64,000 nt of DNA, from the NCBI RefSeq assembly GCF_009392895.1, contig NZ_CP045488.1, positions 2,046,001 through 2,110,000 of the forward strand, read 5' to 3'. Position 1 is the stretch's first letter. The number at the start of each line of letters is the position of its first letter. The notes below the pieces were generated by a model. That model had not been told where the DNA came from. It was given only the letters and a program-made list of their open reading frames with translations, and searched no databases. Position numbers and translations under genes: made by a program. This DNA is from Natronorubrum aibiense. GTDB taxonomy: Archaea; Halobacteriota; Halobacteria; Halobacteriales; Natrialbaceae. Shown here piece after piece: positions 1-64,000 of this stretch.

Positions 1-74
1 ACTTCGACACCCGGGATCGATCAGTCGGTACGACAGTCCGCATCTATTTTTAGTCACGGAACCGATCACGATGT

Positions 75-848
75 ATGTCCCCGAATCATCGGCCGTCGAT
101 TGCGATCCCGCCGCGAATTCGCGCGCTCGGGCTCTGTTTCGGTCTCGGGATCGTCGGCTGGCTCACCGGCTTTGCGGCGACGCTCGGCGTCGAGGGTCAT
201 CTGCTCGTCGTCGGCTACCGGGCACAGACGGTCACCCAGATCGCGTCGTCAGTTGCGTTCAACGTCGTCGGGGCCGGCGGCCTCGCGCTGACGTATCTGC
301 TGGTACGCCGCGGCGGCTTCGACCGCGCCTTTATCCTCGAGTTTCTCCGGCTTCGCAAACCTGACCGCTGGGATCTGGTGTGGATCGTCGCCGGGCTGTT
401 CGGTGCGTTCGCCGTCGCCGTCAGCTACCAGTTGGCGATCGACGCGTTCGATCCGTTCGGTGCAGGGAGCGAAGGAACGACCCACTCCGGCATCGAACAG
501 GGACGCGAGTATCCGTTCCTGTTGCTGCTCGGGATCCCGATCGCAATCCTCCTCACTGGTCCCGGCGAGGAACTCCTCTACCGCGGTATCATCCAGTCGC
601 GCCTCGGTGAAGCGTTTCCGACGGCGCTGGCGGTCGCGCTCACTGCTGTCGTGTTCGCCGTCGTCCACCTGCCAGTCTACATGGGCGACGATATCGCTGC
701 CGTCCTCGTCAGTCTCGGGACGGTGACGGCACTCGGCCTGTATCTCGGCGTGCTCTACGAACTGTCGGACACGCTGATCGTGCCGGCACTGGTCCACGGC
801 GCGTTCAACGCCGTCGTCTATCTGCAGAATTTCCTCGAGTACGTGTGA
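75..848 (+). CDS. CPBP-family intramembrane metalloprotease
   Basis: A 257-residue multi-span membrane protein of the CPBP (Abi, type II CAAX-protease-like) family. The three conserved blocks are visible: a di-glutamate EELLYRG near residues 165-171, a histidine in VVHLP near 198, and a C-terminal VHGAFNA with His about 241 and Asn about 245. In characterised members these form a metal site within the membrane that cleaves or processes membrane-associated substrates; the substrate here is unknown. The ATG at 75 is preceded by an A/T-rich box around 45-52. The 3-prime end overlaps the convergent downstream membrane gene by about 44 bases. A second CPBP gene lies beside lonB at 43.3 kb. Confidence 0.85.
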   Translation: MSPNHRPSIAIPPRIRALGLCFGLGIVGWLTGFAATLGVEGHLLVVGYRAQTVTQIASSVAFNVVGAGGLALTYLLVRRGGFDRAFILEFLRLRKPDRWDLVWIVAGLFGAFAVAVSYQLAIDAFDPFGAGSEGTTHSGIEQGREYPFLLLLGIPIAILLTGPGEELLYRGIIQSRLGEAFPTALAVALTAVVFAVVHLPVYMGDDIAAVLVSLGTVTALGLYLGVLYELSDTLIVPALVHGAFNAVVYLQNFLEYV

Positions 849-1575
849 TCGCCGAGTCGCGTTCTCGCCCACGGCTCCGGCCGTCGTCGGCTCCTCGGTC
901 GACGGCCAGCGGATCGTCCATCGACGAGTCTCCCACTCGCGGGGCCATCGGCTCGTCAGCGTCGTCGGTCGCCGATCGATCATCGCTGCCGTCGTCGAGA
1001 CGGCGTCTTACGACGGCTCCGGTACCCACGGTCGCGACGCTCATCACGACGACCGCGCCGAGAACTGGCACGAACTGGCTCAAGCCCACGGTGATCGTCC
1101 CGAGGATGAGCGACGACCACGCCGACGGAGTGTCGGAGCCGACGCGGCCGGCGAGCCAGTCGCCGACGGCCAGGGTGCCGTATGCGCCCCCGACGATGGC
1201 CAGCACACCCCAAAGCGCGAGACTCGGCAGGGCGACAACCGTACCGATCGCGCCGACCACTGGGACCTCGAGCACTGACGTGGCGAACAGCGGCAGCGAG
1301 ACGAGGACGAGCAGGCCGAAGAAGACGATGAACCCGACTGGAAAGACGAGATCCGGACGGTCGTCGATGTCGTCTCGGATCGCGCGCGTGCTCGCAGTGA
1401 ATCGCTCGAGCAACAGCCAGCCGACACCGAGTGTGAGACACGCCCAGACGACCACGACGGCGCCCGCTCGAGCGATGCCGGGGCTGGCAACGGTGAGTAA
1501 ACCGTCGTTCGCGGCTGCTGTGGCGAGCGGTTGTGTCGCACGGGCGACGTCGGTGCCGACGGCAGCGGGAAACAC
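805..1575 (-). CDS. hypothetical multi-span membrane protein
   Basis: An open frame encoding a protein with about four hydrophobic spans (alanine/valine/glycine-rich) followed by a hydrophilic Asp/Arg-rich tail of about 70 residues. I do not recognise a specific family; the membrane block is reminiscent of the membrane part attached to some haloarchaeal bactofilin-like proteins, but no such domain is visible. The start is uncertain: the frame is open to 1701 and has only GTG or TTG candidates near its N-terminus (1575, 1650, 1701). I chose GTG at 1575 because it leaves a short N-terminus before the first span and space for a promoter. The 3-prime end runs into the convergent CPBP gene. Confidence 0.5.
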   Translation of the reverse strand: MFPAAVGTDVARATQPLATAAANDGLLTVASPGIARAGAVVVVWACLTLGVGWLLLERFTASTRAIRDDIDDRPDLVFPVGFIVFFGLLVLVSLPLFATSVLEVPVVGAIGTVVALPSLALWGVLAIVGGAYGTLAVGDWLAGRVGSDTPSAWSSLILGTITVGLSQFVPVLGAVVVMSVATVGTGAVVRRRLDDGSDDRSATDDADEPMAPRVGDSSMDDPLAVDRGADDGRSRGRERDSAITRTRGNSADRRRR

Positions 1576-1716
1576 GGATTGTCGTATACGTGACCTAGCA
1601 GCGACAAAAACCGTCCGGTCGGGGCGATCGACGACTGCTCTATCGGTCACTCGAGTCCGGCCAGTCGGCGGATCAACACCGATTTGTCCGACAACGCCCA
1701 ACGATCGGTGGAAGCG

Positions 1717-1815
1717 ATGATCGACTACCTCTATCCAGAACTCGCCACGCTCGCCCTGTTCGTGGTGGCGATCCTCGGGATGATCGCGCTGTTGTATATC
1801 TCGACCCAGTGGTGA
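1717..1815 (+). CDS. 32-residue single-span membrane micro-protein
   Basis: A short ATG-to-TGA frame coding for 32 residues. A brief N-terminus (MIDYLYPE) is followed by one hydrophobic span of about 20 residues and a short STQW end. A GGTGGAAG purine-rich stretch sits 7-14 bases before the ATG and could act as ribosome binding site. It diverges from the membrane gene on the other strand. The clean membrane-span pattern, the ATG and the upstream purine run argue for a real gene, but the length is small and no family is recognised, so this is an inference from sequence only. Confidence 0.45.
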   Translation: MIDYLYPELATLALFVVAILGMIALLYISTQW

Positions 1816-1925
1816 CTCTCGCAGTCATACGGGTCGTTACGCTGCCGGGGAAGGTCACTCGAGACCAAACGAGAGCGGATCGGCTCGAACGGGCGACCGT
1901 CTACCCGACCGCTACGCGCGCCCGG

Positions 1926-2327
1926 TTAGCCTTCGAAGTGACTGACGTGGTCGGGTCTGATCGAGACGAGAACCCGTTCGGTCTGAATCGGGTTCGGGTA
2001 CTCGTCTTCACCGACGTACCGCTGAGCCAGTTCGTCGATGTGCTCGCGTGCGCCGTCGGTCGTGAGTTCGTCGACCTCGCCCGTGACCGAGAGCATTCGG
2101 TAGGGATTGTCCGGGTCGGTCATGCTGACGGCGACGCGCGGATCGTTGCGGACGTTCTTTTCTTTTCGACGGTCACGTTCGGTGTTCACCAGAAGGCGGT
2201 CGGCATCGGCGTCGTAGTCGATCCAGACGGGAGTTACGTGCGGCGCACCGTTTGGTAACAGCGTCGCGATGTGGGCGAACGTTTGCTTCTCGAACAAATC
2301 CTGGAACTCGGCTGGGATCGATGCCAT
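1926..2327 (-). CDS. PPOX-class flavin/F420-dependent oxidoreductase
   Basis: A 133-residue protein with the split-barrel pyridoxamine-phosphate-oxidase-like fold. Typical features are the early FAHIATLLPNGAPHVTPVW strand pair, the basic ERDRRKEKNVRNDPRVAVS segment that contacts cofactor phosphate in this superfamily, and a C-terminal VSIRPDHVSHFEG strand. Haloarchaeal relatives are usually annotated as PPOX-class F420-dependent enzymes; the real cofactor and substrate cannot be read from sequence. The ATG at 2327 (MASIP) is preferred over an in-frame GTG six bases upstream. It is divergently oriented to the EamA pair. Confidence 0.85.
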   Translation of the reverse strand: MASIPAEFQDLFEKQTFAHIATLLPNGAPHVTPVWIDYDADADRLLVNTERDRRKEKNVRNDPRVAVSMTDPDNPYRMLSVTGEVDELTTDGAREHIDELAQRYVGEDEYPNPIQTERVLVSIRPDHVSHFEG

Positions 2328-2442
2328 GCCCACCGTACGCCAGCCTGCTACTAATTCGCATTCCCTGCCGCACTACGAGGTGTGTCAATGCAGTCGAGCC
2401 GACCCGATAATATATGCCTCGCGACGGGTATCACTGGCATAC

Positions 2443-2865
2443 ATGGAGTATCTCCTGTGGCTCGCGATTGCGCTCGTTGCCTACGGCCTGATCCCGCCGC
2501 TGACGAGCGTCGTCACGACGGCTGTGCCGCCGGCTGTCGCCCTGTTTCTCTCCACGGCGGTGTTTCTGACGCTCACATTCGGCGTCCTCCTCGTGACGGG
2601 GACCGCTGATCCGGCGTACGCGACGACGCCGGCCGCAGGCTACGTCTACGTCGCCGGCCTCTTTCTCGCCGTCGGCATTCTGGCGTACTACTCCGCTCTA
2701 GAGGCCGGCCCGGTGAGCGTTGTCGTGCCGATCTACGGGCTGTTCATCGTCGGCAGCTCCGTCGTCGGCATCGCCGTCCTCGGCGAGGAGTTGACCGGGA
2801 CCCGCGCTACCGGCATCGCGGTGGCCGTGCTCGCGATCTATCTGGCGGCCAGTGGTGATCGCTGA
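2443..2865 (+). CDS. half-size EamA/DMT-type transporter subunit A
   Basis: A 140-residue membrane protein with about four or five hydrophobic spans, matching a single EamA (drug/metabolite transporter) repeat. The segment GPVSVVVPIYGLFIVGSSVVG followed by GEELTGTRATGIAV is the characteristic second half of an EamA repeat. Most EamA transporters carry two repeats in about 300 residues, so this protein must oligomerise to make a full transporter. The ATG at 2443 lies about 30 bases after a TATA-like gataatatat at 2406-2415. Its TGA overlaps the ATG of the next, homologous gene by one base, which implies translational coupling. Substrate unknown. Confidence 0.8.
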   Translation: MEYLLWLAIALVAYGLIPPLTSVVTTAVPPAVALFLSTAVFLTLTFGVLLVTGTADPAYATTPAAGYVYVAGLFLAVGILAYYSALEAGPVSVVVPIYGLFIVGSSVVGIAVLGEELTGTRATGIAVAVLAIYLAASGDR

Positions 2866-3281
2866 TGCGACGGTATTTCGTGCTCTCGGTAGTCGCGTGT
2901 CTCACCTACAGCCTCGTGGCCCCGCTGCTTTCGATCGCTATGATCGACATCCCGAGTACGACCGCCGTCTTTCTCTCGAACTCGGTGATGCTCGGCACCG
3001 TCGGGGCCGTGATCATCGTCCGAAAGCTGCCGATTCGGCCCTATCTCAGCCACCGGTACAGCCCGCACATTCTCGCGATGGGGTGTCTGCTAGCCGTCGG
3101 CCTCCTGAGCTACTACCGTGCGCTCGCGCTCGGTCCCGTCAGCGTCGTCGTGCCGATCTTCGGGCTGTTCATCGTGATCAGTTCGTTTGTCGGCATCCTC
3201 GCGTTCGAAGAGGCCGTTACGCCCCGCAAGGTGGCTGCCATCGCGGCCAGCGTGCTCGCGATCGTCTTGATGGCGATCTGA
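2865..3281 (+). CDS. half-size EamA/DMT-type transporter subunit B
   Basis: A 138-residue membrane protein clearly paralogous to its upstream neighbour: both share the GPVSVVVPI-GLFIV block and a following acidic EE motif. It starts inside the stop codon of the upstream gene (TGATG arrangement). The natural reading is that the two half-size repeats form a heterodimer equivalent to a ten-span EamA transporter, as seen with paired small multidrug resistance proteins. A metabolite or drug exporter role is known for the superfamily, but the cargo is not indicated. It ends 33 bases from the convergent dapE. Confidence 0.8.
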   Translation: MRRYFVLSVVACLTYSLVAPLLSIAMIDIPSTTAVFLSNSVMLGTVGAVIIVRKLPIRPYLSHRYSPHILAMGCLLAVGLLSYYRALALGPVSVVVPIFGLFIVISSFVGILAFEEAVTPRKVAAIAASVLAIVLMAI

Positions 3282-3314
3282 CGGTCGGTTCCGGCGTCGA
3301 AAAGGGATCAAGGA

Positions 3315-4493
3315 CTACTCGAGCAACGCCGCAATCGTCGTCTCGAGCGCCGCAGCGGCCGCTCGAACCGCCTCGACGCGGACGTACTCCCGGGGTGCGT
3401 GGGCGACGGCCCCGTCGTCGTCGGCGAGCACGCCGGGGCCGAAAACGATCGTCGGCGCGTCCGTCGCGAAGTACGACGCTTCCGTCGCCGCGGTAAACGG
3501 TCGAACGTCGCCGCCGGCGGTGTCGGTGAGCAGGTCGACGACCCGCGCGTCGGGGTCGGTATCCCAGGCCTCGAGAAACGGCGTCGGTCGGTCGGTAAAC
3601 CGGAACTCGACGCCGACGTCGTCGGGCACGGCCGTCCGCAACTGGTCGGTCAGCGCCTCGTGGAAGGCGTCGGCCGTTTCCGGGGGAACGCTGCGGCGGT
3701 CGACCGTCAGCGCGCAGTCGGCCGGCACTTGGTTGGTCGTCTCGCCACCCTCGACGACCGTCGGCGTCAGCGTCGCCGAACCGAGTTGCGGATGGGTCGG
3801 CGGCGCGTCGTCGCGCTCGCCGAACGTCCGGATCACCTCGAGGACGGACTCGAGAGCGGCGACAGCGTTGATTCCCGTCTCTGGCTCGGCCGCGTGGGCA
3901 TTGGCACCTGTCAGGTGGATCGTGCCCTGAAAGCGGCCTTTCGCCGCCGTGCAGACGTCGAGGTTCGTGGGTTCGCCGACGATTACCGCGTCGGCGTCAC
4001 GCGTGGGGCAGTCCTCGCCCGTCACGAGTTCGTATGCGCCCGTCGAGAGCACTTCCTCGTCGGGAGTGATCGCAAGCGTAACGCGGCCGGTTGCGGGCTC
4101 AACCGCGAAAAACGCAGCCAGCAGCGCCGCGAGTGGCCCTTTTGCGTCACACGATCCACGACCCCGAATCACGTCGTTGCCGCCGGCTTCCGACCCCTCT
4201 CGGTCGCGTTCGAAGGGGACGTGTGGCGAGACGGTGTCGATGTGGGTGTTCAACACGACGTGGGTGTCGGCATCGGCTGGGCCGCGAGTCGCGAGCACGT
4301 TCCCACCGTCGTCGACGCGAGGCTCGACGCCGTGGGTTTCAAGCGTCTCACAGAGGTACTCGCGCATCGGGCCGACGTCCTCGTTCGAGGCCGTCTGGAC
4401 GGCGGTCTCGAGGAATGCGATCGGGTCGAACGACCCTTCGCCGTCGCCGCTGGCGCTGTCGGTGACCGGTGCGTCGAATCGGTCCCCAGTCAC
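3315..4493 (-). CDS. dapE: M20-family succinyl-diaminopimelate desuccinylase
   Basis: A 392-residue zinc peptidase of the M20 family. Metal-binding and catalytic blocks are visible: NTHIDTVSPH near residue 80-90, RGSCDAKGPLAALLAA near 110-125 and TPDEE with the general-base glutamate. The dimerisation insert (GANAHAAEPETGINA) follows. Sequence alone cannot separate DapE from ArgE/LysK relatives. The context decides: its ATG overlaps the stop of dapF by four bases (ATGA), and the cluster holds dapA, dapB, dapD, lysA and dapF. It would hydrolyse N-succinyl-LL-diaminopimelate to LL-diaminopimelate and succinate in the cytoplasm. Confidence 0.85.
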   Translation of the reverse strand: MTGDRFDAPVTDSASGDGEGSFDPIAFLETAVQTASNEDVGPMREYLCETLETHGVEPRVDDGGNVLATRGPADADTHVVLNTHIDTVSPHVPFERDREGSEAGGNDVIRGRGSCDAKGPLAALLAAFFAVEPATGRVTLAITPDEEVLSTGAYELVTGEDCPTRDADAVIVGEPTNLDVCTAAKGRFQGTIHLTGANAHAAEPETGINAVAALESVLEVIRTFGERDDAPPTHPQLGSATLTPTVVEGGETTNQVPADCALTVDRRSVPPETADAFHEALTDQLRTAVPDDVGVEFRFTDRPTPFLEAWDTDPDARVVDLLTDTAGGDVRPFTAATEASYFATDAPTIVFGPGVLADDDGAVAHAPREYVRVEAVRAAAAALETTIAALLE

Positions 4494-5320
4494 TGTTCGG
4501 CCGGCGACTCGATCGAAACTTCGCCGTCGAACTCGTGTTCGACGGGACCGGCGAGCGTCGCCCGTCCGCGGTCGTTGAAGCTCACGCGGAGTTCGCCACC
4601 CGGCGGCGTGACGGTGACCGGGTCGGCGTCAGTGAGGCCGAGTCGACGTGCGACGACGGCGATGGCGACCGCACCGGTGCCACAGGAGTCGGTTTCGCCT
4701 TCGACACCGCGCTCGAAGGTCCGCTGACGGAAGCCGCCGTCGCCGTCGAGGCTAGCGATCGTGACGTTCGTACCCTTCGGGAAGACGTCGGCGTGGCGAA
4801 CCGGCGGCGCAACCGACTCGAGATCGATGTCGTCGACGTCGTCGACGAACGCGACGGCGTGGGGAACGCCGGTGTTGACGACGGAGACCTCGAGGCCTTC
4901 GATCGACTCCTCGAAGACGGGTTCGTCGGCGTCGACGGGGATGTCTTCGGGGGCAAACGTCGGCGTCCCCATCTCGACGGTGATGCCGTCGTCAGTGCGA
5001 TCCGCACGCAAGGTGCCCGCCTGTGTATCGATCATGACGCTATCGGTACCGGTTCGCTGCATGGCCCACTCGGCGGCACAGCGGGCGCCGTTGCCACACA
5101 TCGGTGCCGTCGAGCCGTCGGGCTGGACCAGCGTCATCACGACGCGTGGCGGGTTGAACGCCTCTTCTAGGGCGAGATAGAGGATTCCGTCGGCACCGAC
5201 GCCGGTGTCGCGGTCACACTCGCGTTTAGCGAGTGCGGCCCGATCGGGGACGTATTCGGCCGCGTGGATGATCAGAAAGTCGTTGCCGGTGCCGTGGTAC
5301 TTTTGGAATGGAACGGTCAT
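4490..5320 (-). CDS. dapF: diaminopimelate epimerase
   Basis: A 276-residue cofactor-independent epimerase that converts LL- to meso-diaminopimelate, the substrate of LysA. The two catalytic cysteines are in CGNGARCAAEW and ESDSCGTGAVA-type blocks (here TDSCGTGAVAIAV), and the N-terminal FQKYHGTGNDFLII is the family signature. The frame is open far upstream, but the ATG at 5320 (MTVPFQKYHG) gives the normal family length and the extension has no homology pattern. It follows lysA after a 133-base gap in which I see no gene, and overlaps dapE by four bases. Confidence 0.95.
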   Translation of the reverse strand: MTVPFQKYHGTGNDFLIIHAAEYVPDRAALAKRECDRDTGVGADGILYLALEEAFNPPRVVMTLVQPDGSTAPMCGNGARCAAEWAMQRTGTDSVMIDTQAGTLRADRTDDGITVEMGTPTFAPEDIPVDADEPVFEESIEGLEVSVVNTGVPHAVAFVDDVDDIDLESVAPPVRHADVFPKGTNVTIASLDGDGGFRQRTFERGVEGETDSCGTGAVAIAVVARRLGLTDADPVTVTPPGGELRVSFNDRGRATLAGPVEHEFDGEVSIESPAEQ

Positions 5321-5453
5321 CGTTCGGTTACGCTGTATTCTGCGGAATCGGGGCTCGATTCTGGGGCTGCTGTCTGTTTTCGTCTGGCGTGGTCTCACTT
5401 GCCCATCGCGGGTGATACGTGGGCCGTATCGACGACAGGATGATCGTGATATC

Positions 5454-6734
5454 TTACCTCTCGCGTTCGACTCTGGTAACGTCGTCGATCGTTTCGCGTC
5501 GCCGAGCGAGTCGCACTGTGCCGTCTTCTGTGACGACCGAGGCGGGCCGGGGTCGGGAGTTGTACTGGTTGGCCATCTCGTATCCGTACGCACCCGCGTT
5601 CCCGATCGCGATCACGTCGCCGCGTTCGCTCGCCGGGAGGGTACGATCCGTCGCGAATACGTCGCCGCTCTCGCAGATCGGACCGGCGATCGTCTGTGGG
5701 ATCTGCTCGCGGCCGCGTTCGGCGTCGCTCGAGTCGGCTTCACGTGCGGCCGTCAGGTTCCGGATCGGGTGGTACGCGTCGTACATCGCGGGCCGCAAGA
5801 GCGTCGTCATCCCAGCGTCGACGCCGACGACGGTCGTGTCGCGGGCGGCTTTGACCGTGTTGATCTCGGTCAGCAATACACCGGCGTCGGCGACGAGGTA
5901 GCGCCCGGGTTCGATCGTCAGTTGCGCGTTCACATCGCCGAGTGCCTCTCGGGTCGCGTTGGCGACTGCCTCGAGGTCTAGCGGCTGTTCGTCCTCGCGG
6001 TAGGGGACCCCGAAGCCCCCGCCGACGTCGACGAACTCGAGGTCGCCGACTGCCTCCGTGACTGACCGGGCGATCTCACCCATCCGTGAGACGAACTCCC
6101 GGTGGGCGTCGAGTTGATCGCTCGAGACACCAGAGCCGACGTGAGCGTGGATACCGACGACGTCGAAGCTGCGCTCGGCAGCATCGGCGAGGACGTCGAC
6201 GGCGCGCTCGGCTGGCACGCCGAACTTCGCGGCCGCGCCGGTCTGGACTTTTTCGTGGTGGCCGGCACCGATACCGGGGTTGACTCGGAGACAGAGTCGG
6301 CCGTCGTAGCCGCGGTCGGCGAGGCGGTCGATCGTGTCCTCGGAGCCGGCGGTGATCGTCAGCTCCGGGTACGCCTCCCACGCCTCGACGACCTGATCGA
6401 GATCGTGCGCGGGCGGGTTGACAGCCGTGTAGTGGACGGCGGCCCCGTCGTCGCTCGCGTCGAGCGCCCGCGTGAGTTCGCCTGCCGACGCACACTCGAG
6501 GCCGATCCCCTCCCCGTGGAGCGTCTCGAGGACGTCTTTGAGCGCGTTCGCTTTGACGGCATAGAGGATTTCGGCGTCGGGAAAGGCCGACGCGAGTCGC
6601 TGGGCGTTCTCGCTGATTCGATCGAGATCGAGGACGTACAACGGCGTCCCGTACTCCGACGCACGGGACTCGAGTTCTGCCGGATCCCACGCCGTGAGCC
6701 GGCGAACCGACGGTGTCCCCTCGAGCGCAGTCAT
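5454..6734 (-). CDS. lysA: diaminopimelate decarboxylase
   Basis: A 426-residue fold-type III PLP enzyme that decarboxylates meso-diaminopimelate to lysine, the last step of the pathway. The PLP lysine is in ILYAVKANALKDVL; glycine-rich phosphate-binding VDVGGGFGVPY and IEPGRYLVADAGVLL are present, and the partner-site motif GPICESGDVF carries the active-site cysteine. The C-terminal GAYGYEMANQYNSRPRP block is characteristic of LysA rather than ornithine decarboxylase. ATG at 6734 is chosen over upstream alternatives since MTALEG gives the normal length. A TATA-like stretch on the minus strand near 6770-6780 may give it its own promoter. Confidence 0.95.
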   Translation of the reverse strand: MTALEGTPSVRRLTAWDPAELESRASEYGTPLYVLDLDRISENAQRLASAFPDAEILYAVKANALKDVLETLHGEGIGLECASAGELTRALDASDDGAAVHYTAVNPPAHDLDQVVEAWEAYPELTITAGSEDTIDRLADRGYDGRLCLRVNPGIGAGHHEKVQTGAAAKFGVPAERAVDVLADAAERSFDVVGIHAHVGSGVSSDQLDAHREFVSRMGEIARSVTEAVGDLEFVDVGGGFGVPYREDEQPLDLEAVANATREALGDVNAQLTIEPGRYLVADAGVLLTEINTVKAARDTTVVGVDAGMTTLLRPAMYDAYHPIRNLTAAREADSSDAERGREQIPQTIAGPICESGDVFATDRTLPASERGDVIAIGNAGAYGYEMANQYNSRPRPASVVTEDGTVRLARRRETIDDVTRVERER

Positions 6735-6802
6735 TGTCGCTTGTACGTAACCGCGAGAAGTCAAGGCTTTGGATTTACAGGTGCGCGGGTTCTCAGCGCT
6801 AC

Positions 6803-8143
6803 TCACTCGGCTGGCTTCGGTTCTGCCACTACCGTCTCATCTTCGATGACCGTCCCCTCGGGTAACTCGAGTTCGGGCTCTCGGCCGACGGTGAACAGGC
6901 GTTCGGTGAGGGTGAGTTCCTCGGCTTTCGGGCTCGGTTTCTCGATGGCCTCGTAGTCGACGACGATGCCGCCAGCCTCGGGTTCGGCGGCGATACGGAC
7001 CGTACAGAGCTGGTAGGACGGGTAGAACACCGGCGGGAGGATGCCGGTAATCCCGTCGCGTCGATGGAGGCGTTTGAGCCACGTCCCGGTGTTGACGGCC
7101 ACGCCGCCCTCAAGTTCCTGTAGTCGCGGGCGGTGGGTGTGGCCGTAACAGAAGACGGCCGTCTCCGGGTCCTCCTCGAACACCTCGCGGGCTGCTTCAG
7201 CGTAGGGCGTCTCGGCGTCGACGGTGAGTTCGGTTTCGAAGATCCCGAACCGACTGATGGTCTTCCTGACGTCCCGTCGGATGAAATACAGCGGGATTCC
7301 GACGAGCATCACTAAACCCGTGATCGTGACGTTGACGGCGAGCAGGAACCAGATCGCCGTGCCTGCCGTGCCGAACCGGCTGAGAAAGCCGGTCGCTCGG
7401 TCGATCGGCATCGACCAGATGCCTGCGAGATCGAGGCTCGTCAGGATGACGAGAAGGACGCTGATGTTAAACAGCAACAGAAACGGCACCAGCGCGTACC
7501 GAAGCACGGGGTTCATCTCGCGGTAGAAGTACTTCGAGAGGAGCCACACCGGCATCCGTTCGGTCGGCGTCACTGCCTGGACGTCTTTCAGCCAGTTGTA
7601 TCGGCCTCGATCCGAAAGCTGTCCCGCCCGACTGGTGACGAGCGTGTTGTAAAAGTACCCGAGCGGCGTGGCGTACGGATTCCCCCAGTCCTCGATCCGG
7701 TTGTTCGGGTCTTGCTGGTGACCGTGTTCGAAGTGGATCGCCCGGCTGCCGACCGGCCGCGTGATCGACTGTTCCTGGACGAGCGTGACGTTGTACTCGG
7801 CAAAGCGCTCGACGTACTCGTCGTAGGCGGCCAACTCGTGGTCGTGATTGCCCGGAAGCATCGTAATCGGGATATTCTCCCCGGTCGCCCGGAACTGCTC
7901 GAAGAGCTTCGGATACGTCTCCTCGAGTGAGTCGAACTTCTCGATTCCAGAAATCGTGGTGAACTCCCAGAGTCCGAACGCATCGCCGTTGATCACTAAC
8001 TCAGCTGGCTCGTCGGTCTGCTCGAGCCGTTCGAGAAACTCCAGCAACTCGTCGAGAAACTCGACGTCCTCGAGTTGCTCGTCGCCGCCGATGTGGAGAT
8101 CGCTGATGACGTAGTAGACTCGGTCATCATCGGTCGCTCCCAT
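6803..8143 (-). CDS. membrane-inserted calcineurin-like metallophosphoesterase
   Basis: A 446-residue protein with the metallophosphoesterase metal motifs: SDLHIGGD (D15, H17), INGDAFG (about 50), PGNHDHE (about 100), EHGHQQD (about 140) and GHTHRPRL (about 333). Between the last two motifs, residues about 210-288 hold two strongly hydrophobic spans, so the catalytic domain is interrupted by a membrane hairpin. The C-terminal 90 residues are hydrophilic. The substrate is unknown. It sits inside the lysine cluster between dapD and lysA, but a TATA box at 8165-8172, 22-30 bases before its ATG, suggests its own largely leaderless promoter. Confidence 0.85.
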   Translation of the reverse strand: MGATDDDRVYYVISDLHIGGDEQLEDVEFLDELLEFLERLEQTDEPAELVINGDAFGLWEFTTISGIEKFDSLEETYPKLFEQFRATGENIPITMLPGNHDHELAAYDEYVERFAEYNVTLVQEQSITRPVGSRAIHFEHGHQQDPNNRIEDWGNPYATPLGYFYNTLVTSRAGQLSDRGRYNWLKDVQAVTPTERMPVWLLSKYFYREMNPVLRYALVPFLLLFNISVLLVILTSLDLAGIWSMPIDRATGFLSRFGTAGTAIWFLLAVNVTITGLVMLVGIPLYFIRRDVRKTISRFGIFETELTVDAETPYAEAAREVFEEDPETAVFCYGHTHRPRLQELEGGVAVNTGTWLKRLHRRDGITGILPPVFYPSYQLCTVRIAAEPEAGGIVVDYEAIEKPSPKAEELTLTERLFTVGREPELELPEGTVIEDETVVAEPKPAE

Positions 8144-8164
8144 TGGACCACTCTTTCACTCGGG

Positions 8165-8172
8165 TATAAAAA
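8165..8172 (-). promoter_or_regulatory. TATA box of the metallophosphoesterase gene
   Basis: The minus strand reads tttttata here, ending 22 bases before the ATG at 8143. That spacing places the transcription start at or next to the start codon, the usual leaderless arrangement in haloarchaea. It implies that the downstream part of the lysine cluster can be transcribed independently of dapABD. Confidence 0.6.
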
Positions 8173-8235
8173 CGGTTTCGTGTCGTCCCGGCTCTCGTCG
8201 AACGGTGACGGAGTGACGGCTGTCTGCGGTTGCGG

Positions 8236-9072
8236 TTACTCTCGCAGGGCGTCTTCGCGTTCGGTCGCCTCGAGGGTTTCCGTCTCGAGGTCAGTCGCGA
8301 CGACAGCGGGTTTGTACGCGCCGCCCTCGAAGAGGTCGTGGTCGCTGATCGAGGATTCGACGAAGCGGGTGAACGCGCGTCGATCGGCGGGTAGTTCGCC
8401 GTACAGCACTTCCTCCTCGACGAGGTCGTACACCGGGATGCGCGGCGTCAGCAGCGTGTTCTCGCCGACGACGCTGTTCTCGCCAACGACGAAGCCGCTC
8501 GTGACGCGACAGCCAGCGCCCAGCGAGACGTTGTCCTCGATGATGACCGGTGCGTTCTCGACCGGCTCGAGCACGCCGCCGATGAGGGTGTTCGCGCCGA
8601 GTTTGACGTTCGCACCGATCTGTGCACACGAACCTACCGTATCACAGGAGTCGACCAGCGTGCCGTCGCCGACGTGGGCGCCGATGTTGACGAACGCCGG
8701 ACTCATCAGAATGCAGTCCGTGCCGATGTGGGCACCGCGGCGGACGACGGTGCCGTCGGGCGTGTTGCGGCTCCCGCGGTCGCCGTAGGCGCTCGAGTCT
8801 GCCAGCGGAAGGACGTCGTTGTACGTGACGCCGCCGTACTCGCGGGGCTCGGTCGCGCGCAGGCCGAAGTTGAGCAGAATGCCCTGCTTGACCCACTCGT
8901 TTGCCTCCCACGCGTCGCCGTGTTTCTCGGCGGCGCGGATCTCGCCGGCCTCAAGGGAGTCGAGGAAGGCATCGAGGGTCGTGTACGCGTCTTCATTTGC
9001 GGTGTCCGCACTTACCTCATCGTTCTGGTACTGTCCCCACAGCTCGTCGATTTCGCTCTCGAGTGCGCTCAT
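8236..9072 (-). CDS. dapD: tetrahydrodipicolinate N-succinyltransferase
   Basis: A 278-residue hexapeptide-repeat acyltransferase that transfers succinate from succinyl-CoA to tetrahydrodipicolinate. An N-terminal helical domain is followed by left-handed beta-helix repeats from about residue 100 (for example SCAQIGANVKLGANTLIGG and NVSLGAGCRVTSGFVVGENS). The DapD type, rather than acetyltransferase DapH, is suggested by the length, the N-terminal domain and the adjacent M20 desuccinylase. ATG at 9072 (MSALESE) overlaps the dapB stop by four bases, so an in-frame extension upstream is ignored. Part of a tight dapA-dapB-dapD unit. Confidence 0.92.
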   Translation of the reverse strand: MSALESEIDELWGQYQNDEVSADTANEDAYTTLDAFLDSLEAGEIRAAEKHGDAWEANEWVKQGILLNFGLRATEPREYGGVTYNDVLPLADSSAYGDRGSRNTPDGTVVRRGAHIGTDCILMSPAFVNIGAHVGDGTLVDSCDTVGSCAQIGANVKLGANTLIGGVLEPVENAPVIIEDNVSLGAGCRVTSGFVVGENSVVGENTLLTPRIPVYDLVEEEVLYGELPADRRAFTRFVESSISDHDLFEGGAYKPAVVATDLETETLEATEREDALRE

Positions 9073-9836
9073 TCTGCGATCACGTCCGCAAAGTCGTACC
9101 AACCTGCCTTTTGTCCAGCGATCCACGCCGCTGCGTCGACGGCTCCGGCCGCGAAGACGCCGCGGTCCTCTGCGCGATGGGTGAGCCGCAGTTCCTCGTG
9201 GTTGCCCGCGAGGAGCACTTCGTGTTCGCCCGTGATATCGCCGGCACGGAGCGCGTGGACGCCAATCTCACCGGTCTCGCGCGGCTGTTCGCCCTCGCGA
9301 CCGTGCGTGCGCTCGGTGAACTCGCCGTTAGCTTCGATCTCGGCGAGCAGGCGGTTTGCCGTGCCACTCGGGGCGTCACGCTTTGCGTTGTGGTGAGTTT
9401 CGACGAGTTCGACGTCGTACCCCGGCAGGTTCTGGACGGCCTCGCCGACGACGTTCAGCAGGGCCTGCACCCCGCGGGCGAAGTTCGGCGCGTGGAGGAC
9501 GGCGACCTCCTCGCTCGCATCCTCGAGGGCTTCGAGGTGGTCGTCGTCGAAGCCGGTTGTGCCGGTGACGAACGCGACGTCAGCGGCGGCACAGGCCGTG
9601 GCGTACTCGACGGCCGACTCGGGACCAGTGAAGTCGATGACGGCCGTCGGTTCGCACTCGGCGAGCAGCGAGTCGAAGTCGTCCGCGGACTCGATTTCAA
9701 CGCCGTCGACCGTCTCACCGTCGGGGCTTCGGGAGACGGCGAAGACGACCTCACAGTCGGCGTGGTCGTCGACGGCGGCGATCACTTCCCGGCCCATCCG
9801 GCCCGTCGCGCCGGTGACACCGACTCGGACCGTCAT
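9069..9836 (-). CDS. dapB: 4-hydroxy-tetrahydrodipicolinate reductase
   Basis: A 255-residue NAD(P)H-dependent reductase producing tetrahydrodipicolinate. The N-terminal Rossmann motif GVTGATGRMGREV, the FVTGTTGFD loop, and the catalytic/substrate block ETHHNAKRDAPSGTA are all present and in order. The ATG at 9836 overlaps the stop of dapA by four bases (ATGA), and its own stop overlaps the dapD start, so the three genes are translationally coupled. An upstream in-frame extension into dapA is antisense-free but out of family length and is not used. Confidence 0.95.
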   Translation of the reverse strand: MTVRVGVTGATGRMGREVIAAVDDHADCEVVFAVSRSPDGETVDGVEIESADDFDSLLAECEPTAVIDFTGPESAVEYATACAAADVAFVTGTTGFDDDHLEALEDASEEVAVLHAPNFARGVQALLNVVGEAVQNLPGYDVELVETHHNAKRDAPSGTANRLLAEIEANGEFTERTHGREGEQPRETGEIGVHALRAGDITGEHEVLLAGNHEELRLTHRAEDRGVFAAGAVDAAAWIAGQKAGWYDFADVIAE

Positions 9837-10762
9837 CGATCGTCCTCTCCGCTGCCGTCGGCGACCGCGGTCGGCTCGGCCTCGAGATCCGCGAGGATGG
9901 CCTCGAGGTCGGCGCGATGCTCCTCGGAGAGGCGGGTCAGCGGCGACCGCATCCGGGCCGGGCCGTACCCCCGGATCTCCATCGCTTCCTTGACCGGGAT
10001 CGGGTTGGTTTCGACGAACAGTTCCCGGAACAGCGGCCCGAGTTCGTGGTGGATCGCTCGAGCGCGGTCGTAATCGCCGTCGAGGGCCGCACCGACCATC
10101 GCGCACGTGCGCTCGGGTTCGATGTTTGCAGCAACGCTGATGGTCCCCGTGCCGCCGACCGAGATGACTGGCAGGGTGAGCGCGTCGTCGCCCGAGAGGA
10201 CGGCGAAGTCCTCGTCGACCGTTCGCTCTGCAATCTCGCCGATCTGGCCGAGATCGCCGCTTGCGGCCTTGTAACCCGCGATGTTCTCGTGGCTCGCGAG
10301 CTCGACGGCGGTGTCGGGCTCGATGTTCTGGCCCGTCCGCGAGGGGACGTTGTAGACGATCTGTGGGAGGTCGATCGCGTCGGCGATCGTTCGATAGTGC
10401 TCGATGAACCCGCGCTGTTCGGGCTTGTTGTAGTACGGCGAGATCAGGAGCAGGCCGTCAGCGCCGGCCTCGGCGGAGCGCTCGGAGAGTTCGAGCGCTT
10501 CACGGGTGTTGTTCGAGCCCGACCCCGCGATAACGGGGACGTCGTCGACGGCGTCGATGACTGCTTCGACGACGTCGACGTGTTCGTCGTGAGTCAGCGT
10601 CGCGGATTCGCCTGTCGAGCCGACGGGGACGAGCCCGTCGACGCCCGCTGCCTCGAGTCGCTGGGCGTCGGCCTGCAGTGTTTCGAAGTCGATACGTTCG
10701 TCGTCGGTGAACGGCGTACACATCGCGGGAAAGACGCCGGTGAAGTCGATATCGGATGTCAT
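9833..10762 (-). CDS. dapA: 4-hydroxy-tetrahydrodipicolinate synthase
   Basis: A 309-residue TIM-barrel class I aldolase that condenses pyruvate and aspartate semialdehyde. VPVGSTGESATLTHDEH is the family signature near residue 45, IVYNVPSRTG holds the catalytic tyrosine, and IAGYKAASGD holds the Schiff-base lysine. It is the first gene of the lysine cluster. On the minus strand a TATA-like ataataaagta lies at 10797-10807, giving a leader of roughly 10-15 bases. The enzyme family also includes KDG/keto-acid aldolases, but the dapB/dapD coupling settles the role. Confidence 0.95.
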   Translation of the reverse strand: MTSDIDFTGVFPAMCTPFTDDERIDFETLQADAQRLEAAGVDGLVPVGSTGESATLTHDEHVDVVEAVIDAVDDVPVIAGSGSNNTREALELSERSAEAGADGLLLISPYYNKPEQRGFIEHYRTIADAIDLPQIVYNVPSRTGQNIEPDTAVELASHENIAGYKAASGDLGQIGEIAERTVDEDFAVLSGDDALTLPVISVGGTGTISVAANIEPERTCAMVGAALDGDYDRARAIHHELGPLFRELFVETNPIPVKEAMEIRGYGPARMRSPLTRLSEEHRADLEAILADLEAEPTAVADGSGEDDR

Positions 10763-11112
10763 GGGTTGTCTATTGCTGTGTGAGTCGGTCGTTGGATACT
10801 TTATTATGATGATTCACGCGTGGGGTGTCCAACTCGACGTCGCTCGAATCAGACTGGCTCCGGCTCGCACCCGGGACGGGGGCGCTACGCCCGCCTCGAG
10901 CACACTTCACACGCGTTTACGTTTCGAAAAACGAGCAACGGCGTCGCTCACGACGGGCGTATCGGGCCGGTGAGCGACGTGACGCATAACTGGCTGGTCG
11001 GACTCGACCAACTTAGCCGTTGTGTCTTCGATCAGTTACTGGCCCACAACAGTGTCACAGGTTACCAGTATCTTTCGCGTAATTTATCCCGCAGCAGTAC
11101 GTATATCTGACT
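10763..11112. other. intergenic region between divergent dapA and htpX
   Basis: About 350 bases with no convincing gene. It contains the dapA promoter near 10797-10807, a 10-bp inverted repeat at 10942-10979 and an A/T-richer segment at 11080-11105 (taatttatcccg) that probably serves htpX. Confidence 0.5.
10942..10979. repeat. 10-bp perfect inverted repeat (cgtcgctcac / gtgagcgacg)
   Basis: Arms at 10942-10951 and 10970-10979 are perfect reverse complements with an 18-base spacer. It lies about 135 bases upstream of htpX and 180 bases upstream of dapA. It could be an operator or an RNA hairpin; there is no T-tract to suggest a terminator. Confidence 0.5.
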
Positions 11113-11937
11113 ATGACAGATTTCGGACTGAAGATCCGGATGGTCGTCGTCGGCACCATCCTGTTCGCCTTCTACGTCGGGGCAGCGACGGTTCTCGCCC
11201 TGATGTTCGGTGTCGACCCGCTCCTGGTACTCCCCGCAGGTATCATCATCCTGCCAGCCTTCCAGTACAAACTCGGCAAGTGGATGGCGCTCAGAGGCGC
11301 CGAAGAGATGCCCGAGGACGGTCCGTACCGTGACGTCCACCAGATGACCGAATCGCTCTCCCGCGATATGGGCGTCAAGAAGCCAAAGCTGATGGTGATG
11401 GATATGGGCGTCCCCAACGCCTTTGCCGTCGGTCGGAAAGGCGCTGGCGTCGTCTGTGTCTCGACGGAGCTCATGCAACTCCTCGACCGCGACGAACTCG
11501 AGGGCGTCATCGCCCACGAGATCGCCCACATCAAAAACCGCGACGTCATCACGATGGTCGTCGGCCAATCCATCGGGATGATGGTCGGCTACGTCGCCTA
11601 CTTCGCCGTCCTGATGGGCGGCGAGCGAAACATCGGTACCTGGATCCTCGCGATGGTCGCCTCTTCACTGGCGAACATGCTCGTGATGATCTTCGTGCTG
11701 GCGATCTCCCGATACCGCGAGTATGTCGCCGACGACGACGCCCGACAGTACATCGGCAGCGGCGACCCCCTCGCTCGCGCCCTCGAGAAAATCTCGAGTG
11801 GGGCGGAAGGTCGCGAATCCACCGTCGACGACAGTATGAGCGCGCTATGTATCTTCAACGCCGACAAGAGCCTCATGGCACAGCTGTTTGCGACTCACCC
11901 ACCGACCGAAAAGCGCATCGAGAAACTCCGCAGCTAA
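11113..11937 (+). CDS. htpX: HtpX-type M48 membrane metalloprotease
   Basis: A 274-residue membrane zinc protease. Two hydrophobic spans occupy residues about 8-50, the zinc motif HEIAH is near residue 136-140 (VIAHEIAHIKNRD), two further spans follow, and the third ligand is in RYREYVADDDA near 205. The C-terminal LFATHPPTEKRIEKL is an M48 hallmark. HtpX homologues degrade damaged membrane proteins on the cytoplasmic side as part of stress quality control. It is monocistronic, with a gap of 72 bases before the next gene. With LonB and two CPBP proteins it is one of several membrane proteases in this window. Confidence 0.93.
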   Translation: MTDFGLKIRMVVVGTILFAFYVGAATVLALMFGVDPLLVLPAGIIILPAFQYKLGKWMALRGAEEMPEDGPYRDVHQMTESLSRDMGVKKPKLMVMDMGVPNAFAVGRKGAGVVCVSTELMQLLDRDELEGVIAHEIAHIKNRDVITMVVGQSIGMMVGYVAYFAVLMGGERNIGTWILAMVASSLANMLVMIFVLAISRYREYVADDDARQYIGSGDPLARALEKISSGAEGRESTVDDSMSALCIFNADKSLMAQLFATHPPTEKRIEKLRS

Positions 11938-12009
11938 CGACCGCGACCGGCCGACGCAGCATCGAACGACCGACGTGACTTTTTACGTCCGCGCGTAGCA
12001 CTCTAGTAC

Positions 12010-12507
12010 GTGACGGAAATTCATCCCGGTCAGCGCGTCGCCGTCCTCGTCGACGCTCAGAACCTCTATCACACCGCACAGAGCATCTACAGCCGCAATA
12101 TCGACTACTCTGCGCTTCTCGACAAGGCCGTGCAGGATCGCCAGCTCACCCGCGCGATCGCGTACGTGATCCGTGCGGAAGCGCCCGACGAGGAGAGTTT
12201 CTTCGAGGCGCTCGTCGATATCGGCTTCGAGCCCAAGATCAAAGACATCAAGACGTTCGCCGACGGCACCAAGAAGGCGGATTGGGACGTCGGAATGAGT
12301 CTCGATGCAGTCACACTCGCCAATCACGTCGATACGATCGTCCTCTGTACCGGCGACGGCGACTTCTCGCGACTTTGTTCACACCTGCGCCACGAAGGCG
12401 TCCGCGTCGAAGTGATGGCGTTCGAGTCCTCGACCGCTGACGAACTCATCGAAGCGACCGACTCGTTTCTCGACCTCGGCGACCGCCACGAAACGTTCCT
12501 GCTCTGA
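12010..12507 (+). CDS. NYN-domain (LabA/DUF88-like) protein
   Basis: A 165-residue protein with a NYN/PIN-like nuclease fold. Conserved acidic positions are visible: VAVLVDAQNLYHTA near residue 10-23, KKADWDVGMSLDAV near 90 and LCTGDGDFSRLC near 115. In NYN domains these aspartates bind metal for RNA cleavage, so an RNase role is plausible, but many LabA-like members are uncharacterised. The start is GTG at 12010; the downstream residues fit the family from there. A TATA-like ctttttacg lies about 30 bases upstream. Confidence 0.85.
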   Translation: MTEIHPGQRVAVLVDAQNLYHTAQSIYSRNIDYSALLDKAVQDRQLTRAIAYVIRAEAPDEESFFEALVDIGFEPKIKDIKTFADGTKKADWDVGMSLDAVTLANHVDTIVLCTGDGDFSRLCSHLRHEGVRVEVMAFESSTADELIEATDSFLDLGDRHETFLL

Positions 12508-12523
12508 TCGCGGTGCCCGAGGC

Positions 12524-12706
12524 TCAGGACTGATTCGAGTACCGGCGCTGTGACAGCCCGATCAGGAGCGCGTATCCGGTAATAAAGAGTGTCACACCCG
12601 TCAGGAGGTACATCATCGTCCCCGAGACGAGGGTGGCCGGCCCGGCCAGCGTCAGGGTGCCGAAGACGAGCAACACCACCCCAAGCACGATTTGCGTGAC
12701 GTCCAT
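12524..12706 (-). CDS. small two-span membrane protein
   Basis: A 60-residue protein with two hydrophobic segments (about residues 4-25 and 30-52) joined by a short turn, and a basic RRYSNQS end. No family is recognised. The ATG at 12706 is close to a 14-bp palindrome at 12720-12733 that may regulate it or the divergent PUA gene. Similar short membrane proteins are common in haloarchaea and usually lack assigned functions. Confidence 0.6.
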   Translation of the reverse strand: MDVTQIVLGVVLLVFGTLTLAGPATLVSGTMMYLLTGVTLFITGYALLIGLSQRRYSNQS

Positions 12707-12719
12707 GCGATATAGTTAC

Positions 12720-12733
12720 TACTCGATCGAGTA
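12720..12733. promoter_or_regulatory. 14-bp perfect palindrome TACTCGATCGAGTA
   Basis: A perfect palindrome in the divergent promoter region between the small membrane gene (ATG at 12706, minus) and the PUA gene (plus). An A/T-rich attataatgtt follows directly at 12733-12743. The position suits an operator acting on either promoter. The half-site TACT/GAGTA resembles the TrmB motif but with a shorter spacer. Confidence 0.45.
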
Positions 12734-12857
12734 TTATAATGTTCTCTATCTCGTTTTTGTTAGTTAAACTGGACGTTCACCCTGTCCTGTGTCTTCGACC
12801 GCGCAGTCACGACGCGAGGTCGAAGGGCTTTCGACGGCCCGCATGCAATCTCGCCCA

Positions 12858-13349
12858 ATGAGCGAGTCAGTCGACGAGAACGGGCAGACGGGCCTTTCGA
12901 ATCTGCGAATGATCGCGGACTACCAGTTCGGTGCCGGCGCCGGAGAAGCGCTGTTCCCGCCAACCGAATCGTTGACGATCAAACGCACCACGTCGGGACG
13001 CCCCCAGCAGGTCCATGCCGAAAGCGGTCGGCTCGTATCCTTTGGCATCGACGGCCGCTTTACCCTCGGCCTCGAGGGCGGTCGCCGACTCCACGACGCT
13101 CTCGAGCATCCGGCCTACCGCGTCGTCGTCGACGACGAGAGCGAGCCGTTCGTCCGCGACGAAAAGAACGTCTTCGCGAAGTTCGTCCTCGAGGTCGGCG
13201 ACGAGATTCGACCCGGCGACGAGGTGCTTGTGGTTCACGAGCGCGGCGAGCTGATCGCGGTCGGCACGGCACAACTCGGGGCCGACGCGATCGAGGATTT
13301 CGACACCGGAATGGCGGTGACGGTCCGCGAAGGCGCGCCCGCGGAGTAG
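12858..13349 (+). CDS. PUA-domain protein related to the archaeosine TGT C-terminus
   Basis: A 163-residue protein. The NLRMIADYQFGAGAGEALFP block near residues 14-35 matches the C2 module found before the PUA domain in archaeosine tRNA-guanine transglycosylases; the remainder (ESGRLVSFGIDGRFTLGLEGG, then VRPGDEV-like EIRPGDEVLVVHERGELIAVGTA) fits an RNA-binding PUA domain. No catalytic domain is present, so it is a stand-alone RNA-binding module (COG1370 type), perhaps acting in tRNA or rRNA modification. ATG at 12858 is preferred; in-frame ATG at 12843 and a GTG at 12789 would lengthen it. Confidence 0.75.
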   Translation: MSESVDENGQTGLSNLRMIADYQFGAGAGEALFPPTESLTIKRTTSGRPQQVHAESGRLVSFGIDGRFTLGLEGGRRLHDALEHPAYRVVVDDESEPFVRDEKNVFAKFVLEVGDEIRPGDEVLVVHERGELIAVGTAQLGADAIEDFDTGMAVTVREGAPAE

Positions 13350-13478
13350 TCTCACTCTACGTATCCGGCTGCACGACGGCTGCTCGGGCAATATGAAGCG
13401 TGGTTCAGTTAGTAGGCACTGTTGCGATACGGTTTTTCAGCTGTTGGCCGGCGTGGAACAACTACTCACTACAGGTGC

Positions 13479-13703
13479 TTACTTATCTTTCAATTCACCG
13501 TATAAGTTGACGAGCGTAGTGAGTAGAACCATCCATCCAATGAACGTAATAACAATCCCGCTGCCTTGATAGGCAGCAAACCGATACCAAGAGTAACCTG
13601 TAGCAGACAGAAACTCGTTCATTCCATATACAATAATGAGGCAGCCAAGAGTTGCGCCTGCCGAATACTTCCCGATGAGTACGGCAGCCCCAATTCCTGT
13701 CAT
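13479..13703 (-). CDS. small three-span membrane protein in an AT-richer patch
   Basis: A 74-residue protein with about two or three hydrophobic segments and a C-terminal NLYGELKDK. No family is recognised. By eye the coding sequence is clearly less GC-rich than all neighbours and uses A/T-ending codons (ata, aat, act) rarely seen elsewhere in the window, which suggests recent acquisition. The ATG is at 13703 with an A/T-rich upstream region. It lies downstream of the HD-domain gene on the same strand but separated by 114 bases containing a hairpin. Confidence 0.55.
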   Translation of the reverse strand: MTGIGAAVLIGKYSAGATLGCLIIVYGMNEFLSATGYSWYRFAAYQGSGIVITFIGWMVLLTTLVNLYGELKDK

Positions 13704-13746
13704 AATATCATCAAATAATCTCGTGTGTAAAGTATTTCTCCTGTAC

Positions 13747-13772
13747 TGACCGCTGGGGTTCCAGAGCGGTCA
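13747..13772 (-). terminator. 8-bp hairpin downstream of the HD-domain gene
   Basis: Perfect arms tgaccgct (13747-13754) and agcggtca (13765-13772) enclose a 10-base loop. It begins 46 bases beyond the stop of the HD gene on the minus strand and precedes an A/T-rich run, so it could terminate that transcript. Archaeal termination does not require hairpins, so the role is an inference. Confidence 0.35.
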
Positions 13773-13817
13773 CGTATTGAGGTTTCACTCGAGCCAGTTG
13801 GCCGGTTACTTCGCAGG

Positions 13818-14432
13818 TCAAATTTTGCAGTCGCGCCCGATCTCCTGTTCGTATCGCGTTTTGATCTGTTCGAACAGAGCGTTGCCAACAGACGTTTCGA
13901 GCCGCGGCGCGGCCGTCGCGAAGAACTCGTCGAGGTTCTCGTACTCGGTGAACGCGTCGTTTGGTTCGGTCTCGTCGTAGCGGCTTTCGCGTTCGTATTT
14001 CAGCGCCTGCAGACAGTTGTCGAGCAGATCCATGTCTTTGACGAACTGCGCGGTGGGCGTCTCCCGGGCTTCGTACTCCTCCCAGAGCGTCAACCACTCG
14101 TCCGTCTCGAACGGCTCGAGCAGTTCCGTGATGGCGTTTCGCTCGAGTACTTCCTTTTCATCGCTCGGGGGGGACCGGGTGTCGTCGGCATCCGCTGCGC
14201 GGGTCGGAATATCGCCCGTGCGCGCCTCCGCGAGGTCGTGGACGAGTGCCATCGCAACGGCTCGGTCGCGGTCGACCGCGGCTCGATCAGCGTAAAAGAG
14301 ACACAGCGTGGCCGTCCCCCACGTGTGGGCGGCGACCGACTCCGGCGATTCGATCCCGCGGAGGACCCACCCCGTCCGGCGTTCGTCTTTCAACTCGAGC
14401 AACTCGAGGAGCGCGTCGAATTCGTCGCCCAT
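13818..14432 (-). CDS. HD-domain nucleotide phosphohydrolase (YfbR/HDDC2-like)
   Basis: A 204-residue HD-superfamily protein. SVAAHTWGTATLC supplies the first histidine near residue 35, MALVHDLAEARTGD supplies the HD pair near 65, and KDMDLLDNCLQALKYE supplies the distal aspartate near 130. The arrangement fits the YfbR/HDDC2 family of 5-prime-deoxynucleotidases. ATG at 14432 (MGDEFDALLE) is used, since the frame extends upstream only through sequence that overlaps the divergent NAC promoter. It is divergent from NAC, with about 116 bases between start codons. Confidence 0.85.
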   Translation of the reverse strand: MGDEFDALLELLELKDERRTGWVLRGIESPESVAAHTWGTATLCLFYADRAAVDRDRAVAMALVHDLAEARTGDIPTRAADADDTRSPPSDEKEVLERNAITELLEPFETDEWLTLWEEYEARETPTAQFVKDMDLLDNCLQALKYERESRYDETEPNDAFTEYENLDEFFATAAPRLETSVGNALFEQIKTRYEQEIGRDCKI

Positions 14433-14548
14433 ACGCCGACGGTCGGTGCGCTGGCCCGTTGAACACGTCGGTTCTCGACGGTCGCGTGCGGGCGGTGGCC
14501 GTATGCCGAACGACAAAGTAAAAGGTCGCGGGTGGCGACGTGTCGGGT

Positions 14549-14923
14549 ATGTTTGGAGGAGGCGGCGGACTGAACCCGCGCAAGATGGAACAGATGATGA
14601 AACAGATGGGGATCGATGTCGAGGACATCGAGGCCGAAGAGGTCATCATCCGAACCGACGAGTACGACCTCGTCTTCGACGACGCCGAAGTCACGAAGAT
14701 GGACGCCCGCGGGCAGGAGACCTATCAGGTCATCGGCTCACCGGAACAGGTCGAATCCGGAGCCGGTGCCAGCGCCGGCGGCGACGCGGATTCCGGCAGC
14801 GCGATCCCGGACGAGGACGTCGAACTCGTCGTGACTCGAACCGGCGTTAGCGAGGACGAAGCTCGCGAAGCGCTCGAGGAGAACGACGGCGATCTGGCCG
14901 CAGCAGTCGGCTCCCTCGAGTGA
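14549..14923 (+). CDS. nac: nascent polypeptide-associated complex protein
   Basis: A 124-residue archaeal NAC. It begins with the glycine-rich [21 protein letters not shown] that is typical of archaeal NAC, continues with the NAC beta-barrel ([19 protein letters not shown]) and, after an acidic linker, ends in a UBA domain ([27 protein letters not shown]). It binds emerging polypeptides at the ribosome as a homodimer. The ATG at 14549 is chosen over a GTG nine bases upstream because archaeal NAC proteins start at MFGGG. The tRNA methyltransferase gene follows after 7 bases, a likely co-transcribed pair. Confidence 0.95.
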
Positions 14924-14930
14924 CGAGCGC

Positions 14931-15713
14931 GTGAGTGACGATTCAGCTTCCGAGACGACCCGCGGGAGCGACGGCGACGGGCGCGTTCCGGTCTTGCTCG
15001 TCCGGGGCGACCGCGAGTATCTCGTCCAGCCCGGCGGCGAGCAGGGAACCGACCTCGGCGTGCTCGAGGTTCCCGAGGACGTCCAGCCGGGCGAGACGAT
15101 CGAGACGCATCTGGGTGACGAATTTCAGGTGCGCCGGCTGCGCGGCCCCGATCTGTTTCACCACTTCGAGCGCACGGGTGCGCCGATGGTGCCCCGCGAC
15201 GTCGGCCTCGTGATCGGTGAAACGGGGATTTCCCGCGGCGACCGTGTGCTCGACACCGGGACCGGCACGGGCGTGCTCTCGGCGTCGATGGCCCGCGCTG
15301 GGGCCTCGGTTGTGACCTACGAACGCAATCCGGAGTTCGCCGAGGTCGCCCGCGAGAACATGGCGCTCGGTGGCGTCGCCGACGCCGTCGACGTCCGCAC
15401 GGGCGATCTGACTGAGGAACTCGAGGAACTCGAGGACGAGTCGTTCGACGTGCTGACGCTCGATACGGGCGATGCACCGTCGGTCGTCGAACACGCCCCC
15501 GACCTGTTGGTCGACGGCGGTTTCGTCGCGGTTTACAGCCCCTTCATCGAGTCGACCCGCGAAGTCGTCCACGCGGCTCGAGAGGCCGGCTTATCGAACG
15601 TCCGGACGCGCGAGACGATCCAGCGGGAGATGCAGTTCGACGACCGCGGCTCCCGGCCGTCGACCGCGCCGGTCGGCCACACGGGCTATCTGACGATCGC
15701 CCGAAACGTCTGA
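14931..15713 (+). CDS. trmI: tRNA (adenine-N1)-methyltransferase, TrmI family
   Basis: A 260-residue class I SAM methyltransferase that methylates adenines 57/58 in the T loop of tRNA. An N-terminal small beta domain (PVLLVRGDREYLVQPG) is followed by the Rossmann domain with RVLDTGTGTGVLSASMARAG at about 105-125 and VVTYERNPEFAEVARENM. The motif IV aspartate is in FDVLTLDTGDA. GTG at 14931 is the start, 7 bases after the NAC stop. The usual acidic N-terminal extension of haloarchaeal homologues (SDDSASETTRG) is present. Confidence 0.92.
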   Translation: MSDDSASETTRGSDGDGRVPVLLVRGDREYLVQPGGEQGTDLGVLEVPEDVQPGETIETHLGDEFQVRRLRGPDLFHHFERTGAPMVPRDVGLVIGETGISRGDRVLDTGTGTGVLSASMARAGASVVTYERNPEFAEVARENMALGGVADAVDVRTGDLTEELEELEDESFDVLTLDTGDAPSVVEHAPDLLVDGGFVAVYSPFIESTREVVHAAREAGLSNVRTRETIQREMQFDDRGSRPSTAPVGHTGYLTIARNV

Positions 15714-15961
15714 GTTGGCCCAATCTGACGCCGGATCGGCGTCGACTCGAGCACGGACTCGGAGCCGGCTGTCGTGCCAACTACTGCAGTGCAGATTCGT
15801 GACGTGCGTGAACAGCCATCTTTTCGCACGACAATCACGCTGTATGTCGACGCTACCGGCGTATTTCTACCCTACTATAGATCCTCATTCATTTTTGAGT
15901 TCCTAATCGTGGCGGCTGTTCGCAACCTTCTTTATCGGCTCGCTTGTCCACCGATATAGAG

Positions 15962-18301
15962 ATGGCTGTACTCTGGCTGGACGAGATCAGTGCCGGCGAC
16001 TTGGAGAAAGTCGGCGGCAAAGGCGCCTCCCTGGGCGAACTCACGGGTGCTGGGCTGCCCGTGCCACCAGGATTCGTAGTAACTGCCGGGACCTATCGAT
16101 CGTTTATCGAAGAGGCCGAAATCGACGACGAACTGTTCGACGCCGTCGACGTCGATGTCGACGACTCGAGTGCGCTCGCCGAGGCGGCCGATCGTGCACA
16201 GGAACTCATTCTCGAGACACCGTTCCCCGACGAGCTGCGCGAGGAAATCCTCGAATCCTACGCCGAGATCGGCGACGGCGAGGCGTTCGTCGCCGTTCGA
16301 TCCTCGGCGACGGCCGAGGACCTCCCCGACGCATCGTTCGCCGGACAACAGGATACGTACCTCAACGTCACCGAGGAGAACCTGCTCAACCGCGTTCGAG
16401 AGTGTTGGGCCTCGCTGTTCACCCAGCGGGCGATCTACTATCGACAGGAACAGGGCTTCGACCACTCGGTGGTCAACATCGCGGTCGTCGTCCAGCAGAT
16501 GGTCGACGCCGAGAAGTCGGGCGTGATGTTCACGAGCCACCCCTCGACCGGTGATCCAACGATGATCATCGAGGCCGCGTGGGGACTCGGCGAAGCCGTC
16601 GTCTCCGGTGCCGTCTCGCCGGACAACTACATCATCTCCCGCGAGGACGGCGACGTCGACGTCACCGTCGCCGAGAAGAAGGTGATGCACGAAAAAGACG
16701 AGGAGACTGGACAGACCGTCGAGCGCGAGGTTCCCGAAGACAAACGAACCGAACGCGTCCTCAGCGAGGACGAGATCGAACAACTCGTCGAACTCGGCGA
16801 ACGCGTCGAGAACCACTACGACCAACCCCAGGACGTCGAGTGGGCGATCGTCGAGGGCGAGGTCTTCATGCTCCAGTCCCGTCCGATCACGACGATCGAC
16901 GAGAGCAGCGGCGAGGCGGCTGCAACCGGCGCGACGATCGACGTCTCCGAAAGCGTTACTGACGGCAGCGGGAGTGCACAGGCTCAGGCCGCCCGTGGCG
17001 ACAAACCTTCGAGCGATAGTGCCTCCGGCGAAGTCCTCGTCGACGGCCTCGGCTCGAGTCCGGGGACCGTCAGCGGGGCAGCCCAAATCGTCAGAAAGCT
17101 CGACGACTTAGAGAAGGTCGGCGAGGGCGACATAATCGTCACCGAGATGACGATGCCCGACATGGTTCCGGCGATGAAACGAGCCGCGGGGATCATCACC
17201 GACGAGGGTGGGATGACCAGCCACGCCGCGATCGTCTCCCGCGAACTGGGCGTGCCGGCCATCGTCGGCACGACCAACGCAACGACGGTCTTAGAAGACG
17301 GACAGATCGTCACGCTCGACGGCGACAAAGGCGCGGTGCTCGATGGTGAGACGGTCGAACCCGAAGAGGAAACCGAACCTGTCGAGGAGGTTCGCCCGCA
17401 GGCCCCAGTCAAGCCGATGACCGCGACCGAGGTCAAAGTAAACGTCTCGATCCCCGAGGCTGCAGAGCGTGCGGCCGCGACGGGCGCCGACGGCGTTGGC
17501 CTCCTGCGGACTGAGCACATGATTCTCTCGCTGAACCAGACGCCGGAGAAGTTCATCGAGGAAAACGGCGAGGACGCCTACATCAAAGAGCTCATCGAGG
17601 GCATCCGTGGCGTCGCCGACGAGTTCTACCCGCGTCCAGTCCGTGTGCGAACGCTCGACGCACCGACCGACGAGTTCCGCCAACTCGAGGGCGGATCGGA
17701 CGAGCCCAAAGAGCACAACCCAATGCTCGGCTATCGTGGCATCCGCCGCTCGCTCGATCGGCCCGACGTCTTCGCCCACGAACTCGAGGCGTTCCGCCGG
17801 CTCTACGAGATGGGCTACGACAACGTCGAGATCATGCTCCCGCTGGTCAACGACGCCGAGGACGTCTACCGCGCGAAAGCGCTCATGAAAGACGCCGGGA
17901 TCGATCCCGAAAAACGCAAGTGGGGCGCCATGATCGAGACGCCGGCCGCCGCGCTGTCGGTCGAGGAGATGGCCGAGGCGGGCATCGACTTCGCCTCCTT
18001 CGGGACGAACGACCTCACCCAGTATACGCTCGCGGTCGACCGGAACAACGAGAACGTCGCCGACCGGTTCGACGAGCTTCACCCATCCGTCCTTCGGCTA
18101 ATCGGTGACGTCATCGAAACCTGCCGCGAACACGACGTCGCCACGAGCATCTGTGGCCAGGCCGGTTCCAAACCGGAGATGGTGCAGTTCCTCGTGAACG
18201 AAGGCGTCAGTTCGATTTCGGCGAACATCGACGCCGTCCGCGACGTCCAACACGAGGTCAAACGGACCGAGCAGAAACTGGTCCTCGACTCGGTCCGCTA
18301 A
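15962..18301 (+). CDS. ppsA: phosphoenolpyruvate synthase
   Basis: A 779-residue enzyme converting pyruvate, ATP and water into PEP, AMP and phosphate for gluconeogenesis. Domains in order: N-terminal ATP-grasp (VGGKGASLGEL; RSSATAEDLPDASFAGQQDT), central swivelling phospho-histidine domain with GGMTSHAAIVSRELGVPAIVG at 17209-17270, and C-terminal PEP/pyruvate TIM barrel with GVGLLRTEHM, MLGYRGIRRS and FGTNDLTQYTLAVDR. ATG at 15962 is chosen; a GTG 18 bases upstream is in frame. An imperfect dyad ctca-N8-tgag lies at 15884-15899. The opposing enzyme pyruvate kinase is 5 kb downstream. Confidence 0.96.
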   Translation: MAVLWLDEISAGDLEKVGGKGASLGELTGAGLPVPPGFVVTAGTYRSFIEEAEIDDELFDAVDVDVDDSSALAEAADRAQELILETPFPDELREEILESYAEIGDGEAFVAVRSSATAEDLPDASFAGQQDTYLNVTEENLLNRVRECWASLFTQRAIYYRQEQGFDHSVVNIAVVVQQMVDAEKSGVMFTSHPSTGDPTMIIEAAWGLGEAVVSGAVSPDNYIISREDGDVDVTVAEKKVMHEKDEETGQTVEREVPEDKRTERVLSEDEIEQLVELGERVENHYDQPQDVEWAIVEGEVFMLQSRPITTIDESSGEAAATGATIDVSESVTDGSGSAQAQAARGDKPSSDSASGEVLVDGLGSSPGTVSGAAQIVRKLDDLEKVGEGDIIVTEMTMPDMVPAMKRAAGIITDEGGMTSHAAIVSRELGVPAIVGTTNATTVLEDGQIVTLDGDKGAVLDGETVEPEEETEPVEEVRPQAPVKPMTATEVKVNVSIPEAAERAAATGADGVGLLRTEHMILSLNQTPEKFIEENGEDAYIKELIEGIRGVADEFYPRPVRVRTLDAPTDEFRQLEGGSDEPKEHNPMLGYRGIRRSLDRPDVFAHELEAFRRLYEMGYDNVEIMLPLVNDAEDVYRAKALMKDAGIDPEKRKWGAMIETPAAALSVEEMAEAGIDFASFGTNDLTQYTLAVDRNNENVADRFDELHPSVLRLIGDVIETCREHDVATSICGQAGSKPEMVQFLVNEGVSSISANIDAVRDVQHEVKRTEQKLVLDSVR

Positions 18302-18424
18302 CGCCGGTCACACGCGATTTCGCTGCATCGTTCGGGTCGATATCGACCCACGACACGTCGTTTTCCCGCGACCCCGTATTCGACAAACAGAACGCATAAA
18401 TCGACACCAATCTACGTTCGTGAT

Positions 18425-19510
18425 ATGCAAATCGAGCCGCAGGCGTTCGACCGGGTGCTCTCGTCGATGTGTACGGAGCCCCACCCGGATGCACGCGAGG
18501 CGGCCGAGCGGTTTCTCGCGACGAATCCCGGCGATCCCGGCACGTACCCGACCGTGACGGCGCTCGAGGACGAAGCCATCGCGATGCTCGGCGAACTCAC
18601 CGGCCTCGAGGAGCCGGCCGGCTACATCGCAAGCGGCGGGACTGAGGCGAACATTCAGGCCGTTCGGATTGCCCGCGAGCGGGCCGAGACACGGACGCCG
18701 AACGTCATCATTCCGGAGTCGGGTCATTTCAGCTTTCGAAAGGCCGCCGACGTCCTCGGCGTCGACCTTCGAATCGTCCCCACGGACGAGACGTATCGGG
18801 CCGATCTCGAGGCCGTCCGCTCGTGTGTCGACGAACAGACGGCGCTGGTGGTCGGCGTCGCGGGAACGACCGAGTACGGCCGCGTCGATCCGATCCCGGA
18901 ACTCGGCGAGATCGCCGAATCGGTCGATGCCATGTTCCACGTCGACGCCGCCTGGGGCGGATTCGTCCTGCCGTTTACCGACGACGAGTGGCACTTCGGC
19001 CACGCCGCGGTCGATACGATGACGATCGATCCCCACAAGATGGGGCAGGCGGCCGTCCCCGCCGGCGGGCTGCTCGCTCGCTCGGACGACGTACTCGACG
19101 TACTCGCCGTCGACACGCCGTATCTCGAGTCGACGTCGCAGGCGACGCTGACCGGCACTCGCTCGGGCGCTGGCGTCGCGAGTGCGGTTGCGGCGATGGA
19201 GACACTGTGGCCCGAGGGGTACCGCAATCAGTACGTTCGGTCCCAGCGAAACGCCGAGTGGCTCGCCGATGCCCTCGAGAAACGCGGCTACGACGTCGTC
19301 GAGCCGACGCTGCCACTCGTGGCGGCCGACGTGCCCCAATCGACGTTCGATGCGTTGCGCGCGAAAGGATGGCGCATCTCTCGAACCGCGACCGGCGAAC
19401 TCCGGGTCGTCTGTATGCCCCACGTTACCCGTGAGATGCTCGCCTCGTTCATCGCCGATCTGGATCGCCTCGAGATGCGTGCGAGCGTTCCGGTGACGAG
19501 CGACGACTGA
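18425..19510 (+). CDS. mfnA: PLP-dependent aspartate/tyrosine decarboxylase, MfnA family
   Basis: A 361-residue group II PLP decarboxylase. [16 protein letters not shown] binds the PLP phosphate, [14 protein letters not shown] supplies the PLP-ring aspartate, and [14 protein letters not shown] supplies the Schiff-base lysine. In methanogens MfnA makes tyramine for methanofuran; haloarchaea lack methanofuran, and the haloarchaeal enzyme is thought to act as aspartate 1-decarboxylase making beta-alanine for coenzyme A. The ATG at 18425 follows a TATA-like cgcataaatcg near 18391-18400. A small membrane-protein gene follows after 3 bases and is probably co-transcribed. Confidence 0.93.
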
Positions 19511-19513
19511 CGG

Positions 19514-19849
19514 ATGGCGATGGATCGATTCGATATCGTCGCGTTCACCGGGTTCGTGGGACTGGTCGCGGCGTCGACGGTGCTCGAGGGAATCGTGGTG
19601 GCGGCCGCACTTGGCGGCTTTGCGCTCTCGCTCTCGAGTTGGCGACTGCACGCCGGTCGGCCCTGGGAGGCGCTGGCCTGGCTGGCGTGGGTCGGTGCGG
19701 CCGTCGCGCTCGTCGTCAGCCCAAGCGGATCCGCGTTCCTGCTCGCTTTTTTCGGCTGTTTGCTCGTGGGAGTCGGCCTTTTCTTCGGCAGTCGACTGGG
19801 GTTGTTGCCCGACATCTGGCTGGCTGACCGTGGTGACGGCGCGGACTGA
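19514..19849 (+). CDS. hypothetical membrane protein downstream of mfnA
   Basis: A 111-residue protein with about three or four hydrophobic spans and few charged residues; no recognised domain. The ATG at 19514 is only 3 bases after the mfnA stop, so it is very likely translated from the same mRNA. An in-frame ATG at 19520 is an alternative start. Nothing in the sequence links it functionally to CoA synthesis beyond position. Confidence 0.65.
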   Translation: MAMDRFDIVAFTGFVGLVAASTVLEGIVVAAALGGFALSLSSWRLHAGRPWEALAWLAWVGAAVALVVSPSGSAFLLAFFGCLLVGVGLFFGSRLGLLPDIWLADRGDGAD

Positions 19850-19992
19850 CGGCCCGCCCTGACTGTCTCGAGCGGCGGACTCGAACCGCCACTCGATGCT
19901 CGGGAAAGTTCCTTCGAGAGTTGTGGTAGCAAGAGTCACACCAGTGCCGTCGATCGAAAACCGGCGGGTTTTACGCCCGCCGCCGACTCAGC

Positions 19993-22101
19993 ATGGGTAT
20001 GAGCAACGACGAGTTTCCGACGGATCGACCCGCGGTCGTGACGTGTGGGTTGCCCTACGCCAACGGCGACCTGCACATCGGTCATCTGCGAGGCTATATC
20101 GGTGCAGACGCGTTCTCCCGAACGCTCGAGACACTGGGACAGACATCCGCCTACGTCTGTGGCTCGGACATGCACGGGACGCCGGTCGCCGTCAACGCCG
20201 AGAAAGAAGGCGTCGATCCAGCCGAGTTCGCACTCAAGTGGCACCACCAGTACGAGGAGACGTTCCCGCAGTTCAACGTCGAGTTCGACAACTACGGCCA
20301 CACCCACGACGAGACCAACGTCGAGACGACCCAGGAGATCGTCCGCACGCTGGACGAGGAAGGCTATATCTACGAGAAGGAGATTCAGGTCGCCTACGAT
20401 CCCGAGGCCGACCAGTACCTTCCCGACCGCTACGTCGAGGGAACCTGTCCGTACTGCGGCGAGAAGGCTCGCGGCGACGAGTGTGACGAGGGCTGTCAGC
20501 GCCACCTCGAGCCGGGCGAGGTCGAGAATCCGACGAGTACGATCACGGGCAACCCCGCGGAGTATCGCGAGCGTACCCACAAGTTCTTCGAGGTCTCGGA
20601 GTTCGCAGACTACCTCACCGAGTTCCTAGACGATCTCGAGGGGACCTCGAACGCGCGCAACCAGCCCCGCCAGTGGATCGAAGACGGCCTGCAGGACTGG
20701 TGTATCACGCGGGATATGGACTGGGGAATTAATTATCCTGACGGTGACGGCGACGAGGAGAGCGACCTCGTACTCTACGTCTGGGTCGACGCCCCGATCG
20801 AGTACATCTCCTCGACCAAACAGTACACCGAGCGCGTGGGGGCAGACGAATATGACTGGGCAGACGTCTGGCGGGCAGACGGGGATATCGTCCACTTCAT
20901 CGGCCGGGACATCATCCAGCACCACGCGATCTTCTGGCCGGCGATGCTCGAGGGCGCAGGCTACAACGCGCCACGCGGGATCGCCGCAACCGGCTTCATC
21001 ACGATCAACGGCAAGGGGCTCTCGACCAGCCGCAACCGGGCGATCTGGGCCAAAGAGTACCTCGAGGAAGGCTTCCACCCCGATCTCCTCCGGTACTACC
21101 TGATGACGACGGGCGGCCTCCAGCAGGACGTCGACTTCTCGTGGGAGGCGTTCCAGGAGAAGGTCAACGGCGAACTCGTCGGCACCGTCGGCAACTTCTG
21201 GTACCGCTCGCTGTTGTTTGCCTACCGCAACTACGAGGGAACGCCCGAGGCAGACGTCTCCGAGGAGGTCCGTGAACGTATCGAGGGGGCTATCGGCGAG
21301 GTTCGCGAGAGCGTCAACGACTACTCGCTTCGCGGCGTCGGGCAGGCCGCGACGGGACTCGCACAGTTCGGCAACGAGTACATCCAGCGCAACGAGCCCT
21401 GGAAGCTCACCGACGACGACCCCGAGCAGGCCGCACAGGTCATCCGCGACTGCGTCCAGATCGCCAAGGCCGTCGGCGTCCTCCTCGAGCCAATCGCTCC
21501 CGAGAAGGCCCAACAGCTGTGGGAACAGCTGGGAGAGGACGGCGAAATCGCCGATGCTCACCTTGAGGCCGCCCTCGAGGCCCCACCCCGAACCTTCGAG
21601 GAACCCGGCGAACTCTTCGCGAAGATCGAAGACGAGCGCGTCGAAGAACTCACGGAAAAACTCGAGGCCCGCGTCGAAGTCGCATCGGACGACAGTGACG
21701 AAGACGAAACCGAAAGCGACGACACCGATGGGGACGAAGCCGAGAGTATGGCAGACACAGACGACCTCGAGCCGTTGCTCGAGGACCGGATCGGGTTCGA
21801 GGACTTTCAGGACCTCGACATCCGCGTCGGCCGCATCGAGGAGGCCGAAGGAATCGAAGGCGCAGACGACCTCGCACGCCTCGAGGTCGACATCGGCTTC
21901 GAGACGCGACAGGTCGTCGCGGGGATCAAGCAACTGCACGACCTCGAGGAACTGCCCGGCGAGAAGTGTATTTTGCTTGCGAACATGGAGCCGGCGGAGC
22001 TGTTCGGTGTCGAATCGAACGGCATGATTCTCGCTGCGGGCGATCAGGCTGACCTGTTGACGACCCACGGGGACGCCGTCGTCGGCGAGAAGGTGCAGTA
22101 A
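19993..22101 (+). CDS. metG: methionyl-tRNA synthetase with C-terminal tRNA-binding domain
   Basis: A 702-residue class I synthetase. The HIGH motif is in PYANGDLHIGHLRGY near residue 22, the zinc knuckle in CPYCGEKARGDECDEGC near 150-165 and the KMSKS-type loop in INGKGLSTSRNRA near 345. A highly acidic linker (about residues 555-590) joins a C-terminal EMAP/Trbp111-type OB domain (FQDLDIRVGRIEEAEG to the end) that increases tRNA affinity. Start ATG at 19993 or 19999 cannot be separated. It has a leader region containing gggttttacgccc just before the start. Confidence 0.97.
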   Translation: MGMSNDEFPTDRPAVVTCGLPYANGDLHIGHLRGYIGADAFSRTLETLGQTSAYVCGSDMHGTPVAVNAEKEGVDPAEFALKWHHQYEETFPQFNVEFDNYGHTHDETNVETTQEIVRTLDEEGYIYEKEIQVAYDPEADQYLPDRYVEGTCPYCGEKARGDECDEGCQRHLEPGEVENPTSTITGNPAEYRERTHKFFEVSEFADYLTEFLDDLEGTSNARNQPRQWIEDGLQDWCITRDMDWGINYPDGDGDEESDLVLYVWVDAPIEYISSTKQYTERVGADEYDWADVWRADGDIVHFIGRDIIQHHAIFWPAMLEGAGYNAPRGIAATGFITINGKGLSTSRNRAIWAKEYLEEGFHPDLLRYYLMTTGGLQQDVDFSWEAFQEKVNGELVGTVGNFWYRSLLFAYRNYEGTPEADVSEEVRERIEGAIGEVRESVNDYSLRGVGQAATGLAQFGNEYIQRNEPWKLTDDDPEQAAQVIRDCVQIAKAVGVLLEPIAPEKAQQLWEQLGEDGEIADAHLEAALEAPPRTFEEPGELFAKIEDERVEELTEKLEARVEVASDDSDEDETESDDTDGDEAESMADTDDLEPLLEDRIGFEDFQDLDIRVGRIEEAEGIEGADDLARLEVDIGFETRQVVAGIKQLHDLEELPGEKCILLANMEPAELFGVESNGMILAAGDQADLLTTHGDAVVGEKVQ

Positions 22102-22265
22102 GAATCTCGCTGTTCAGCTGCTGTACAGTCACTACCGAACTACCCGATCAATCGCGTTCGCTGTCGTTTTGAACAGTATCGGACACAATTCAGTAGCGAT
22201 CCCGTTCAAACGGCAGAAAAAGCGTTATTGAACAGCTATTTGTATAGCGACATCGACCACCGTGT

Positions 22266-23030
22266 GTGTCCCTCGATAACACACCACTGCTTTCGGGCCG
22301 GCCGATCTTGCGTCGAACGCTGGCCCCGATCGGCGTCTTCGTCGCGACCGTTATCGTGGGCGTCATCGGACTCTCGATGCTCGGGAACGTCGGCTTCGTG
22401 GAGGCGACGTTCTGGCTGGTGGATCTGACGAGTATCGATCTCCACTTCGAGGACCACACGGGCCCCGAACGGGCGGCCAAGGCCTACGCCGTTCTCGTGA
22501 CGGTCGGACTCGTTCTGACGGGGGTGTGGATCGGCGAGACGGTCGTTACCGAGGCGTTCGGGGGACGGATTCGAACGGAACTTTCACGAGTAACAATGCA
22601 CCGACGAATCGAAAACACCGACGATCACGTCATTGTTTGTGGCTACGGGATGTTTGGGCGGACGATCGCTAACCGGCTCGCCGAGGCGGACCGGACGGTG
22701 GTCGTCATCGAAATCGACGAGAACCACGCAGAGCGCGTCCGAGAGGATGGGCACCTGCTGGTGAGAGGCGACGCCAGACGCGAGCAGGTGTTGCAAGCGG
22801 CGGGCGTCGAACGGGCGACGAAGCTTGTCGCTGCGATCGACGACTCGAACGTCAACATCCAGATTACGATCGTCAGCGGGACGGCCACGTCGTCTCCCGA
22901 TATCCTCGTTCGCGTCGGTGAGGAGATGTACGAGTCGGTTGCGAGAGAAGCCGGTGCCGACGACGTCATTATCCCCGAAGTCGTCAGCGGTGAGCGCGTC
23001 ACCCGTCTGCTAGAACAACCGGCGAACTGA
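22266..23030 (+). CDS. two-span membrane TrkA-N (RCK) protein, K+-channel-like
   Basis: A 254-residue protein with an MthK-like plan: a first span about residues 18-40, a second about 78-100, then a cytoplasmic RCK/TrkA-N domain with the NAD-binding motif VIVCGYGMFGRTIANRLAEA and the acidic strand end VVVIEID. The stretch between the spans (GFVEATFWLVDLTSIDLHF) has the look of a pore helix but lacks a TVGYGD selectivity filter. No TrkA-C domain is visible. Start is GTG at 22266. Whether it conducts K+ or acts as a nucleotide-sensing regulator cannot be decided from sequence. Confidence 0.75.
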   Translation: MSLDNTPLLSGRPILRRTLAPIGVFVATVIVGVIGLSMLGNVGFVEATFWLVDLTSIDLHFEDHTGPERAAKAYAVLVTVGLVLTGVWIGETVVTEAFGGRIRTELSRVTMHRRIENTDDHVIVCGYGMFGRTIANRLAEADRTVVVIEIDENHAERVREDGHLLVRGDARREQVLQAAGVERATKLVAAIDDSNVNIQITIVSGTATSSPDILVRVGEEMYESVAREAGADDVIIPEVVSGERVTRLLEQPAN

Positions 23031-23064
23031 CTCGAGTCATCGTGTGAGAGTCTGTGCGCGGCAA

Positions 23065-23352
23065 TCAGATATCGTCAACCAGATGCGCGAAGTCGTCAGT
23101 GTCAACGAGCGACATCGTCTGTGCCGACAGCCCGTGGCGACGGAGCGTCAGCGCTGATTTGAACGCCGACTCCTGGTCGGCTGCGTCGAAGACGACGAGG
23201 AAATCATGCTCACCTAAAATCGCATACGAGTCGATGATCTCGGCCTCGTGATCTTCGAACTCCGTTCTGATCTCACCCCAGATCGACGACAGTTCTTGGG
23301 CATTCTGGACGGTTCGGTCGTCGACGTCGACGAGCGATGCGTAAGTAGTCAT
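23065..23352 (-). CDS. GYD-domain-like small protein
   Basis: A 95-residue protein resembling the GYD family of dimeric alpha/beta (ferredoxin-like) proteins: TTYASLVDVDDRTVQN at the start and IIDSYAILGEHDFLVVFDAADQESAFKSALTLRRHG in the core, where GEHDFLVVFDA is the most family-like part. Function of GYD proteins is unknown. ATG at 23352 is chosen; the frame is open upstream but into the pyk promoter region. It is divergent from pyk, so regulatory sequences at 23395-23430 might serve both genes. Confidence 0.75.
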   Translation of the reverse strand: MTTYASLVDVDDRTVQNAQELSSIWGEIRTEFEDHEAEIIDSYAILGEHDFLVVFDAADQESAFKSALTLRRHGLSAQTMSLVDTDDFAHLVDDI

Positions 23353-23414
23353 GTCCTGTTTATCCGCCGGTCCCGCGGAAAACGATTGACGTGGCAGTAT
23401 ACTGCATAGAAAGA

Positions 23415-23430
23415 AACTCGGATATGAGTT
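23415..23430. promoter_or_regulatory. candidate TrmB-type site upstream of pyk
   Basis: The sequence AACT-N7-GAGTT (a perfect dyad aactc-N6-gagtt) lies 42-57 bases before the pyk ATG. It differs only at the two outermost positions from TACT-N7/8-GAGTA, the motif described for the sugar regulator TrmB in Halobacterium salinarum, which controls pyk and ppsA. A second palindrome, cagtatactg, sits at 23395-23404. Binding is inferred. Confidence 0.5.
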
Positions 23431-23471
23431 AATCACCTATCTTTTTGACCGTGCTCGCGCTACGTCGAGCT

Positions 23472-25229
23472 ATGAGAAACGCAAAAATCGTCTGCACGCT
23501 CGGGCCCGCCTCGAGCGATCGGGAGACGATCGGCGAGCTCGCCGACGCGGGGATGTCCGTCGCTCGGCTCAACGCGAGTCACGGTAGTCGCGAGGACCGA
23601 GCCGATCTGATCGATCGCGTTCGAACTGTCGACGAGAATCGGGCCGAGCCCGTCGCGGTAATGCTCGACATGCAGGGGCCGGAAGTCCGAACTGCGCCGC
23701 TTCCCGAGGGGGAGACGGTCTCACTCGAGACGGGGTCTGAGATCCAGTTCGTCGAAGGCGACGAGGCGTCGCCGGACACCGTGGGCCTCTCGCTGCCGAT
23801 CGACGAGGTCGAGCCGGGCGACCGAATCCTGCTCGACGACGGATTGATCGAGACGACGGTCGTCGAACGCGACGGTGAGGCGGTTCGAGCGCGGGTCGAC
23901 ACCGGCGGCGAACTGGCCGGCCGCAAAGGCGTCAACGTCCCCGGTGTCGATCTCGATCTGGACATCGTAACCGAAAGCGATCGCAAGGACCTCGAGTTGG
24001 CCGCCGAGAAGGGGGTTGACTTCGTCGCAGCGAGTTTCGTCCGAGACGCCGACGACGTCTACGAGGTCAGCGAGGTTTTAGAGGAACTGGGCGCTGAGAT
24101 TCCGATCATCGCGAAGATCGAGCGTGCGGGCGCAGTCGACAACCTCGAGGAGATCATCGACGCCTCATACGGGATCATGGTCGCCCGCGGCGATCTGGGC
24201 GTCGAGTGTCCGATGGAAGACGTCCCGATGATCCAGAAACGGATCATCCGCCAGTGTCGCAACACGGGTTCGCCGGTAATCACCGCGACGGAGATGCTCG
24301 ACTCGATGGTTCACGCCCGCCGGCCAACGCGAGCGGAGGCGTCGGACGTCGCAAATGCCGTCCTCGACGGTACCGACGCTGTCATGTTGTCGGCTGAAAC
24401 GGCCATCGGTGACCACCCGGCCGCGGTCGTCGACGCGATGGACAGCATCATCCGGCAGGTCGAGAACTCCGACGAGTACGCCGAGTTGCTCGAGCAACGT
24501 GTACCCGCCGCCGGCGAAGCGCGGACTGACGCACTGGCTCGGTCGGCGCGATTCCTCGCGCGTGACATCGGCGCGGACGCCGTCGTGGCCGCGACGGAGT
24601 CCGGCTACACGGCACTGAAAACGGCCAAGTACCGGCCCGGCGTTCCGGTCGTCGCCTCGACGCAGAGCCACGGTGTTCGCCGCCAACTGGCGCTGTCGTG
24701 GGGCGTCACGCCGCTGTACGCACGCGTCTCGGATCAGGGTGCTGACGCCGTCGTCGAGAAAGCCGTTCAGGCGGCGCTCGATGCCGGCGTTGCCGAGAGC
24801 GGTGACACCGTCGTCGTCCTCTGTGGGATGATGACCGAACTCGAGGGCGCGAATACGACGAACATGATGAAAGTTCACGTCGCGGCGGAGGCGCTGACGA
24901 CTGGCCGCGTCGTCGTCGAGGGTCGAGCGACCGGCCCACTCGTGCGACTCACCGACGGCGATCTCTCGGACGTGCCTGAGGGAGCGATCCTCTCGCTGCC
25001 AGCCGACTTCGACGAGGAGTTCGAGGGCGACCCGACGACGATCGGCGGGATCATCGACGCCCAGCGGGGTCTGACTGGCTACCCGGCACTGGTCGCCCGA
25101 GAAATGGATATTCCGATGATCAGCGGCACCGACCTGACTGAACCGGCAGATGGAACCGTCGTGACGCTCGATGCCGAACGCGGTATCGTCTACGGCGGTG
25201 ATATCAGCGACCGAACCGACCGAACCTGA
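23472..25229 (+). CDS. pyk: pyruvate kinase with C-terminal swivel-like domain
   Basis: A 585-residue glycolytic kinase making pyruvate and ATP from PEP and ADP. It opens with MRNAKIVCTLGPASS; substrate and metal residues lie in MLDMQGPEVRT, IIAKIERAGAVDNLEEI (catalytic lysine) and GIMVARGDLGVECP, followed by ETAIGDHP. Beyond the usual C-terminal domain (to about 475) it has about 95 extra residues resembling the PEP-utiliser mobile domain, as in Geobacillus pyruvate kinase, but the phospho-histidine motif is replaced by LTGYPALVAREM. ATG at 23472 is chosen over a GTG 27 bases upstream. Confidence 0.96.
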   Translation: MRNAKIVCTLGPASSDRETIGELADAGMSVARLNASHGSREDRADLIDRVRTVDENRAEPVAVMLDMQGPEVRTAPLPEGETVSLETGSEIQFVEGDEASPDTVGLSLPIDEVEPGDRILLDDGLIETTVVERDGEAVRARVDTGGELAGRKGVNVPGVDLDLDIVTESDRKDLELAAEKGVDFVAASFVRDADDVYEVSEVLEELGAEIPIIAKIERAGAVDNLEEIIDASYGIMVARGDLGVECPMEDVPMIQKRIIRQCRNTGSPVITATEMLDSMVHARRPTRAEASDVANAVLDGTDAVMLSAETAIGDHPAAVVDAMDSIIRQVENSDEYAELLEQRVPAAGEARTDALARSARFLARDIGADAVVAATESGYTALKTAKYRPGVPVVASTQSHGVRRQLALSWGVTPLYARVSDQGADAVVEKAVQAALDAGVAESGDTVVVLCGMMTELEGANTTNMMKVHVAAEALTTGRVVVEGRATGPLVRLTDGDLSDVPEGAILSLPADFDEEFEGDPTTIGGIIDAQRGLTGYPALVAREMDIPMISGTDLTEPADGTVVTLDAERGIVYGGDISDRTDRT

Positions 25230-25294
25230 GGTCGAAGCCTCGAGTCGAGCGCTCGGACCGCGGGTTTTTGATGCCGGACCAACTACAACAGGAC

Positions 25295-25717
25295 ATGCCA
25301 GACGATACGTCCGAAGCCGACGGTGCCGACGATAACAGACGAGAGTCGTCGCCAGACGGACCGGACGTCCACGACCCGAACACGGTACGGGATGACACTG
25401 GAAATCACTGGGGCGACCGTGGGTCTGACGACCGAATCGACGGGACGGACCGCGAGCGTCGGATCGGGGCCGACGAGACGCGCCCGAGGACCGACCGCGA
25501 CGACGCCGGCGACGCGTACCGCGTCCCACTCGACCTCTCCGATACAGCTGACGACTCAGTCGAATCGGACGCTGCCGACGACGATCCGTACGGTCCAGAG
25601 CCCAGCTCGACGCCGGTCGAACCCGGCGATCCCGAACTCGAGAACGTCCTTTTCGTGATTTTCGGTGCACTCGCGATGCTCCTCGTCGTCTTCCAGGTCG
25701 TGTCGATTCCGCTGTGA
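25295..25717 (+). CDS. acidic tail-anchored haloarchaeal protein
   Basis: A 140-residue protein: about 115 residues of disordered, Asp/Glu/Arg-rich sequence followed by a single C-terminal membrane span (LFVIFGALAMLLVVFQVVSI). The span at the very end predicts a tail-anchored protein with its acidic domain in the cytoplasm. The middle VPLDLSD and a PYGPEPSSTPVEPGDPELEN segment are the only ordered-looking parts. Haloarchaeal relatives are uncharacterised. ATG at 25295 follows a typical short leader; ATG at 25271 in the same frame is possible. It precedes the NfeD/SPFH pair on the same strand. Confidence 0.65.
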   Translation: MPDDTSEADGADDNRRESSPDGPDVHDPNTVRDDTGNHWGDRGSDDRIDGTDRERRIGADETRPRTDRDDAGDAYRVPLDLSDTADDSVESDAADDDPYGPEPSSTPVEPGDPELENVLFVIFGALAMLLVVFQVVSIPL

Positions 25718-25797
25718 GATCTCGACCGGGTCTTCGGCGGACGTCCCGCTGAAATCCCTCGGCAACCTTTAATCCGGGTGCGAACTTAGCTCGAGAT

Positions 25798-26394
25798 ATG
25801 CTCGCACTTCTCGTCGAGAATCTGCCCCTCGTCCTCCTGGTCGCCGGTCTCGTGCTGATGGGGCTCGAGGCACTCTCGCCCGGCGCTCACCTCATCGTCA
25901 TCGGTGTCGCACTGGTCGGTGCGGGGATGATCGGTGTGCTTTTCCCGTCTCCGTTGAGTCCGTTCGTGTTGGCAGCGCTGACGCTCGTCATCGGCCTCGC
26001 CGCGGCGTACGTCTACCACGAGTTCGATTTCTACGGTGGCAAGGGGACTGCCCAGACGACCGACTCGAGTTCGCTGGCCGGGTCGATAGGCTACGTCACC
26101 GAGACCGTCACCGCTCGAGACGGCGAGGTCAAACTCGAGCAAGGCGGGTTCGCACCCTACTACAGCGCTCGATCGACGAGCGGGACGATCGAAGAAGGTG
26201 AGGAGATCATCGTGCTCGATCCCGGTGGGGGCAACGTGCTCACTGTCGAATCCCTCGGGGCGATCGGCGAGGACGAGATCGACCGCGCGCTCGCAGAGGG
26301 GGCCTCGGATTCCGAGTCTCGAGTCGACGAGCAGGCGGGTGGCCAGTCGAAGACGGACACCGGAACCGAGCCCGAAACGGAGAAATCGAACTGA
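25798..26394 (+). CDS. NfeD-family membrane protein
   Basis: A 198-residue NfeD homologue (short form): two or three hydrophobic spans in residues 1-75, an OB-fold domain (SLAGSIGYVTETVTARDGEVKLEQG to VLTVESLG, about 95-165) and an acidic Glu/Ser-rich tail. NfeD proteins pair with SPFH/stomatin proteins in conserved operons and are believed to organise membrane microdomains. Exactly that partner follows 73 bases downstream. A TATA-like taatcc precedes the ATG closely (about 25 bases), fitting a leaderless transcript. Confidence 0.88.
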   Translation: MLALLVENLPLVLLVAGLVLMGLEALSPGAHLIVIGVALVGAGMIGVLFPSPLSPFVLAALTLVIGLAAAYVYHEFDFYGGKGTAQTTDSSSLAGSIGYVTETVTARDGEVKLEQGGFAPYYSARSTSGTIEEGEEIIVLDPGGGNVLTVESLGAIGEDEIDRALAEGASDSESRVDEQAGGQSKTDTGTEPETEKSN

Positions 26395-26467
26395 GGCGGT
26401 CGAAATCAGTCGAACCTGTCGAGAAAATAAGAGAACGCTTTTCCCCCCACCACCGTAAGACCGGCAT

Positions 26468-27616
26468 ATGGTCCTGGACCTACTCCCATTACAAACCGGT
26501 ACCGGCGGTGCACTGCTGTTCGTCGGTGCCCTTGTCCTCCTCGTCGTGATCGCTGCACTGCTCAGTGCGGTCGAGATCGTCGACGCCTACGAGAAGCGTG
26601 CGCTGACCGTCTTCGGCGAGTACCGCAAACTCTTAGAGCCGGGGATCAACTTCGTCCCACCGTTCGTATCGAACACCTACCGGTTCGATATGCGAACGCA
26701 AACGCTCGACGTCCCTCGGCAGGAAGCGATCACGCGGGACAACTCGCCGGTCACGGCCGACGCCGTCGTCTACATCAAAGTGATGGACGCCAAGAAGGCG
26801 TTCCTGCAGGTCGACGACTACAAGCGAGCCGTTTCGAACCTCGCCCAGACGACCCTGCGTGCCGTGCTGGGTGATATGGAACTCGACGACACGTTGAACA
26901 AGCGCCAAGAGATCAACGCCCGCATCCGTCAGGAACTCGACGAACCCACCGACGAGTGGGGGATCCGCGTCGAGAGCGTCGAGGTCCGTGAAGTCAACCC
27001 ATCGAAAGACGTCCAGCGCGCGATGGAACAACAGACCTCCGCGGAGCGCAAACGCCGCGCCATGATCCTCGAGGCACAGGGTGAACGCCGCAGTGCCGTC
27101 GAGAAGGCAGAAGGTGACAAACAAAGCGAGATCATCCGCGCACAGGGTGAAAAACAGAGCCAGATCCTCGAGGCACAGGGTGACGCGATTTCGACCGTGT
27201 TGCGCGCGAGATCGGCCGAGTCGATGGGCGAACGCGCCGTCATCGACAAGGGGATGGAGACGCTGTCGGAGATCGGCCAGAGCGAGTCGACCACGTTCGT
27301 CCTCCCGCAGGAGCTGTCCTCGATGGTCGGTCGCTACGGCAAACACCTGACCGGCAGCGACGTCAAAGAAGACGGCCAGCAACTCGACAGCCTCGAGTTC
27401 GACGAGGAGACGCGCGAACTGATTGGGCTGGACGACATCGCCGAGATCATCGGCGAAATCGACGAAGAAGCCGAGATGGATCTCGAGGCGATGGAACAGG
27501 AAGCCCAGGCGATCAAAGAGGGCAAGGACGCGGCGACGATCTCCGATCCGGACGAGGTCATCGAGGAGATGGATCAGGAGTTCGCCGGTGGCGCCGACGC
27601 CGATCAGAACACGTAA
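26468..27616 (+). CDS. SPFH/Band 7 stomatin-prohibitin-like protein
   Basis: A 382-residue membrane scaffold protein. One N-terminal span (about 15-37) is followed by the Band 7 domain (EKRALTVFGEYRKLLEPGINFVPPF; VPRQEAITRDNSPVTADAVVYIKV) and a long coiled coil in which short AQGE/AEGD units recur (about residues 200-240). The C-terminus is acidic. Such proteins oligomerise into rings that organise membrane proteins and proteases; its NfeD partner is immediately upstream. ATG at 26468 follows a pyrimidine/A-rich leader. Confidence 0.92.
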   Translation: MVLDLLPLQTGTGGALLFVGALVLLVVIAALLSAVEIVDAYEKRALTVFGEYRKLLEPGINFVPPFVSNTYRFDMRTQTLDVPRQEAITRDNSPVTADAVVYIKVMDAKKAFLQVDDYKRAVSNLAQTTLRAVLGDMELDDTLNKRQEINARIRQELDEPTDEWGIRVESVEVREVNPSKDVQRAMEQQTSAERKRRAMILEAQGERRSAVEKAEGDKQSEIIRAQGEKQSQILEAQGDAISTVLRARSAESMGERAVIDKGMETLSEIGQSESTTFVLPQELSSMVGRYGKHLTGSDVKEDGQQLDSLEFDEETRELIGLDDIAEIIGEIDEEAEMDLEAMEQEAQAIKEGKDAATISDPDEVIEEMDQEFAGGADADQNT

Positions 27617-27714
27617 CGACAGATCTTATCGCGTTCGAGAAATTCAGTTTTCGGTGCATAAGACGGAGCGAAACCTGTTTTACCACTCGTCTCATTTCAG
27701 GAGATACGCATAGC

Positions 27715-28332
27715 ATGACGAATCCTGATGGGGTCGACGAAGGGAAACGAGCGATCCTGCGTCGCTTTGCGGCGCTCGGCGCCGCGTCGCCGCTTGCAGC
27801 TCTCTCTGAACCGGCGGCGGCTGATACCGGTGAAAGCGACGCCCGTGATGCGATCGTTGGGTATCTCTCGACGACGCCTGGCGCCCATTTCTCGAAGATC
27901 CGGGACGACCTGCAACTCGGAACCGGCGAAACCCAACACCACCTACGCCGACTCGAGGAACTCGGGGCAATCGAACGCTACCGTGACGGCGATTACAAGC
28001 GCTTCGTCCCGGCGGATCGATTCGACGCGTTCGAAAAGCAGACGCTGGGCTACCTCCGCCGGGAGACTCCGCGCGGGATGTTGATCGAACTCCTCCTCAA
28101 TCCGGAGACGACGGCCGGCGACCTCGCGACGGCTCTCGACGTTTCTGCCCCCACGGTGAGCAAGTACGCCGGCGAACTCGAGGACGCCGGATTGCTCTCC
28201 CGTGAGGACGGCTACGCCGTCGAACGGCCCGAGACGGTTCTGATCTTGATCGTCCGCCACGCCGACTCCTTCGGTGAGTCGGCCCGACGGCTCGCCCAGA
28301 ACGCGGATCAGTTCATCGACTATCACGGCTAG
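27715..28332 (+). CDS. double winged-helix transcriptional regulator
   Basis: A 205-residue protein with two winged-helix modules: one about residues 43-100 (DAIVGYLSTTPGAHFSKIRDDLQLGTGETQHHLRRLEELGAIER split over this span) and a second about 115-165 (LLNPETTAGDLATALDVSAPTVSKYAGELEDAGLL). This is a common haloarchaeal regulator type related to ArsR/MarR. The N-terminal 40 residues are odd: a basic KRAILRRFAALG is followed by an alanine-rich hydrophobic stretch and then AAAD, resembling a Tat signal. The role is unknown; it follows the SPFH gene on the same strand after about 100 bases. Confidence 0.8.
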   Translation: MTNPDGVDEGKRAILRRFAALGAASPLAALSEPAAADTGESDARDAIVGYLSTTPGAHFSKIRDDLQLGTGETQHHLRRLEELGAIERYRDGDYKRFVPADRFDAFEKQTLGYLRRETPRGMLIELLLNPETTAGDLATALDVSAPTVSKYAGELEDAGLLSREDGYAVERPETVLILIVRHADSFGESARRLAQNADQFIDYHG

Positions 28333-28730
28333 ACGTGTGTTACCAGCGATAACATCGTCTTACGGCGTGGCTGCCCTCCCGCTGGCCGGCCATACGACAA
28401 CACATCGTGGCACGTGACAGCCGAGTTCGAGTCAGTATCGTGGACAGTTCCCGCGTGACGAACGAAAAGACGCTCGCTCAATATCGGAAGCCGCGGTTCA
28501 CGGCAGCAGACCGGCTGCTGTCCCGAGTTCTCGGTGGTTCGCCGGATGGTCGTGGATGTGCCAGCACTGACGGATAGTCGTCCACACCAGACTGATCGAC
28601 GTCCCTAGTGTCGTTTAGTGAACGATCATTCGATCGGGTGGGTGAAAAGCGCAATCGCTGTGTGTAATATAACCAGTAAAACGGTGAGCGGCGTGCATCG
28701 GCCGGAGAACAGGTGTCGAACGGGTGGTCG
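28333..28730. other. 398-base intergenic stretch without a recognised gene
   Basis: No open frame with family character is visible on either strand. A small dyad tcgtt-tagtg-aacga at 28613-28627 and an A/T-richer gtgtaatataacc near 28660-28672 are the only notable elements. It separates the HTH regulator from a convergent small regulator gene. Confidence 0.4.
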
Positions 28731-28964
28731 TTATATATCGACCTTCCACGTCGTACTCGAGGAGTAGCCCCACTTTTCGATTTCAACGTCGAGATTGCCG
28801 TTCTGGAGCGCCGTAATGTTCGAGCCGACCTCTTTCGCCGTCATTCCCAACTCCTGTCCGATGAGCCGAGATTTGAAGTAGGTCTTCGTTCCGGCGTTAT
28901 CTCGGAGATACTGGAGGATCCGGCGTTGTTTGCTCGTGAGGTCGGTGGCCATTGCAGTGCTCAT
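28731..28964 (-). CDS. small winged-helix-like haloarchaeal protein
   Basis: A 77-residue protein with a predicted helix-turn-helix: LTSKQRRILQYLRDNAGTKTYFKSRLIGQELGMTAKEVGSNITALQN spans two short halves of a winged helix, and the C-terminal KWGYSSSTTWKVDI would be the wing/strand. Comparable one-domain proteins are widespread in haloarchaea and uncharacterised. ATG at 28964 (MSTAMATD) is chosen; an in-frame extension upstream crosses the promoter region. It may be a DNA-binding regulator; targets unknown. Confidence 0.75.
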   Translation of the reverse strand: MSTAMATDLTSKQRRILQYLRDNAGTKTYFKSRLIGQELGMTAKEVGSNITALQNGNLDVEIEKWGYSSSTTWKVDI

Positions 28965-29182
28965 ACGTCTGGGTACAGCAGGAGCACCCTTAGGGGGTTT
29001 GGTACGCGCGGTTAACCCGCTCCCGTCCTGCGATTTTGCGAGCGAGTAAGGAGACAATAACCGGGCAGAAAGCTTTCGTTGGTACAGCCGGTTAATATAT
29101 AGTACTCGATGACTGTCGGCAGAACGTGACCGTCTCACGGGTCGTTTCGATTCGAGCCGTCGGTTACGACCGACACTGAATA

Positions 29183-29713
29183 TCACCTGCTCGGACGGCT
29201 ACGGTCGCTGTCGGCGACGAACGGCCCGAACGCACAGGCAACCGCTTCCCCGAGTGCCTGCGCCCGGCTCGTCAGTCCGGCTGTGAGCACGCCGGCAGCA
29301 CCCTCGTCTTTGGCTATTCCATCGGTTCCGAGCCGGTCGTCCATCACCGGCCCCAGTTCGGCCCCGGCCTCGAGCCGAGTCGCAACGTCGTCGGGAAGCG
29401 GCAGTGTAGGTCCCCCACCACGTTCGAGCCGCTCGCCGTCGGTGACGGCGGCCCACATGATTAGCGACAGTCCGGGGACACCCTCGAGGCGAGCGACACC
29501 ACCCTCGAGCCCGACGCCGTAGTCAGCACCGGTCGCTTCGAGCGCTCGCCGGGCGCGGGTATCGGCGCCCGTTACGGTCTCGTCGATCGACCACGGCTGT
29601 TCGGGCACACCCGAGTCGACGGCGACCGCGGTCACCGTCGGGTCGAATCGCTCGAGCGTCCGTTCGACTGCGTCGATCTTGACCGGATTCGTGCTTCCGA
29701 CTGCGACGTCCAT
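29183..29713 (-). CDS. inosine/xanthosine triphosphatase (DUF84 family)
   Basis: A 176-residue house-cleaning NTPase that hydrolyses non-canonical purine triphosphates (ITP, XTP). It opens with MDVAVGSTNPVKIDAVERT, the nucleotide-binding signature of the DUF84/YjjX family, and continues with DETVTGADTRARRAL and YGVGLEGGV. The GTDGIAKDEGAAGVLTAGL block near the C-terminus is also typical. ATG at 29713 is the natural start. It is divergent from the TFB gene with about 220 bases between start codons. Confidence 0.9.
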   Translation of the reverse strand: MDVAVGSTNPVKIDAVERTLERFDPTVTAVAVDSGVPEQPWSIDETVTGADTRARRALEATGADYGVGLEGGVARLEGVPGLSLIMWAAVTDGERLERGGGPTLPLPDDVATRLEAGAELGPVMDDRLGTDGIAKDEGAAGVLTAGLTSRAQALGEAVACAFGPFVADSDRSRPSR

Positions 29714-29932
29714 ACGGTGGGTTCGAACGGGTCGAATTTGGAAACTCCGATCCGGCGGTGCTTCTAGGCTTTAATGTTTTGATCGTTAATGCTAGTTCCC
29801 GCGAATTACCCGTTCTCGAGAGGTGTCGGGCTTCGATTTCGAAACCCTTAACCATCGAGTGTCAGAACGAGGTAGGTAACGAATCCGTCCGGGCTTTTGC
29901 AGCCAGTTCGGCCGGTCAGCACTTGCCATCGT

Positions 29933-30913
29933 ATGACCAACACCACATCGAACACCAGAGTACGGCGTACCGGATCAAAAACGAACGAGGAAACGACCGA
30001 GACCGAACAGAACGACCTGGTTTGCCCCGAGTGTACGGGCAACCTCGTCGTCGACGACGAACACGGCGAGACGGTCTGTGAAGACTGTGGCCTCGTCGTC
30101 GAGGAGGATTCCGTCGACCGCGGCCCCGAGTGGCGTGCGTTCGACGCTGCCGAGAAAAACGAGAAGTCCCGCGTGGGCGCGCCCACGACGAACACGATGC
30201 ACGACAAGGGGCTCTCGACGAACATCGACTGGCGGAACAAAGACGCCTACGGCAACTCCCTTGGCTCCCGCCAGCGCGAGAAGATGCAACGCCTTCGGAA
30301 GTGGAACGAGCGATTCCGCACGCGTGACTCCAAAGAGCGGAACCTGAAACAGGCTCTCGGTGAGATCGACCGGATGGCTTCTGCGCTTGGCCTGCCGACG
30401 AACGTCCGCGAAACCGCTTCCGTCATCTACCGACGCGCACTCGACGAGGACCTGCTGCCCGGCCGCTCCATCGAAGGTGTCTCCACGGCCTGTGTCTACG
30501 CCGCCGCCCGACAGGCAGGCGTTCCCCGCAGTCTCGACGAGATCGCCGACGTCTCCCGCGTCGAGAAAAACGAGATCGCCCGCACCTACCGCTACGTCGT
30601 TCGGGAACTCGGCCTCGAGGTCCAGCCGGCCGACCCCGAAAGCTACGTGCCACGGTTTGCCTCCGGACTCGATCTCTCCGACGAGGCCGAGCACCGCGCA
30701 CGTGGGCTGCTCCAGAACGCCAAGGAGAAGGGCGTCCACAGCGGTAAATCGCCGGTCGGCCTCGCTGCCGCCGCCGTTTACGCCGCCGCACTGCTGACGA
30801 ACGAAAAGACCACGCAGGCTGCCGTCAGCGACGTCGCCGACATCTCCGAAGTGACGATTCGAAACCGGTATCACGAACTCCTCGAAGCCGAGGAGACGCT
30901 CGGACTGGCCTGA
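29933..30913 (+). CDS. tfb: transcription initiation factor TFB
   Basis: A 326-residue archaeal TFIIB homologue that recruits RNA polymerase to TBP-bound promoters. The N-terminal zinc ribbon (LVCPECTGNLVVDDEHGE and CEDCGLVVEEDSVDRGPEWR) is at about 28-60, the B-finger/linker follows, and two cyclin repeats run from about 125-220 and 225-320 (SRVEKNEIARTYRYVVREL; SEVTIRNRYHEL). Haloarchaea carry several TFB paralogues; which one this is cannot be told here. ATG at 29933 is chosen over GTG/TTG upstream; a BRE/TATA-like gaaacccttaa lies near 29840-29850. Confidence 0.97.
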   Translation: MTNTTSNTRVRRTGSKTNEETTETEQNDLVCPECTGNLVVDDEHGETVCEDCGLVVEEDSVDRGPEWRAFDAAEKNEKSRVGAPTTNTMHDKGLSTNIDWRNKDAYGNSLGSRQREKMQRLRKWNERFRTRDSKERNLKQALGEIDRMASALGLPTNVRETASVIYRRALDEDLLPGRSIEGVSTACVYAAARQAGVPRSLDEIADVSRVEKNEIARTYRYVVRELGLEVQPADPESYVPRFASGLDLSDEAEHRARGLLQNAKEKGVHSGKSPVGLAAAAVYAAALLTNEKTTQAAVSDVADISEVTIRNRYHELLEAEETLGLA

Positions 30914-31048
30914 TCGACAGGGTCGACTCACCGCCCCTTGTCAGGATCGACCGATATTTTTTCACTCGTTTAATACATCAGCGCAACAGTGTTACTCCGA
31001 AATCGTGAAAAGGGCTCTAAGTGGGAGACGGTTGTGCCATGCTGTACC

Positions 31049-31276
31049 ATGCGATCCCAGGAGTACGTACAGCTCCATGCGCTGCTGCAGGAAATACGTG
31101 CGACCGTCGAGGAGAACCAACAGACGGCAGACGCTTTCGAGGCGTACGATACACAGCCGGTTCGGCCGGTACACGTCCATCTCTCGAAAGCCCAACATCG
31201 ACGGGCGATCTTCCTCCTCCTCGAGGGTATCAGTGAAACGCTCGAGACACAAGCGTCTCCGGAAGTAGCGGTCTGA
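31049..31276 (+). CDS. UPF0058 family protein
   Basis: A 75-residue helical protein typical of the archaeal UPF0058 family: MRSQEYVQLHALLQEIR at the start and PVHVHLSKAQHRRAIFLLLEG in the second half. Crystal structures of homologues show a small helical dimer; function is unknown. The upstream in-frame part is ignored because MRSQEY is the conserved start. A TATA-like tttaatac lies about 80 bases upstream. Confidence 0.85.
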   Translation: MRSQEYVQLHALLQEIRATVEENQQTADAFEAYDTQPVRPVHVHLSKAQHRRAIFLLLEGISETLETQASPEVAV

Positions 31277-31376
31277 CGCGGACACGATCGCAGGACTGTG
31301 AGTAGACGGGTCGTTCTGTACCACCGGAAAGTCCTCGAGCAGACGCCTTTTTGTCGATCCGAGCGAGTGTGCCCAC

Positions 31377-32057
31377 ATGGACTTCGATTCGTTCGTCCTC
31401 GCCGCATCGACCGCTGATCTCTCCGAGGAACCGGCCGCTCGCGAACACGCCGACGCGATCGAGTACCGTATGGATCTCGCTGACGAGCCACTGACTGCCC
31501 TCGAGGCCTACGACGGGGACGGCCAACTGCCGATCCTCGCGACCAACCGCGCCGAGTGGGAAGGTGGCGAGTGGAGCGGTGACGACGACCGCCGACTCGA
31601 GGTTCTCGCCGAGGCAACCGCCGTCGACGCCGTCGAGGCGATCGATATCGAACTCGAGGCGGTTTTGGCTGGTGACGCCGACGACCTCCTCGAGACGGCT
31701 CGCGAGCGCGACGTCGCCGTCGTCGCGTCGGCCCACGATTTCGAGGGAACGCCGACTCGCGGCGAGCTGGTCTCGACGCTGACGGAAGCGCACAAGCACG
31801 CTGACGTCGCCAAAATCGCTGTTACCGCCGAGTCCCACAAGGACACCCTCGCCGTGCTCGCAGCGACGGAACAGTTGACCGCCCACGGCGACCCCGTCGC
31901 GACGATGGCGATGGGCGAACTGGGGAGCCATACGCGTGCAGTAGCGCCGGTGTACGGTTCACGAATCGGCTACGCGCCCGTCGATCCCGACAACGCGACC
32001 GCTCCGGGGCAGTACGATCTCGAGACCCTCTCGAGGCTGGTCGCGGACCTCAGTTGA
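31377..32057 (+). CDS. aroD: type I 3-dehydroquinate dehydratase
   Basis: A 226-residue TIM-barrel enzyme converting 3-dehydroquinate to 3-dehydroshikimate. The family residues are visible: Glu/Arg in AIEYRMDLADE, the catalytic histidine in VASAHDFEGTPTR and the Schiff-base lysine in DVAKIAVTAES, followed by MAMGELGSHTR. In archaea the dehydroquinate comes from dehydroquinate synthase II, whose gene is 2 kb downstream on the opposite strand. ATG at 31377. Confidence 0.95.
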   Translation: MDFDSFVLAASTADLSEEPAAREHADAIEYRMDLADEPLTALEAYDGDGQLPILATNRAEWEGGEWSGDDDRRLEVLAEATAVDAVEAIDIELEAVLAGDADDLLETARERDVAVVASAHDFEGTPTRGELVSTLTEAHKHADVAKIAVTAESHKDTLAVLAATEQLTAHGDPVATMAMGELGSHTRAVAPVYGSRIGYAPVDPDNATAPGQYDLETLSRLVADLS

Positions 32058-32137
32058 GCGTCGCAACGTACGTAAAATAGCTGCACATATGAACGCATTC
32101 GTTGGTACGGATCAGTCACGCAGCCGTGACTATACCG

Positions 32138-33436
32138 ATGCAAAGACTTTCACGATCGGTGGTAACGTTAGCGATGATCGTCGCCCTCGTCGCGAGTACG
32201 GCGGGGATCGGAGCCGCTGCCCCCGGACCGAACGCGACATCGATGGACGTCGACACCGACGATCGACCGATAGATGTGTCGAACTGGCTGACACCGAGCG
32301 ACAACGGCGCGGGTTCGATCGACGATCGGTCATCGGTACCCGAGCGACTGTCGTTCGTCGAGCGATTGCTCACGAACGTCTTCTCCAGTGCGTTCGATCA
32401 GCCGGAGCAGACGGACCGCCCCGCAGTTCCTGACGACGATGCGTGGACGGACCGTGGTGACTCGAGCGACGATTCCCTCGAGCGCGACAATGGTGACGCG
32501 GACGGCAATGACGAGACGGCAACCGACGAAGTGGCGAGCGACGACGATGAATCGGATGTCGTCGATGACACAGACGAGAACGCACCTGAGGAATCGGACG
32601 ACGAGAACGCCGGTGATGAGTCGTCCGACTCAGTCGACGATGAAAACGAAACGGACGGCATCGAGGACACCGACGAGACGGACGGCGAAACCGACGGTGC
32701 CGACGAGTCTGACGAGCCGAGCGAGTCCGACTCCGAGGGCGAAACCGACGATACCGACTCGAGTGACGATACCGCCGGCTCGGACGAAAGCGAGATCGAC
32801 GATGACGATTCCGCTGGCGACGACACCACGGAATCGAGTGCGTCCGACGACGGTGACGAGGCAGACGAGAGCACCGTGGTCGATGGCGATGCCGAAGATA
32901 CCGACGACACTGTGTCCGACGATGGCACGACTGACGAAGACGCCGACATCGCGGGCGACGGCACGCTCGATCGGGCACTCGTCGAACAATATATACACGA
33001 AGGCATCAACGAAGAGCGAACCGCTCGCGGACTCGAGGCGCTCGAGTTCGACGAAGTCCTCCAAGAGATCGCACGCGGGCACAGCGAGGACATGGCCGAG
33101 CGCGGGTACTTTAGTCACGAGGACCCGGAGGGCAACACCTTCGCGGACCGCTACGCCGAACACGGCTACGAGTGTCGGGCGTACACGGACGGTGGCGCGT
33201 ACTACACCGGTGGCGAGAACATCGCCTACACGTACGTCGACCAGCCGGTCCGAACGGACTCGGGCGACGTCGTCGAGCACACGACCGAACGCGAACTGGC
33301 CGACGGCCTCGTCGAGCAGTGGATGAACTCCGACGGACACCGCGAGAACATCCTCGCCGACCACTGGAACACCGAGGGGATCGGGATCGCCGTGACCGAC
33401 GACGACCGGGTGTACGCGACCCAGAACTTCTGCTAG
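32138..33436 (+). CDS. secreted CAP/SCP-domain protein with acidic linker
   Basis: A 432-residue protein. Residues 1-30 form a signal peptide (MQRLSRSVVTLAMIVALVA then a GIGAAAP end). Residues about 88-274 are an extreme low-complexity linker almost entirely Asp, Glu, Ser and Thr. The C-terminal 150 residues are a CAP (YkwD/SCP) domain: IHEGINEERTARGLEALEF, IARGHSEDMAERGYFSHEDPEG, GENIAYT and WMNSDGHRENILAD, with the histidine/glutamate cleft residues. The function of haloarchaeal CAP proteins is unknown. The linker probably spans the S-layer. ATG at 32138 is set by the signal peptide. Confidence 0.88.
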   Translation: MQRLSRSVVTLAMIVALVASTAGIGAAAPGPNATSMDVDTDDRPIDVSNWLTPSDNGAGSIDDRSSVPERLSFVERLLTNVFSSAFDQPEQTDRPAVPDDDAWTDRGDSSDDSLERDNGDADGNDETATDEVASDDDESDVVDDTDENAPEESDDENAGDESSDSVDDENETDGIEDTDETDGETDGADESDEPSESDSEGETDDTDSSDDTAGSDESEIDDDDSAGDDTTESSASDDGDEADESTVVDGDAEDTDDTVSDDGTTDEDADIAGDGTLDRALVEQYIHEGINEERTARGLEALEFDEVLQEIARGHSEDMAERGYFSHEDPEGNTFADRYAEHGYECRAYTDGGAYYTGGENIAYTYVDQPVRTDSGDVVEHTTERELADGLVEQWMNSDGHRENILADHWNTEGIGIAVTDDDRVYATQNFC

Positions 33437-33592
33437 CCACCGATCTCGACAGCACCGACGCCGCCCCTCGATTCTTTCGAACCGACTCGAGAGCGCGAGT
33501 CGCCGAAGGTAATCGCTGTTTGATTGATCGCCAAATGAGACGAAAAGAGAAATCGGAATGTTAAGGGGACGGGTCCCCTAGCACCACGTACG

Positions 33593-34030
33593 ATGACATG
33601 GCTCCGTGCGCTCGCTGCCGCTGTTCTCTCGGTTATTATGCCCGGTGCGGGCCACGCCCTGATCCGGGATTGGCTCCGTGCGATAGTGTTTGCTGGACTG
33701 TATTTTTCGGCGATGCTGTACTTTTTCCCGATCGAGTTGGTCGCCGATGCCACCACGATGACCGACGCAATGGAAGTCCTCTCCGCGGAGACCGATACGA
33801 TCTCGCAGTTCGTCCTCTCGTTTCTCGTCCTGTTCGCGACGATCGACGCCACGTTCCGGGCGGCCGGCTTCCCGCCGACGGGCAACCGTTCGAGCGACGG
33901 GCCGTCCTGTCCCCAGTGTGGGAAGGAACTCGACGACGACCTCGAGTTCTGTCACTGGTGTACGACCCGCTTAGAGCCGGTCGAGTCGGACGCCGACGCG
34001 CAGGCTCGAGACGAAACGCCACAGCCGTGA
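33593..34030 (+). CDS. membrane protein with C-terminal zinc ribbon
   Basis: A 145-residue protein with three hydrophobic segments (about residues 5-25, 28-48 and 70-90) followed by a cytoplasmic zinc ribbon SCPQCGKELDDDLEFCHWCTTRLEP at about 103-128 with four cysteines in CxxC pairs, and an acidic tail. Similar membrane/zinc-ribbon proteins occur throughout haloarchaea without an assigned function. Convergent with the dehydroquinate synthase gene, 118 bases away. Confidence 0.75.
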   Translation: MTWLRALAAAVLSVIMPGAGHALIRDWLRAIVFAGLYFSAMLYFFPIELVADATTMTDAMEVLSAETDTISQFVLSFLVLFATIDATFRAAGFPPTGNRSSDGPSCPQCGKELDDDLEFCHWCTTRLEPVESDADAQARDETPQP

Positions 34031-34148
34031 ACAGACGGTGCTCTCATCGGTGGGTTCTTCGTCGACACTGTTGTCGAGTTGATGAACGTGAAAATACGGC
34101 GTTTCCGACAGCCCGGACGGAGCCGACCGAACTGCCACGCAGTCGCCC

Positions 34149-35348
34149 TTACTTCTCGATGATGCTCTCTTCGACGGCCTCGCCGAAGTGACGCGCGGTA
34201 TCCTCGTAGTAGAGTTTGATTTCGTCACCGGCCTCGAGGGCGGTCACGGCTTTTCGGCCGTCGGGCGTGGCGACTTTTATCGTCTCTGCGTTCTGCAACA
34301 GTGTCTCGACGCGGTCGCCGTCGGCGGTCTCTAGGGCGACCCGGAACATCGGCCGTTTCTCGATTTTGACGCGGCCGACAATCGCTTCGCGGGTGTTGCC
34401 GTTGAGATCGACAATCTGCACCTCGTCGCCGCTCTGGAGTTCCGAGAGATACTTCGTGCCGCCGTCGGGCGTACGGACGTAGGCGTGGACCGCGCCCGCG
34501 TTGACCCGGAACGGTCGCGAGGCGACGTACGGCGAGTCGGCTGTCTCGGCGTGGACGAACACGAGGCCGCGCGCCATCGAGCCGACGAGCATTCCTTCGT
34601 CGTGTTCGAGCAGGTTGCCCGTATCGACACAGACCCGGTCTGCGCTGCCGATCTGCTCGACATCGAGCACTTCGGCGTATTCGAGATCCAGCGACTCGCG
34701 TTCGGCCTCGTCGCGGACCTCGACGGTCTTGCGGATCTCGTCGGGGTCGTCTGAGTCGAGCAGGACGGAGTCGGAACCGATCTCGAGCGTTTCGAAGGCC
34801 GTCTTGGCCTCCTCGGCGCTGGTGACGCCCGCGACGAGGTCGGTCTCCTCGCCGATGCGGGCGATCAGGTTCTCGAGTGGGATGATCGTCCAGTCGTCGC
34901 CGATAACGATGGTGTAGTCGGCTTCCTCGGCGGCGGTTTCGGCGAAATGTTCGTACTCCTTGGCGAGGATGCGGACGTACGCGCCGCGCTCTAGGTCGCC
35001 GTCACGACGGAGCGTCGAGAGGTCCGCCGACCCGGAGAGATCCTCGGGGAGGTCGATCGTCGCATCACCCTCGCCGTCTTTGCCGACGATGACAGCGTCG
35101 GGTCGCTCGGTCGGTTCTGCCTCTTCGACGTCGTCATCGTCCGCGTCGACGTCGTCGACCAGCGTCACGTCGCCGTCGGTGCGAAACGCCGCGACGTTGA
35201 TGTCGCCGAGTTCGCGCACGCGGGCAACGTCTGCTTCGTCGACCAGTACCCAGTCTGCACCCGCCTCGAGCGCGGCGGTGATCCGCGCGCGGCGGTCGTC
35301 CCAGTCACCGACGGCGTCGTCGGCTTTTACCCAGACAGATCGCGTCAT
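34149..35348 (-). CDS. aroB': 3-dehydroquinate synthase II (archaeal)
   Basis: A 399-residue enzyme of the archaeal dehydroquinate synthase family, which oxidatively deaminates and cyclises 2-amino-3,7-dideoxy-threo-hept-6-ulosonate to 3-dehydroquinate. Family blocks include MTRSVWVKADD at the start, DWTIIPLENLIA, the GSMARGLVFVHAETADSPYVASRPFRVNAGAVHAY region (split) and TIKVATPDGRKAV. An acidic insert (DDVDADDDDVEEAEPTE) near residue 70 is a haloarchaeal feature. ATG at 35348. Its substrate is made by the ADTH synthase encoded at 38.5 kb. Confidence 0.93.
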   Translation of the reverse strand: MTRSVWVKADDAVGDWDDRRARITAALEAGADWVLVDEADVARVRELGDINVAAFRTDGDVTLVDDVDADDDDVEEAEPTERPDAVIVGKDGEGDATIDLPEDLSGSADLSTLRRDGDLERGAYVRILAKEYEHFAETAAEEADYTIVIGDDWTIIPLENLIARIGEETDLVAGVTSAEEAKTAFETLEIGSDSVLLDSDDPDEIRKTVEVRDEAERESLDLEYAEVLDVEQIGSADRVCVDTGNLLEHDEGMLVGSMARGLVFVHAETADSPYVASRPFRVNAGAVHAYVRTPDGGTKYLSELQSGDEVQIVDLNGNTREAIVGRVKIEKRPMFRVALETADGDRVETLLQNAETIKVATPDGRKAVTALEAGDEIKLYYEDTARHFGEAVEESIIEK

Positions 35349-35524
35349 AAATCGACCGACGAAGGGCACTGGCTTGAACGTGGCGAATGCCACAGACCTC
35401 ACCGCGACGCAGTCGGGACCAGCGCCGAGTGCCGGTCACTCGACGGTGACTCGATCGTCTTCGGCGACAGTAGCCGTCGAAATCGGCGAAACGTTGAGAA
35501 CGCCTGCGCCCCTCTTTTGGGATA

Positions 35525-36202
35525 ATGACTGCGTACGAGGCAATTTATTTCGATCTCGACCGAACGCTCTGTGAGCCCACACAGGACGCCACGACGCTGC
35601 TCGAGTCGGCGTTCGACCGGGCCGACGTCGACCCGTTCTGTACGCCGGCGGAGCTGCGAGCGGTCGTGCCGTCGCTGCCGACGGCTCAGACGGATCGGGA
35701 GTTCTATCGAAACCTGTTCGCCGAAGCCGCCAGCCGCGCCGACGTCGACCCCGCCGTCTCTTCGTCGCTTGCAGAGCGGTATCTCGAGGTCCAAGACCCC
35801 ACCGCCGTCCGATTCCGTCCCGGCGCGAAGGCTGCCCTCGAGCACGCTCGTGAGTTCGGGCCGGTCGGCCTGATTACGAACGGTGGCCGACCGACACAGA
35901 CGAAGAAACTCGACGCACTCGACATCGCGGATGCTTTCGACGTCCGCATCTTCACCGACCCGAGCGCCGGTATCGAACCGAAGCCGAGTACGGTCCCGTT
36001 CGAGCGGGCGCTTTCGGAACTCGACGTCGCCGCCGACGCGGCGGTCCACGTCGGCGATTCGCTGCACGCGGACGTCGCGGGCGCGAACGCCGTCGGGATC
36101 GATTCGGCGTGGGTCGACACCGGACACGACACCCTCGATGGCACGCCCCACCAACCGACGTACGAACTCACGTCGCTCGAGGCGTTCGAGACGATCGTGT
36201 AA
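35525..36202 (+). CDS. HAD-superfamily hydrolase
   Basis: A 225-residue phosphatase-type HAD protein. Motif I is in AIYFDLDRTLCEP (nucleophile Asp), motif II in GLITNGGRPTQTKK, motif III lysine in GIEPKPSTVPFERAL and motif IV in VHVGDSLHADVAGANAVG. A helical C1 cap lies between motifs I and II. Likely a small-metabolite phosphatase; the substrate is not indicated by sequence or context. ATG at 35525. Confidence 0.88.
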   Translation: MTAYEAIYFDLDRTLCEPTQDATTLLESAFDRADVDPFCTPAELRAVVPSLPTAQTDREFYRNLFAEAASRADVDPAVSSSLAERYLEVQDPTAVRFRPGAKAALEHAREFGPVGLITNGGRPTQTKKLDALDIADAFDVRIFTDPSAGIEPKPSTVPFERALSELDVAADAAVHVGDSLHADVAGANAVGIDSAWVDTGHDTLDGTPHQPTYELTSLEAFETIV

Positions 36203-36219
36203 CGGGCTGCAAGCGCAAG

Positions 36220-36753
36220 CTACTGGTCTGGAAGGAGATCCGTGTGGACGACGGCCCGATACTGGCCGTTCGACGCTTCCTCGAGTCGCTTGAGTAACGC
36301 GGTACCCTCGCCGAACGCCTCGGGAAGGGTAAAGGGGTCGTCGTCGTGCTCGTCGCGTTGGGTACAGCGCTTGACGAACGTGGCCAGCGTCGGATACGTT
36401 CCCGGTCGCGCGTAGACGACGCCGATATCCTCGGTCACCTGGTCGGTCCAGCGCTCGAGTATCCGTTCGGTCTTGCGGCGCGGTTGTTGCTGCTTTTCTG
36501 CCAGCCTCGCGGCGTCGATCTCGCTCTCGCCGAGGACCTCGTCGAAGGCGTCCTGCAGTTCGTCGGCGTTGTCCTCGATCGACGGCGCGTCCGCGTCGGC
36601 CTCGAGCAACTCGACGAACGCCTCAAGCTCTGTCCGTCGCGCGGCGATCGGATAGACGAAGTCGTGGGTGTCTTTCGGCAGTTTATACGAGTGGCCTTCG
36701 ACGCCCTGTTCGCCGGAACTCGATTGGCCAAGCATCAAGTCGAGTATGCCCAT
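36220..36753 (-). CDS. uncharacterised haloarchaeal protein
   Basis: A 177-residue soluble, acidic protein of unknown family. It starts MGILDLMLGQSSSG, has charged helical stretches (about 40-110, rich in Glu/Asp/Ala/Gln) and a YARPGTYPTLATFVKRC segment near 115-130. No catalytic motif or membrane span is visible. It is convergent with the HAD gene and ends 17 bases from it. Codon use and composition match the neighbours, so it is probably a genuine core haloarchaeal gene. Confidence 0.65.
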   Translation of the reverse strand: MGILDLMLGQSSSGEQGVEGHSYKLPKDTHDFVYPIAARRTELEAFVELLEADADAPSIEDNADELQDAFDEVLGESEIDAARLAEKQQQPRRKTERILERWTDQVTEDIGVVYARPGTYPTLATFVKRCTQRDEHDDDPFTLPEAFGEGTALLKRLEEASNGQYRAVVHTDLLPDQ

Positions 36754-36847
36754 ACCCGAACCAGGTGCCGGGAGTCGAATAAGTATTCCGTGGCTATCTC
36801 ACCAGCTACAGACTCCAGTCGGTAACGACGCGCCGAAACCGGCGCGC

Positions 36848-37423
36848 TCACCACTCCTCACCGAGTGCCGACTTCGCGCCGCCGAAGCCGCTCGCGGTCG
36901 TCCACGTTCGGCCGCTCTCCCCGTGTTCGACCTCGTAGCGACCGCCACACTCCCCACAGCGGTACTGTGCCGGCGCTTTCACCGGTCTCGAGGCCCGATG
37001 CCGCCTCGCGTGCCAGTCACACTCGCCCTCGAGACATCGGAGGACGTACCGTGGCGCTGAAAATCGTCGGCAGTGACGCGGCGCGTCGAGTATCGCCGCC
37101 TGCTCGCGAAACCGCGGGCCGTGGCCCGACTCGCCAAAGTGCTGGAACTCCCAGACGTGGACGAGTTCGTGTCTGACGACGCCCGCGAATGCCGGCCAGT
37201 CGTAGCGTTCGTAGGCCTGTCGCGTGAGCACGATCGTCGCCACCTCGCGGTCTACGTCCCATCGACACGCGCCCGCCCGCCGACGAGCGCGCGTCGTGAC
37301 TTCCCACTCGAGCGCGTCGCGATCGATCTCGAGGGCGTGGTCGGCGAGCACCTCGCGGGCGTGAATTCGGGCTCGAGCGAGGAGTTCGTCGTCGATCGTG
37401 AGATCGGTGTCGTCGCCGGTCAC
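36848..37423 (-). CDS. SprT-like zinc metallopeptidase
   Basis: A 191-residue SprT-family protein. The zinc motif is in FAGVVRHELVHVWEFQHFGESGHGPRF (HELVH plus a downstream histidine), followed by a C-terminal zinc ribbon with cysteines in CLEGECDW and YRCGECGGRYE. SprT/Spartan-like proteases of eukaryotes cut DNA-protein crosslinks; the archaeal role is unproven. The frame is open far upstream, antisense to the divergent phosphorylase gene, but the family begins near GDDTDLTIDDELL, so GTG at 37423 is proposed. The start is uncertain by several codons. Confidence 0.8.
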   Translation of the reverse strand: MTGDDTDLTIDDELLARARIHAREVLADHALEIDRDALEWEVTTRARRRAGACRWDVDREVATIVLTRQAYERYDWPAFAGVVRHELVHVWEFQHFGESGHGPRFREQAAILDAPRHCRRFSAPRYVLRCLEGECDWHARRHRASRPVKAPAQYRCGECGGRYEVEHGESGRTWTTASGFGGAKSALGEEW

Positions 37424-37513
37424 GGACGGGCGGACGGTGCCGGCGATAGAAATGCTTCCGATCGATCCCGTGAAAGCAGGGAATACTTTGCCCAGCCGTT
37501 CCCGATCCTCGCT

Positions 37514-38485
37514 ATGGACATCGACGAGCCGCTCCCGACGCCGCGTGAGCCCGATCCGAACGCCCCCGTTTGCCCCACCGGACTGGTCCTCACCGCCGCG
37601 TTCGAGCCGCCGCTGGACGAGCGAGCGCCGTGGCTCGAGCGATACGAAATCGTCGACGCGCTCGCGGTTCCAGGGGCGGAGACGCCGCTGTATCTGACTG
37701 CCTCGGGATTCGCCATCACGACTACTGGCATCGGCAAAAGCGACGCGGCGACGACGGTCACCGCGTTGCTCGGGAGTTCGGGCGTCGATCTCGACTCGGC
37801 GTACGTCGTCTCGAGCGGTATCGCCGGCTCCTCGCCGGAAACGACGGCACTCGGTTCCGTCGCGATCGCGGATGCGGTCGTCGACTGTGATCGAAAACAC
37901 CGCTGGGATCGACAGGGCGCAAGCGACACCGAAACCGTGCCCGGGACCGCCTCCAAGAGCACGCCGATCGATCTGCTGGCGTATCGACCCCGCGACTACG
38001 TGCATCACCTCGAGTCGACTCTCGTCGACCGTGCGGTCACCGCCGCGGAGGGCGTCGATCTCCGCGAGGACGACGCCGCACGCGACTACCAGACCCAGTA
38101 CCCGGCGGCGACGGACGCCGGACCGTCGATCGAGCGCGGGACAACCGTCTGCGGCGACGAGTTCTGGCACGGCCCCAAGTACGCGCGGGAAGTCGAGTGG
38201 CTCTGTGGCGAGTACGGCGTCGCACCGTACGTGACGACGCAGATGGAAGACGCCGCGACGGCGACCGCCCTCAAGCGCTTCGGCCGCCGTGAGCGCTATC
38301 TCAGCGTGCGTGCCGTCGCCAACTACGACCGGCCGGCACCCGGCCAATCCGTCGAGGAGAGTTTCGACGGCAACCCGGCGAGTCTCGAACTGGCGATCGA
38401 CAACGCCGCCCGTGTCGGCTCGGCAGTCATCGAGGCGCTTATCGCGAGCGATCCGCTCGAGATCACTGGCAGCGAGAAGCAGTAA
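37514..38485 (+). CDS. NUP-family (purine nucleoside permease/phosphorylase-like) protein
   Basis: A 323-residue soluble protein resembling the NUP family. The blocks ITTTGIGKSDAATTVTALL, AYVVSSGIAGSSPETTALGSVAIADAVVDCD (split) and VTTQMEDAATATAL match the NUP pattern, which is structurally related to nucleoside phosphorylases. Members were first called purine nucleoside permeases, but the lack of membrane spans here favours a phosphorylase or nucleoside-binding role. The ATG at 37514 follows a short region shared with the divergent SprT gene. Confidence 0.75.
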   Translation: MDIDEPLPTPREPDPNAPVCPTGLVLTAAFEPPLDERAPWLERYEIVDALAVPGAETPLYLTASGFAITTTGIGKSDAATTVTALLGSSGVDLDSAYVVSSGIAGSSPETTALGSVAIADAVVDCDRKHRWDRQGASDTETVPGTASKSTPIDLLAYRPRDYVHHLESTLVDRAVTAAEGVDLREDDAARDYQTQYPAATDAGPSIERGTTVCGDEFWHGPKYAREVEWLCGEYGVAPYVTTQMEDAATATALKRFGRRERYLSVRAVANYDRPAPGQSVEESFDGNPASLELAIDNAARVGSAVIEALIASDPLEITGSEKQ

Positions 38486-38502
38486 GCAGGAGTCGAGTCG
38501 AT

Positions 38503-39300
38503 TCAGGCCTCGAGCGCGAGGCCGGCTTCCGTAAGCGCTTCCTCGGTCGAAAGATCGTCGTGGACGACGCCAGCGACGGCGCGGGCGATCGCTTCGGGAT
38601 CGTCGTGCTGGAAGATCGACCGACCCATCGAGACGCCGGCACCGCCGGCGTCCATCACGCCGCGGACCATCTCGATCGTCTCGCGGTCAGTCCCTTTGGA
38701 GCCGCCGGCGATGACGACCGGGAGGCGAGTCGATTCGACGACGTGCTGGAAGCTCTCGGCGTCGCCGCTGTAGCCCGTTTTGACGATGTCCGCACCGAGT
38801 TCCTCGGCGAGTCGCACCGCGTGGCCGAGCGCTTCGGGATCTTCGGGGTCGACGCCCGGGCCGCGGGCGTAGGCCATCGCGAGGACGGGCATCCCGAACT
38901 GTTTCGCGGTCGCCGTGACCTCCGAAAGCTGGGCGATCTGGTCGGGCTCGTGGTCCGAGCCGACGTTGATGTGGAAGGAGACGGCGTCAGCGCCGACGCG
39001 AACGGCCTCCTCGACCGTGCCGGTCATTCGCTTGTCGTTCTCGTCGGGGCCGATCGTCGTCGAGCCGTTGAGGTGGACGATGTACCCTTTGTCGTTTTTG
39101 TTGTCGTGGACGCGGGGTGCGATTCCTTTCTGCGTGAGGACTGCGTCGGCACCGCCGCTGGTGACCCCGTCGATCGTCGATTCGATGTCTTTCAGCCCCT
39201 GGCAGGCACCGATCGTGATGCCGTGGTCCATCGGGACGATTACGTACGTGCCGTCTGTGCCGATTCGATCGAGTCGTGCGTCGATTCCTGTCGTAGTCAT
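38503..39300 (-). CDS. aroA': 2-amino-3,7-dideoxy-D-threo-hept-6-ulosonate synthase
   Basis: A 265-residue class I aldolase of the archaeal FBA/ADTHS family. IVPMDHGITIGACQG near residue 20 and ADIVKTGYSGDA (Schiff-base lysine) and PVVIAGGSKGTD are the key blocks. ADTHS condenses a deoxy-ketohexose phosphate with aspartate semialdehyde, the first archaeal step towards chorismate. It begins only 24 bases after trpA, so it is apparently the last gene of a trpC-trpB-trpA-aroA' unit. The gap holds a palindrome gcaagcttgc at 39313-39322. A fructose-bisphosphate aldolase role is less likely given this context. Confidence 0.92.
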   Translation of the reverse strand: MTTTGIDARLDRIGTDGTYVIVPMDHGITIGACQGLKDIESTIDGVTSGGADAVLTQKGIAPRVHDNKNDKGYIVHLNGSTTIGPDENDKRMTGTVEEAVRVGADAVSFHINVGSDHEPDQIAQLSEVTATAKQFGMPVLAMAYARGPGVDPEDPEALGHAVRLAEELGADIVKTGYSGDAESFQHVVESTRLPVVIAGGSKGTDRETIEMVRGVMDAGGAGVSMGRSIFQHDDPEAIARAVAGVVHDDLSTEEALTEAGLALEA

Positions 39301-39324
39301 TGCGGGAGTGTAGCAAGCTTGCAG

Positions 39325-40188
39325 TTATGGCTGTTCTGGTTCCGGGGCGTCGATCGGGTCCGCGTCAGTGCCACCGTCGGCACCGCGGATCGCACCGCGT
39401 TTGAGTTCCTCGGCTTTGGCCTCGAGGTCGGCCACTGGGTCGTCGCTTTCGGCGACGATATCGATGAGCGCGCTGCCGACGATGACGCCATCCGCGCCGG
39501 CTTCGATGATCTCGGCCGCGTGGTCGCCCTCGCTGACGCCGAAGCCGACCGCCTTCGGAACGCCGTCGGAACACGGTTCCGAGACGTCGTACTCCTCGAG
39601 CCGGGTCAGGCTGTCGTGGGTCGCGTTCGAGACGTCCGCGCGCGCGCCCGTCGTGCCGAGTCGGGCCTGCACGTAGACGAAGCCCGACGCCTGCGACATG
39701 ATCCGCTCGAGCCGTTCGCCCTCGGTCGTCGGCGCGACGATGAAGACGAGGTCAAGGCCGTGGTCGTCACAGGCCGCACGCAGCGGGTCCGACTCCTCTG
39801 CGGGCAGGTCGGGAACGATGATCCCCGAGAGGCCGGCCTCGGCCGCGCGTTCGACGAACGGACGCACGTCGGGTTCGTCTCCATACTGCAAAATCATGTT
39901 ATAGTACGTCATCACCAGCAGCGGAGCCTCGGTCTCGAGGTCGTCAACGAGCTCGAAGAAGCCGGCCGGCGTCGTCCCGGCGTCGAGCGCGCGGTTGATC
40001 GCCGCCTGAATCGTGGGGCCTTCTGCGATCGGTTCGGAAAAGGGCAGGCCGAGTTCGATCAGGTCCGCGCCGCCGCGGTCGAGGGCTTCGACGTACGCTT
40101 TGGTGTCCTCGAGCGATGGATCGCCCGCGGTGAGATAGGTGATGAGCGCGGGGTGGTGCTCGCGGATGGCCGCTTCGATGTCGCTCAC
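39325..40188 (-). CDS. trpA: tryptophan synthase alpha chain
   Basis: A 287-residue TIM-barrel subunit cleaving indole-3-glycerol phosphate to indole and glyceraldehyde 3-phosphate. The catalytic Glu is in [16 protein letters not shown] and the catalytic Asp in [11 protein letters not shown]; the phosphate-binding [10 protein letters not shown] and DGVIVGSAL are near the C-terminus. The start overlaps the trpB stop by four bases (ATGA), typical of coupled synthesis of the two subunits. Confidence 0.97.
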
Positions 40189-41450
40189 TGGCCAAACACC
40201 TCCACGTCCGGAGCCGCCTCGAGATCACGGTTCTCGGTCTCCTCGAGCACCGTTTCTAAGTCCTTGTCGCCGCGGCCGGAGACGTTGACGACGACGAGGT
40301 CGCCGAGTTCTTCGTGTTGCTCCTCGAGATAGCCGAGTGCGTGACTCGACTCGAGGGCGGGGATGATCCCCTCGAGATTCGAGAGGCGGTGGAAGCCGTT
40401 GAGCGCGGCCTCGTCGTCGACGCTTGCGGGCGTCACGCGCCCGATGTCGACGAGATGGGAGAGTTCGGGGCCGACGCCGGCGTAATCGAGGCCGGCGCTG
40501 ACGCTGTGGGATTCCATAATCTGGCCGTCCTCGCTCTGGAGGAGTTTGGTCATCGCGCCGTGGAGCACGCCGTCGGTCCCCGTCGAGAGCGTCGCGGAGT
40601 TCGGTGCCAGCGCGTTTTCCTCGTCGATCTCGAGACTCGAGCCGCCGGCCTCGACGGCGTAGAGGTCGACCTCGTCGTCGGGGACGAAGGCATGAAACGT
40701 CCCCATCGTGTTCGAGCCGCCGCCAGCGCAGGCGACGACGCTGTCGGGGAGTCGTCCCGCCCGCTCTCGAATCTGCTCGCGAGCTTCCTGTCCGATAACG
40801 GCCTGAAAGTCCCGCACCAGTTTCGGGAACGGATGTGGACCGACGACGGAGCCGATCACGTAGTGAGTGGTCTCGACGGTCGTTGCCCAGTCACGCATCG
40901 TCTCGTTGATCGCCTCTTTCAGCGTGCCGCTGCCGGCCGTAACGGGGTTTACCTCCGTGCCGTTCATCCGCATCCGGTAGACGTTCGGTCGCTGGCGGTT
41001 GATGTCCGTCCGACCCATGTAGATCTCACAGGGCATGTCGAGATGCGCCGCCGCCATCGCGGTCGCGGTGCCGTGTTGGCCCGCGCCGGTTTCGGCGATG
41101 ATCCGCTCTTTGCCCATGTACTTCGCGAGCAGGACCTGACCGAGCGCGTTGTTCAGTTTGTGTGCGCCACCGTGGACCAGATCCTCGCGCTTGAGGTAGA
41201 TCTCTCGGTCGTAGCGCTCGCTCAGCCGCTCCGCACGCTGCAGCGGTGTCGGTCGGCCGCCGAAATCGCGCATTCGCTCGCGGAACTCGTCCATGAAGCC
41301 GTCCTCGTTTTCGAGGACGTAGCGTTCGTAGGCGTCCTCGAGTTCCTGGACAGCCGGCATCAGGGCTTCGGGGACGTACTGGCCGCCGTACTCGCCGAAC
41401 GTGGCCTCGCTGTCGCGGTCGCGTCGGTGGTCGTGATCGCTCGTACTCAT
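40185..41450 (-). CDS. trpB: tryptophan synthase beta chain
   Basis: A 421-residue PLP subunit (TrpB1 type) joining indole and serine. The PLP lysine is in [14 protein letters not shown], the catalytic glutamate in [15 protein letters not shown] and the phosphate loop in [13 protein letters not shown]. Its length and intact interface region fit a TrpA-associated beta subunit. It starts 31 bases after the trpC stop and overlaps trpA by four bases. Confidence 0.97.
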
Positions 41451-41481
41451 CGATCTGCTCCGTGCTGGTGTGGCTGGTTAC

Positions 41482-42270
41482 TCATGTCTGATCGTCTCCG
41501 TCGCTTGCGTTCACGAGTCGTCGCGTGTTCTCGGTTACGTCGCTGTCGCCGCCGGCGTGATCCATGATGGCGCTGCCGACCAGTAGGGCGTCGGCACCCG
41601 CCTCGCGCATCCGCCGGACGTCCGCCGGTGACCCGATTCCGCTCTCGGCGATCAACGTCACGTCGTCCGGCACGTGGGCCGCCACCGACTCGAAGGTTTC
41701 GAGGTCCACCTCGAGTCGCGCCAGATCCCGGTTGTTCACGCCGATGAGTTTCGCACCCGCCTCGAGAGCCGTCTCGAGTTCCGTGCGGTCGTGGACTTCG
41801 ACGAGTGGCTGGAATCCACGCTCGCGGGCGGCGGCGATGAGCCCCTCGAGATCGTCGACGAAACGAACGATGAGTAAGAGGAGGTCGGCTTCGACGACGT
41901 CGAGCTGGTCTTCTCGGACGACGAAGTCCTTTCGAAGAACGGGAACGTCGACGGCCTCGCGGACGCGCGTCAGCGCCTCCGGCGACCCACCGAAGTGGCT
42001 CGGTTCGGTGAGCACCGAAATCGCCGTCGCACCGCCGTCGATCATTGCTCGTGCCAGTTCGACAGGGTCGTCGTCGCGGGTCCCGTCAGCAGTTGGACTC
42101 GTCGGCTTCACTTCGGCGATTACTGGGACGCGACCGTCGGATTCGGCTTGTGCCAGCGCGTCGGAGAGCGATCGCGCAGCCACGGACACCGTCTCGTCGT
42201 CACCACCTCGCTCCCGAGCCGCGTCGAGAATCGAGGCGACCGCGGGGGCGAGCTCCGTCTCGGAGTTCAT
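41482..42270 (-). CDS. trpC: indole-3-glycerol-phosphate synthase
   Basis: A 262-residue TIM barrel that cyclises CdRP to indole-3-glycerol phosphate. Active-site blocks include [31 protein letters not shown] and [13 protein letters not shown]. First gene of the trpCBA unit. The ATG at 42270 lies just 2 bases from a dyad containing two TGTACA boxes (42273-42300) that also covers the TATA position, so repression at the promoter is likely. The N-terminus is short relative to bacterial TrpC but normal for archaea. Confidence 0.95.
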
Positions 42271-42272
42271 TG

Positions 42273-42300
42273 TTGTACATCAACGTACTCATATGTACAA
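42273..42300 (-). promoter_or_regulatory. trp promoter-operator with two TGTACA (TRP-box-like) sites
   Basis: Perfect inverted repeat: ttgtacat (42273-42280) and atgtacaa (42293-42300) with a 12-base spacer. Each arm contains TGTACA, the TRP-box consensus bound by TrpY in Methanothermobacter. On the minus strand the distal box and a tacatat TATA-like element overlap at 21-29 bases before the trpC ATG, and the proximal box overlaps the predicted start of a leaderless mRNA. Confidence 0.65.
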
Positions 42301-42322
42301 AAGCCTTGCGCCATACACGTCC

Positions 42323-42359
42323 GCTGGCTTTGCCAGCCCGCGTGGCGATAGCCAGCCAC
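42323..42359. repeat. two adjacent small hairpins between trpC and the ATL gene
   Basis: gctggc-ttt-gccagc (42323-42337) is a 6-bp stem with a 3-base loop; it is followed by tggc-gata-gcca (42343-42354), which can alternatively pair as gtggc/gccac (42342-42359). They lie 40-75 bases upstream of the alkyltransferase-like gene and could be in its leader or be regulatory DNA. Confidence 0.4.
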
Positions 42360-42399
42360 GACCGGCGAATATTCATGCCCCTGTCTCTAAGGCACGCGC

Positions 42400-42870
42400 A
42401 TGGAGGACGTCACGGACGCCGGAATCTACGCGCGGGAATCGTCGTATCTCGATCGATACATCCAGCTCGGTGCCGCCAGCGGGCGCGTCCTGAGTGTCTC
42501 GTTTCCCACGACGCCCGCGGACGACGCCGAGACCGACCATCCCGTACTCGACCGAATCTTCGAATATCTCGACGGGCTCGAGGAGGTCGAGTTCGACGAC
42601 GTGCAGGTTGCCCTGACCGTTCCGACCGACCAGCGCGCCGTCTTAGAACACGTTCGGGAGATCCCCTACGGCGAACAAGTCGATGTCAGGGCGCTCGCCC
42701 GGATGACGCCCGAACTGGACCCGGACGACGAGGACGATATCATCCTCGTTCGAACCGCCTTAGACGAGAATCCGACGCCGATCCTCATTCCGGACCACCG
42801 CGTTCGCGACGGTCCGAGCGCTGCGCCCCCAGCTATCGAACAGAAACTGCGCTCGCTCGAGGGGCTGTAG
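42400..42870 (+). CDS. alkyltransferase-like (MGMT-family) protein without catalytic cysteine
   Basis: A 156-residue protein with the C-terminal DNA-binding fold of O6-methylguanine-DNA methyltransferase. REIPYGEQVDVRALARM matches the recognition-helix region, and the active-site loop reads ILIPDHRVRDG where true methyltransferases have IPCHRV; the acceptor cysteine is an aspartate at residue 132. It therefore cannot dealkylate DNA by the usual mechanism and belongs with alkyltransferase-like proteins, which bind O6-alkylguanine and hand it to nucleotide excision repair. ATG at 42400 is chosen over an in-frame GTG/ATG upstream. Confidence 0.82.
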   Translation: MEDVTDAGIYARESSYLDRYIQLGAASGRVLSVSFPTTPADDAETDHPVLDRIFEYLDGLEEVEFDDVQVALTVPTDQRAVLEHVREIPYGEQVDVRALARMTPELDPDDEDDIILVRTALDENPTPILIPDHRVRDGPSAAPPAIEQKLRSLEGL

Positions 42871-42908
42871 GTTCGCAGTACCCGCGCTCCTCGTTCGTTT
42901 TCCGACGT

Positions 42909-43262
42909 TCATTCGGCGTACCAGACGGCATAGATATACAGTCCGATCCCGACGAACACGACGATCGACGACAGTTGTCCGATCGCTGGTGCAGCAGTAA
43001 CCAGGAACGCAAACTGGAGGAGCCCACCCACGACGAGGCAGGCTGCTGCGCCCACGATCGCAGAGAGACCACGTTCGTGCCCAGCCTGCAGGTACAGCAC
43101 CGTCCCCACGCCGACCGCGATCACGCCGAAGACGAACTCGGCGGCAAACGCTGCCAGTGGGTCGGCCGTGAACTGTGCGTACGCGAGTACGGCGAAGTAG
43201 AAGACGACCCCCAGAAAGATCAGTCGGTAGATCCGCTCCGGGGTGTCATCGAGTGCGCTCAT
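42909..43262 (-). CDS. four-span membrane protein
   Basis: A 117-residue protein with about four hydrophobic spans separated by short loops; no family recognised. It starts 25 bases after the CPBP gene on the same strand and is probably the third gene of the lonB-CPBP unit. No catalytic residues are evident. Confidence 0.65.
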   Translation of the reverse strand: MSALDDTPERIYRLIFLGVVFYFAVLAYAQFTADPLAAFAAEFVFGVIAVGVGTVLYLQAGHERGLSAIVGAAACLVVGGLLQFAFLVTAAPAIGQLSSIVVFVGIGLYIYAVWYAE

Positions 43263-43287
43263 ATCGCTACTGAACGGCTCCCCCGGC

Positions 43288-44256
43288 TTAGCTTTCGAGG
43301 GTTCGCGCCCACTCGAGGCCGAAACGCTCGTGAACGATGAACTCGAGGGCGTTGATCAGGTAGTGGGCGACGACGACCACGAGGAAACTCCCGGTAGCGA
43401 TGAAGAGTCCCGCGAGGACGAAGCCGAGCGCCCCCGTAACGACGATCCCGATCGACCCTTGCATCCCGTGTCCGAGGGCGAAGGCAACCGACGAAATCAC
43501 GGCGAGCAGCCACGGCGAGATCCCGAAGCCGACCGAGAGCGCACCGATCAGCGCCGCCCGGAAGAGCAGTTCTTCGAATACGGCGATAATGGGGAGCACG
43601 ACGATCAGCAGGGCCAGCCAGCCCCGTGTCGACTCCGGTGTCAGCAGCTCTCGAAGCTGTTCGTCGTGTTCGAAGCCGAAGCGAGTCGCCGTCGCGGCGC
43701 TGAGTTCGTTTGCGACGTAGAGGACGAGTCCGAACGCTGTCCCCAGCACAAGTCCGTGCTCGAGGTAGTCAACGGAGAACTCGATCCCCAGCGCGTCGGC
43801 GGGAACGGCGGTGTAAACCACCGCGCCGAGCAACAGCAGCGCGAACACGCCCTGCGAGAGTGCGACGTTCGCTAACAACTCTCCTGCCGACAGCGATCTG
43901 GGGTCGACGTCGGCTGACCGGCGAGGAGTGTCGCCGACGCTCGGCGGTTTCTCCGATGCCGTTCCCGGTGCGTCCTTATCAAGCGCGAGGTTGGCATCGG
44001 CGTCGACAGCAGTTTCAGCCTCGAGTTCGGGCCCGATAGCGCTACTCGAGTCGTCGACGTCGGTCGCTGACTCGGACGCAGCCGCTGGCGTGTGCGTCAG
44101 TTCTGATGCTGGATCGGACGCCGAACTCTGCTCGGAGAGACGGCTGTCTGCATCGTCGGACGAATCGGAAAACGCGGACTGGGTCAGTTGCGACAGCCCT
44201 AACAAAAGCACGAGGACGACGCCCGTAATCCCGGCGAACGTCGTCCAGTCGGTCAT
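43288..44256 (-). CDS. CPBP-family intramembrane metalloprotease with acidic insert
   Basis: A 322-residue protein. A first span (about 8-28) is followed by an unusually long Ser/Ala/Asp/Glu-rich hydrophilic region (about 30-125), then the CPBP core with FEELLFRAALIG (di-glutamate), FALGHGMQG and VVAHYLINALEF. The hydrophilic insert would be exposed to one side of the membrane. Start ATG at 44256, 6 bases after the lonB stop, so co-transcription with the Lon protease is very likely. Substrate unknown. Confidence 0.82.
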   Translation of the reverse strand: MTDWTTFAGITGVVLVLLLGLSQLTQSAFSDSSDDADSRLSEQSSASDPASELTHTPAAASESATDVDDSSSAIGPELEAETAVDADANLALDKDAPGTASEKPPSVGDTPRRSADVDPRSLSAGELLANVALSQGVFALLLLGAVVYTAVPADALGIEFSVDYLEHGLVLGTAFGLVLYVANELSAATATRFGFEHDEQLRELLTPESTRGWLALLIVVLPIIAVFEELLFRAALIGALSVGFGISPWLLAVISSVAFALGHGMQGSIGIVVTGALGFVLAGLFIATGSFLVVVVAHYLINALEFIVHERFGLEWARTLES

Positions 44257-44262
44257 CGATCG

Positions 44263-46449
44263 TTACTGCGGACTCGGGTTCGACCCGCTTGCAGAGCCGA
44301 CGGCACCCTGACTCTGATCGAACGCCGTGCCGGTGATCGACTTGAGGCGGTCGAGCAGCGAGTCCTTCTCGGGCTGGCCGATGAGGGCCACCTCGAGGAC
44401 TTCGCTGATGTTCGAACACGGCACGATGTCGATCATCTCCTCGTACTCGTCTTCGATCATCACGTCCTGCTCGTTGGCCTTGGGGATGATGACCGTCTCA
44501 CAGCCGGCTTTGGCGGCGGCTTCGATCTTGTGGGTGACCCCACCGACCGGAAGCACGTCGCCGCGGACGGACAGCGAGCCGGTCATGGCGATCGACTGGT
44601 CGACCGGGATGTCCTCGAGCGCGGAGATGACGGCCGTTGCCACCGTAATCGAGGCGGAGTCGCCGTCGACGCCACCTTCGCCAGCCTGGACGAACTGGAT
44701 GTGGATGTCCTTCTCCGAGAGGTTCACGTCGGAGAACTTCTTGATGATCGCCGAGACGTTCTGGACCGACTCCTCGGCCATCTCCTTGAGCTGGCCGGTC
44801 GCGATGACCTGCCCGGGCCCCTGTGCGGGGGCGATCTCGGCCATCACGGGCAGCATGATCCCGGAGTCTTCACCCATGACAGCGAGGCCGTTGACACGGC
44901 CCTCGACGCCGTCTTCGGTGACCTGCAGTTCGTAGTCTTTGCGGCGCTCGATGTAGTCGTCGGCGAGCTGTTGCTCGATCGACCGGGAGCGCTGTTTGGC
45001 CTGCAGAACGTCCTCGCGGGTCGTGCGGTCGCGGTCCTCGGCACGGGCGATGTCACCCGCGACGCGGACCAGTCCACCGAGGCTGCGGAAGTGCAGCGTC
45101 AAGTGGTTCTTGCGGCCCGAACGACGTTTGGCCTCGAGGATGAGTTCCTCGACGGCCTCGTCGGTGAAGTGTGGCAGGCGGCCGTCTCGTTCGACCTCCT
45201 GGGCGACGAAACGGGCGTACTTGCGCCGCATTTCGGGCGTGTCCTCGATGGTGTCCTCCATGTACACCTCGTACCCGTACCCTTTGACACGGTTACGGAG
45301 CGCGGGGTGCATGTTCTCCATGGCGTCCAAGTTCCCTGCAGCGATCATGATGAAGTCACAGGGGACGGGTTCGGTCTGGACCATCGCACCCGAAGAGCGC
45401 TCGGACTGGCCCGTGATAGCGAACTCGCCTTCCTGGATCGCGGTCATCAGCTTCTGCTGAGTACGGACGTCGAGCGTGTTGATCTCGTCGACGAACAGCA
45501 CGCCCTTGTTGGATTTGTGGATCGAGCCGGGCTCGACGCGGTCGTGGCTCGGCGTCTCCATCCCACCCGACTGGAACGGGTCGTGACGAACGTCGCCCAG
45601 CAGCGCGCCGGCGTGGGCACCGGTCGCGTCCTCGAACGGCGCGGTGCGCTGGTTGCCGTTGTTGACGATCATGTTCGGCACCATCGCGTCGGTGCCACGG
45701 GACGTGTAGCGGAAGATCAGCCAGACGATCCCCGCCGCGAGGATGCCGAGCAGAATGCTGGCGGGGCTGAGGATCGCGTAGCCGATGATGATCGCGATGA
45801 TGACCCACATCAGGATCGAGCGCATCTGGTTGCGCTTGCGGGCTTCCTCCTTGTGGGCGTCGATGATCTGTTCGCCCTTGCCTGCGGGCACGGTCCGGAC
45901 TTTCGGCGCGTTGCCGTCGTCCGGGTTGTGATACACCAGGACGTCTTGGAGGTCTTCTTTCGGAAGCAGCTGGCTCATCGCCTTCGCCAGCATCGACTTC
46001 CCGGTCCCCGGCGAGCCGATCATCATCACGTGGCGGCGCTGCTTGGCCGCCTTGATGATGATGTCTCGTGCTTCGTCCTGACCGATGACCTGATCGACGA
46101 GTCGATCCGGGACCTCGATGTCTTCCGTCGAGTCGATCTTGAGACCACCAAGCAGGTCGTCTTCGGCGATGTCGTCGTCTATCTCGACACCTGGATCGAC
46201 TTCGACCGTACTCCCGAGGTCTTCGACGGTTTCGATATCGTCGTCCTCCTCGGTCGGCTCGGGCTCGTCGATCGGACCGTCGAACTCGTCACCGTTGCCG
46301 ACGTCGTCACCTTGGCCACCGCCCTCCTCGAGCGGCGACCGATCTCCCTGACGCGCTGGCTCCTGGTCCTGAGGCTGAGCCTGCTCCTCCTCAGGCGCAG
46401 CGCCAGTCGCGTCTTCGGGAGGGTCGTCAACGTTCGTATCGTTGCTCAT
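44263..46449 (-). CDS. lonB: membrane-anchored archaeal Lon protease
   Basis: A 728-residue ATP-dependent LonB. An acidic disordered N-terminus (about 100 residues) precedes the AAA+ domain with Walker A IGSPGTGKSMLAKA, two membrane spans inserted in the AAA+ domain (about residues 210-250), Walker B GVLFVDEINTLD, and the protease domain with the catalytic serine in DGDSASITVATA and lysine in THKIEAAAKAG. LonB is essential in Haloferax and controls membrane lipid/carotenoid enzymes such as phytoene synthase. TATA-like aagtatat lies at about 46491-46498 on the minus strand. First gene of a three-gene unit. Confidence 0.96.
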   Translation of the reverse strand: MSNDTNVDDPPEDATGAAPEEEQAQPQDQEPARQGDRSPLEEGGGQGDDVGNGDEFDGPIDEPEPTEEDDDIETVEDLGSTVEVDPGVEIDDDIAEDDLLGGLKIDSTEDIEVPDRLVDQVIGQDEARDIIIKAAKQRRHVMMIGSPGTGKSMLAKAMSQLLPKEDLQDVLVYHNPDDGNAPKVRTVPAGKGEQIIDAHKEEARKRNQMRSILMWVIIAIIIGYAILSPASILLGILAAGIVWLIFRYTSRGTDAMVPNMIVNNGNQRTAPFEDATGAHAGALLGDVRHDPFQSGGMETPSHDRVEPGSIHKSNKGVLFVDEINTLDVRTQQKLMTAIQEGEFAITGQSERSSGAMVQTEPVPCDFIMIAAGNLDAMENMHPALRNRVKGYGYEVYMEDTIEDTPEMRRKYARFVAQEVERDGRLPHFTDEAVEELILEAKRRSGRKNHLTLHFRSLGGLVRVAGDIARAEDRDRTTREDVLQAKQRSRSIEQQLADDYIERRKDYELQVTEDGVEGRVNGLAVMGEDSGIMLPVMAEIAPAQGPGQVIATGQLKEMAEESVQNVSAIIKKFSDVNLSEKDIHIQFVQAGEGGVDGDSASITVATAVISALEDIPVDQSIAMTGSLSVRGDVLPVGGVTHKIEAAAKAGCETVIIPKANEQDVMIEDEYEEMIDIVPCSNISEVLEVALIGQPEKDSLLDRLKSITGTAFDQSQGAVGSASGSNPSPQ

Positions 46450-46714
46450 AGAACTCTGTTCAGTATCTGGTTCGAAGGGATTGGCACTGATATACTTTCT
46501 CCATGCGGAGGATCGTGACAGTGGCTGAAACCGGGCCCCACAGCGCTCACAGGAGGGGATTGGCGAAGTCAGCCATCATTTTTATCCAATTCTATTCACG
46601 TAAAAATATATGTCGAAACGAGACGTGCAGTCGCACCCGCGAGTCGAACACGTGACGATGCGCTCGGAGCGTGAACTCGCCACGCTTATACACACCGCAC
46701 GAACAGTTCACGGC

Positions 46715-47233
46715 ATGAGTCGGGGGTTTTACATTGGCCGCTTTCAGCCGTTTCACAACGGCCACCTCAGTATGGTCGAGCAGATCGCCGAGGACGTCGA
46801 CGAACTCGTCCTCGGGATCGGGAGTGCTGACGATTCACACTCCGTTCGGAACCCGTTTACGGCCGGCGAGCGCATCATGATGATCACGAAGTCGCTCGTC
46901 GAGTACGATCTCGTGACGTATGCGGTCCCGATCGAGGACTTAGAACGAAACTCCGTCTGGGTGAGTCACGTCCAGAGCATGAGCCCTGACTTCGAAGTCG
47001 CCTACTCGAACAACCCACTCGTTATCCAACTCTTCCGAGAAGCCAACATCGAGATCCGTCAGTCGCCGATGTTCAACCGCGACGTCCTGGAAGGGACCGA
47101 GGTCCGCGAGCGGATGATCAACGGTGACGACTGGGAGGCGCTGGTTCCCGAAGCCGTCGTCGAAGTCGTCGACGAAATCGACGGTATCGAACGCATTCAA
47201 ATGATCAGTGGCTCGGACTCCGACAACAGCTAA
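46715..47233 (+). CDS. nadM: nicotinamide-nucleotide adenylyltransferase (archaeal)
   Basis: A 172-residue nucleotidyltransferase making NAD from NMN and ATP. The ATP-binding MSRGFYIGRFQPFHNGHLS opens the protein, and the second signature is LEGTEVRERMINGDDW (equivalent of ISGTxIR). ATG at 46715 is chosen; the frame runs upstream to an ATG at 46610, but the homologous protein begins at the first strand and a TATA-like cttatacac lies about 30 bases before 46715. The DUF62 gene follows after 60 bases on the same strand. Confidence 0.93.
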   Translation: MSRGFYIGRFQPFHNGHLSMVEQIAEDVDELVLGIGSADDSHSVRNPFTAGERIMMITKSLVEYDLVTYAVPIEDLERNSVWVSHVQSMSPDFEVAYSNNPLVIQLFREANIEIRQSPMFNRDVLEGTEVRERMINGDDWEALVPEAVVEVVDEIDGIERIQMISGSDSDNS

Positions 47234-47293
47234 ACCCGTCGTCTCGCACTCGAGTCAGATACCACTTTCAGCGGCTGGATCGTACCCCCGCAC

Positions 47294-48142
47294 ATGATTA
47301 CGCTCACGTCGGATTTCGGCACGCCGTATCCCGCGGCGATGAAAGGTGTGCTCTGTCAGCGGACGACTGCCAGACTGATCGACGTCGCCCACGATGTTCC
47401 ACGGCAAGACGTTCGCGCGGGCGCGTTCTGGCTCCGCGAAGTGCTCCCGTACTTTCCGCCGGCGACCCATCTCGTCGTGATCGACCCTGGCGTCGGCACC
47501 GACCGTCGCGCGCTGGTCGTTCAGGCAGGCGAACACGTCTTCGTCGGTCCTGATAACGGCGTTCTGTGTCCTGTCGCACGACGACTCGCCGGCGACGACG
47601 CACTCGAAGCGTACGCAATCGACAAATCGCGCCTCGAGGCAGTCGAACCGACCGGACACACCGCAACCGACGCAAACGCGAGAGCGATTTCAGGAACCGA
47701 CGGCGACGGGCCGGCGAGCAACACGTTCCACGGTCGGGACGTCTTCGCCCCCGCAGCGGCGGGCGTCCACGAGACCGACCTCGACGCGCTTGCCGACCTC
47801 GAGTGGCTCACGCCGATCGCGGATTCTCCTGTCGAGCTCGAACTGCCCGAGGCGACGCTCGAAAACGAGTGCGCGAGCGGTGAGGTGCTGGTCGTCGACG
47901 ACTTCGGGAACGTCATCACGAACGTCCCCGGTGGCTTTCTCACGGATCGTGACCGAGTGGTGGCAAACGGCGAATCCGTTCCCGTTGGCGAGACGTTCGC
48001 CGCCGTTGCCGTCGGCGAGCGACTCGCGACCGTCGGGAGTCACGGCTACGTCGAACTCGACGTCAATCAGGGCCGCGGCGATGCAGCGTTCGACCTCGAG
48101 GCGGGCGACGAGGTCGTCCTCGAGGTGGGCGACGGCGACTGA
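47294..48142 (+). CDS. SAM hydroxide adenosyltransferase (DUF62 family)
   Basis: A 282-residue protein of the DUF62 family, related to fluorinase. ITLTSDFGTPYPAAMKGVL, VIDPGVGTDRRALVV, FVGPDNGVL, FHGRDVFAPAAA and VDDFGNVITNVPG are the SAM-binding and catalytic blocks in order. Archaeal homologues use hydroxide to split SAM into adenosine and methionine. An Asp/Thr/Ala-rich insert (about 120-140) is a haloarchaeal feature. ATG at 47294. Confidence 0.9.
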   Translation: MITLTSDFGTPYPAAMKGVLCQRTTARLIDVAHDVPRQDVRAGAFWLREVLPYFPPATHLVVIDPGVGTDRRALVVQAGEHVFVGPDNGVLCPVARRLAGDDALEAYAIDKSRLEAVEPTGHTATDANARAISGTDGDGPASNTFHGRDVFAPAAAGVHETDLDALADLEWLTPIADSPVELELPEATLENECASGEVLVVDDFGNVITNVPGGFLTDRDRVVANGESVPVGETFAAVAVGERLATVGSHGYVELDVNQGRGDAAFDLEAGDEVVLEVGDGD

Positions 48143-48156
48143 ACAGGAGGAGGCGG

Positions 48157-48525
48157 CTACGAACGAGGCGGGGTGTCGACGCTGCAATCCGGCTCGATGA
48201 CGATCTGGCCATCGGCGCGAACCGTCACGGTACACTCGTCGAACGGAAACGTGATCGAGCCGTCCCCGGCCCGTGACTCCGATTCGTACCAGTCGACGAC
48301 GAGCGTGTTCAACGCGTCGGGATCGACACGCGTCGACAGCGACTCGAGATCGTCGGGGCTGACGCCGACGATTACGGCGACGGCCATCACGACTGCTGTG
48401 CTTGCGGGCTCGTAATCGGTGACGGCACACCGTGTGTGATACGTCCCGCGGTCCGCATCGTAGGAGACGGGCCACTCAGCAGCGTCCGCGACCGGCGCAT
48501 ATCGATCTCGAGTTGTTTTTGACAT
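48157..48525 (-). CDS. HalOD1-type output-domain protein
   Basis: A 122-residue protein whose middle and C-terminal part fits the HalOD1 domain found in haloarchaeal signalling: VDPDALNTLVVDWYES, then GSITFPFDECTVTVRADGQIVIEPD. The N-terminal part (YDADRGTYHTRC) is also typical of stand-alone members. The family is proposed to be an output module of histidine-kinase or bacterio-opsin-activator type systems, but no biochemical role is known. ATG at 48525 (MSKTTRDRY). Convergent with the DUF62 gene. Confidence 0.75.
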   Translation of the reverse strand: MSKTTRDRYAPVADAAEWPVSYDADRGTYHTRCAVTDYEPASTAVVMAVAVIVGVSPDDLESLSTRVDPDALNTLVVDWYESESRAGDGSITFPFDECTVTVRADGQIVIEPDCSVDTPPRS

Positions 48526-48632
48526 GATACTTTCGTGAATACAATACGTTAACACTTAACAGTATTGGCCCGGATCCGTCTCGTCTCGATCGCAGTCTCC
48601 AAAAAAGCGGATGACGGTACCGAACGGCGGCG

Positions 48633-50210
48633 TTATTCGGCGGCGATGACGTCGTCGATGCGGACGATCATCGTCGCAGCTTCGGTCGCGCTTTCGACGG
48701 CTTCGCGTTTGACGTCGGCAGGGTCGACGACGCCGTGTTCGAAGGGATCGTCGATCGTGACGTCCTCACCGGTGGTGATCAGGCCGGCACGGCCCTCGGA
48801 CTCGTGGGCGGCACGAAGGTCCACGAGTGCGTCGATCGGGTCCTGGCCGGTGTTGGCGGCGAGCGTTCGGGGCACGATGTCGATCGCATCGGCGAAGGCC
48901 GTCACAGCGAGCTGCTTGCGGCCCTCGATGCCGGCGGCTTCCTCGCGGATCTTATCCGCGATCGCAATCTCGGTTGCACCTGCACCGGGGACGACCTCGC
49001 CGGAGGCGAGTGCCGTCGCGACGACGTCGAGTGCGTCACCGATGGCGCGCTCGAGTTCGTCGACGACGTGTTCGGTGCCACCGCGGACGAAGACGGTGAC
49101 GGTCTCGGCTGCTGCGCCGCCCTCGACGAACGCGAGGTCGTCGTCGCCGAAGTTCTCGGCGCGAATGCGGTCGGCTGCACCGAAGTCGTCTTCCTCGAGG
49201 TCCTCGAGGGCACCGACGCGGCGAGCGCCCGTCGCGGAGACGATGTCTCGAGCGTCGCTGTTGCCGATGTTCTCGAAGACGAGGATGCCTTCCCCGGCGA
49301 GATAGGAGGAGACGCGGTCGTCGACGTCGTCGGTCGTGAAGACGACGTCAGCACCGCTCTCGGCGAGCTGTTCGGCGTAGCCGCGAACTTCGCTCTCTTC
49401 GGCGTCGATCGCCTGGTTGAGCTGGTCGATCGAGTCGATGGCGTACTCGGCGTCGATCTCGCCCGTGCGGACGCCGAGTTCGACGTCGAGGACGGCGATC
49501 GATGCGTCTTCGACCTCGCGAGGCATGCTGCTGTGGGCTGGCTCCTCGTCGAGGACGATACCGGGGACGAGTTCCGTCGCGTTCGAGGACGCGCCGATCT
49601 GGGTGTGGACAGCGACGTTGTCGCGGGCGACGCCGTCGTCAGTTTCGACGTGGCGAATCGCTTCGACAACTGTCTCGGCCAGCGATTCGGCGGTGAGACC
49701 GCCGGTTCCTTTACCAGTCATGCTCGACTGGGCGACCTGTTTCAGGACCTCGTCGTCGACCTCGGCCTCGTCGACCTGTTCGGCGATCGCCTCGAGGGCG
49801 ATTTCGGACGCTTCGTGATAACCCTCGACGATCGTCGTCGCATGGACATCCTGTTCGATGAGGTCTTCGGCCTCGCCGAGCAGGTTGCCGGCGATCACGG
49901 CTGCCGTCGTCGTTCCGTCTCCGACCTCTTCTTCCTGGGATTCGGAGACTTCGACGATCATCTGGGCTGCGGGGTGTTCGATATCCATCTCGTTCAGAAT
50001 GGTCGCCCCGTCGTTGGTGATGACGACCTCGCCGCCGGAATCGACGAGCATCTTGTCCATCCCGCGAGGCCCGAGTGTCGTCCGTACAGCCTCGGCGACG
50101 GCCTTGCCGGCCATAATGTTCGACGACTGGGCGTCGCGACCCTGCGTTCGCTGACTATCCTCGCTCATGATGAACATAGGCTGTCCGCCCATGCGTCGCT
50201 GTTGTGCCAT
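48633..50210 (-). CDS. ths: thermosome (group II chaperonin) subunit, short type
   Basis: A 525-residue chaperonin subunit. ATP-binding and hydrolysis motifs are intact: [33 protein letters not shown] and the C-terminal [12 protein letters not shown]. It ends at RIDDVIAAE, without the Gly-Gly-Met repeat tail found on many haloarchaeal subunits; the length fits Haloferax CCT3, a third paralogue lacking that tail. The ATG at 50210 ([13 protein letters not shown]) is the conserved start. A strong TATA box is at 50246-50253. It forms double-ring folding chambers with paralogous subunits encoded elsewhere. Confidence 0.94.
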
Positions 50211-50245
50211 GGTTGAAACCTCACTAACTATGTCGTCAGCACTTC

Positions 50246-50253
50246 TATATAAA
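50246..50253 (-). promoter_or_regulatory. TATA box of the thermosome gene
   Basis: The minus strand reads tttatata with an A-rich BRE-like aaaaga just upstream (50255-50260). It lies 36-43 bases before the ATG at 50210, predicting a leader of about 10-15 bases. The strong box fits a highly expressed, heat-responsive gene. Confidence 0.65.
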
Positions 50254-50360
50254 TCTTTTGCTACCACCGTCGCTCCGTCTGGCGATTGCCCGCTCTCAAG
50301 GAAGGACCGCCGTCATCGCGTCGTGGCCCCCTCGCCGAGTAATCTCAGTGTTGAGTCACA

Positions 50361-50370
50361 AAGTATATAC
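50361..50370 (+). promoter_or_regulatory. TATA box of the zinc-ribbon micro-protein gene
   Basis: aagtatatac ends 23 bases before the ATG at 50394, the spacing expected for a leaderless haloarchaeal mRNA. This supports transcription of the short gene. Confidence 0.55.
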
Positions 50371-50393
50371 CACCATTCTTGTCTCACTACTGT

Positions 50394-50537
50394 ATGGTTC
50401 GGTATCCTGATGGGCGGTGTCCTGATTGTGGGGAACGATTGTTCACGCGAATCGATGGGTCCGTTCGCTGTTCGAACTGCGTCTCGCGTTCTACATCGGA
50501 CAGCTACGACGCACTTCTCGACGGCTGTCGTTCGTAA
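50394..50537 (+). CDS. 47-residue zinc-ribbon micro-protein
   Basis: An ATG-to-TAA frame of 47 codons encoding two CxxC knuckles: RCPDCGERLF near residues 8-17 and VRCSNCVSR near 24-32, with a short C-terminal tail that adds one more cysteine (DGCRS). The four knuckle cysteines make a compact zinc ribbon. A well-placed TATA box is upstream. Haloarchaea are known to encode many zinc-finger micro-proteins under 70 residues (for example Haloferax HVO_2753), several affecting motility, biofilm or metabolism; this one fits the class but I cannot name an orthologue. Confidence 0.7.
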   Translation: MVRYPDGRCPDCGERLFTRIDGSVRCSNCVSRSTSDSYDALLDGCRS

Positions 50538-50687
50538 GAGCTGTTCGGATATCCGTCATTATGCCCGCTCGATCACGTTCGACAGTCGAGAATCGTTCGT
50601 CTCGAGCAGTGACTGTCCCGCAAGCTGGTCGCTGGCTCCGCTGATCCCATAGTCGTACTTGTTCGAAACGAGACCGGCGAGAACGGA

Positions 50688-51455
50688 CTAACCGATATAC
50701 CGCAGGTCGTCGTCCGTCGGGACGTCCATCTGCTGTTGTTGTTCCATCTCCTGGATCTTCCCCATGACGTCTTCCATCTCGTCGGCGCGCTCGTCCAGCG
50801 ACTCGTAGTCGAGTTCGAACCCGAGCATGTCCTCGAGGACTTCGAGGACCGCGCGTGCGCTTTTGGGATCGACCAGGTAGCCGCTGGTCTCGCCCATCAG
50901 ACAGACGGCGTCGAATCCGCGGCGTTCGCCCAGCCCGAGCAGCAGGCCGGAGACACCGACGATGCCGCCCGCTGGCTCGTCGTCACGGAACTCGACGCCG
51001 ACATCCTCGAGTTCCTCGAGCAGCGATTCGTCGCTGACGGCACCGACGACGGCGTACTCGTCGATGAGTTCGCCGGTCGGGATGCCACCGAGTGCGTACA
51101 CGTCATTCGCACCGAACTCCTCGGCGATGTCGAGGAAGGCGTCGGTCAGCACGTAGTGGCCCTCGTTGGTCTGTGCCTGATGATCACCAGTCAGAAGCAG
51201 GAGATCACGGCCGTCGGGAACGGAGACGGCGTACAGCTCCGCACAGGTAAGCTCAGAGACACCGTCTTCGACGCTGACCTGTGGGGGAAACTCCGTGGAG
51301 TAGAGTCGACGAACGAGCGTACTCTCTCCCTCGAGTTCCTCGAGCAGGTGCTCGACGGCGAGGCTTCCAACGTGTCCGACACCAGGCAACCCCTCGACGA
51401 GTACGGGGTCGTCTAGGTCGACCTCGGCGACTGCGTCGATCTCGAGTTCGTCCAT
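50688..51455 (-). CDS. PAC2-family proteasome assembly chaperone homologue
   Basis: A 255-residue protein of the PAC2/PbaB family. It opens with DDPVLVEGLPGVGHVGSLAVEHLL, has LLLLTGDHQAQT and ANDVYALGGIPTGEL in the core, and GGIVGVSGLLLGLG later, all typical. The C-terminus has a Gln-rich run (MEQQQQMDV). Archaeal homologues bind the proteasome 20S core or assembly intermediates. It is the last gene of the conserved L44e-S27e-aIF2alpha-Nop10-PAC2 operon, starting 6 bases after nop10. Confidence 0.9.
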   Translation of the reverse strand: MDELEIDAVAEVDLDDPVLVEGLPGVGHVGSLAVEHLLEELEGESTLVRRLYSTEFPPQVSVEDGVSELTCAELYAVSVPDGRDLLLLTGDHQAQTNEGHYVLTDAFLDIAEEFGANDVYALGGIPTGELIDEYAVVGAVSDESLLEELEDVGVEFRDDEPAGGIVGVSGLLLGLGERRGFDAVCLMGETSGYLVDPKSARAVLEVLEDMLGFELDYESLDERADEMEDVMGKIQEMEQQQQMDVPTDDDLRYIG

Positions 51456-51461
51456 ACCATA

Positions 51462-51641
51462 TCAGCGATGGCGACGTTTAAGAGCGCGTCGGTACTCGCC
51501 GTGGGGATCGTTCGGATCGAACGGGGCCGGGGCGCTGTTTTCCGCCGGCTCACCGCACTCCGGACACGTCTCAGAAAGGGTATACACCGGGCAGTCGTGC
51601 GCCGCGCGCCACGCCGAACACACCCGGATATCCGACTTCAT
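51462..51641 (-). CDS. nop10: box H/ACA RNP protein Nop10
   Basis: A 59-residue protein with the classical Nop10 sequence: MKSDIRVCSAWRAAHDCPVYT at the start (zinc cysteines), TCPECGEPAENSAPAPFDP in the middle and the linker/helix HGEYRRALKRRHR at the end. Nop10 binds Cbf5 and stabilises the guide-RNA pseudouridylation complex for rRNA. It lies 3 bases after the aIF2alpha stop and 6 bases before pac2, as in most archaea. The length below 60 residues makes it easy to miss. Confidence 0.93.
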   Translation of the reverse strand: MKSDIRVCSAWRAAHDCPVYTLSETCPECGEPAENSAPAPFDPNDPHGEYRRALKRRHR

Positions 51642-51644
51642 GCG

Positions 51645-52445
51645 TTACTCGTCGTCCGTCCGTCGCTCGCGGTGGTACTCGCCCTCGCCGCCGTGGCCCT
51701 CGATGGCTGCGACCGCGCGGCGGGCGCTTTCCTCGAGTTGGGATTCGGCGGTTTTGTAGTTGGGCGCTTTCACTTTGATGCGGTACTCGGGAGCACCGAC
51801 ATAGCTGACCTCGAGATCGACTTCTTCTGGCACCTCGCCGTTGCCTTCGGCCGCTTCGAGCGCCTCGCGGATGCCGTCGACACCGCTTGGCGATGGGTTC
51901 TCCAGGTCGACGTAGCCGGTGACGTTGACGTACGGCACCGAGACGTTCTCGCGGGCCGTCTCGACGAGCGAGTCGATCTCCTCGCTCGAGAGGTCGGTCC
52001 CCTCGAGGGCTTCCTCGCCGTGGATTGCGGCCTGTTTGAACCCGTCGTAGAGGCTTCCGTGCGCACCGATCAGTTCGTTGGCGATCGCGGTGTACGTCTC
52101 GTCGTCGACGTCCTCGCCGAGCGCGAGGCCCATCCAGTTGTCGGCCTTCTGCTCGTTTTTCCACTCCTGGATCTTGTCCGAGCGCTGGTGGTCGTTGACG
52201 TCTTTCAGCGAGAGATCGATCTGCTCGTGGGACTCGTCGACATCGAGGACCTTGCAGACGACGATCTGTCCCTCGCGAACGTGATCGCGGACGTTCTTGA
52301 TCCAGCCGCTGGCGACCTCGGAGATGTGGATCAGGCCGCGCTTGTCCTGGTACTCCTCGAGATCGACGAAGACACCGAAGTCCTCGATTTCGTCGATCTT
52401 ACCGACGACGAGTTCGCCGGGATCGGGCCACCCGCTGTATTTCAT
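51645..52445 (-). CDS. eif2a: translation initiation factor aIF2 subunit alpha
   Basis: A 266-residue subunit of the aIF2 heterotrimer that brings initiator Met-tRNA to the ribosome. The N-terminal S1 domain ([50 protein letters not shown]) is followed by a helical middle domain and a C-terminal alpha/beta domain ([27 protein letters not shown], split). The start overlaps the S27e stop by four bases. The initiator tRNA it handles is encoded at 57178-57252. Confidence 0.96.
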
Positions 52446-52615
52446 CGTGACTCGACTGTTTCTACGATCTCGTGGTCGATCTCGGCTTTGCCGCCAGTCG
52501 GTCGCGCAAGCGTCGTGCCACAGACGGCACAGGCGACCTCCGTGGAGGCTTTACCGAAGACGGTCTGTTCGTTCTCGCAGTCACTGCATCGGACGCTGTA
52601 GAAATTTCCTGCCAT
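52442..52615 (-). CDS. rps27e: 30S ribosomal protein S27e
   Basis: A 57-residue zinc ribosomal protein. Zinc ligands lie in [17 protein letters not shown] and [21 protein letters not shown] at 52615 ([10 protein letters not shown]) is the conserved start; it begins 5 bases after the L44e stop and overlaps aIF2alpha by four bases. This arrangement is the standard archaeal translation operon. Confidence 0.95.
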
Positions 52616-52620
52616 TGTAA

Positions 52621-52902
52621 TCACTCCTGGAACTCGAGTCGGCCGGCGCGCCATCCTTCGCGGAGATGGGCTTTGCCACACTCGCTGCACCGGTACTTGA
52701 GGTTGGTCTTCTTCGTTGGCTTTTCGCCACCCGGCACTTTCGAGAAGCGACCGGAGTTACCGATAGTCGCGCTGTTGCGCCGCGTTCGGCGAGCGTCCCA
52801 TTTCATCCCGGAGGAACGGCCGGATCGGGCCTTCTCGACTTCGTGTTCGTGGTGTTCGTTACAGTGCGGGCAGTACGTATTGAATCGGCGTGGCATCTGC
52901 AT
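52621..52902 (-). CDS. rpl44e: 50S ribosomal protein L44e
   Basis: A 93-residue zinc ribosomal protein. [21 protein letters not shown] provides the first cysteine pair and [16 protein letters not shown] the second; the central basic arm [22 protein letters not shown] contacts rRNA. ATG at 52902 matches the conserved start of haloarchaeal L44e. A TATA-like tttaaa on the minus strand near 52938-52943 gives a short leader. First gene of the operon. Confidence 0.96.
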
Positions 52903-53067
52903 GGTTATCTCACTTGGCGTGGGCTAAGACAGCGCTGTTTAAAACCCGTTTGGTTCGTCGTCGAGCGATCACGGTCGTAGGCCGGATAAGATGCAGGCGA
53001 CTGACGCGTGTACTATTACCACGTATATCGGTGTTTGGTAGCACGATACGAGGTGTGGAACACGACG

Positions 53068-56000
53068 ATGGAACTCTCGGCTATCGTACCGAACACCGAC
53101 GTCTTCCGTGATCGTGACCGTCCGCCGACCGACTCCATGAGAACTCATCTCGAGACGGGTGCCGAAACCGTCGGTGATCTCTCGAGGCGGGTTCGAACCA
53201 CTGCGTCGACACGGGTCCGTGAGACGGCTCAAAAGCGGGCGACCGACGCCGTCGAACGAGTCGTCGACGACCTGCTCGAGCGATCGATCAGGCGGAACCA
53301 CAAGGAGTTGCTCGACGAGTCGTCTCTCGATGCGGCCGGCGACCTCGGCTCCGACGGGGCCGATCCGCTCGACCGTGCGCTCGAGCGCTTCCTGTGGCGG
53401 TACGGGCTCGACGAAACGAGGCTGGACGACCGCACGCTCGAGGCGATCCGCCACCGATTGGCGGCCACCGAGTTCGATATGGACGGCGACGACGTGCTCG
53501 AACGAATCCTGTCCATGCGGGACTCGGGACTGAATACGGAACGCGCGTCAGATACGGGATCGGACGATCCGTTCGCCGACGCGTGTACGCAACTGCAGGC
53601 CCACCTTCGCGGGACGGCCGATCGCTCCATCGACGACGTACTCGAGGACGTCCTCGAGCGCGATGCGATTTCGGTCGCACACGATGTCGAACGCGTCCTC
53701 ATGGAGGATATCCCATCAATCGCCACCGCGCTCGAGTCCGAACTGGGGGCGACGGCAAATGGAAACGGACCGACGCCAGCGGACGCAGCGTCGACCGATC
53801 CGATGCGGGCGACCCCGACGCCGACTACGGCCGGCGGTCGCACAGGAGGGCTCCGGTCGGCCGCCGCGATGGGAGTCGCGGCGACGATGCTCCGCGCCGA
53901 CGACGGCGGCCTCGATCCCGCGGTCGCGAGCGCGGTGTCGAACCTCTCTCGAGGCGGTCCCGACGCCGTGTCGATCGACCGCCTCTTCGACAACCTGCTC
54001 CCGGTGTTGATACGGACCGGCGTCGAAAGCGACCGGGGCCTCGAGGTGCTTCGGTCGACGTCGACCAAGTCACTGGCGCTCGTGAGCCTGTTCGTCGCCA
54101 ACCTCGTAGCGATGACTCTCGGGGCCTGGATCTCCCGGAAGAAGGCCCCACCGATTCCCGACGAGATTCGCGGTCCGGACGGCGACGTCGTCGTGACCGA
54201 CGAGCAAGTCCGCCTCGGGAAGCAGGCGTTTCAGGCCAACGGCCTCATGAACCACGGGTCGATTCTGGGCAACGGCTCGTACTTCGGGGTCGACCTCACG
54301 GCTGACGCCCTCGAGTTGAAAGCCGAGTACATGCGCGCGTACTACACTCGAGAGCACGGTGTCGAGTCGGTCGACGCGCTCGATGACGCCGACCGGGCGA
54401 CCGTCGAGCGACGTGTCGAACGGGAGCTCGACGCCGACGCGCCCGAGGGCTCGATCGCCGAGTACTCGGCGGCAGAAGTCTACGCCCACCGTCGTCTTCG
54501 AGCGGCGTACGTCGACCGGTACTACGGGGGATCGCCCGAGCGCGGAATCCCACAAGGGTACGTCGACTCCCCGGAACAGGCCGAACGGATCGCCGACTTC
54601 GCCTGCTGGACGGCGTGGATGGCCCACACGAACCGCCCCGGATCGGACCACTCCTACACGAACGACTGGCCGTACGTGCCCGGGACCGGGAACCGACCGA
54701 CTGGACAGGTCGTCGTCTGGAGTACGATCAGCGTCGTCCTGCTCATCGCCGGCGGCGGGATCGGTGTCTGGGCCTACCACGCCTTCGACGTCGCTGAGCC
54801 GACGACGGATCTCGTCGACGTACCCTCGCCCGATTCGGTGACGGTCACACCGGCCCAGTACGCTGCGGCGCGGTACGTCCCCGTCGCCGGCGCGCTGTTC
54901 GTCGTTCAGACGCTTGCCGGGGCCTTGCTGGCTCACTACTACGTCGAGCGGACCGGCTTCTACGGCATCGGTGACGCGCTCGGCATCGACATCGTCTCCG
55001 TACTGCCGTTCTCGGTCGGACGGACGTGGCACGTCAACCTCGGTATCCTCTGGATCACGACGCTGTGGCTCGCCGGCGGGCTCTTCCTGCCGGGACTGTT
55101 CAGTGAGCGGGATCCGCCGTGGCAGGCCGAGGGCGCGACCGCACTGCTTGGTGCCCTCGTGACTATCACGGTCGGAGCGTTCGCGGGCGTCTGGCTCGGA
55201 ACTCGCGGCGCGTTCGGCTCGCCCGGATCCGGTGATTCGGACGGCGACCTCTGGTGGTGGCTCGGCTCCGAGGGCCTCGAGTACCTCGAGGTCGGCCGAG
55301 TCTGGAAGCTCGGACTGCTCGCCGGCTTCGCCACCTGGACGGGATTGGTGCTCCGTGCCGTCCGACAGCTCGAGGAGCCGCCGACGGGGCTGGGACACTT
55401 CATGACCTACGCCGGCGGCTCCATCGCGTTGCTGTTCGCAGCGAGCATGCTCTACACGCCCGAGACGAACATCGCCGTGACGGAGTTCTGGCGCTGGTGG
55501 GTCGTCCACATGTGGGTCGAGGGTGTCTTCGAGTTCTTCGTCACCGCCGTTATCGCCGCCGCGCTGGTCTCGATGGACCTCATCGAAAAAGCCGACGCGG
55601 AGACGGCGATTCTCTTCGAGGTGTTCGCGATCATGGCGGCGGGAATCGTCGGCGTCTCCCACCACTACTGGTGGGTCGGCCTCCCCGACATCTGGGTGCC
55701 GATCGGCACGACGTTCTCGACGCTCGAGTTCATTCCGCTGGTGTTCGTCCTCTATCGGAGCCTCGGCGAGTACCGTTCGTTGAAAGCCCGCGGTGAGGAG
55801 TTTCCCTACACGCTGCCCTTGCTGTTTATCCTTGGCAGTAGCATCTGGAACTTCGTCGGCGGCGGCGTACTCGGGTTCTTCATCAATCTGCCGTTGATCA
55901 ACTACTACGAACACGGCACCTACCTGACCGTCGCCCACGCCCACACGGCGACGTTCGGCGCGTTCGGTCTGCTCGCGCTCGGGCTCGGAACCTACATCCT

Positions 56001-56313
56001 GCGGGTCGTTACGCCCGAAGCGGCGTGGAACCCGACGTGGTTCCGCGGCGCGTTCTGGCTGACGAACGTCGGACTCGTGATCATGACCGTCGCCTCGCTG
56101 CTCCCGATCGGATTCGTGCAGTTACAGACGTCGTATCAGGACGGCTACGCCGCCGCCCGGAGCCTCGAGTTCTACGACCAAGACCACGTGCAGACGCTGC
56201 TGTGGGCGCGAACGCTCGGTGATACGCCGATGATCCTCGGTGCGCTCGCCTTTACCGTTGGGGCGATTCGCCACCTCTGGAAGGCGCGAGGGCAACCGAC
56301 CGAAACCGGCTGA
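53068..56313 (+). CDS. norB: quinol-dependent nitric oxide reductase with long N-terminal extension
   Basis: A 1081-residue qNor-type haem-copper-family protein that reduces NO to N2O with quinol. From residue about 331 it has the qNor plan: a first span, a large external domain (KQAFQANGLMNHGSILGNGSYFG), then about 13 spans. Metal ligands are visible: His655 (RTWHVNLG), His814 and Glu818 (VHMWVEGVFEFF), His865/866 (GVSHHYWWVG) and His957/959 (VAHAHTATFG). Residues 1-330 are a hydrophilic, Asp/Arg/Glu-rich helical region not seen in ordinary qNor (about 760 residues). ATG at 53068; a GTG 15 bases upstream is in frame. Confidence 0.92.
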   Translation: MELSAIVPNTDVFRDRDRPPTDSMRTHLETGAETVGDLSRRVRTTASTRVRETAQKRATDAVERVVDDLLERSIRRNHKELLDESSLDAAGDLGSDGADPLDRALERFLWRYGLDETRLDDRTLEAIRHRLAATEFDMDGDDVLERILSMRDSGLNTERASDTGSDDPFADACTQLQAHLRGTADRSIDDVLEDVLERDAISVAHDVERVLMEDIPSIATALESELGATANGNGPTPADAASTDPMRATPTPTTAGGRTGGLRSAAAMGVAATMLRADDGGLDPAVASAVSNLSRGGPDAVSIDRLFDNLLPVLIRTGVESDRGLEVLRSTSTKSLALVSLFVANLVAMTLGAWISRKKAPPIPDEIRGPDGDVVVTDEQVRLGKQAFQANGLMNHGSILGNGSYFGVDLTADALELKAEYMRAYYTREHGVESVDALDDADRATVERRVERELDADAPEGSIAEYSAAEVYAHRRLRAAYVDRYYGGSPERGIPQGYVDSPEQAERIADFACWTAWMAHTNRPGSDHSYTNDWPYVPGTGNRPTGQVVVWSTISVVLLIAGGGIGVWAYHAFDVAEPTTDLVDVPSPDSVTVTPAQYAAARYVPVAGALFVVQTLAGALLAHYYVERTGFYGIGDALGIDIVSVLPFSVGRTWHVNLGILWITTLWLAGGLFLPGLFSERDPPWQAEGATALLGALVTITVGAFAGVWLGTRGAFGSPGSGDSDGDLWWWLGSEGLEYLEVGRVWKLGLLAGFATWTGLVLRAVRQLEEPPTGLGHFMTYAGGSIALLFAASMLYTPETNIAVTEFWRWWVVHMWVEGVFEFFVTAVIAAALVSMDLIEKADAETAILFEVFAIMAAGIVGVSHHYWWVGLPDIWVPIGTTFSTLEFIPLVFVLYRSLGEYRSLKARGEEFPYTLPLLFILGSSIWNFVGGGVLGFFINLPLINYYEHGTYLTVAHAHTATFGAFGLLALGLGTYILRVVTPEAAWNPTWFRGAFWLTNVGLVIMTVASLLPIGFVQLQTSYQDGYAAARSLEFYDQDHVQTLLWARTLGDTPMILGALAFTVGAIRHLWKARGQPTETG

Positions 56314-56385
56314 GCGTCGACTTCGCACGTCTGGGTCGGCTCAGACTCCGAAGCGCTTAATCCGTTCTCGCGAGAATCCAACGGC

Positions 56386-56652
56386 ATGAAGCAGCTCATC
56401 ATCCACGGCGACCCAGGAATCCGAAAAGGGGCCATCATCAACTACGACGGCGAGGAGCTGATCTGTTTCGGCATCAACCGAAACGGAGAGTGGCACGGCC
56501 CCGAGACGGTCCAGCTGTGGTGTACCGTCGGCACCGAAGACGAGTTCGGCGATTACGAGCGACGAAACTACACGCCTCACTTCCTCGATGTGGACCGGGT
56601 CGACGCCGACGCCGTCGATGTCGTCCGGCCGAAAGGCGATCTGGCAGTCTGA
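56386..56652 (+). CDS. HAH_0734-family small haloarchaeal protein
   Basis: An 88-residue protein conserved in haloarchaea under the HAH_0734 name: MKQLIIHGDPGIRKGA at the start, EWHGPETVQLWCTVGTEDE in the middle, and a DVDRVDADAVDVV end. The function is unknown; no catalytic motif is obvious. A TATA-like gcttaatcc lies about 30 bases before the ATG. Confidence 0.75.
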   Translation: MKQLIIHGDPGIRKGAIINYDGEELICFGINRNGEWHGPETVQLWCTVGTEDEFGDYERRNYTPHFLDVDRVDADAVDVVRPKGDLAV

Positions 56653-56791
56653 TACGGATAGTCATCCGGACGGCTCGCGTCTCGAGACGAGCGTGGAGAC
56701 ACGCGACGCGCCTCAACAGTGGTCGTGGCGCACTACCGAAGCAACGGTGGACGCCCTGTTTTCATATTACTCAAACGTCACATAGTGAACG

Positions 56792-57092
56792 ATGCACGCC
56801 GGGATTCTCGTTCCGACCGACGGTGGGGAGCGGATCGACGACGTAGTGGACTACGCGATCGAACCGTCGAGCAGTCTGCGGCGACAGTCCATACGCTCGC
56901 GGTCGTCGACGAACGCGTCCTCGCCGATCTCGACGGTGACCTCGAGCAGTCTGTCGCCGAGACACTCGGTTTCCTTCCCCGTGCGTCAACGTGTGCGACT
57001 ACGACGGTTACGACACGTTCAGGAACCGGAATCGATACTCGAGCGTACACGTGGTACCTGTGGTCTGGCAATGACCTGTGGTCGCAGTGTCG
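56792..57092 (+). pseudogene. decayed universal stress protein (UspA) gene
   Basis: The first about 27 codons read like a UspA N-terminus (HAGILVPTDG then RIDDVVDYAIE). After about 56868 the recognisable UspA continuation (EQSAATVHTLAVVDERVLADLDGD) is in another frame, so a frameshift has occurred. Later sequence (about 56975-57092) only faintly resembles the family and there is no ATP-binding G-2x-G-9x-G motif. Truncated and frameshifted, it is presumably non-functional. It lies just upstream of the initiator tRNA. Confidence 0.65.
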
Positions 57093-57147
57093 GTGACCGG
57101 ATCGAGCCTAACGGTACAAACCCCCATACGGCGACCGAATCACAACC

Positions 57148-57155
57148 CTTAATTA
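57148..57155 (+). promoter_or_regulatory. TATA box of the initiator tRNA gene
   Basis: cttaatta lies 23-30 bases before the first tRNA base, the spacing expected of an archaeal promoter for a tRNA transcribed with little or no leader. Confidence 0.55.
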
Positions 57156-57177
57156 GTGCACTCCGTTATGATGGGAT

Positions 57178-57252
57178 AGCGGGATGGGATAGCCAGGAGA
57201 TTCCGGCGGGCTCATAACCCGCAGACCGGTAGTTCAAATCTACCTCCCGCTA
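57178..57252 (+). tRNA. initiator tRNA-Met (CAU)
   Basis: A 75-base cloverleaf. Acceptor arms agcggga (57178-57184) and tcccgct (57245-57251) pair fully, with discriminator A at 57252; the anticodon loop is ctcataa (CAT) in a stem with three G-C pairs (gcggg/cccgc), a hallmark of initiator tRNA. The D arm carries gatagccaggagattcc and the T arm gttcaaatc. A1-U72 is as in other haloarchaeal initiators. CCA is not encoded. No intron. Confidence 0.96.
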
Positions 57253-57311
57253 TATTTTGGCGTTCACAACTCCGTGAGCGTCATGTATAGCACAGGCGGT
57301 GGTGACCCAGA

Positions 57312-57338
57312 CGGCACTCTCACTTCGTTCGAGTGCCG
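57312..57338 (-). terminator. 8-bp hairpin downstream of the peptide transporter operon
   Basis: Arms cggcactc (57312-57319) and gagtgccg (57331-57338) are perfect reverse complements with an 11-base loop. It lies 64 bases beyond the stop of the last transporter gene on the minus strand and could mark the 3-prime end of that transcript. Confidence 0.4.
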
Positions 57339-57401
57339 GTGTAGCGCAACTCTTAGAGACTCGGCGAAGAAAACGAGCGCAGCACACAGTGGTCAAACGG
57401 T

Positions 57402-58634
57402 TCAGTCGTGTCGAAGACAGGCCGCGTCTTGCCCCGCCTCTGTCACCTCGAGCGACGGCGCGCGCCGTTCACAGGGGGTGGCGAACTCGGTCGCGAGGAG
57501 GGCGGCAGCGCGGTCCGGATCGCCCGCGGCGATCTGCTCGAGCGCCGTTTCGAGGACCGCGTCGGCGCGATCGTCCTCGAGTTGGGCGGGGAGGGAAAAC
57601 GTCTCGCGAAGTGTTGTAGTCGATGCCCTCGCCTCGCCGTCGACAGTCTCGTTCGCAAGGTGCTGGCGCAGGTCCATGATACGCCGCCAGATGCGTTGCT
57701 CGATGTCGTAACCGTCCGGCTGGATGACCTCGGGACAGCGGGTGTGGAATCGACAGCCACTCGGCGGGTTCGACGGACTCGGAACGTCACCCGTAAGTGA
57801 AACAGCCGTGCCGCGGTCTCGCGGATCAGTCGTCGGAATCGACGCCAGCAACGCTCGCGTGTAGGGATGCTGGGGGTCAGTGAACACGTCCTCGGTGGGG
57901 CCGCGTTCGACGATCTCGCCAAGATACATGACGGCGATTCGGTCACAGAGTTGCCGAACGACGCCCAGATCGTGGCTGATGAGGACGATGCTCAAGCCGA
58001 CCGATGCCTGCAAGTCGGCTAACAGCGCCAAAATCTCGGATTGCACCGAGACGTCGAGTGCGGCGGTCGGTTCGTCGGCGACGAGCAGGTCCGGGTTCAC
58101 CGAGAGCGCGCGGGCGAGTCCGACGCGTTGTTTCTGTCCGCCGCTGAGTTCGTGCGGATAGCGCTCGGCGTCCGCAGCCGACAGCCCGACGCGCTCGAGG
58201 AGGTCCGCGACGATTTCGCGGCGACGCGTCGCCGCCGTCAATCCCTGTACGAGCAGCGGTTCGGCGATCGCATCGCCAACACTCATCCGCGGATCGAGAC
58301 TCGAGTCGGGATCCTGAAAGAGCAACTGTGCGCGACGCCGAAACCGCTTGCACGCCGCGTCGTCGAAGGCCGTCACGTCCTCGCCATCGAAGACGACCGT
58401 GCCGGCAGTTGGCTCCTCGAGTCCGAGCAGCGCTCGGGCCGCAGTCGACTTTCCACAGCCGCTCTCACCGACGAGACCGACCGTCTCGCCCGGATAAACG
58501 TCGAAATCGATGCCGTCGACAGCGCGGACACGACCAGTCTCTGTACCCAGCAGTCCGTCGGTGAGCGGATAGTGTTTCGTCAGATTGCGAACCGACAGCA
58601 GCGGCTGGTCGTCCTCGGGACGTCCGTCAGTCAC
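57402..58634 (-). CDS. oligopeptide/dipeptide ABC transporter ATP-binding protein (DppF-like)
   Basis: A 410-residue ATPase. Walker A GLVGESGCGKSTAAR, Q-loop LLFQDPDSSLDP, signature LSGGQKQR and Walker B LLVADEPTAALD are intact, and the C-terminal oligo_HPY segment ([24 protein letters not shown]) is present. A further 100-residue Glu/Ala/Arg-rich tail follows, longer than usual. GTG at 58634 is chosen because a strong Shine-Dalgarno GGAGGTG (58641-58647, minus strand) precedes it by six bases. It overlaps the upstream ATPase gene by 8 bases. Last gene of the operon. Confidence 0.93.
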   Translation of the reverse strand: MTDGRPEDDQPLLSVRNLTKHYPLTDGLLGTETGRVRAVDGIDFDVYPGETVGLVGESGCGKSTAARALLGLEEPTAGTVVFDGEDVTAFDDAACKRFRRRAQLLFQDPDSSLDPRMSVGDAIAEPLLVQGLTAATRRREIVADLLERVGLSAADAERYPHELSGGQKQRVGLARALSVNPDLLVADEPTAALDVSVQSEILALLADLQASVGLSIVLISHDLGVVRQLCDRIAVMYLGEIVERGPTEDVFTDPQHPYTRALLASIPTTDPRDRGTAVSLTGDVPSPSNPPSGCRFHTRCPEVIQPDGYDIEQRIWRRIMDLRQHLANETVDGEARASTTTLRETFSLPAQLEDDRADAVLETALEQIAAGDPDRAAALLATEFATPCERRAPSLEVTEAGQDAACLRHD

Positions 58635-59682
58635 GCTCGTCACCTCCGTCTGTCCGTTCGGGAGCGCGCGACCGGCTTTCTGAGGCGGTCTCGAGGACCG
58701 TCGGCTTGGTCGCCGTTTGGTAGTGGAGACACGACACCGCGTGGTCCTCGCCGACGACCGACTCGAACGCCGGCTGGTCGCCGGTCGAACAGTCGTCGAC
58801 CGCGTACGGACAGCGGTCGTGAAATCGACAGCCCGACGGCGGCGCGGTCGGATTCGGGAGTGAACCGGGAATTCCCCCGAGCGAGCCGCGGCCGGGGAGA
58901 CACTCGAGCAGCGCCCGCGTGTACGGATGGCACGGCGTATCGAAGACGTCGTAGACGGTGCCACGCTCCATCACCTTGCCAGCGTACAGCACGACGACGC
59001 GGTCGGCAATCTCCGCGACGACGCCCAGGTCGTGCGTGACGAACAGCATCGCGAGTCCGAACTCCGTTTGGAGTTCCCTTAGGAGCTCGAGGAGCTGGGC
59101 TTGCGTCGTCACGTCGAGCGCCGTCGTCGGTTCGTCGGCGATGAGCAGGTCGGGCTCGCAGGCCAGCGCCATTGCGATGAGCACGCGTTGTTTCATCCCG
59201 CCGCTTAGCTCGTGAGGGTACGCCTCGAGTCGCTCGCTCGCATCGGGGATGCCGACGCGCTCGAGCAGGTCGACCGCTTCGGCGCGAGCGGCCGTGCGGG
59301 AGAGATCCCGGTGGAGGTCGATCGCCTCGCGGAGTTGCCAGCCGATCGTGTACACCGGATTGAGCGCGTTCTGTGGGTTCTGGAAGACGTGACTGATGTT
59401 CTCGCCGCGAATATCGGCGAGTTCGTCCTCGGTACAGTCGGTCAGCTCGATGCCGTCGAAGACGACCGATCCGCCGGTGATCTCTCCTGGTGGGCGCTTG
59501 AACAGTTGGGTGATCGACTCGCAGGCCACCGTCTTGCCGCTGCCACTCTCGCCGACGAGACAGACCGTTTCGCCGCGTCGAACGGTGAAGTCGATCCCAT
59601 CGACTGCGGTGACAGTGCCGTCGTCGGTGTGAAACGCCGTCTGCAAGCTCTCGACAGCGAGCAGTGGGTCAGTTTGGCTCAT
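58627..59682 (-). CDS. oligopeptide/dipeptide ABC transporter ATP-binding protein (DppD-like)
   Basis: A 351-residue ATPase. Walker [17 protein letters not shown]-loop [12 protein letters not shown], signature [15 protein letters not shown], Walker [13 protein letters not shown] and the oligo_HPY block ([24 protein letters not shown]) identify it. The cysteines at the C-terminus fit the iron-sulphur or metal site suggested for this ATPase group. ATG at 59682 overlaps the permease stop by four bases. Confidence 0.94.
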
Positions 59683-60857
59683 CGAGCACCACCCATCGAT
59701 CGCGGATCGAGCGCGTCTCGGAGCGCGTCACCGATGAAGTTGAACGCGAGGACCGTCCCAAAGAGGAACACGCCCGGAATCGTCGAAATCCACCACGCGT
59801 ACTGAAGGTCGTCACGGCCGGCTGCGATGAGCGCACCCCACGACGGGGTGGTGGGGTCGCCGAGTCCGAGAAACGAGAGACTCGCCTCGAAGAGGATCAG
59901 ACTCGGGATCAACAGCGTGGTCGCGGTGATGACGCTGTTCGAGACGTTCGGCAGGAGGTGGCGACGCATCGTCCAGGCGCTACTCGCGCCGGCGTTTTTC
60001 GCCGCCAGCACGTACGGCTCGTCGCGTCGCTGGAGGGCTTCGCTGCGAACGATTCGAGCGATGTTTCCCCAACCCAGCAGTCCAAAGATCACGATCATGC
60101 TGAAGAGACTCCCGCCGTACAGGTAGACGACCACGAGATAGAGGAAAAACGTCGGAAACGTGATCTGGAGATCCACGTACCGCATCAACACCGTATCGAC
60201 CCAGCCGCCGAAGTAGGCGGCGCTGATGCCGACGACTGTCGCGATGGTCACCGTGATGAACGCGGCGATGAGGCCGACCTGCATGCTCACTTCCATGCCG
60301 TAAATAACGGAGACCAAGACGTCTTTCCCTTCGTGAGTGGTCCCGAGTGGATGCTGCCAGGTGCCGTGACAGCGGTCGTTCACGACGGGCCCGATGCAGT
60401 CGACCGGGAGCCACGACTCGACCGACGTGAACACGGGTGGCTGATAGGCGTTGCGGGCATCGACTCGAGGTTTCTCGAGTAGCCGCGGCCCGATCGACCC
60501 GATGACGAACGTGACGAGCAGATAGCCCAGACTCACGACCGCAGCCGTGTTCTTCCTGAACTGGGCCCAGTAGTAGGCCGTCATCCGCCGGTGTTCCGAT
60601 AGCGCCAGGAGAGCAAAGACGGCGATCGTCAGCAGCGTTAGGACATAGAGCCACTCCAGTGGTCCCACGGCGCCGAGCGATGGAAGCACGTCCGTCTTCG
60701 AAGCGAGCAAGAAATCGTAGCCGATACATGCAACGACGAGCGCGTACGCGCTCGCGATGAGGAGTGTACTGCGTGAGACTGCGCGACCGTTGGCGTCGAT
60801 CTCATCCCAGTCGACGTCTTCGAACGTCTCTCGAGAACGCGGTGTGTCGTCTGTCAT
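59679..60857 (-). CDS. peptide ABC transporter permease (DppC-like)
   Basis: A 392-residue inner-membrane permease. The N-terminus has extra spans (about 30-85) before the usual first DppC helix; a long extracellular loop follows, then the binding-protein-dependent transport domain with SEALQRRDEPYVLAAKNAGAS as the cytoplasmic EAA coupling motif. ATG at 60857 shares one base with the stop of the upstream permease; a GTG one codon earlier is possible. Works as heterodimer with the DppB-like subunit. Confidence 0.92.
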   Translation of the reverse strand: MTDDTPRSRETFEDVDWDEIDANGRAVSRSTLLIASAYALVVACIGYDFLLASKTDVLPSLGAVGPLEWLYVLTLLTIAVFALLALSEHRRMTAYYWAQFRKNTAAVVSLGYLLVTFVIGSIGPRLLEKPRVDARNAYQPPVFTSVESWLPVDCIGPVVNDRCHGTWQHPLGTTHEGKDVLVSVIYGMEVSMQVGLIAAFITVTIATVVGISAAYFGGWVDTVLMRYVDLQITFPTFFLYLVVVYLYGGSLFSMIVIFGLLGWGNIARIVRSEALQRRDEPYVLAAKNAGASSAWTMRRHLLPNVSNSVITATTLLIPSLILFEASLSFLGLGDPTTPSWGALIAAGRDDLQYAWWISTIPGVFLFGTVLAFNFIGDALRDALDPRSMGGAR

Positions 60858-61825
60858 CACCGATCACTGTAGTCGATACGCGGATCGAGCATCGTGTACG
60901 CGATATCCTGTGCCAGGTTTCCGATGATCGTCAGAAACGCTGGCACGAGGACCGTCCCGACGACCAGCGCTGTATCCTGATTGACGATCGCTCGATAACT
61001 GAGCGTTCCGAGCCCCGGAATGCCGAACACGACTTCGATCAGATACGAGGCGACGAAGACGATGCCGACCAGATCGCCCACCAGAATCGTCGCGAGTGGC
61101 ACCGCCGCCGGGCGAAAGATATGCCGAAACAGGAGCCGTCGTTCGCCGACGCCTTTCGCCGTCGCCGTCTTGACGAACGCCGCTTCGACGTACTCGAGCG
61201 CCTCTGCACGCGAGTAGCGCATCAGACTCGCCACGGAGGTAAGCGTCAGGACCGTCACCGGCAGGAGCAACTGCTTGACGTTCGCGTACGAAACCGTCGC
61301 GACGCTGGTATCGAAGAGGATCGGTACCCAGCCGAGCGTACCACCGAAGACGACGAGCAAGACGATCGCAAACCAGAAATCGGGGATGCTCAGCCCGAAG
61401 AAGGCAAACGCCGTCGCCGCGTAATCGCCTCGAGTGTACTGATGTGTCGCGGAGTAGAGGCCGATAGCGATCCCGAGGATCGTCGAGAGGAAAATCGATG
61501 GGACGGCGTACATCATCGAGTACGGGATCGCCTCGGCCATCGCCGTTATCACCGGCTGTGATCGGGTTTCGGACCAGCCCCAGTTCAGCGAGACCATGTT
61601 CGTCATGAACTCGATGTACTGGACGGAGATCGGCTGATCGAGTCCGTGATACCGTTCGTACGCGTCGCCGACGCTGTTCGGGTCCTGTCCGGCCTGTGCG
61701 GCCTGAAACTGGAGTTCTGTCAGTTGCGTCTCCGGCGTAAAATACAACAGGAGAAACGTCAGCGACAGGATGAGTAGCGCTGCGACGATCGCCCAAACTA
61801 TCCGACGGAGCACGTACACCGCCAT
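60857..61825 (-). CDS. peptide ABC transporter permease (DppB-like)
   Basis: A 322-residue permease with six spans: AVYVLRRIVWAIVAALLILS as first helix, the loop typical of DppB (YHGLDQPISVQYIEFM), and the EAA motif RAEALEYVEAAFVKTATAKG. The C-terminal NQDTALVVGTVLVPAFL is family-typical. ATG at 61825 is chosen; a GTG two codons upstream is possible. It follows the binding-protein gene after about 75 bases. Confidence 0.93.
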   Translation of the reverse strand: MAVYVLRRIVWAIVAALLILSLTFLLLYFTPETQLTELQFQAAQAGQDPNSVGDAYERYHGLDQPISVQYIEFMTNMVSLNWGWSETRSQPVITAMAEAIPYSMMYAVPSIFLSTILGIAIGLYSATHQYTRGDYAATAFAFFGLSIPDFWFAIVLLVVFGGTLGWVPILFDTSVATVSYANVKQLLLPVTVLTLTSVASLMRYSRAEALEYVEAAFVKTATAKGVGERRLLFRHIFRPAAVPLATILVGDLVGIVFVASYLIEVVFGIPGLGTLSYRAIVNQDTALVVGTVLVPAFLTIIGNLAQDIAYTMLDPRIDYSDR

Positions 61826-61899
61826 GCTCACGGCAACTCACCTGCTATCGTCGAGACGAACTCGCAACTCACGGTTCGAGTGTTCGTTACCTGACCGAC

Positions 61900-63711
61900 T
61901 TACGCTTTTTTAAATTTCCAGGTGTGTCGATCCCACTCTTGACCGAACACCGCTTCGGGACCCTCGACAGTGTGTTGGTAGCCGACGATGTTGTCGGTCA
62001 TGACGACGAAGTTGACCGGCTGGTCTTCGCTGAGAATTCCGAATATGTCCGCCATCGCGTCTGCCCGCTTGCTTCGGTCCGTGGACGTTCGCACGGTGTG
62101 AAAACGACTAGCCAGGTCGGCGTCGGGAACGTAGCCGAAGTAGTTCGCCGATGCGCGCTCGGTCCAGAACGCGTCGATCGCCGCCGGTGTCCGCGGATAC
62201 GTATTAAACGAGTTGCCGTACATCAGATCCCAGTCCATCTCGCTTCGAGTGTTCTCACGAGGGCCGGCGTTGTTCGGGCCGCTGGACCACGGTGGGTCGT
62301 CGTCGCCCTGCCACTCGTTTCGGACGTACTGCTGGAGCAGTCGATCGAACGTGACGTCGTCGAACTCGACGTCGATCCCGATCGACGCGAGTTCGTCGCC
62401 GATGAACTCCGCCGTCGTCTTGACCGTCTCGCTCCCGCGTGCGTAGGCCATCGTCAGCGTCACCTGTTCGCCGTCGGGGCCGACCAACGTTCCGTCATCG
62501 TACCCGTAGTCTGCGCTCAGGTTGTCCTCGAGCAGGGTGCGGGCTGTCGCCGGATCGTAGCTGTCTCCTTCGCCGAACTCGGTGACAGCAGCGGCGTCGT
62601 ACCACTCCGACCACGCCGGCTGAAACGTCTGTGCCGTCTCGGCGTAGCCGCGGTGGATGGCCTCCGCGATTTCGGTTTTGTCGATCGCCATCGAGAGGGC
62701 CTGTCGAACGCCCTTCGTCCGGAGTTCCGCCCACCCGTTCATCCGCTGGTTGTAGGCCAGAATTCGCAGATACGGGAAAGGGACTTCGGTGACGTCGATA
62801 TCGGGGTTGCCTTCGAATCGTTCGACGCGATTCGACGGAACGGTGGTTTCGGTGACCTCACCCTGCTCGAAGGCAGTCAGTCGCGTACTCTGCTCGTCGA
62901 TCGACCGCCACGAGAACTCGTCGAAGTTGGGGCTCTGTTGCCACGCGTCGATCTGCTCGTCGGTGACGAACGACGGAAACTCCTCGGCGTCGAGTTCTCG
63001 CATGTAGTAGCTGTCGTTCCGAGTCGCGACGAACTCGGAGCCACGTTCCCACCGCTCGAGCGTGTACGGGCCGAGATTGCCCGTGTAGGCGAGCTCCTGT
63101 ATCTCCTCGTCCTGATCGAGTCCGTCCCCATCCCGATCGTCGACGTACGGCTCGAGGAGTCCCTTCGGGAGACAGTACGCTCCCCACAGCGTCGGCTCCA
63201 TCGGCCAGTCAGCGTTTGGCTCCTCGAGTTCGATCTGGAACTCGAGGGTGCCGGTGGCTTCGACCCTGATGCCGTCCCAGTTGCCCGCGGCCGCCGACAG
63301 CGCCCAGTTGTCCGGCCCTTGGTGGACTTCCTGAATCATGTAGACCCAGTCTTCGGCCGTCATCTGGCCGTAGCCAGCACCCCACTCGAGGTTATCGCGG
63401 AGGGTGGCAACAAACACCGTCGCGTCGCCGCTGTCCTCGAGATCGAGCCACAGTGGAAACAGATTCAGTTCGGGAGTGATCGCGTACGCACCGTCCATCG
63501 TCAGTCTGAGACGGGCGTTCGTATTGTCGTCTGCAACCTGGATTACGTTCATCGACTCGGGGTCGGTACTGTCGGCTACCGTGTACCTGACGGTGCCGTC
63601 GTCGTCACCTCCCAGACAGCCAGCAGCTCCCGCAAGCCCTGCTGTAGCCACCCCCTGAAGAATCCGTCGGCGAGTTACAGTCACCGTCTCGTGACTGTAT
63701 TCTTGACCCAT
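61900..63711 (-). CDS. peptide ABC transporter substrate-binding lipoprotein
   Basis: A 603-residue SBP_bac_5 (family 5 solute-binding) protein. The N-terminus is a Tat signal with TRRRILQGVATAG and a lipobox AAGCLGGDDD at about residue 29-36, so it is exported folded and lipid-anchored outside the cell, the normal haloarchaeal arrangement. Family blocks such as VRQALSMAIDKTEIAEAI and the C-terminal FNTYPRTP region are present. First gene of a five-gene operon (binding protein, two permeases, two ATPases) for oligopeptide or related uptake. Confidence 0.94.
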   Translation of the reverse strand: MGQEYSHETVTVTRRRILQGVATAGLAGAAGCLGGDDDGTVRYTVADSTDPESMNVIQVADDNTNARLRLTMDGAYAITPELNLFPLWLDLEDSGDATVFVATLRDNLEWGAGYGQMTAEDWVYMIQEVHQGPDNWALSAAAGNWDGIRVEATGTLEFQIELEEPNADWPMEPTLWGAYCLPKGLLEPYVDDRDGDGLDQDEEIQELAYTGNLGPYTLERWERGSEFVATRNDSYYMRELDAEEFPSFVTDEQIDAWQQSPNFDEFSWRSIDEQSTRLTAFEQGEVTETTVPSNRVERFEGNPDIDVTEVPFPYLRILAYNQRMNGWAELRTKGVRQALSMAIDKTEIAEAIHRGYAETAQTFQPAWSEWYDAAAVTEFGEGDSYDPATARTLLEDNLSADYGYDDGTLVGPDGEQVTLTMAYARGSETVKTTAEFIGDELASIGIDVEFDDVTFDRLLQQYVRNEWQGDDDPPWSSGPNNAGPRENTRSEMDWDLMYGNSFNTYPRTPAAIDAFWTERASANYFGYVPDADLASRFHTVRTSTDRSKRADAMADIFGILSEDQPVNFVVMTDNIVGYQHTVEGPEAVFGQEWDRHTWKFKKA

Positions 63712-63760
63712 GGTGAGTTATGTGAAATGAAGATATAAATATGCATTGTCCTAATTTACA

Positions 63761-63780
63761 TAGTAACTTATCTGTTACTA
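63761..63780. promoter_or_regulatory. dyad tagtaac-N6-gttacta upstream of the peptide transporter operon
   Basis: A perfect 7-bp inverted repeat 50-70 bases upstream of the binding-protein ATG, just beyond an A/T-rich atatttatat TATA region (63730-63743 on the plus strand). Position suits an operator or activator site for the operon or for the divergent gene at 63.9 kb. Confidence 0.5.
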
Positions 63781-63896
63781 ATAGGTCTTCTCGGCGGTCA
63801 AACGGCTGTATATCGGCATTCTGTATGCTCACGTGTCACAATCCGAATGTATTTTCAGATAGAGGACACTCTATATGTACGCATCAGAAAAAATAT

Positions 63897-64000
63897 ATGA
63901 TGAGTGATCGAACGGCTACGCTGTCCGGACTGTTGGATGCCGACATTGCCGAAACGAGGAGTCGACTCGTAGGTCATACGGTCTGCTGTACCGATGTACC
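63897..64000 (+). CDS. start of a gene cut by the window edge
   Basis: An ATG (63897, or 63900) opens a frame that stays open for 34 codons to the end of the window, preceded by an A-rich aaaaaatatat. The visible residues (MSDRTATLSGLLDADIAE and onward, including VCCTDV) are not enough to assign a family. It may be a divergent regulator or an unrelated gene; a partial call only. Confidence 0.35.
   Translation, partial: MMSDRTATLSGLLDADIAETRSRLVGHTVCCTDV

Follow-up and report, generated by a model that had tools for sequence, protein, structure and literature searches.

Helically phased TGTACA box arrays at haloarchaeal tryptophan promoters and a probable TrpY-family regulator

Known regulators of tryptophan genes

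In bacteria, TrpR is a tryptophan-sensing repressor that acts on palindromes overlapping a promoter. It works in a way similar to the system considered here, but its protein and its operator sequence are unrelated to TrpY and the TRP boxes. Among archaea, control of trpEGCFBAD by TrpY and TRP boxes is already known from Methanothermobacter thermautotrophicus (PMC6737238). The protein TK1227 of Thermococcus kodakarensis also belongs to the TrpY family, but trp in that organism is under the unrelated activator Tar (TK0271) and not under the TrpY homologue, so that membership of the family is not in itself proof of function (PMC6737238). The haloarchaeal branch of TrpY was left without an assigned function in a 2019 study (PMC6737238), and little is known of how haloarchaea control their amino-acid genes. 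In a 2024 study, both tryptophan operons of Haloarcula were described as co-regulated through an extra factor left unnamed; haloarchaeal TrmB affects both operons indirectly, with no TrmB site at the trp promoters (PMC10817205).

The trpC promoter of Natronorubrum aibiense, located in the 64-kb stretch of DNA analysed here (the window), resembles the Methanothermobacter system in its box word, in the placing of boxes over a trp promoter, in the presence of a TrpY-family regulator and in having trp genes as the target. The box word is TGTACA, which we take to be the published TRP box of Methanothermobacter TrpY. The two systems differ in that trpY of Methanothermobacter is autoregulated and adjoins the trp operon, the two promoters overlapping, whereas here it is unlinked and unboxed, and in that two operons and the ADH synthase (2-amino-3,7-dideoxy-D-threo-hept-6-ulosonate synthase) are covered here. 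The haloarchaeal boxes stand in strict 10-bp phase. A literature search, with most subscription journals outside its range, found no earlier report of TRP boxes in haloarchaea; the strict phase, the coverage of two operons together with the first aromatic step, and the lack of any sign of autoregulation may be new features.

The box array at the trpC promoter

The features of the window discussed below are as follows.
38503–39300, minus strand: ADH synthase, which starts the archaeal aromatic pathway; its gene begins 24 bp beyond trpA (TIGR01949, 364.6 bits)
39325–40188, minus strand: trpA, tryptophan synthase alpha (TIGR00262, 244.4 bits)
40185–41450, minus strand: trpB, tryptophan synthase beta (TIGR00263, 596.8 bits)
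41482–42270, minus strand: trpC, indole-3-glycerol phosphate synthase (NF041303.1, 432.7 bits, cut-off 380)
42273–42300, no strand assigned: TRP-box array (putative operator), a 28-bp dyad with outer arms TTGTACAT and ATGTACAA and a central GTAC, centres at 10-bp steps (from the sequence; conserved at 80/80 loci)
42274–42279, no strand assigned: TGTACA box beside the predicted transcription start (from the sequence; identity from the published TRP box)
42285–42288, no strand assigned: central GTAC (AGTACGT on the trpC strand), GTNC outside Natrialbaceae (from sequence and conservation)
42294–42299, no strand assigned: TGTACA box overlapping the TATA-like element (from the sequence)
42296–42303, minus strand: TATA-like element CTTTTGTA, CTTATGTA in many relatives (from sequence and conservation; predicted function)
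42305–42310, minus strand: BRE-like element CGCAAG, conserved across the class (from conservation; predicted function)

A preliminary description of the locus had reported a perfect dyad directly before trpC, with TGTACA in both arms, overlapping the TATA region and the predicted start of an operon that extends to the first step of the chorismate pathway. These statements hold. On the plus strand, the arms TTGTACAT (from 42273) and ATGTACAA (42293–42300) enclose the 12-bp spacer caacgtactcat and match exactly, with TGTACA at 42274–42279 and 42294–42299. Overlooked at that stage was a third, central GTAC in the spacer (42285–42288), by virtue of which GTAC recurs three times at steps of exactly 10 bp, centred on 42276.5, 42286.5 and 42296.5. 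The dyad taken as the unit therefore stands as a sequence but not as the operator unit, which is better described as an array of two to four boxes in 10-bp phase than as a lone dyad.

The dyad ends 3 bp ahead of the trpC start codon (A of the ATG at 42270). Read along the minus strand, the order is the BRE-like CGCAAG, the TATA-like CTTTTGTA (centre some 30 bp ahead of the start codon), the boxes and the ATG. A TATA-to-start distance of 26–27 bp has been mapped for one leaderless haloarchaeal gene (PMC2894021), and this spacing places the predicted trpC start within about three bases of the ATG; the array would therefore cover the promoter from the TATA box to a near-leaderless start. In a profile search, trpC, trpB, trpA and the ADH synthase gene all exceeded curated cut-offs. 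In Halobacterium, trp genes and aldolase were treated as one operon across a 25-bp gap that lacks a TATA box (PMC4162585).

A chance origin of the dyad was ruled out by shuffled sequences, genome-wide pattern counts, an operator-model scan and conservation. The pattern TGTACAT-N(8–16)-ATGTACA occurs once in the 64-kb window; 100 shuffles that preserved dinucleotide composition contained no copy. Across the 4.35-Mb genome, TGTACA-N(6–30)-TGTACA was found twice (the reversed-pattern control three times): at the trpC site and, as the only other close pair, on another replicon with a different spacing. This second pair (C2:258431–258464) is spaced 28 bp and lies within a longer near-dyad, TGTACAGTG...CACTGTACA. 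A 28-column operator model, built from 27 distinct sequences of trpC promoters only, had a single match in the genome at E < 0.05, namely the trpC site.

Conservation among related haloarchaea was followed through 80 trpC loci, all of which carry a pair of TGNNCA boxes a few bases before trpC, spaced 20 bp from centre to centre (a few with one extra change). In Natrialbaceae, nearly every base from the TATA element to the ATG is fixed and the sequence farther upstream is almost random; outside this family the boxes loosen to TGNNCA and the centre to GTNC, at unchanged positions. Judged from these sequences, it is almost certain that an operator is present at the trpC promoter.

Arrays at trpD and in other Halobacteriota

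The operator model gave its best match in the N. aibiense genome at the trpC site (E 1.7e-7) and its second best at C1:3189213–3189233 (E 0.30), 47 bp upstream of a trpD match starting at C1:3189280. Over 106 haloarchaeal genomes the model found matches in 85, and of 38 best matches compared by eye with the trpC coordinates listed, 36 lay directly upstream of trpC. Fourteen followed-up matches that seemed to lie elsewhere resolved into 11 before trpD, one at trpC itself and two that look like chance. At least two boxes are present in 36/37 trpD promoters, with spacings of 10, 20 or 30 bp in 71 of 74 pairs and a layout relative to the start that differs from that at trpC; no boxes were found at one trpD locus, L155, whose orientation is ambiguous. 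The box array is near-restricted to trp promoters, and the predicted regulon takes in trpD(FEG) as well as the trpC operon. The paired arrays agree with the published induction, in parallel, of trpCBA-aldolase and trpDFEG in H. salinarum deprived of aromatic amino acids (PMC4162585).

Beyond the haloarchaea, 14 kb around trpC was searched in each of 20 other Halobacteriota, several of which we read as methanogens. TGTACA ranked best among the 64 palindromic hexamers in these surroundings. All five perfect TGTACA pairs 8–45 bp apart were spaced by 20 or 30 bp; with one mismatch allowed, spacings of 10, 20, 30 and 40 bp gave 8, 8, 3 and 3 pairs, where other spacings gave about 0.4, counts that are not independent events because some arrays yield several pairs. 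Phased arrays precede trpC or a probable trpE in about 12 of the 20 genomes, where the trpE assignment in some genomes follows from position and neighbours. One of these (G402) carries TTGTACAATAATGTATATATATGTACAA, with the same three-box, 28-bp layout as the trpC site of the window. The other eight genomes also encode TrpY and showed no array near trpC by the criteria used; one of them, G386, is boxed before trpB2 instead. In Methanothermobacter, trpB2 is a reported TrpY target. A genome-wide search, which gave L205–L208 as arrays outside the trp operons, placed arrays before trpB2 in two genomes, G307 and G386. The TRP-box logic thus appears, on sequence grounds, to be older than the haloarchaea.

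Some further occurrences of the box were noted. In these non-haloarchaeal Halobacteriota, phased TGTACA arrays precede an LctP-type permease gene in G307 and, in G316, a gene for an unassigned protein of 256 aa with an ECF ATPase gene next in line; both are candidate new TrpY targets. Four successive TGTACA boxes with 11-bp instead of 10-bp spacing are found at G307:C1:2636612–2636650, and a 21-bp tandem repeat containing TGTACA (TGTACACGACACACCACCCGC) is present in at least five copies at G271:C1:628821–628931.

The TrpY homologue and competing explanations

The search for a TrpY homologue in the N. aibiense genome returned a 167-aa protein (L095:1189–1692), first picked up through a weak ACT match, that matches the TrpY_fam profile NF053754.1 over residues 2–164 (242.7 bits, cut-off 180). 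Its C-terminal ACT-like domain (residues 102–159) is matched by PF01842 and PF13840 at E values of about 7e-4 to 1e-3, below the Pfam cut-off. The N-terminal part, where a winged helix would be expected, is covered by the full-length TrpY_fam match, with no Pfam HTH match and no solved relative of that part; the TrpY profile, run against solved structures, matched ACT domains weakly and also gave ankyrin matches that look spurious. Another ACT protein (L093) was set aside in favour of L095, no DNA-binding part having been seen in it. TrpY_fam matches occur in 292/292 haloarchaeal genomes, nearly always as a single copy, and in 122 of 130 genomes of the phylum at or over the cut-off; G308 and G317 are among the few that lack the family. 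As both TrpY and trpC occur throughout the class, their presence or absence is uninformative within haloarchaea. The segment IEIP-T-IA---DRRVVD-T is nearly invariant from haloarchaea to other Halobacteriota, as expected if the DNA word is common to both groups. In N. aibiense, trpY lies about 0.57 Mb from trpC and is not linked to trp genes. No arrays were found upstream of trpY in the trpY promoters examined, and this promoter was rejected as a third target.

In the proposed mechanism, TGTACA-like boxes that follow each other at every helical turn (10 bp from centre to centre), on a single face of the DNA, and that extend over the promoter from the TATA box to the transcription start, would be read by this TrpY-family protein, encoded elsewhere in the genome and composed of a putative DNA-binding N-terminal part and an ACT-like domain. 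TrpY would sense tryptophan through the ACT domain and, when loaded, bind neighbouring boxes and block TBP/TFB and RNA polymerase, so that trpCBA and the ADH synthase gene would be shut off; the matching array would do likewise at trpD(FEG). The TrpY reading of the trp boxes is well supported because of the conserved boxes, the arrays at the second operon and in other Halobacteriota, and the TrpY_fam protein found in this genome and in nearly all of the phylum. It is very likely, to judge from the sequences, that TrpY is the protein that binds the array. Repression that depends on tryptophan is reasonably probable by analogy with Methanothermobacter. Taken as a whole, this explanation is likely in view of the array, its phasing and conservation, its near-restriction to trp promoters and the universal TrpY homologue, and the extra factor reported to act on both Haloarcula operons (PMC10817205) also speaks for it. 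Points against it are the Thermococcus homologue, the unlinked and unboxed trpY, the eight TrpY-bearing genomes with no array near trpC, and the description of the Haloferax trpCBA promoter as not tightly regulated (PMC13147458). The earlier suggestion that TrpY-type control extends to haloarchaea is thus supported by the conserved boxes and the homologue, with corrections as to the array as unit, the inclusion of trpD(FEG), an older origin and an unboxed trpY.

The main rival keeps the operator but assigns it to another reader, with TrpY acting elsewhere; the most plausible candidate is a member of the Lrp/AsnC family, for example LrpA2. This protein is singled out because aromatic amino acids affect its mRNA level, which rises 14.9-fold in their absence in H. 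salinarum (PMC4162585); haloarchaea encode several Lrp-like proteins, and the LrpA1 site has been suggested to overlap a promoter (PMC2894021). Against this, the box is the word published for TrpY, almost every genome of the phylum with such arrays encodes a TrpY_fam protein, arrays also precede trpB2, and a TGTACA-bearing Lrp site was not found in the literature searched; an Lrp-type reader is therefore unlikely. Core promoter constraint alone (BRE, TATA and near-leaderless start, with no operator) might account for the joint conservation of CGCAAG, CTTATG and the boxes, and the array overlaps them. It is nevertheless very improbable: conservation spans the entire TATA-to-start spacer, trpD has the same boxes in a different layout relative to the start, methanogens have the boxes with other core elements, spacings of 10, 20 or 30 bp are no property of core promoters, and the operator model has no matches to promoters in general. 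Direct action of the sugar-responsive regulator TrmB at trp promoters is the least probable of all, despite the TrmB-dependent induction of both tryptophan operons, aldolase gene included, in Haloarcula hispanica, because the same study saw no TrmB sites or motif occurrences around these operons and deduced that a further factor is involved (PMC10817205).

On the TrpY reading, the palindromes before the trp genes resemble a component of an ancient on/off switch. An evenly balanced, broader proposal is that the arrays would be a helically phased operator of variable length (two to four boxes, one turn apart) for multimeric TrpY, part of an ancestral, vertically kept tryptophan switch of Halobacteriota that in haloarchaea would serve two operons only, include the first aromatic step via the aldolase gene and dispense with trpY autoregulation. 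A named protein and a precise operator are brought together in genetically tractable species; the results suggest a single trp switch shared by methanogens and haloarchaea, which also controls entry to the whole aromatic pathway, and they indicate a simple spacing rule of one box per helical turn.

The divergent neighbour of trpC (42400–42870, plus strand) contains an MGMT-type domain (PF01035) in which the acceptor Cys of the PCHR motif is replaced by Asp (PDHRV), for which reason its product looks like an alkyltransferase-like protein. This Asp is present in all 64 MGMT-type copies recovered from the 80 haloarchaeal trpC loci, 57 of which adjoin trpC.
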